DNA from: an uncultured Rhodospirillaceae bacterium
GTDB lineage: Bacteria > Pseudomonadota > Alphaproteobacteria > RF32 > CAG-239
Direction: 5' to 3'
Length of the DNA: 19,096 nt
Assembly (NCBI GenBank): GCA_900313355.1
Contig: OMQZ01000056.1
Coordinates: 1-19,096, forward strand
A program made the translations under genes and the position numbers. Under the pieces are notes generated by a model. The model saw only the letters and a program-made list of their open reading frames with translations, was not told the origin of the DNA and made no database searches. Shown here one piece after another: positions 1-19,096 of the stretch (its first letter is position 1; each line of letters begins with the position of its first letter).

Positions 1-701
1 CCATTAAAGCGCACCGCCATCAAAGGGCAGCCTTGGTGGTAATTGATAACAGAGTATTCCGTTGAAAGCAGGTAGCAAGTTCCTTCTTTGGGGCGCTCGA
101 TTGGCGCTGACGGCAGTAAAAGTTCACCGAACTGGGCTCCCCAATAGTCGTTTTCATAGCGCACATGAAGGAAATAGCAGTAACTGCTCTCGTTTCCGTC
201 TTTATCAACCGGTCGACCTACCCACACAGGCAACCTTTCTTTTATGCAAGGAACAGCTTCCTTGAAGCTGTATTGCCTTTGGTCTCGATAAGTGCCGTCA
301 AGCAAAAACATATTCATTATGCGCAACGCTTCCTTTTCAGTTAAAGCGATGTTCGCTTTTTCAAAGTAAGTTGTTTTTGTGCTGATTTGGCCGTCATCGG
401 TTGAGAAAATGACTTCTTTATGTCTGTCTTCGTAGACAAAGTCTTCTGCCTTACGCCACGCATTGTCATCAAAATATGAGAGCCACCGACCTTGTTCGTA
501 TTGTTCATCGAAAACAAAATATTTTTCTTTGTCTTTGACCTTCAATACCCAACATGGTCTGTCTTTTTGTCCGTTTGCACAGCCGTAGCCGATATATGGC
601 GGCTCGAATGCAAACTCTCCTTTCGGAGCATCTAAAGGATTGCGCCTTGCACAAATCCTTGAAGCGGCAATAATGTCGTCAATCGTTTTAATAATTTCCA
701 T
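1..701 (-). CDS. Hypothetical protein, C-terminus cut off by the window edge
   Basis: An uninterrupted minus-strand frame runs from an ATG at 701 to base 1 (233 codons) without a stop, so the C-terminus lies outside the window. The protein starts MEIIKTIDDIIAASRICARR and is soluble-looking. It has no signal peptide or membrane segment, is rich in aromatic and charged residues, and carries scattered cysteines (for example in GYGCANGQ, RPCWVLK and SYCYFLH). I do not recognise the family. Codon choice looks coding throughout and no frameshift is seen. The Shine-Dalgarno is poor: the bases before the ATG are A/T-rich with only a GAATATC stretch. The gene is separated from the upstream coiled-coil gene by a terminator and should have its own promoter. 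Confidence is high that this is a real gene and nil on its function. Confidence 0.75.
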   Translation of the reverse strand, partial: MEIIKTIDDIIAASRICARRNPLDAPKGEFAFEPPYIGYGCANGQKDRPCWVLKVKDKEKYFVFDEQYEQGRWLSYFDDNAWRKAEDFVYEDRHKEVIFSTDDGQISTKTTYFEKANIALTEKEALRIMNMFLLDGTYRDQRQYSFKEAVPCIKERLPVWVGRPVDKDGNESSYCYFLHVRYENDYWGAQFGELLLPSAPIERPKEGTCYLLSTEYSVINYHQGCPLMAVRFN

Positions 702-738
702 ATGATATTCTATTTAAATTTGACATAATAATCATTAA

Positions 739-753
739 ACTGTTTTGAACAGT
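739..753. promoter_or_regulatory. Small perfect dyad upstream of the 1-701 gene
   Basis: ACTGTT-TTG-AACAGT is a perfect 6-base inverted repeat with a 3-base centre. It lies about 40-50 bases upstream of the ATG at 701, in the region where a promoter should be. A TATTAT hexamer (-10-like, minus strand) lies between the dyad and the start, but no convincing -35 is spaced for it. The dyad could be a repressor operator or a chance palindrome in AT-rich DNA. It does not match the alphaproteobacterial LexA box. Confidence 0.2.
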
Positions 754-823
754 AACAAAATTTTTGATATTTGCAAATTGTTTTTATGACTTATTTTTCA
801 CACTTTGTTGCGATTTTTTTCAT

Positions 824-854
824 ATAAAAAAACCTACCTTTGAAAGGTAGGTTT
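824..854 (-). terminator. Rho-independent terminator of the exported coiled-coil gene
   Basis: AAACCTACCTT and its inverted copy AAGGTAGGTTT form a stem of about 11 base pairs around a short loop centred on 842. On the minus strand the stem runs straight into a run of T. It begins about 20 bases after the stop codon of the 873-1256 gene, so it ends that transcript and insulates the unknown gene at 1-701. A T-rich stretch also follows on the plus strand, so it may act both ways, but no plus-strand gene needs it. Confidence 0.85.
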
Positions 855-872
855 CTTTCTTTTGCAGAATAC

Positions 873-1256
873 TTAAAGAGCTAAATCTTTTTTTAATGTG
901 TCAATATCTGACTTAACTTTATCTCTTTTAGCTGCCATTTCGGCTCTTTTTTCTTCGCGTACTTTTTCTCTTTGAGCCCTTCTTTCCTCAGCGGCTGCTT
1001 TTCTGGCTTCAATGTTGTTTTTAATTTCCGCCTTTTTAGCTTCAACGCGAGCTTTGGCTTCAGCTTGGCTCTTTTCGATATTTTCTTCAATTTCGAGCTT
1101 TTTAGCTTCTACCTGTTCTTGGGTTTCAACCTTTTTGGCTTCAACAGCATCTATTTTTTCCTGAGCTTTTGTTGCCGCTGAGACGAGATCAACAGCCATT
1201 GCATTCATCGCAACAAATGACAGCACAAAAGCCAAAATAAACAAACTTTTTTTCAT
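873..1256 (-). CDS. Exported hendecad-repeat coiled-coil protein
   Basis: 127 residues, starting at an ATG with AAGGAG 8 bases upstream. Residues 1-21 form a typical Sec signal peptide (basic MKK, hydrophobic core, Ala-Met-Ala cleavage site), so the protein is probably periplasmic or surface-associated. From residue 38 the mature part falls into 11-residue units: VEAKKVETQEQ, VEAKKLEIEEN, IEKSQAEAKAR, VEAKKAEIKNN and IEARKAAAEER, then two looser units (93-114). There is no aromatic residue, Gly, Pro or Cys in the mature helix. This periodicity indicates one long hendecad alpha-helix or coiled coil, made almost only of Ala, Lys, Glu, Arg and Val/Ile. Such helices occur in LEA-type, apolipoprotein-like and periplasmic spacer proteins, but I cannot assign a family. 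It appears monocistronic, with its own terminator. An overlapping frame at 893-1090 is a low-complexity shadow. Confidence 0.85.
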   Translation of the reverse strand: MKKSLFILAFVLSFVAMNAMAVDLVSAATKAQEKIDAVEAKKVETQEQVEAKKLEIEENIEKSQAEAKARVEAKKAEIKNNIEARKAAAEERRAQREKVREEKRAEMAAKRDKVKSDIDTLKKDLAL

Positions 1257-1360
1257 AATACAATCTCCTTATAATGTAAGATATAACGTTTTCAGTTTTA
1301 AAATAAGTTTTCTAAAATTCAATATTAAAAATAAAGTTATACAAGTTTTAAAAAAATTAT

Positions 1361-1388
1361 TTGTATTTTAACACTCAAGCTATATATT
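1361..1388 (+). promoter_or_regulatory. Possible promoter of the transporter pair
   Basis: TTGTAT (1361-1366) and TATATT (1383-1388) are separated by 16 bases, upstream of an AAAGGA Shine-Dalgarno (1398-1403) and the ATG at 1409. Both hexamers match the sigma-70 consensus only in part, and the implied leader is very short (about 14 bases). The region is AT-rich, so a chance match is possible. Confidence 0.3.
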
Positions 1389-1408
1389 AAGGTTTTGAAA
1401 GGAATAAT

Positions 1409-2722
1409 ATGTTTCAAATAAGCCCGCAAATGATTGCTTTATGCGTTTTGGTCGTTTCGTATATTATCTTGTTTACGGAAAAGCTTAATCGTGCCGTTAC
1501 GGTTTTGCTTGGAACTTCATTTTTGATTTTTTGCGGTGTGTTAACTCAAGAAACAGCTATTTCAAGCATTGATTTTAATACTTTAGCGCTTTTAATCGGC
1601 ATGATGGTGATTGTCGGGATTTCCGAAAAATCGGGTATGTTTCAATATTTAGCTATATTCAGCACCCAAATTGTTAAGGCGTCCCCCCGCGGTATTTTAC
1701 TCATGCTCGGCATTATTACTGCTGTTTTATCAGCTCTTTTGGATAATGTTACGACCGTTTTGCTCATTGTTCCGGTCACTTTTCAAATTACTCGAAATTT
1801 GAAACTGTCGCCCTACCCTTATTTGATTCTTGAAATTTTTTCCTCAAATATCGGCGGAACAGCAACTTTAATCGGTGATCCGCCAAATATTTTAATCGGT
1901 TCGGCACTTAACCTTTCTTTTATGGATTTTGTTGTTGAATTGTTGCCGATTGTTACTATTGAACTTTTTGTTTTGTTGTTGGTATTTGATCTTTTTTATG
2001 GGCGCAAATTGACTGCTGTTCAGGCAAGCAAAGACAGTTTGCTTAAAATTTCGCCAAAAGAGATGATTACTGATCGCGTGCTTCTTTTTAAGTCTTTATT
2101 TGTTTTTGGCGTGGTGTTGACGGGTTTTATTGTTGCCGGTTATTTACACCTTCAAAACGGAACAATTGCTCTTTTCGGCGCCGCTTTGATGCTTTGGTTA
2201 TACACCTTATCTGATGAACATATGAAACGAGATCAAAAAGTCGAAGACGCTTTTTCGCTTGTGGACTGGACAACGATTTTCTTCTTTGCAGGACTGTTTG
2301 CTATCGTTTTTGCACTTGAGACAACGGGTATTTTGGAGTTTTTAGGCGATAAACTTATTTATCTGACGGGAAACAGCATTCAAAAAGCGACTTATGCTGT
2401 TCTATGGATTTCGGCCATCGTTTCAACCTTTATTGATAACATACCTTTTGTGGCGACCATGATTCCAACGCTTAAATCCATCGAAGGGCAAATGGGCGGG
2501 CGTGAGGCTATGATGCCCGTCTGGTGGGCACTATCCTTAGGGGCTTGTTTGGGCGGAAACGGTTCTTTGATTGCCGCATCGGCCAATGTTATTGTTGCAG
2601 GGCTTGCTTCTAAAGAAAATAATCATATTTCCTTTGCGAAATTTTTAATTATAGGACTGCCCGTGATGATTATTTCTGTCGCACTTTCGATGCTCTATCT
2701 TTATGTTTTACACTTTTTATAA
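1409..2722 (+). CDS. ArsB/NhaD-superfamily ion transporter, first of a tandem pair
   Basis: 437 residues, almost all in hydrophobic segments (about 11-12 membrane helices), so an inner-membrane transporter. Two related signature segments mark the inverted-repeat fold of the ion transporter superfamily: SALLDNVTTVLLIVP (residues 109-123) and TFIDNIPFVATMIP (340-353), each with an Asp-Asn pair in a broken helix. Between them GGTATLIGDPPNILIGSA (149-166) is the signature shared by ArsB, YbiR and P-protein-type permeases (CitMHS/COG1055 group). Substrate is uncertain: Na+/H+ antiport, arsenite or an organic anion are all known in relatives, and no arsenic-resistance genes lie nearby. Start: ATG with AAAGGA 5 bases upstream. 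A close paralogue follows 14 bases downstream, so the two are probably cotranscribed. Residues around 142-168 share an 80-base identical DNA tract with that copy. Confidence 0.9.
   Translation: MFQISPQMIALCVLVVSYIILFTEKLNRAVTVLLGTSFLIFCGVLTQETAISSIDFNTLALLIGMMVIVGISEKSGMFQYLAIFSTQIVKASPRGILLMLGIITAVLSALLDNVTTVLLIVPVTFQITRNLKLSPYPYLILEIFSSNIGGTATLIGDPPNILIGSALNLSFMDFVVELLPIVTIELFVLLLVFDLFYGRKLTAVQASKDSLLKISPKEMITDRVLLFKSLFVFGVVLTGFIVAGYLHLQNGTIALFGAALMLWLYTLSDEHMKRDQKVEDAFSLVDWTTIFFFAGLFAIVFALETTGILEFLGDKLIYLTGNSIQKATYAVLWISAIVSTFIDNIPFVATMIPTLKSIEGQMGGREAMMPVWWALSLGACLGGNGSLIAASANVIVAGLASKENNHISFAKFLIIGLPVMIISVALSMLYLYVLHFL
1832..1911 (+). repeat. 80-base tract identical to 3172-3251
   Basis: This segment of the first transporter gene matches 3172-3251 base for base, including every third codon position. 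DNA on both sides is clearly diverged. It codes for the EIFSSNIGG...GDPPN...GSALN core. The sharp edges suggest a recent gene-conversion tract between the tandem paralogues. Confidence 0.9.
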
Positions 2723-2736
2723 ACGAGACGGACTAA

Positions 2737-4065
2737 ATGGATTATTTTAATTTTTTAACAAACCCACAATGGATTGCATCAAGTATTGTTGCTTTGTGTT
2801 ATCTTGTTTTGTTCAGCGAAAAACTCAACCGTGCTGTTACAACTCTTTTAGCCGCAACATTTATGATTCTTTGTGGAATTCTTACTCAAAGCGAGGCTTT
2901 TAGAGCTATCGATTTTAACACTATTTCTCTTTTAATCGGGATGATGGTTATTGTCAGTATTACGGAACGATCGGGATTATTCCAATTTGTGGCCATTTGG
3001 GGCGCACAAAAGGTTAAGGCTAATCCTATCGGGCTGATGATTGTGCTTGGTTCGGTAACTGCTGTATTTTCTGCCTTTTTAGACAACGTAACGACCGTTT
3101 TGCTCATTGTTCCCGTAACTTTTCAGATGACGCGCAAACTTCAGATTACACCTTATCCTTATTTGCTTTTGGAAATTTTTTCCTCAAATATCGGCGGAAC
3201 AGCAACTTTAATCGGTGATCCGCCAAATATTTTAATCGGTTCGGCACTTAATCTTTCTTTTACGGACTTTTTAATAACTTTAGCACCTGTCGTTATTTTA
3301 ACAACTTTTGTTCTTATTTTAGCGTTTTCATTTATTTGGAAAAATGCATTGCAAACGACAGACAGAAACAAAGCTGCTATTATGAGAATGAATGCGAAAG
3401 CCAATATTGTCGATAAAAATCTTTTATATAAATCCTTATTTGTTCTGTTTTTGGTTATTACGGGGTTTATTTTGGCTGAAGAAATACATGTTGCAAACGG
3501 CGTTATCGCTCTTTTCGGCGCGGCTTGTTTGCTTGCGCTTTATACATCTTCCGACAAAGTACACCATCGTGATGAAAAAACGGAAGAAATGTTTAATCTT
3601 GTTGATTGGACAACGATTTTCTTTTTTGCCGGACTTTTTATGGTTGTGTTCGGTTTGGAAAAAACGGGTGTGTTAGAGCTTTTAGGGCAGAAATTCGTTG
3701 TTTTGACACATGGCAGTTTACGACGTGCAACATTCATTATTTTAGGTGTTTCCGCATTCGTTTCCAGCGCAATTGATAATATTCCGTTTGTGGCAACAAT
3801 GATTCCGATGCTCAAATCGATGGAAGAAAGTTTAGGCGGACGCGAAGCTATGATGCCGGTTTGGTGGGCGTTGTCTTTAGGGGCTTGTTTTGGCGGAAAC
3901 GGCTCTCTTATCGGTGCGTCGGCAAACGTTATTATTGCCGGTTTGGCATCAAGAGAAGGTCATCCGATTAAATTTTTGGGATTTTTGCTCTGGTCTGTTC
4001 CCGTTATGATCTTATCTGTTTTAATTTCAGGGATTTATTTGTATCTGAAATATTTTGCGTTTTAG
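2737..4065 (+). CDS. ArsB/NhaD-superfamily ion transporter, second of a tandem pair
   Basis: 442 residues, colinear with the preceding gene from end to end and highly similar. It has the same two Asp-Asn broken-helix motifs (FLDNVTTVLLIVP and AIDNIPFVATMIP), the same GGTATLIGDPPNILIGSA signature, and the same AMMPVWWALSLGACFGGNGS block near the C-terminus. It is therefore an inner-membrane ion transporter produced by tandem duplication. The N-terminus differs slightly (MDYFNFLTNPQWIASS). The Shine-Dalgarno is weak (GAGACGG), so translation may depend partly on the upstream gene. Its stop overlaps the stop of the convergent nucleotidyltransferase gene by 4 bases, leaving no room for a terminator. 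The pair could work as a heterodimer or differ in substrate. Function beyond superfamily level is not readable. Confidence 0.9.
   Translation: MDYFNFLTNPQWIASSIVALCYLVLFSEKLNRAVTTLLAATFMILCGILTQSEAFRAIDFNTISLLIGMMVIVSITERSGLFQFVAIWGAQKVKANPIGLMIVLGSVTAVFSAFLDNVTTVLLIVPVTFQMTRKLQITPYPYLLLEIFSSNIGGTATLIGDPPNILIGSALNLSFTDFLITLAPVVILTTFVLILAFSFIWKNALQTTDRNKAAIMRMNAKANIVDKNLLYKSLFVLFLVITGFILAEEIHVANGVIALFGAACLLALYTSSDKVHHRDEKTEEMFNLVDWTTIFFFAGLFMVVFGLEKTGVLELLGQKFVVLTHGSLRRATFIILGVSAFVSSAIDNIPFVATMIPMLKSMEESLGGREAMMPVWWALSLGACFGGNGSLIGASANVIIAGLASREGHPIKFLGFLLWSVPVMILSVLISGIYLYLKYFAF
3172..3251 (+). repeat. 80-base tract identical to 1832-1911
   Basis: Second copy of the perfectly conserved segment inside the tandem transporter genes. 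For comparison, the identical protein block EAMMPVWWALSLGAC (near 2504 and 3844) differs between the copies at about six silent positions in 15 codons. Protein constraint alone therefore does not explain an 80-base perfect match. Confidence 0.9.
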
Positions 4066-4808
4066 TGTTCTAAAGATTTCAGCTGCAAGGCTCTGCTATA
4101 TGCACGAATGCTTTCCGCTCCGATCGGTTTTAAGAGCTGTTCATAATTTAAGAGTTTAAAGGTTAAATAGTCTTTCATCGTGGGATGATTTTTAATTGAA
4201 CGTAAAACCGTTCGAACAAAAAAGCTGTTTAGTTCAGCGCCTAATTCTGTTCCCCTGTATTTGAGTTTTATGCTTTCATATTCTTCCATAATTACTTTTC
4301 TTTTTTCTAAATAATATTCCTTCATTTCATTTTCGGAGATATTTATTTCTTTTGTCGGTTCAATTAACCATTTGTTGTCTTTAATCGAATACAGAGAAGC
4401 AAAATCGACCTGCTTGCTTGACATTTTGATATCTATGAGGCGTTTGTTTACATAGAAGCGATAGCCATCATTAAAAAAGCCGTTCAGTTGTGTGGCTAAA
4501 AATTTATCCATATGTTCGCTGTCTTTAGCGAGCCATTTGCAACCTTTGTTATGAACCTCAACGCGCATATCAATATCTGAACCGTCTTTATAAAAATAGC
4601 CGGAGCTTGAACCTGTTAATGTCACATCTGTAACTTCAAGGCCTTCAATCGGTGAAATGGTGCTTTCGATTAGCTTTTGAGCATATCTTAAGAGAAGTAG
4701 GCGCATATTTTCATGCATTTGATTGTTTTCATCAAAAAGCCATGGCGCAAGTGTTTCGCGCGGGGTGAGCAAACGCTTGATGTTTTCTTCTAAATTAAAC
4801 GTTTTCAT
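4062..4808 (-). CDS. Nucleotidyltransferase-fold protein with intact catalytic triad
   Basis: 248 residues. The segment TGSSSGYFYKDGSDIDMRV (65-83) has the DNA polymerase-beta-type nucleotidyltransferase signature: a Gly-Ser helix start (66-67) followed by D78-x-D80. A third carboxylate, D126 in LIDIKM, sits at the expected later strand, so an active two-metal site is predicted. The N-terminus (LAPWLFDENNQMHENMRLLLLR) and the helical C-terminal half are shared with the upstream gene. From memory of the family, the layout resembles nucleotidyltransferase-domain proteins of T4-like phages; this is inference. The substrate is unknown: nucleotide transfer to RNA, protein or a small molecule are all possible. 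The ATG has GGGGAG just upstream and overlaps the preceding gene's end by 14 bases, indicating translational coupling. Its stop overlaps the convergent transporter's stop. Confidence 0.8.
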   Translation of the reverse strand: MKTFNLEENIKRLLTPRETLAPWLFDENNQMHENMRLLLLRYAQKLIESTISPIEGLEVTDVTLTGSSSGYFYKDGSDIDMRVEVHNKGCKWLAKDSEHMDKFLATQLNGFFNDGYRFYVNKRLIDIKMSSKQVDFASLYSIKDNKWLIEPTKEINISENEMKEYYLEKRKVIMEEYESIKLKYRGTELGAELNSFFVRTVLRSIKNHPTMKDYLTFKLLNYEQLLKPIGAESIRAYSRALQLKSLEH

Positions 4809-5547
4809 CTTCTCCCCTTTCTATGTAATAACATTCTGACTTGATGATTTCGCGGTTAAAATGTTCACGAACCTTGAAAACATCTAAGGCTAGGAGCAAG
4901 TTATATTCTAATGAGTATTCGCCTTCGGGGGTATGTTCTTTTGCATACATTGCTTTTTGTTCTATATCTGCAAAATATTTTTTAATGGCGGCACAGCTTT
5001 CCGGCACGTATATACCCGCGGCATTTTTAGGAAGGTTATCGAGGTGATTGTGAAAATCATTGTTTAGTTTGGCATATTCTTCAAAAAGAAAATCCAAATC
5101 GTATTTAAAATTTTGAAAAACAGGTTCTTGATTCCATGTGTTTCTCATAACAGACCAATTTGCAAAGGTTATGTCTTTGGGTTTTAAGAGATGAAACAAC
5201 AGCGGATGATCATAAACCTTAAATACAAAACCACGCTTAGGCAAAGAATTGGATATTTTTTGAAGTGTTTCATCAGGAAGGCCGGTATCTATAACAAATG
5301 CGACGTTGATGATTGAGGTCGATGTATGAACTGCGCTGCAAACGGGACCGTAACAGACAATATCTTTTACTGATGTTTTCAGAAAAGACAGCAACTCTTC
5401 TCTGATTAAGGGAAAGGCTTTTCGAATGTGTGTGGCGACATCGGTGTGCATTTCGTTGCGATAATTAAAGATATCGCGAGGCAACATCTGATTGTTTTGA
5501 ACCAGATGAGCTATCATATCACGGGCTGTTTTTTCACTTAATTCCAT
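4795..5547 (-). CDS. Degenerate nucleotidyltransferase-like paralogue of the downstream gene
   Basis: 250 residues, first gene of a two-gene unit. It aligns along its length with the downstream protein: MLPRDIFNYRNEMHTD against LAPWLFDENNQMHEN, VKDIVCYGPVC against VTDVTLTGSSS, and FANWSVMRNTWNQEP against FASLYSIKDNKWLIEP. It therefore appears to share the nucleotidyltransferase fold. All three catalytic carboxylates are replaced: D78 by I79, D80 by N81, and D126 by about F118. The Gly-Ser motif is Gly-Pro (67-68). The frame is intact and long, so this looks like a maintained pseudoenzyme, perhaps a regulatory or structural partner, rather than a decayed gene. No signal or membrane segment is seen. 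The Shine-Dalgarno is a weak AAGAAG. A TTGAAA hexamer upstream could be a -35 but has no good -10. Family assignment rests on my alignment to its neighbour. Confidence 0.7.
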   Translation of the reverse strand: MELSEKTARDMIAHLVQNNQMLPRDIFNYRNEMHTDVATHIRKAFPLIREELLSFLKTSVKDIVCYGPVCSAVHTSTSIINVAFVIDTGLPDETLQKISNSLPKRGFVFKVYDHPLLFHLLKPKDITFANWSVMRNTWNQEPVFQNFKYDLDFLFEEYAKLNNDFHNHLDNLPKNAAGIYVPESCAAIKKYFADIEQKAMYAKEHTPEGEYSLEYNLLLALDVFKVREHFNREIIKSECYYIERGEDENV

Positions 5548-5613
5548 TTTTTCTTCTTTGCTGTTTTGTTTTTTATCCTGCCATATTTAAATGAAACTTT
5601 CAACCTTTTAATC

Positions 5614-5647
5614 AAAAATAAAAGACGAGATTTTTATCTCGTCTTTT
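5614..5647 (-). terminator. Rho-independent terminator of infA
   Basis: AAAGACGAGAT (5621-5631) pairs perfectly with ATCTCGTCTTT (5636-5646) across a 4-base loop. On the minus strand it is followed by TTTTATTTTT. The stem starts within a few bases of the infA stop codon. It also has a T run on the plus strand, so it is symmetrical. It separates infA from the nucleotidyltransferase-like pair. Confidence 0.85.
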
Positions 5648-5648
5648 T

Positions 5649-5870
5649 TTAATCTTTATGGCGGAACGTGATGCGCCCTTTTGTTAAATCATAGGGTGTC
5701 ATTTCGATATCAACTTTATCACCGACCATAACACGAATACGAAACTTTCGCATCTTTCCGGCCGTATGTGCTAAAATTTCAACCCCGTTTTCAAGACGGA
5801 CGCGAAACATTGCATTCGGCAATTTTTCGATGACTTCGCCTGTTAATTCTAATAGTTCTTCTTTACTCAT
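5649..5870 (-). CDS. infA: Translation initiation factor IF-1
   Basis: 73 residues, the usual IF-1 length. It is a single OB-fold S1-like domain with the conserved [27 protein letters not shown] and [11 protein letters not shown] blocks. IF-1 binds the ribosomal A site of the 30S subunit and works with IF-2, encoded elsewhere in this window, and with IF-3 during initiation-complex assembly. The ATG has AGAGG 7-8 bases upstream. The gene appears monocistronic: a promoter-like TTGCAA/TATAGA pair lies just upstream and a terminator just downstream. Read-through from the murJ-to-histidine-kinase operon is also possible, because no hairpin is visible between the kinase stop and infA. Confidence 0.97.
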
Positions 5871-5900
5871 AAAAGACCTCTGATTGTTTAATTTTTATAC

Positions 5901-5929
5901 TCTATAATCTTATTTTTTTTGTTTTGCAA
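5901..5929 (-). promoter_or_regulatory. Probable infA promoter
   Basis: On the minus strand TTGCAA (5929-5924) and TATAGA (5906-5901) are spaced by 17 bases and lie about 30-60 bases upstream of the infA ATG. The same two hexamers, spaced by 16, precede rimP. Each matches the sigma-70 consensus at four of six positions. Repetition before two translation-related units raises confidence. Confidence 0.5.
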
Positions 5930-5969
5930 CATTTTTTATTATTTTTCTGACAAGAAGCATGATTTTATT

Positions 5970-7616
5970 TTATGAGTTTGTTTCTGTTTTTTTGGATTTT
6001 GGAAACTTCAATTCAAAAATCGTTCCCTGTTTTAAAATGCTTGAAACAGAAATTGTGCCTTTGTACTTTTCGACCAATGATTTCACAATGGCTAATCCAA
6101 GGCCCGTCCCTTGCTGTTTTGCGCTTTGTCCGCCCGAATAAAACGGATCAAAGATATGCGGCAATTTTTCTTTTTCAATTCCTATACCCGTATCCTTAAC
6201 CTTAATGATAACATCATTTCTGTCTTTGTCTGTCGTTATCGTCAAAGAACCTCCCGAAGGCATTGCTTTGATTGCATTTTGCGCCAAATTTAAAATAATC
6301 ATTTTAAAATCGGCCTGATTTCCTAAAATATTGTTGTCTGCGTTGGAAAACTGCGAACTGATGACTATTCCGTTTCTTTTAGCCTCATAATCAAGCAGCG
6401 ACAAAACCTCACTGATACTTGTTCTGACATCAAAAACCTCCTGCGCTTCCGGATTGTTCTTTGCCAATCTTAAAAGTCTTTCCGGAATGCCGATTGTTGA
6501 TAAAATTTGGTCATATATCAATTTAATGTATTTTTCGCTCTCAATTTCAGATATTGAGGTATTTGTTTTTCGGTCCATCATATTTTCCAAAATCATGCGG
6601 ATGGAGCCTAAATTATTTTTCATTTCATGTGCAACAGATGTCGACAAGAAACCAAGAGAAGAAATTTTTTGTTGATGCGAAAAACGCACATCATCACTCA
6701 AGTCTCGGATTGATTCAATAATATAAAAATCATTTTTTTCTTTATCTACGACTCGCAAAGGAGCCGCATTGACCGACAAGGGACGCCCGTCAAAATTTTG
6801 GACCATATTGATGTTATGGGACTTGGAATTTTTAATTTCTTGCAGTGGACAAGTAAACATGCCATGAGGGCAAGGTTTTTCATGACCGTATGCCTGAAAA
6901 CATTTTTTGGTGTGTCCTTTCGGGTTGAACTGTTTTATATATGCTTTATTTGAGAGTAAGATATTATAATCACGGTCAATAACGCGAATGCCATCCGGTA
7001 TGGTATCAATTAAAAGTTGTAAAAACAATTCTGAGTTTTTAATCTTCGTGATGTTATTTTCGATGCTGTCAATCATGGTGTTAAAGGTGCTGGCAAGGGT
7101 ATCTATCTCGTCAAAAAATATTTGCTTTTTATCAACAGATATGCGGTGAGAAAAATTTCCCTCCGATACCAATTTCGTCGCATCCGATAACTTGTTAATC
7201 GGGCCGATAACCCATCGCTGCAATACAAATCCTAAGCAAAAAATTGAAAACAATGATAACAGCGAGCTTATGCCGATAATTTTCATACCTGCCAAAAATG
7301 CTTGGGATTGTTCATTGAAGTTTTTTTGTAATTCATCATTTATTTTTAATTCATATGTCAGCTCTTCCTGTTTATCGGAAAGATTTGTATTCAACTTTGG
7401 GGAAATCTTAACATGTACTTTATTTAATTCACGCTGCAAAGTAATATTTTCATGTAACAAGTTCATCACATATTGATTTCGTTTTGAAAGGGCTGTGTGG
7501 TCCTCAGAATATTTTTCCGCATAGATTAATGTGAACATTGTTAAAAACAAAGTCGCCATAAACACAAACAGCGCAAAGACCGTGTAAAAAATTTTTTTCT
7601 TCAAACTAAAATACAT
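5970..7616 (-). CDS. Membrane sensor histidine kinase with HAMP and Cys-containing PAS domains
   Basis: 548 residues. Membrane segments at about 10-33 and 110-133 flank an extracytoplasmic, largely helical sensor region. A HAMP domain follows (about 134-190), then a PAS domain (about 195-308), then the kinase core. H330 lies in the HisKA H-box SVAHEMKNNLGSIR. The ATP-binding domain has the N-box NLAQNAIKAM (443-452), G1 DTGIGI (475-480), F-box FDPFYSGG (489-496) and G2 GTGLGLA (503-509), so the enzyme looks active. The PAS domain carries C239, C249 and C256 with H245 and H251, an arrangement that could bind a metal or sense redox state. No response regulator is encoded nearby, so its partner is elsewhere. 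It is the last gene of the murJ operon, starting 2 bases after the previous stop; its Shine-Dalgarno (GGGGA) lies inside that gene's end. Signal unknown. Confidence 0.92.
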   Translation of the reverse strand: MYFSLKKKIFYTVFALFVFMATLFLTMFTLIYAEKYSEDHTALSKRNQYVMNLLHENITLQRELNKVHVKISPKLNTNLSDKQEELTYELKINDELQKNFNEQSQAFLAGMKIIGISSLLSLFSIFCLGFVLQRWVIGPINKLSDATKLVSEGNFSHRISVDKKQIFFDEIDTLASTFNTMIDSIENNITKIKNSELFLQLLIDTIPDGIRVIDRDYNILLSNKAYIKQFNPKGHTKKCFQAYGHEKPCPHGMFTCPLQEIKNSKSHNINMVQNFDGRPLSVNAAPLRVVDKEKNDFYIIESIRDLSDDVRFSHQQKISSLGFLSTSVAHEMKNNLGSIRMILENMMDRKTNTSISEIESEKYIKLIYDQILSTIGIPERLLRLAKNNPEAQEVFDVRTSISEVLSLLDYEAKRNGIVISSQFSNADNNILGNQADFKMIILNLAQNAIKAMPSGGSLTITTDKDRNDVIIKVKDTGIGIEKEKLPHIFDPFYSGGQSAKQQGTGLGLAIVKSLVEKYKGTISVSSILKQGTIFELKFPKSKKTETNS

Positions 7617-7618
7617 TC

Positions 7619-8524
7619 TTATTCCCCAAGTTTATATTGTCCTTCTAATGTTGCTTCGTCTATGTTATAGAGTTTATAGTATGTTAATGTGTAATCAAGC
7701 AAACCCGCAAAATTTTGCAAATCACTGTCAAGGATCATCCCCCAATCCATTCTTTTTCCATATAAGGGCATGTGTTCGACCTTTTGACGAAACATTGCAC
7801 GAACATCTCGAAACATTTGGTAATTAACGTTGCTGTTTATTTTTAATGCATAATCCCGAATCGAAGATTCAAGAGAAGGATAAATTTTGTATTTATAGCC
7901 GTCTTCTTTATCTTCAATCGGCTCTAGCCCCTCTTCTTCAAACCAAACTTTTATTTTATATAAATTGTTGGCTTGGACTGCTATTCGCGAAGTTCCCCAA
8001 TCGGTGTATATCGCCGCTGAAGCAAGCATAATAGAAGGCGGGATGATATCAATTCTCTTTTCGAGCTCTGTTAAAAGCCTGATATATTTGCGCGTATCTT
8101 TATAGGGAGTCACGACATCGTATTTTTCCGCTAATTTATCAATATAATATCTATCCGCTTTATCAAAATCTTTGTTCTGTTCAAAATCATATTTTAATGC
8201 ATCTAAAGTTTCTCTTTCATCTAAGATTTCTTCATTTATTTTTAATATCAGCGGAATTAGGATTTTCATAAATATTCTGTTGCGTTCCGTTTTATCTTTT
8301 TGCAAAGCAAAATCATGGGGAATGTTTTTTAAGAAAATGCGCGGATATTCATTTCCGGGTGGATTTATATATGAATCATAATACAGTTCATCAAACATTT
8401 GTATTAAATTTTTAGTATCATAATCAACAAGATAAATCCCTGTATTGTCAACAAAATATTGTTCTTGAGCACTAAAAACTTTGAATGCAAACAATGTAAA
8501 AAATATGAGGGATTTTTTAAACAT
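7619..8524 (-). CDS. Bax-like glucosaminidase-fold protein with substituted catalytic glutamate
   Basis: 301 residues with a signal peptide (cleavage likely after A19). The N-terminal block FLKNIPHDFA followed by LIPLILKINEEILDERETL is typical of the Bax family (COG2992). Residues 160-245 match the GH73-type glucosaminidase domain: IPPSIMLASAAIYTDWGTSR, NNLYKIKVWFEEEG, and a downstream SLESSIRDYALKIN block. Family members normally read A-x-E-S-x-W-G at the start of this domain, with Glu as the catalytic acid. Here the sequence is AIYTDWG, placing Tyr173 at that position, and the codon (TAC) is clear. The protein may be a peptidoglycan-binding pseudoenzyme, or may use another residue such as D175. 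It is presumably periplasmic. It starts 2 bases after the NifU-like stop, with its Shine-Dalgarno (AAAGGGAAG) inside that gene. Confidence 0.8.
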   Translation of the reverse strand: MFKKSLIFFTLFAFKVFSAQEQYFVDNTGIYLVDYDTKNLIQMFDELYYDSYINPPGNEYPRIFLKNIPHDFALQKDKTERNRIFMKILIPLILKINEEILDERETLDALKYDFEQNKDFDKADRYYIDKLAEKYDVVTPYKDTRKYIRLLTELEKRIDIIPPSIMLASAAIYTDWGTSRIAVQANNLYKIKVWFEEEGLEPIEDKEDGYKYKIYPSLESSIRDYALKINSNVNYQMFRDVRAMFRQKVEHMPLYGKRMDWGMILDSDLQNFAGLLDYTLTYYKLYNIDEATLEGQYKLGE

Positions 8525-8526
8525 AT

Positions 8527-9048
8527 CTAGTCTTCCCTTTTAATCTGATTGACATCTTTAATATATTTTTTGATTGTCGTTTCAACCGCATTTTGAAAGG
8601 TTTGAGCAGCATGAGGACATCCGTGACACCTTCCGTTTAGTTTAACCGATAAAACGCCGTTTTCCAATTTGATAAGCTCTATATTACCTCCGTCTCTTTG
8701 CAAATACGGGCGAATCTTTGATTCAGTCAACGCCTCGATTTGTTTTAAAACCTTTTCTTTTTGGGGTTCAAAATGGCGGAACCATTCAAAGTCGGCATCA
8801 ACCAATTCTGCCATGATTTGAGGGCTCAACGATGGCCAGTCCCCTCCTTCCTCTTTTTTTACAAAAAGCATATCAGGCAACAAAAGAACTTCTTCTATCT
8901 GCCCGATTTTGAAAATATTTTCCATCAAAGGAGATAATTTTTTATCATTTTTATGTGCATATTCTGCTTGATATTGTGCCAGCAGCGGGGCGGAAAAATA
9001 AAAATTACGAACATTCGGATTTAAGGTTTCTTCAATTTCAATCAGCAT
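8527..9048 (-). CDS. NifU-family Fe-S cluster scaffold protein (Nfu type)
   Basis: 173 residues. The N-terminal part (MLIEIEETLNPNVRNFYFS) matches the Nfu N-terminal domain, whose members begin with a T/E-x-x-PNP-like strand. The C-terminal part (about 100-168) is a NifU domain: IRPYLQRDGGNIELI followed by the cluster-ligand motif C141-H-G-C144-P in NGRCHGCPHAAQ. Such proteins bind and hand over a Fe4S4 cluster between dimer subunits to target enzymes in the cytosol. Length is as expected for alphaproteobacterial Nfu proteins. The ATG overlaps the end of the DUF2333-type gene by 11 bases, with AGGAA upstream. No other Fe-S biogenesis gene lies in the window, so its place in an envelope-centred operon is unexplained. 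Confidence 0.9.
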   Translation of the reverse strand: MLIEIEETLNPNVRNFYFSAPLLAQYQAEYAHKNDKKLSPLMENIFKIGQIEEVLLLPDMLFVKKEEGGDWPSLSPQIMAELVDADFEWFRHFEPQKEKVLKQIEALTESKIRPYLQRDGGNIELIKLENGVLSVKLNGRCHGCPHAAQTFQNAVETTIKKYIKDVNQIKRED

Positions 9049-9925
9049 TTTTTAATTCCTCTATTTGACGGTTTAATTCCGTTCTGGCTTTGAGCGTAAA
9101 ATAGGCAAGCGTTAAGAGATGATTTGGGGTTGTTGTGCTGTTTATTTTTCCATTACGAACGAATAATGGTTTCATATCAAGCCCTTGTTTTAGCGGTCTT
9201 AAAACAGATGACGAATCGAACATTAAATCTTTTTGGGCTGATTTTAGAAGCAGAAAATCTGCATATAAATTCCCTTGAGCCCAGAAAAACACATTGTCTG
9301 CTTTTAACGTTCTTCTTAGGTCAATATTTTTTTGGAGTTTTTGTTCTACCAAACCCATATTTTTTTCAACTGCTGACAAGACCTGATATATGACTTTTTT
9401 TTCAACAACGGCTGTTTCATTAAATTTAAGCAAACTGCGGCGTGCTTTTCGATATTGAGCCACCGATGACGGCTCTATCTTAAAATCTTTTGTTTTGGAA
9501 AAAAGCCACACATTTGCCGGATAGTGCAACAGCGACGAAGCCTTTTTGATTTCTGTGTCGCTTATGGATTTTGAAACAAAATCAATTGTATTTGCCAAGC
9601 TTTCTATTATTCCTTTTTGATAAGACGGCATATTGTCTAAAACAGAGGCAGGAAAGAAAAACGGCAAATTCGGCGTGAACATATGATCATCTATTTCACG
9701 TTTGATTAAATCAGCTGATGTTTGTATGAAAGCATAGCCTTTATATTCTTTTAGAGATTCAAAATTGATGTCTTTATCAATTTTTTCAACCGTCAGACTT
9801 CCGATGAAATAATAGAGAATAATCAAACAGGGCCCGATGATTGCAACTGATTTCCAAGACGTTTTAAGAAAGTGTGCAATATCTAATATTGTTTTTTTTA
9901 TGTTTTCAGATGTTCTAGCCTGCAT
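9038..9925 (-). CDS. DUF2333-type inner-membrane protein
   Basis: 295 residues with one membrane segment at about 25-44 after a short cytoplasmic start, leaving the rest probably periplasmic. The blocks LPFFFPASVLDNMPSYQKGI (88-106), NVWLFS and an Arg/Lys-rich QYRKARRSLLKFN helix match my memory of the DUF2333 family found in Proteobacteria, which has no established function. A C-terminal segment (HLLTLAYFTLKARTELNRQI) is also conserved-looking. It sits between murJ and the NifU-like gene, overlapping both by 11 bases. Its start codon is inside murJ, with AAGGA upstream, so its translation is coupled to murJ. Conserved coupling to the lipid II flippase would suggest an envelope role, which is inference. 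Confidence 0.75.
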   Translation of the reverse strand: MQARTSENIKKTILDIAHFLKTSWKSVAIIGPCLIILYYFIGSLTVEKIDKDINFESLKEYKGYAFIQTSADLIKREIDDHMFTPNLPFFFPASVLDNMPSYQKGIIESLANTIDFVSKSISDTEIKKASSLLHYPANVWLFSKTKDFKIEPSSVAQYRKARRSLLKFNETAVVEKKVIYQVLSAVEKNMGLVEQKLQKNIDLRRTLKADNVFFWAQGNLYADFLLLKSAQKDLMFDSSSVLRPLKQGLDMKPLFVRNGKINSTTTPNHLLTLAYFTLKARTELNRQIEELKNAD

Positions 9926-11504
9926 TGCTCGTTTTCCTTCTTTTTACAAAAGTTCTTACAAGCTCTTTGATGTCCAGAACACGCATTGCAAATGCATATA
10001 CGAAAAAGCAAACAAGCCCCGAAGCACCTAAAAAGCTGAAAATGCAGAGTTTAACGAGAAAGTGATATCTTAAATATCCGTCGCATATTGTGTTTATGCC
10101 TTGCTCTATTGCTAAAACAGATATGCCCATCAATATCGCGGCACAAGAAATCTTTATGATTTTGAGCATAAGTGTTTTTGAAAAACTCCAAAATCCCCTC
10201 TTTTTCAGCCCGTATATATATTGCGCTAAAGAAACAAATGCCGCAATCGTTGTGGCAGACGCAATGCCGACATGACCAAACGGGATCATCAATATGAGAT
10301 TAAAGCTGAAATTGACGGCAAAAACGACTGCGCTGAATTTGACGGGAGTGACGGTATCGCCACGAGCAAAAAAGTTTGGCATTAAGGCTTTGACCAACAC
10401 ATAACAAGGAAGGCCTATGGCATAAGCAATTAACGCATATGAAGTTTTTAACGTATCTGCCGAAGAGAACTTTCCGTGTTCAAATAAAATATTAATCATC
10501 GGACGGGCCAAAACAATCATCAAGACAGCCGCCGGAATGGATAAGAGCGCAGCATATTCGACTGCTTTGTCCTGTGTTTGTTTGCTTTCGGTTATATTTT
10601 GAGCTTTTAATTGCTTTGATAAAATGGGCAATAGTGCCACACTGATTGCCGCCCCGACAACACCAAGGGGCAATTGTTGCAAGCGGTTTGCATAATAAAG
10701 CCACGAAATTGCGCCCGTCCCTACAAGTGAAACCAAAATCGTGTCAACGACCATGTTGATCTGGTAAATACCGGCACCGACAACGCCGGGGGCAATGCGC
10801 TTGAAAAGTGTTTTTATTTCATCTTTTTGCATAATTTTTTTGATGTGAACATATGGCCTGATTTTGACATCTATTTTATCAAGTGCGTATTTCAGCCATA
10901 AAATTTCCAAAATTCCGGCAAGCGTAATTGCCGAGGCAAAGCCATAGGCCGGAGAAGGCATAAACGGAACCAAGACAAACGCTGAAACAATCATTGTCAA
11001 ATTTAAGATAATCGGGGCTGTCGCCGGCATCGCAAATTTTTCAAACGAATTTAATATCCCCGCTTGGAAAGACACAATCGAAATAAAGAGCAAAAACGGA
11101 AATGTTATTCGACATAAATTCGTCGCCAGCTCTATTTTTCCGGCATCACCCGCAAAACCGGGGGCTAAGACCTGAACAACATAAGGCATAAAAATTTCAA
11201 ACAAAAGGACGAACAACAGCAAAAAGAAAAATAATATCGATACCGCTTGAGAGGCGAAAAACATTGATTTTTTCTTGCCGTCGCTCACAAGTTTTTGGGA
11301 AAACATCGGTACAAAAGCCGCCGTAAATGCGCCTTCTGCAAAAAGGCTGCGAAATAAGTTTGGCAATTTGAATGACACAAAAAACGCATCAGAAGCCATG
11401 CCTGCGCCCAAAAAATTAGCCAAAGCCATATCCCGAACAAAGCCCGTCACACGGCTGATTAATGTAAAACCTCCAAAGGTGGCTATCGATTTAAATAATG
11501 ACAT
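9915..11504 (-). CDS. murJ: Lipid II flippase MurJ
   Basis: 529 residues with about 14 membrane helices, the normal MurJ size. It moves lipid II, the undecaprenyl-linked peptidoglycan precursor, across the inner membrane. The N-terminus is highly conserved: SRVTGFVRD contains R18 and R24, DAFFVSFKLPNLFRSLFAEGAF contains D39 and R52, and YYANRLQQLPLG carries an Arg (274) that corresponds to the essential R270 of the E. coli protein. All the key charged cavity residues are therefore present. The ATG at 11504 has only a short GGAA-like ribosome site. It is the first gene of a five-gene minus-strand operon whose other members start within 2 bases of, or overlap, each preceding stop. The divergent 90-residue protein gene lies upstream. 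Confidence 0.97.
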   Translation of the reverse strand: MSLFKSIATFGGFTLISRVTGFVRDMALANFLGAGMASDAFFVSFKLPNLFRSLFAEGAFTAAFVPMFSQKLVSDGKKKSMFFASQAVSILFFFLLLFVLLFEIFMPYVVQVLAPGFAGDAGKIELATNLCRITFPFLLFISIVSFQAGILNSFEKFAMPATAPIILNLTMIVSAFVLVPFMPSPAYGFASAITLAGILEILWLKYALDKIDVKIRPYVHIKKIMQKDEIKTLFKRIAPGVVGAGIYQINMVVDTILVSLVGTGAISWLYYANRLQQLPLGVVGAAISVALLPILSKQLKAQNITESKQTQDKAVEYAALLSIPAAVLMIVLARPMINILFEHGKFSSADTLKTSYALIAYAIGLPCYVLVKALMPNFFARGDTVTPVKFSAVVFAVNFSFNLILMIPFGHVGIASATTIAAFVSLAQYIYGLKKRGFWSFSKTLMLKIIKISCAAILMGISVLAIEQGINTICDGYLRYHFLVKLCIFSFLGASGLVCFFVYAFAMRVLDIKELVRTFVKRRKTSNAG

Positions 11505-11536
11505 TTTTCATTCCGTTATTCTCATTTTGGCCTTAT

Positions 11537-11563
11537 TTTATACAAAATAACTTCGTTTTGCAC
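11537..11563 (-). promoter_or_regulatory. Possible murJ operon promoter
   Basis: On the minus strand GTGCAA (11563-11558) and TATAAA (11542-11537) are 15 bases apart, about 35-60 bases before the murJ ATG. The -10-like element is good. The -35 is weak and the spacing short, although GTGCAA resembles the TTGCAA seen before infA and rimP. Confidence 0.35.
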
Positions 11564-11601
11564 TATTTAAAAAAAACTTTTACACGGATAAAAAAAAAGA
11601 C

Positions 11602-11630
11602 TTGACAAAACATTTTTTATATGCTAAATT
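11602..11630 (+). promoter_or_regulatory. Strong sigma-70-type promoter of the 90-residue protein gene
   Basis: A perfect TTGACA (11602-11607) is followed after 17 bases by TAAATT (11625-11630). A TG (11622-11623) immediately upstream makes an extended -10. Transcription should start near 11637, so the longer reading frame beginning at 11602 cannot be the translated one, and the ATG at 11665 is supported. This is the best match to consensus in the window. Confidence 0.7.
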
Positions 11631-11664
11631 TAGACAAAATAAAGCAGTTTTAGGAATAAAAACA

Positions 11665-11937
11665 ATGAAAAAAACTATGGAATTACTGAAGAAAGCTCAA
11701 GAACGCTCAACAATTGCGTCCGGACATTTATCCGATAAAGATATTTCTTCCGAGCAACAAAAGAAAATGAACGATTTTCGTTCAAACAACAAGCTTTCTG
11801 CTCACATCTCAAAGAAATTTAAGGAATTAGCTTCCGGTCAGAGCAAAGACGCTTCTCAAAGTGTTATTGATCGTATTGAGAAAAATCATGCAATGGTTCG
11901 TAATGCTTTGAAAAATATGAAAAATATTTCTCGTTAA
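11665..11937 (+). CDS. Small basic protein of unknown function
   Basis: 90 residues beginning MKKTMELLKKAQERSTIASG. The start at 11665 was chosen because AGGA lies 9 bases upstream and the promoter overlaps the longer frame. The product is hydrophilic, Lys/Ser/Asn-rich and probably mostly helical, with a net positive charge. It has no Cys, Trp, signal peptide or membrane segment. The middle (SSEQQKKMNDFRSNNKLSAH) and the C-terminal helix (VIDRIEKNHAMVRNALKNMK) look like two helical units, which could suit nucleic-acid or protein binding, but I recognise no family. It is monocistronic between a near-consensus promoter and a strong terminator, suggesting high expression. It is divergent from murJ. 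Confidence 0.8.
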   Translation: MKKTMELLKKAQERSTIASGHLSDKDISSEQQKKMNDFRSNNKLSAHISKKFKELASGQSKDASQSVIDRIEKNHAMVRNALKNMKNISR

Positions 11938-11974
11938 GATAAAATAAGAGTTTTTTCATCTCCTCCTCCTAAAG

Positions 11975-12001
11975 GACCGTCCGCAAGGGCGGTCTTTTTT
12001 T
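11975..12001 (+). terminator. Rho-independent terminator of the 90-residue protein gene
   Basis: GACCGTCC (11975-11982) and GGGCGGTC (11987-11994) form an 8-pair GC-rich stem with one G-U pair and a GCAA tetraloop, followed by seven T. It lies about 40 bases after the stop codon and is a textbook intrinsic terminator. A pyrimidine-rich TCTCCTCCTCCT stretch precedes it. Confidence 0.95.
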
Positions 12002-12005
12002 AGCT

Positions 12006-12039
12006 TAAAAAGAAGAACCATCTTTCGATGGTCCTTCTT
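12006..12039 (-). terminator. Rho-independent terminator after rbfA
   Basis: On the minus strand AAGAAGGACCATC and GATGGTTCTTCTT form a 13-pair stem with one G-U pair, capped by GAAA and followed by a T run. It starts immediately after the rbfA stop codon at 12041 and closes the nus operon. It lies a few bases from the terminator of the convergent small gene, giving two back-to-back terminators. Confidence 0.93.
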
Positions 12040-12040
12040 T

Positions 12041-12436
12041 CTATTCTTCAGGTTCTGTCTTTTTCAAATCTTGTGCAACTTTCGGATGACGAAGAAGTTT
12101 TTCTATGCGATCAACTTCGGCAAAAGTATCATCTGCCCTAAAGGTAATATCAGGGGTGTATCTGAGCTGCAATTTTGAAGCGATTTGTTTTTTAAAAACG
12201 CCTTTTTCAGCATTGAGCATTTCAAGCACCAAGCCTAAATTTTTGCCGTTTAAGGTCATAACATAGGCCGTCACATATTTTAAATCAGGCGAAACTCTAA
12301 CTTCAGTTAGCGTAATGAATGCGCTTCGGATTTCTTCAGAGCGCATATCGCCTCTTTCCAAAACAGACGTAATGACACGTTTAATCTCTTGAGCAACCCT
12401 GAGCTGTCTTTGAGAAGGCTCTTTATTTTCTGCCAT
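12041..12436 (-). CDS. rbfA: Ribosome-binding factor A
   Basis: 131 residues, the normal size. It is a single KH-like domain with the family blocks RQLRVAQEIKRVITSVLERGD near the N-terminus, VRVSPDLKYVTAYV in the middle, and LQLRYTPDITFRADDTF followed by the helix VDRIEKLL. RbfA binds the 30S subunit and helps mature the 5' end of 16S rRNA, notably in the cold. It is the last gene of the operon. Its Shine-Dalgarno GGAG overlaps the infB stop codon (TAGGAG), so translation is coupled to IF-2. A strong terminator follows directly, so truB and rpsO, often next in other bacteria, are not part of this unit. Confidence 0.96.
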   Translation of the reverse strand: MAENKEPSQRQLRVAQEIKRVITSVLERGDMRSEEIRSAFITLTEVRVSPDLKYVTAYVMTLNGKNLGLVLEMLNAEKGVFKKQIASKLQLRYTPDITFRADDTFAEVDRIEKLLRHPKVAQDLKKTEPEE

Positions 12437-12447
12437 ATGATAATCTC

Positions 12448-14943
12448 CTACAACTTTGCAGCAATTGTTTCTAACTCATAACATTCAATATAGTCACCGA
12501 CTTGAATGTCATTGTAGTTTTCAAAACTCATACCGCATTCATAACCTTCGCGGACTTCTTTGACATCTTCTTTAAAGCGCTTCAATTGAGCTAGGTTTCC
12601 GTCATGGATCACCACGTTGTCACGAAGGAGGCGAACTTTTGAACCGCGTTTGACAAGACCTTCGGTGACCATACATCCACCGACTTTTCCGACGCCTGTA
12701 ATGTTAAACACTGTGCGAATTTCGGCATAACCCAAAAGCTTTTCTTTGATTTCAGGTGAGAGCAGACCTTCCAAGCCTTTCTTGACATCATCAACAACAT
12801 CATAAATGATAGAGTAATATTTGATATCTATGCCATCGCGGCGTGCCATATCACGAGCCTGAGGATTTGCACGAACGTTAAAGCCGATGATAAATCCGTC
12901 AGATGCTTTGGCAAGCGTTACATCAGATTCAGAAATCGGGCCGACTGCCGAATGCAAAATTTGAACAGATACTTCTTCGTTAGAGAACTTCGTGATTGCA
13001 CCCTCAATGGCTTCTACCGAACCTTGAACGTCAGCCTTTATGATGACAGACAGGTGTTTTGACTCGCCTGACTTGATTTTATCAAGCATTTGTTCCATCG
13101 CGGATTTAGCGCTCTTAACCAACTTTGTTTCACGCTCTTTTCTGATTCGATATGATGTTACCTCTTTGGCTTGGGCTTCATCTTTGACGACAATAAAGTT
13201 ATCACCTGCCGCAGGAGTGCCTTGCAAGCCTAAAACTTCGACAGGGGTTGCCGGAGATGCTTCCATAACCTTTTTGCCGTGTTCGTTAAACATAGCTCTT
13301 ACGTGTCCCCACTCTTTGCCGGCAATGAAGATGTCTCCCACTCTTAAGGTTCCGTTTTGAACCAAAACTGTTGCCACGCTTCCGCGGCCTTTTTCCATTT
13401 TTGCTTCAATCACAGATCCCTCGCCTTTTCTGTTCGGATTGGCTTTCAAATCTAAGATTTCGGCTTGTAACAAAATGGCTTCAACCAATTTTTCAATATT
13501 GATTCTCTTTTTAGCCGACACTTCGGCGCACAAACTTTCGCCACCCATTTCTTCGACGGCAATACCGTGTTGCAAAAGCTCAGTTTTCACACGCATCGGA
13601 TCCGCACCGGGCAAATCGATTTTATTAATTGCAACAACAATCGGTACTTCTGCGGCTTGAGCATGGCGAATGGCCTCAATCGTTTGGGGCATGATGCCGT
13701 CGTTGGCAGCCACAACCAAAACCACAATATCCGTCACCTTTGCGCCACGAGAACGCATTTCAGAGAAGGCTTCGTGTCCGGGGGTGTCAATGAATGTGAT
13801 TTTTTGACCGTTTGCAACTTCGATTTGATATGCACCGATGTGTTGGGTGATACCGCCGGCTTCTTTAGCAACAACATTTGTTTCACGCAAAGCATCAAGA
13901 AGCGAGGTCTTACCATGGTCAACGTGGCCCATAACCGTAACGACCGGTGGACGAGGTAACAAGTCTTGAGCCTCATCTTTAGGACCTGTTAAGCCTTCTT
14001 CAACGTCGCTGTCTGCCACACGTTTGAACTTATGGCCCATCTCTTCAACAACAATTTGAGCAGTGTCGGCATCAATCGGCTGGTTGATGGTTGCCATCAC
14101 GCCAAGAGCCATCAGCTTTTTAATCACTTCCGCACTTTTTTCTGCCATACGGTTTGCTAATTCTTGAACTGTAATTACTTCAGGAATAATAACCTCTTTG
14201 ATGATTTTTTCTTGAGGTTGAGCCTGCTCTACCTGTTTGGGTTGTTTTTTCTTGAAGTGGCGACGGGGCGCACCAAAGCCGTAATCATCATCTTCATCAG
14301 AATTCATATATGCATTTAAGTTGATTTTATTGTTGCGGCGCGGTTGTTCAAAACTGCGTTTTTGAATCTTTTTGCGCTCTTGCTCAAATGTTTCTTCTTT
14401 CGTCAGGGGTTTAGAAGATGCTGAAGATGCCTTTTTGTTATGGTAAGAAGAGTTGTCATTGTCATCATCTTCATCATCAAAATCATGAGACTTTTTATCT
14501 TTTTTATAAGATGTTTCCTCGTTATTTTGAGGCTTTGAAGGTGTGTTTGAAAAGCTTTTTTCCTTTTGTTTTTGAGCTTCAGCTTTTCGTACTGCTTCTT
14601 CTTTTTTCTTTTCTTCGGCTTTTTTCTGCTCTTCTTTTTCTTGCGCTTCACGCTCTTTTTCAGCTTTAATCTGCTGACGAGCAACTTCTTTTTGTTCTTC
14701 TTCAAGTTGGCGCTTTGCTTCGTGTTCTTTAGCTTCGGCAATCAATTTGAGCTTTTGCGCCGTTGCTTCATCTATTTGCTTTTTGTTCTCGGCAGTCGTA
14801 CCTGTTTGAATCGTGCGTTTTTTGCGCACTTCAACCTGCACAATTTTTTTGCCACTTTCAGAACTCGATTTAACCGTGTTTTTTAAGGTTAGTGTCGGTT
14901 TTAAGGATAATGTTAATTTTGTTTTTGCATTATCATCTGCCAT
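12448..14943 (-). CDS. infB: Translation initiation factor IF-2
   Basis: 831 residues, full length. A short N-terminal IF2-associated segment (1-45) is followed by a highly charged Lys/Glu/Ala-rich linker predicted to be helical (about 52-130) and an acidic, Asp-rich low-complexity stretch (about 150-225). An IF2_N domain ([20 protein letters not shown]) lies at about 258-305. The GTPase domain begins near 332: G1 GHVDHGKT (339-346), G2 GGITQHIG (363-370), G3 DTPGH (386-390), G4 NKID (440-443), and a G5-like SAK. Domains II, III and IV (the fMet-tRNA-binding C-terminus, ending [16 protein letters not shown]) follow. IF-2 brings initiator tRNA to the 30S subunit. The ATG has GGAG about 10 bases upstream. 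The gene lies 18 bases after ylxR and is coupled to rbfA. Confidence 0.98.
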
Positions 14944-14961
14944 GCTGTTTTTTCTCCAAAA

Positions 14962-15531
14962 TCAATTTTCCAGAAAGGTTTGATACCTTTTTATGTTTTT
15001 ATAAACCATTGCGGCAATATTGCTTTTTAATACGGCAACATATACCGTGCTTTCTTTGTTAAACGCAACATCTAAATCTTGGCTGTTATACACTTTAAGC
15101 GTTTCAAGATTTTTTGAGATGTTTGCGATTTTGTGACTGCTGTCATCTGCCGAATCGGTTGCCTCAATGACAAAAGCCACTTTGTTTTTCAAAATGTTTG
15201 TCTTTACTTTTTCAAAGCCCGTCACAAGCGCGCCTGCTTTGCGTGCCAGATTTAAGGCGTCTAAACCTCTCTGATATAATAAGTGTTCCACCTGATCTAA
15301 AAAATCTTCCGGAATTTTTAAGAAAACGTGGATTGATTTAATAAATAAATTTTTATCTAACGCTTTTTTCAAGGCTGTTTTAGAATTGGAAACATAGAGC
15401 CCCCGCCCCTCGAGTTTTTTATTAAAATCGGGGACAAGACGGCTGTCAGGCGTTTTCACAAAACGCAATAATTCATCTTGCGATTTGATCTCACCCGTGG
15501 CAACACATTTTCTTTGGAGCTCTTTTTCCAT
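14962..15531 (-). CDS. ylxR: YlxR (DUF448) plus L7Ae-like RNA-binding protein
   Basis: 189 residues from an ATG at 15531. A longer frame starts with TTG at 15537, but AAGG stands 7 bases before the ATG and almost touches the TTG, so the ATG is preferred. Residues 1-80 are a YlxR domain with R-x-C-V-A-T-G-E (8-15), ELLRFVKTPDSRLVPD and the conserved GRGLYVS turn. Residues about 85-185 resemble the L7Ae/L30e ribosomal-protein fold (LNLARKAGALVTGFEKV), a fusion typical of alphaproteobacteria. YlxR proteins bind RNA, and in Firmicutes one has been linked to RNase P. The role here is inferred from context between nusA and infB. Confidence 0.9.
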   Translation of the reverse strand: MEKELQRKCVATGEIKSQDELLRFVKTPDSRLVPDFNKKLEGRGLYVSNSKTALKKALDKNLFIKSIHVFLKIPEDFLDQVEHLLYQRGLDALNLARKAGALVTGFEKVKTNILKNKVAFVIEATDSADDSSHKIANISKNLETLKVYNSQDLDVAFNKESTVYVAVLKSNIAAMVYKNIKRYQTFLEN

Positions 15532-15550
15532 ATTCAAACCTTAAAGAAAA

Positions 15551-17074
15551 CTATTTTTCCTCGTTTTCGAACCAATGTTCACGAGCAGCCATGATGATAC
15601 GGTTAGCTTCTGTCAAAGGAATGGTGTTTTCACCTAAAATTTCAACAAGTTCATCACCTGCCAAATCAGCTAAGTCATCAAGTGTTTTGATGTTGTTTTC
15701 AGCCAATTTGATAACCATATCCTGATCAAGGCCTTCCATCGATTTCAGCTCATCTGAAATGCCTAAGTTTTTGCTCTTCTTTGCAAATTCGGCATTGCGC
15801 TTTTCAACGAACTCTTTGGCTCTGTTTTGAAGCTCGGTTGCAATATCTTCATCAAAGCCTTCAATTTCAGAGAGTTCTTTCAAGTCAACAAAAGCAACTT
15901 CATCAACCGTTGTGAAACCTTCGGCAATAAGAAGGTGAGCAATCATATCATCAACATCTAAGGCTTCCATAAAGCGGTTCAAACGAACTTTGTTTTCATT
16001 TGAACGACGTTCTTGTTCTTGAGCCTCTGTTAGGACATCAATATCAGCACCCATCAACTGAGAAGCTAATTTAACATTTTGACCGCGGCGACCGATGGCA
16101 ATTGAAAATTGTTCTTCGGGAACGACGGCTTCCATGCGCCCTGTTTCTTCATCAATCACAACCTTTGTCACTTCTGCAGGAGCCAAAGCCGCAACAAGAT
16201 ATTGCGCTTTGTCTTCGGAATAAGGAACGATATCAATTTTTTCGCCCTGTAATTCGGTCACAACAGCCTGAACACGAATACCGCGCAAACCAACGCACGC
16301 ACCGACAGGATCGATCGTCATATCATTGGCTTTAACGGCAATTTTCGCTTTTGAACCCGGATCGCGAGCCACGCCCATAATTTGGACAATACCGTCATAA
16401 ATTTCAGGAACTTCGGCGGTGAAGAGTTTTGCCATAAACTCGGGGCATGTTCTTGATAAGAAAATTTGCGGACCGCGTGTTTCACGACGAACGTCTAAAA
16501 CATAAGCTCTGATACGATCTCCGTTTTTGAACTTTTCTCTTGGGATAATTTCATCACGGCGCAAAATGGCTTCTGTTTTGCCGATATCCAAAACAACGTT
16601 TCCGAACTCAATACGTTTAACCGTTCCGTTGACAATCGTGCCGATTTTTTCTTTGTATTCTTCATATTGGCGATTGCGCTCAGAATCGCGAACTTTTTGA
16701 ACAATCACCTGTTTGGCTGTTTGAGCGGCAATTCGCCCAAAGTCAACCGGCGGCAATATATCAATAATAAACTCACCGACTTTAACATCTTTTTGAATTT
16801 TTTTCGCATCTTTTAAGTGGAGCTGAGCAGCTTCGTTTTCGATTTCGGCGTCGTCGTCAACAACTTCACGATAGCGCGCCAATGTGATGGCACCTGTTTT
16901 GCGATCAATGCTCGCCCTGATATCATGTTCAGCACCATAGCGTGAGCGACCGGCTTTTTGAATGGCAACTTCCATTGCAACAAAAACATCTTCTTTATCG
17001 ATGTTTTTCTCGCGCGCAACGGCGTCGGCAACAAGCACAATTTCAGGTCTGGGCATATTTTCTGTATTTTCCAT
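15551..17074 (-). CDS. nusA: Transcription termination/antitermination factor NusA
   Basis: 507 residues from the ATG at 17074, which has AGAGG 6 bases upstream. An in-frame ATG at 17146 would add 24 residues but lies inside rimP and lacks a ribosome site. Domains: an N-terminal RNA polymerase-binding domain (1-125), S1 (about 144-211, GTIVNGTVKRIEFGNVVLDIG), and two KH domains with GACVGLRG and QFSIAIGRRGQNVKLAS. Two C-terminal helix-hairpin-helix repeats follow (about 370-440 and 440-507), as found in proteobacterial NusA. NusA binds RNA polymerase, promotes hairpin-dependent pausing and termination, and joins antitermination complexes on rRNA operons. It is the second gene of the operon, 22 bases after rimP, and may influence the terminator-like hairpin in its own leader. 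Confidence 0.97.
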   Translation of the reverse strand: MENTENMPRPEIVLVADAVAREKNIDKEDVFVAMEVAIQKAGRSRYGAEHDIRASIDRKTGAITLARYREVVDDDAEIENEAAQLHLKDAKKIQKDVKVGEFIIDILPPVDFGRIAAQTAKQVIVQKVRDSERNRQYEEYKEKIGTIVNGTVKRIEFGNVVLDIGKTEAILRRDEIIPREKFKNGDRIRAYVLDVRRETRGPQIFLSRTCPEFMAKLFTAEVPEIYDGIVQIMGVARDPGSKAKIAVKANDMTIDPVGACVGLRGIRVQAVVTELQGEKIDIVPYSEDKAQYLVAALAPAEVTKVVIDEETGRMEAVVPEEQFSIAIGRRGQNVKLASQLMGADIDVLTEAQEQERRSNENKVRLNRFMEALDVDDMIAHLLIAEGFTTVDEVAFVDLKELSEIEGFDEDIATELQNRAKEFVEKRNAEFAKKSKNLGISDELKSMEGLDQDMVIKLAENNIKTLDDLADLAGDELVEILGENTIPLTEANRIIMAAREHWFENEEK

Positions 17075-17096
17075 TGTTTTCCTCTGTTTGTTAAAG

Positions 17097-17600
17097 TTAA
17101 AGTTCAATATTTTCTTGTTTAGCTTCGTATTTTTCAAGCAACGCATCCGTTAAAACGAGCTTTGCTTTTGAAATATTGCTGAAAGCTATTGTGTATTCTT
17201 TATTATCCATATTGATATGGACGTTGTTTTTGGCATCTGCGCCAAGCAAAATACCTTTAAAACGTTTGCGCGAATCGACGGCTTCCTGCGTCTCAATTCT
17301 CGCTTCATAGTTTTTAAAACGATTGAAATGCGCCGGTTTGGTTAAAGGGCGATCGATCCCCGGAGAGCTGACCTCAAGCGAATATTGACCTTCGAGAGGA
17401 TCATCTTCATCCAAAACTTTTGAAATGGCTCTGCTGACTTTTGCACAATCATCAACTGTAATGTCATGTGAGCCGTCAGGAAAATCAATCATAACCTGAA
17501 GGGTTTGGCGAACGTTGCCCGAAAGCAAAATCCGAACCGTTTCATAACCCAAAGAATCGACCACAGGCTCAATCAACTGCTCTAATGTTTTTTTCGACAT
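17097..17600 (-). CDS. rimP: Ribosome maturation factor RimP
   Basis: 167 residues from the ATG at 17600. The frame extends to a TTG at 17615, but AGGAAG lies directly before the ATG and within the extension, so the ATG is the likely start. The N-terminal domain has the family blocks LIEPVVDSLGYETV and ITVDDCAKVSRAISKVLDE, then YSLEVSSPGIDRPL, the RimP signature. The C-terminal SH3-like domain follows (residues about 85-165). RimP assists 30S subunit assembly. It is the promoter-proximal gene of the rimP-nusA-ylxR-infB-rbfA operon and is preceded by a hairpin-bearing leader of about 67 bases. Confidence 0.97.
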   Translation of the reverse strand: MSKKTLEQLIEPVVDSLGYETVRILLSGNVRQTLQVMIDFPDGSHDITVDDCAKVSRAISKVLDEDDPLEGQYSLEVSSPGIDRPLTKPAHFNRFKNYEARIETQEAVDSRKRFKGILLGADAKNNVHINMDNKEYTIAFSNISKAKLVLTDALLEKYEAKQENIEL

Positions 17601-17610
17601 ATTCTTCCTT

Positions 17611-17649
17611 TTCAAATAAAATCAGCGGGGGTTTTGCAACCCCCACTGA
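17611..17649 (-). promoter_or_regulatory. Terminator-like hairpin in the rimP-nusA leader
   Basis: On the minus strand TCAGTGGGGGTT and AACCCCCGCTGA form a 12-pair stem capped by GCAA and followed by TTTTATTT. In the minus-strand RNA the single mismatch is a tolerated G-U pair, whereas the plus-strand RNA would have a C-A mismatch. The structure therefore favours the rimP direction. It lies between the predicted promoter and the rimP ATG. It could be a conditional terminator (attenuator) or an mRNA-stabilising leader stem. No upstream minus-strand gene is visible that it could terminate. Confidence 0.7.
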
Positions 17650-17673
17650 AATAATTTATCGTTATTGTCAATT

Positions 17674-17701
17674 TCTATAACATAAAAATTTGAGATTGCA
17701 A
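17674..17701 (-). promoter_or_regulatory. Probable rimP-nusA operon promoter
   Basis: On the minus strand TTGCAA (17701-17696) and TATAGA (17679-17674) are 16 bases apart, with a TG placed as an extended -10. The predicted start near 17667 gives a leader of about 67 bases holding the hairpin. The same hexamer pair precedes infA. Confidence 0.5.
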
Positions 17702-17733
17702 GCCTTTTTTTCATCTTGTTTACGTTTTTTTAT

Positions 17734-17761
17734 TTGATTTGTGAAAAAAATTAAATATAGT
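17734..17761 (+). promoter_or_regulatory. Possible promoter of the patatin gene
   Basis: TTGATT (17734-17739) and TATAGT (17756-17761) are 16 bases apart. Transcription from it would begin near 17768, too close to the ATG at 17773 for a ribosome site but suited to the ATG at 17788. The region is AT-rich, so the match is tentative. Confidence 0.35.
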
Positions 17762-17787
17762 TATTTTCAAATATGTTTGGGAATAAC

Positions 17788-18639
17788 ATGACGACAAAAC
17801 ACAAAACGACATTAATACTTGAAGGCGGCGCGATGAGAGGGCTTTACAGCGCCGGCGTTCTTGATATATTGATGAAAAACAACATCAATGTTGATGAAAT
17901 ATACGGCGTGTCGGCCGGTGCTTTATTCGGCTTGAATTATAAATCTCATCAAATCGGGCGCGTCTTAAGATATAACTTAAAATACGCAAACAACAAAAAT
18001 TATATGGGATTATATTCGCTTTTGACAACCGGCAATATCATGAACAAGGATTTTTGTTTTAAAAAGCTTGTTTATGAACTCGATCGGCTTGATTTTGAAA
18101 CGTATAAAAACAGCCCTGTTGATTTTTATGCGGTCGTTACAAATATAAAAACGGGGAAACCGGAATATATCAAAGTTGATGATGCCGAGGAAGGGTTGGA
18201 ATATTTCAGGGCATCCGGATCTATGCCTTTTGTATCAAAGCCTGTCGAAATAAACTCAAATTTGTATTTAGACGGCGGCATGAGCGACCCTGTGCCTTTG
18301 AAAAAGGTCATAGAAACGAACCCTCAAAAAATTATTGTTGTTTTAACAAGGCCTGCCGGTTACAGAAAGAAAAAGCCGCACCTTCCATTTAAGCTTTTTT
18401 ATAAAAAGTTTCCCAATTTTGTTGAAACGGCGCTCAGTCATTACAAAAGATATAACGAAACAATGGATTTGGTTGAAAAATATGAGGCTGAAAATAAAAT
18501 CATTGTTCTGAGACCATCTAAATTAATGAAGATAAAAAGGGTGGAAAAAGACACAAACAAATTGCAAAATATGTATGATTTAGGCGTTTTTGATGCCGTA
18601 AACAAACTCGAGAAGATAAAAAATTATCTCAAAAATTAA
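17788..18639 (+). CDS. Patatin-like phospholipase, YjjU type
   Basis: 283 residues from the ATG at 17788, which has GGGA 5 bases upstream. An earlier in-frame ATG (17773) has no ribosome site. The fold signature is complete: LILEGGAMRGLYSAGVLDIL near the N-terminus is the oxyanion-hole glycine motif, GVSAG carries the nucleophile (Ser42), and DGGMSDPVP carries the catalytic Asp (about 162). The enzyme should be a Ser-Asp lipid acyl hydrolase. Lack of a signal peptide points to the cytoplasm or inner membrane face. The C-terminal third is Lys-rich (PAGYRKKKPHLPFKLFYKKF), which could help it bind acidic membranes. It is divergent from rimP, with no visible operon partner. True substrates are not known for most YjjU-type members. 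Confidence 0.92.
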   Translation: MTTKHKTTLILEGGAMRGLYSAGVLDILMKNNINVDEIYGVSAGALFGLNYKSHQIGRVLRYNLKYANNKNYMGLYSLLTTGNIMNKDFCFKKLVYELDRLDFETYKNSPVDFYAVVTNIKTGKPEYIKVDDAEEGLEYFRASGSMPFVSKPVEINSNLYLDGGMSDPVPLKKVIETNPQKIIVVLTRPAGYRKKKPHLPFKLFYKKFPNFVETALSHYKRYNETMDLVEKYEAENKIIVLRPSKLMKIKRVEKDTNKLQNMYDLGVFDAVNKLEKIKNYLKN

Positions 18640-18748
18640 AATTATTGATTTCGTTGATTGAGCCCTTAATATTTTTTTTATATTTTTCCTTTATAATTGA
18701 GGCATTATTTGTAAGTTTATGCTTGTTTGCCGGTGAAAGAGGATAAAT

Positions 18749-19096
18749 ATGAAAACAAAATGTATTGATAAGAATATTTTTCACGGATCATCAAAGATCC
18801 TGATATCAACTCTTTTTTTGAGTTCTGCATTTGCGGGGATAGTAACAAGGCCCGCATATGCAATGACGCCAACCTTAGATGATTTGCATGAAAAAGATCC
18901 TGTAGCAAATCCCCAAACAAGTGCCTATACCCCTATTCCGACGTCTGATACGCAGGGTGAACATGTGTATAATATTCCGGATTATAACCCTGATTCCCAG
19001 ACTTTAATCGACAAATATTATGAAGTTTCCATCAAAGACGGCGTCGTATCAGGGACAAGATTTACAAATACAACAGACAAATCTTCAACAAACTTA
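18749..19096 (+). CDS. Exported protein, possibly a surface/autotransporter-type protein; C-terminus cut off
   Basis: An open frame of 116 codons from an ATG at 18749 to the right edge, with AGAGGA just upstream. The N-terminus (MKTKCIDKNIFHGSSK, then LISTLFLSSAFAGIVTRPAYA) is a long signal peptide of about 38 residues with a likely cleavage after Ala-Tyr-Ala. The mature start is Pro/Thr/Asp-rich (TPTLDDLHEKDPVANP), followed by YYEVSIKDGVVSGTRFTNTT. This resembles the entry to a beta-helix of Gly/Thr/Asn-rich rungs as in autotransporters and adhesins; with so little sequence this is only a suggestion. A TATAAT hexamer at 18692-18697 could be its -10, but no good -35 is seen. The 109-base gap after the patatin gene shows no clear terminator. 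Confidence 0.7.
   Translation, partial: MKTKCIDKNIFHGSSKILISTLFLSSAFAGIVTRPAYAMTPTLDDLHEKDPVANPQTSAYTPIPTSDTQGEHVYNIPDYNPDSQTLIDKYYEVSIKDGVVSGTRFTNTTDKSSTNL

Follow-up and report, generated by a model that had tools for sequence, protein, structure and literature searches.

An overlapping pair of nucleotidyltransferase-fold genes, one apparently active and one apparently dead, points to an undescribed two-part enzyme module in uncultured Alphaproteobacteria

Why would a bacterium keep, in overlapping genes, two sister proteins of the nucleotidyltransferase (NTase) fold when only one of them carries the residues of an active site? The question is raised by two genes, here called A (downstream) and B (upstream), in a stretch of 19,096 nucleotides (the window) that forms contig C94 of a 1.24 Mb genome (219 contigs, 78% complete). 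Both genes lie on the minus strand between infA and a converging transporter gene (Table 1), and the coordinates, protein lengths and overlap given in an earlier note proved exact when rechecked. A purine-rich AAAGGGGAG lies inside B, immediately ahead of A's ATG, and in the infA-B gap there is a 12-pair hairpin at 5620-5647 that has a T-rich tail on either strand. A sigma-70 promoter scan of positions 3900-6100 found none (shuffled sequences gave 6.8), and the window contains no RNA families at gathering score and no tRNAs. A profile search found one copy of the pair in the window's genome, which is incomplete, and the G+C content of A (0.363) and B (0.373) is close to that of the window (0.381).

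Table 1. Features of the A/B locus and its flanks in the window.
Feature	Position	Strand	Description	Evidence
A	4062..4808	-	NTase-fold protein, 248 aa; intact G66-S67 / D78-x-D80 / D126; four C-terminal helices	PF22600 E 5.9e-5 (below cut-off), phrog_36119 E 1e-10, model
B	4795..5547	-	NTase-fold protein, 250 aa; catalytic residues replaced: G67-P68, I79, N81, L117	alignment, profile match, model, purifying selection
Overlap of B 3' end and A 5' end	4795..4808	-	14 bases	
infA-B gap	5548..5648	-	cysteine-rich gene at the same place in relative G003	
IF-1 (infA)	5649..5870	-	flank, outside the module	PF01176 E 2.5e-24
CitMHS/ArsB-type transporter	2737..4065	+	converges on A, 4-base overlap with A's end; flank, outside the module	

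A Pol-beta-type NTase is recognized by the motif G-[GS] ... D-x-[DE] plus a third acid, set in a palm fold. A has both the motif and the fold. Among 26 aligned relatives its G66, D78 and D80 are invariant and S67 and D126 are at least 90% conserved, and in 10 close A copies all five are invariant; the earlier note's view of A as the active-looking partner is upheld. B has the palm fold and the homology and lacks the catalytic triad. Alignment upheld the note's assignments of G67-P68, I79 and N81 in B and corrected the partner of D126, which is L117 and not about Phe118; on these residues B is, as had been proposed, predicted to be catalytically dead. Direct BLASTP between A and B gives E = 0.003 (22% identity over 144 residues), and profiles built separately from the relatives of each match over 201 columns with 96% probability and E = 3e-9, which, together with the tree described below, rules out a chance resemblance. 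The structure models have a pLDDT of 90.1 for A and of 89.9 for B (the latter from an input alignment that included active-type rows), with an identical order of helices and strands. NTase folds occupy 46 of the best 50 structure matches of A (50 of the best 50 with Foldseek) and 48 of the best 50 of B. The fold is thus found in both proteins, and the structure prediction gave no sign of its loss in B. The Pfam family PF22600 (MTPAP-like_central) scores 23.6 bits against A, under its curated cut-off of 27 bits, and does not match B; PF22600.3 is annotated in three relatives in a precomputed table. NCBIfam has no match for A or B, and no family is listed for A's C-terminal helices, an absence that carries no weight.

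How does this pair compare with described systems? Small bacterial NTases encoded beside a partner are familiar from the MNT-HEPN toxin-antitoxin and HI0073/HI0074 systems, and the structure searches matched both HI0073 and MNT; in those systems the partner is a HEPN or substrate-binding protein, whereas A's overlapping partner is a second NTase fold and its outer neighbours are IF-1 and a transporter. With the non-canonical poly(A)/poly(U) polymerases and CD-NTases (Tailor, mtPAP, FAM46, CdnE/CdnD) A shares the palm fold and the triad, but it falls under the Pfam cut-off, its C-terminal helices are unmatched, and a PADLOC-DB search up to E 1 matched neither A nor B; CdnE/CdnD occur among A's fold matches. 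The PADLOC result lends no support to a CBASS CD-NTase or another listed defence system. NF45-NF90 (ILF2-ILF3) of animals are, according to PMC11952958, NTase-fold pseudoenzymes with dsRNA-binding domains that pair with one another; the likeness is that of two homologous, paired NTase-fold proteins with lost catalytic residues, and the difference is that both partners are dead there while A keeps its triad. The earlier note knew of no described system with this arrangement, and our literature search, which covered NTase pseudoenzyme pairs, tandem NTases, phrog_36119 and cysteine-rich proteins of Alphaproteobacteria and took in few subscription papers, likewise found none.

A joint profile matched 27 of 152 genomes of the family, 25 of which have full-length copies and two (G001 and G160) fragments only. 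The full-length copies stand in tandem in all 25 genomes, with 2-8 copies each, and the adjacency is kept across genera; the opposite picture, of genes never adjacent and an upstream copy often broken, is not what these 25 genomes present, their first copies being open. In the order, one genome outside the family (G033) has two copies, and a sample of the class gave matches in eight of 385 genomes, namely G000, G015, G201 and five weak partial matches. G201 has four tandem full-length copies, in all of which the triad is intact by eye. Taken together there are 31 arrays, from the 25 family genomes (two each in G002, G004, G015 and G079), G033 and G201. Every array of the 25 family genomes has at least one B-side copy and an A-side copy, as defined by the tree below. 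The overlap of the two genes was likewise confirmed. The relative G002:C33 carries a natural B-A fusion of 492 aa that keeps the operon order, and G019 and G165 each have a fusion of two A-side copies.

When, then, did the two sisters part? A tree with phage kin as its root separates first-position from last-position genes (SH-aLRT 87 and 97), giving a B-side clade of first genes and an A-side clade of last genes; both copies of G033 are on the B side. If the triad is taken as kept wherever the G is present and each of the three positions holds D or E (a rule that admits G098_6369, which has two Glu and lacks the Ser), it is lost in 15 of 34 B-side domains and in none of 43 A-side domains (77 domains in all), and never twice within one array. 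The loss is in the first gene in twelve arrays (eight from the window's genus, those of G097 and G098, and the two of G079), in the middle gene in G019 and G165 and in the second gene in G033; 16 of the 31 arrays have intact copies only. The trees require at least three changes of state. In a smaller bootstrapped tree the B clade of the window's genus has 100/100 support, and its neighbours are upstream copies of genus g6 with the triad kept. Because B-side copies in genera g6, g13, g14 and g10 mostly retain the triad, the duplication must long predate the inactivation, and the tandem duplication proposed in the earlier note is not a recent one. On residues and trees, this is an old pair of putative sister enzymes, the B-side member of which later lost its predicted activity repeatedly. 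Enzyme/pseudoenzyme pairs have usually been studied in cases that changed once, long ago. The 31 natural arrays have both sites alive, one dead, fused or expanded, with a loss that is one-sided and occurred at least three times, which makes them well suited to testing why, in such a pair, one partner dies.

A further regularity concerns the gene in front of the arrays. By script, a cysteine-rich gene lies immediately upstream of 24 of the 29 first NTase genes that have an assembled upstream neighbour, and the same kind of neighbour precedes four of 253 other genes of those stretches, although the arrays are mutually related and a p value for this contrast would not be a true probability. With G166, where there is a piece at the contig end, and G201, the count is 26 of 31 arrays, and this arrangement points to a two-part enzyme module of which our literature search, with its few subscription papers, found no description. 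In 22 of 24 cases the cysteine-rich gene overlaps the longest NTase frame or lies fewer than 30 bases from it; the gap is 203 bases with a short frame in G057 and 62 bases in G019. The upstream proteins contain 5-15% cysteine, with a hydrophobic leader where the start is present, and are probably secreted. Their lengths, where complete, range from 228 to 1003 residues, and one that is cut has 1686 (linked genes are cut by contig ends in G007, G033, G004b, G057 and G111, and G166 has a piece only). Pfam recognized no toxin domain in three linked proteins: L045 and L166 had no match, and L048 has a TIL-like cysteine domain at the Pfam cut-off. In some of the related uncultured genomes, matches to the wider cysteine-rich family number in the dozens.

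The exceptions include the window itself, where infA takes the position of the cysteine-rich gene, as it does in two close kin; the others are the fused gene of G002:C33, with a BspA-type leucine-rich protein with a leader upstream instead, and the inverted second array of G079. The order in G003 is infA, cysteine-rich gene, B, A, and G007 has the window's downstream transporters in common, from which it follows most simply that the cysteine-rich gene was lost in the window's group. That species group has cysteine-rich genes elsewhere in the genome, with none at the site of the pair. The link gives a function to look for, and surface proteins of the host group were not found described in our literature search, with its few subscription papers.

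Is the association with particular cysteine-rich proteins a matter of sequence as well as of position? In the window's genome, contig C163 encodes a 2902-aa cysteine-rich protein that shares 78% identity with the protein of G004:C7 across 1549 residues, and both lie near a von Willebrand gene that is 99% identical in the two genomes. Toward the end the identity falls to 57% over 244 residues, and the ends themselves cannot be aligned; B and A stand behind the G004:C7 gene, and no pair follows the C163 gene. A C-terminal tail pattern is present in 7 of 25 cysteine-rich proteins linked to a pair and in none of 33 unlinked ones, a contrast weaker than its Fisher p of 0.0016 because the two sets were selected unequally, the linked set includes the near-duplicates G090/G110 and G094/G108, and the pattern was picked after inspecting the tails. 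The unlinked set came from an N-terminal signature in 40 stretches (34 proteins, one without a stop being excluded, and 14 further unlinked ones uncounted), and the linked set had no signature filter (the strict form is present in 14 of 24) and excludes G166. This thin and partly post-hoc basis suggests that the C-terminal part of the cysteine-rich protein and the pair may go together.

We favour, with somewhat better than even confidence, a reading in which A and B make up a two-subunit cytoplasmic module, A being the enzyme and B its dead partner, tied to the cysteine-rich surface protein. A would be a Pol-beta-type nucleotidyltransferase that performs the chemistry, and B, its sister with a dead site, a structural and regulatory partner that perhaps holds the substrate or sets A's activity. 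The two would be produced together from the overlapping genes and form a heteromer; the hints of a physical A-B heterodimer are the natural fusion and the gene overlap. The module would go with the probably secreted cysteine-rich protein encoded directly upstream in most relatives, and in the window's species group the pair would act without that protein or on one encoded elsewhere. As a guess, the nucleotide may go to a protein or RNA that serves in making or controlling the cysteine-rich protein. A transferase with a dead partner fits the overlap, the constant company of the two genes, the one-sided loss of the triad and the natural fusion. It is tempting to go further and to imagine a portable module, in which a cytosolic NTase and its dead sister (or, elsewhere, 2-8 sisters) fit the C-terminal part of a particular large, secreted, cysteine-rich protein and travel with that part as a cassette. 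It would be an undescribed means of modifying, licensing or neutralizing a variable surface protein by nucleotide transfer, with the first subunit repeatedly becoming a pseudoenzyme. This bolder version we hold only tentatively, and think somewhat likelier to be wrong than right.

Two alternatives come closest to rivalling this reading, a regulatory role for B on its own and an array of antidotes to the cysteine-rich protein. Perhaps B is an independent nucleotide- or RNA-binding regulator, for instance of the operon's own expression, and the overlap just balances the amounts of two proteins. NTase-fold pseudoenzymes can be RNA-binding proteins, as NF45-NF90 are according to PMC11952958, and half of the arrays still have their B-side copy intact. 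However, the presence of both B-side and A-side copies in every array of the 25 family genomes and the B-A fusion speak against independence, and we regard this reading as unlikely, if a serious contender.

Or perhaps the locus is a conflict system in which the tandem NTases act like immunity proteins or antidotes directed against the cysteine-rich protein: its C-terminal part would act on neighbouring cells, the cytosolic array would shield the producer, and copies would accumulate much as immunity genes do in their arrays. Arrays of two to eight strongly divergent copies would suit such a role, as would their patchy occurrence (full-length copies in 25 of 152 family genomes), the C163 and G004 proteins that are alike except for diverging ends and of which only that of G004 has the pair behind it, and the tail pattern confined to linked proteins. 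Mere binding proteins, however, would have no need of a triad that is kept in 43 of 43 A-side domains, and there is neither a Pfam toxin domain in L045, L048 and L166 nor a PADLOC match for A or B. An immunity role therefore seems to us improbable, and the enzyme with a dead partner the better account.

The likeness to phage NTase proteins noted earlier was borne out, the kin including proteins of large phages, and raises the question of capture. The phage protein family phrog_36119 (Caulobacter phage Cr30, Synechococcus phages, Maribacter Molly and Prevotella Lak phages) matches A over residues 9-179 (profile 14-181 of 247, E 1e-10) and shares its NTase domain with the G-S, D-x-D, third acid and Y-S ... 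W ... P signature; B alone has no match to it at E up to 1. Between profiles, the phage family is matched by the A-only profile at E 3e-19 and by the B-only profile at E 1.5e-7. It differs from A in that the third acid is Glu in the aligned phage rows, and in that some members are fused to other domains: on some viral contigs the NTase domain heads long proteins, one of them with an amidoligase domain. We found it in 45 records of the phage collection, from Synechococcus, Maribacter, Caulobacter, Prevotella (Lak), uncultured and marine phages. The pair could accordingly be an accessory of phage origin, descended from a captured phrog_36119 gene and now serving in conflict with phages. Yet the gene occupies a single place in each of the 45 records and the phage copies form a clade of their own (100/100), no phage gene was recognized by eye beside the arrays, the G+C content of A and B is window-like, and PADLOC is empty, so that we consider this reading quite improbable. 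The neighbourhoods of three phage records showed no second copy adjacent and no hint of function, the neighbours being nucleotide-metabolism, lysis, tail-region or hypothetical genes.

The remaining alternative, that B is a decaying, functionless duplicate, has in its favour the loss of the catalytic residues and is contradicted by a dN/dS of about 0.06, by the invariant columns and open frames described here and by the confinement of losses to the B side, which leave it hardly credible. Measured between the window and its G004 orthologue (NG86), dN/dS comes to 0.057 in B and 0.069 in A; purifying selection acts as strongly on the one as on the other. Across 11 B proteins, ten of which are 40-99% identical to that of the window, 52 columns are invariant while the three catalytic columns vary, and this combination with the low dN/dS indicates that B is not a relic. 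In keeping with the full-length frame reported for B in the window, the first-position copy is open in each of 30 arrays, with that of G166 open at the contig end and that of G002b being the first half of the fusion. Between the window and G006, B is 99% and A 85% identical at the protein level.

Two relatives without tandem arrays of nucleotidyltransferase-fold (NTase) genes, G014 and G028, are rich in proteins sharing an N-terminal cysteine domain, with 36 and 35 matches, respectively. The C-terminal parts of proteins carrying this domain vary (L105, L174-L195), and these proteins constitute a large modular family. Cysteine-rich genes in L101, L053, and L106 lie close to genes whose products are a von Willebrand A (VWA) protein, a protein resembling PP2C, and a protein kinase, with a thioredoxin-like protein also encoded nearby in L101 and L106. 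Pfam is the basis for the VWA assignments in L053 and L101, the L053 kinase, and both thioredoxins, while the remaining neighbors were assigned by eye. Of the two proteins with pilin-like starts, the one tested (L108) had no Pfam match.

NTase arrays of two different families lie close to tpiA and ppiD (L141 in G057 and L166 in G201; gene names assigned by eye), and in the window genome a piece of a cysteine-rich gene adjoins pyrG-secG-tpiA (L102, G000:C48). Together, these placements raise the possibility of an insertion hot spot.

In the relative G079, which has two facing NTase pairs, each pair begins with a gene that has lost the catalytic triad, and a cysteine-rich gene precedes only one pair. 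Proteins headed by an NTase domain in viral contigs span 727-1652 residues, and L058 also contains an amidoligase domain. Within the window, the hairpin between infA and the triad-less NTase gene B is a possible two-way terminator. The window's tandem transporter genes also occur in G006 and G007.

Coordinates of features in the window, relatives, and viral contigs
Feature	Location	Remark
VWA/PP2C-like/kinase surroundings of cysteine-rich genes	L101 386-1879; L053 7429-10302; L106 5614-9287	
Pilin-like start proteins near cysteine-rich genes	L049 12405-13055; L108 3829-4623	
Two NTase pairs, facing each other	L143 5328-8309	G079
NTase domain heading long proteins	L058 7986-12944; L056 7959-10142; L057 6067-8649	viral contigs
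12-pair hairpin, T-rich tails on both strands	window 5620-5647	between infA and B
Two similar CitMHS/ArsB-type transporter genes	window 1409-4065	tandem
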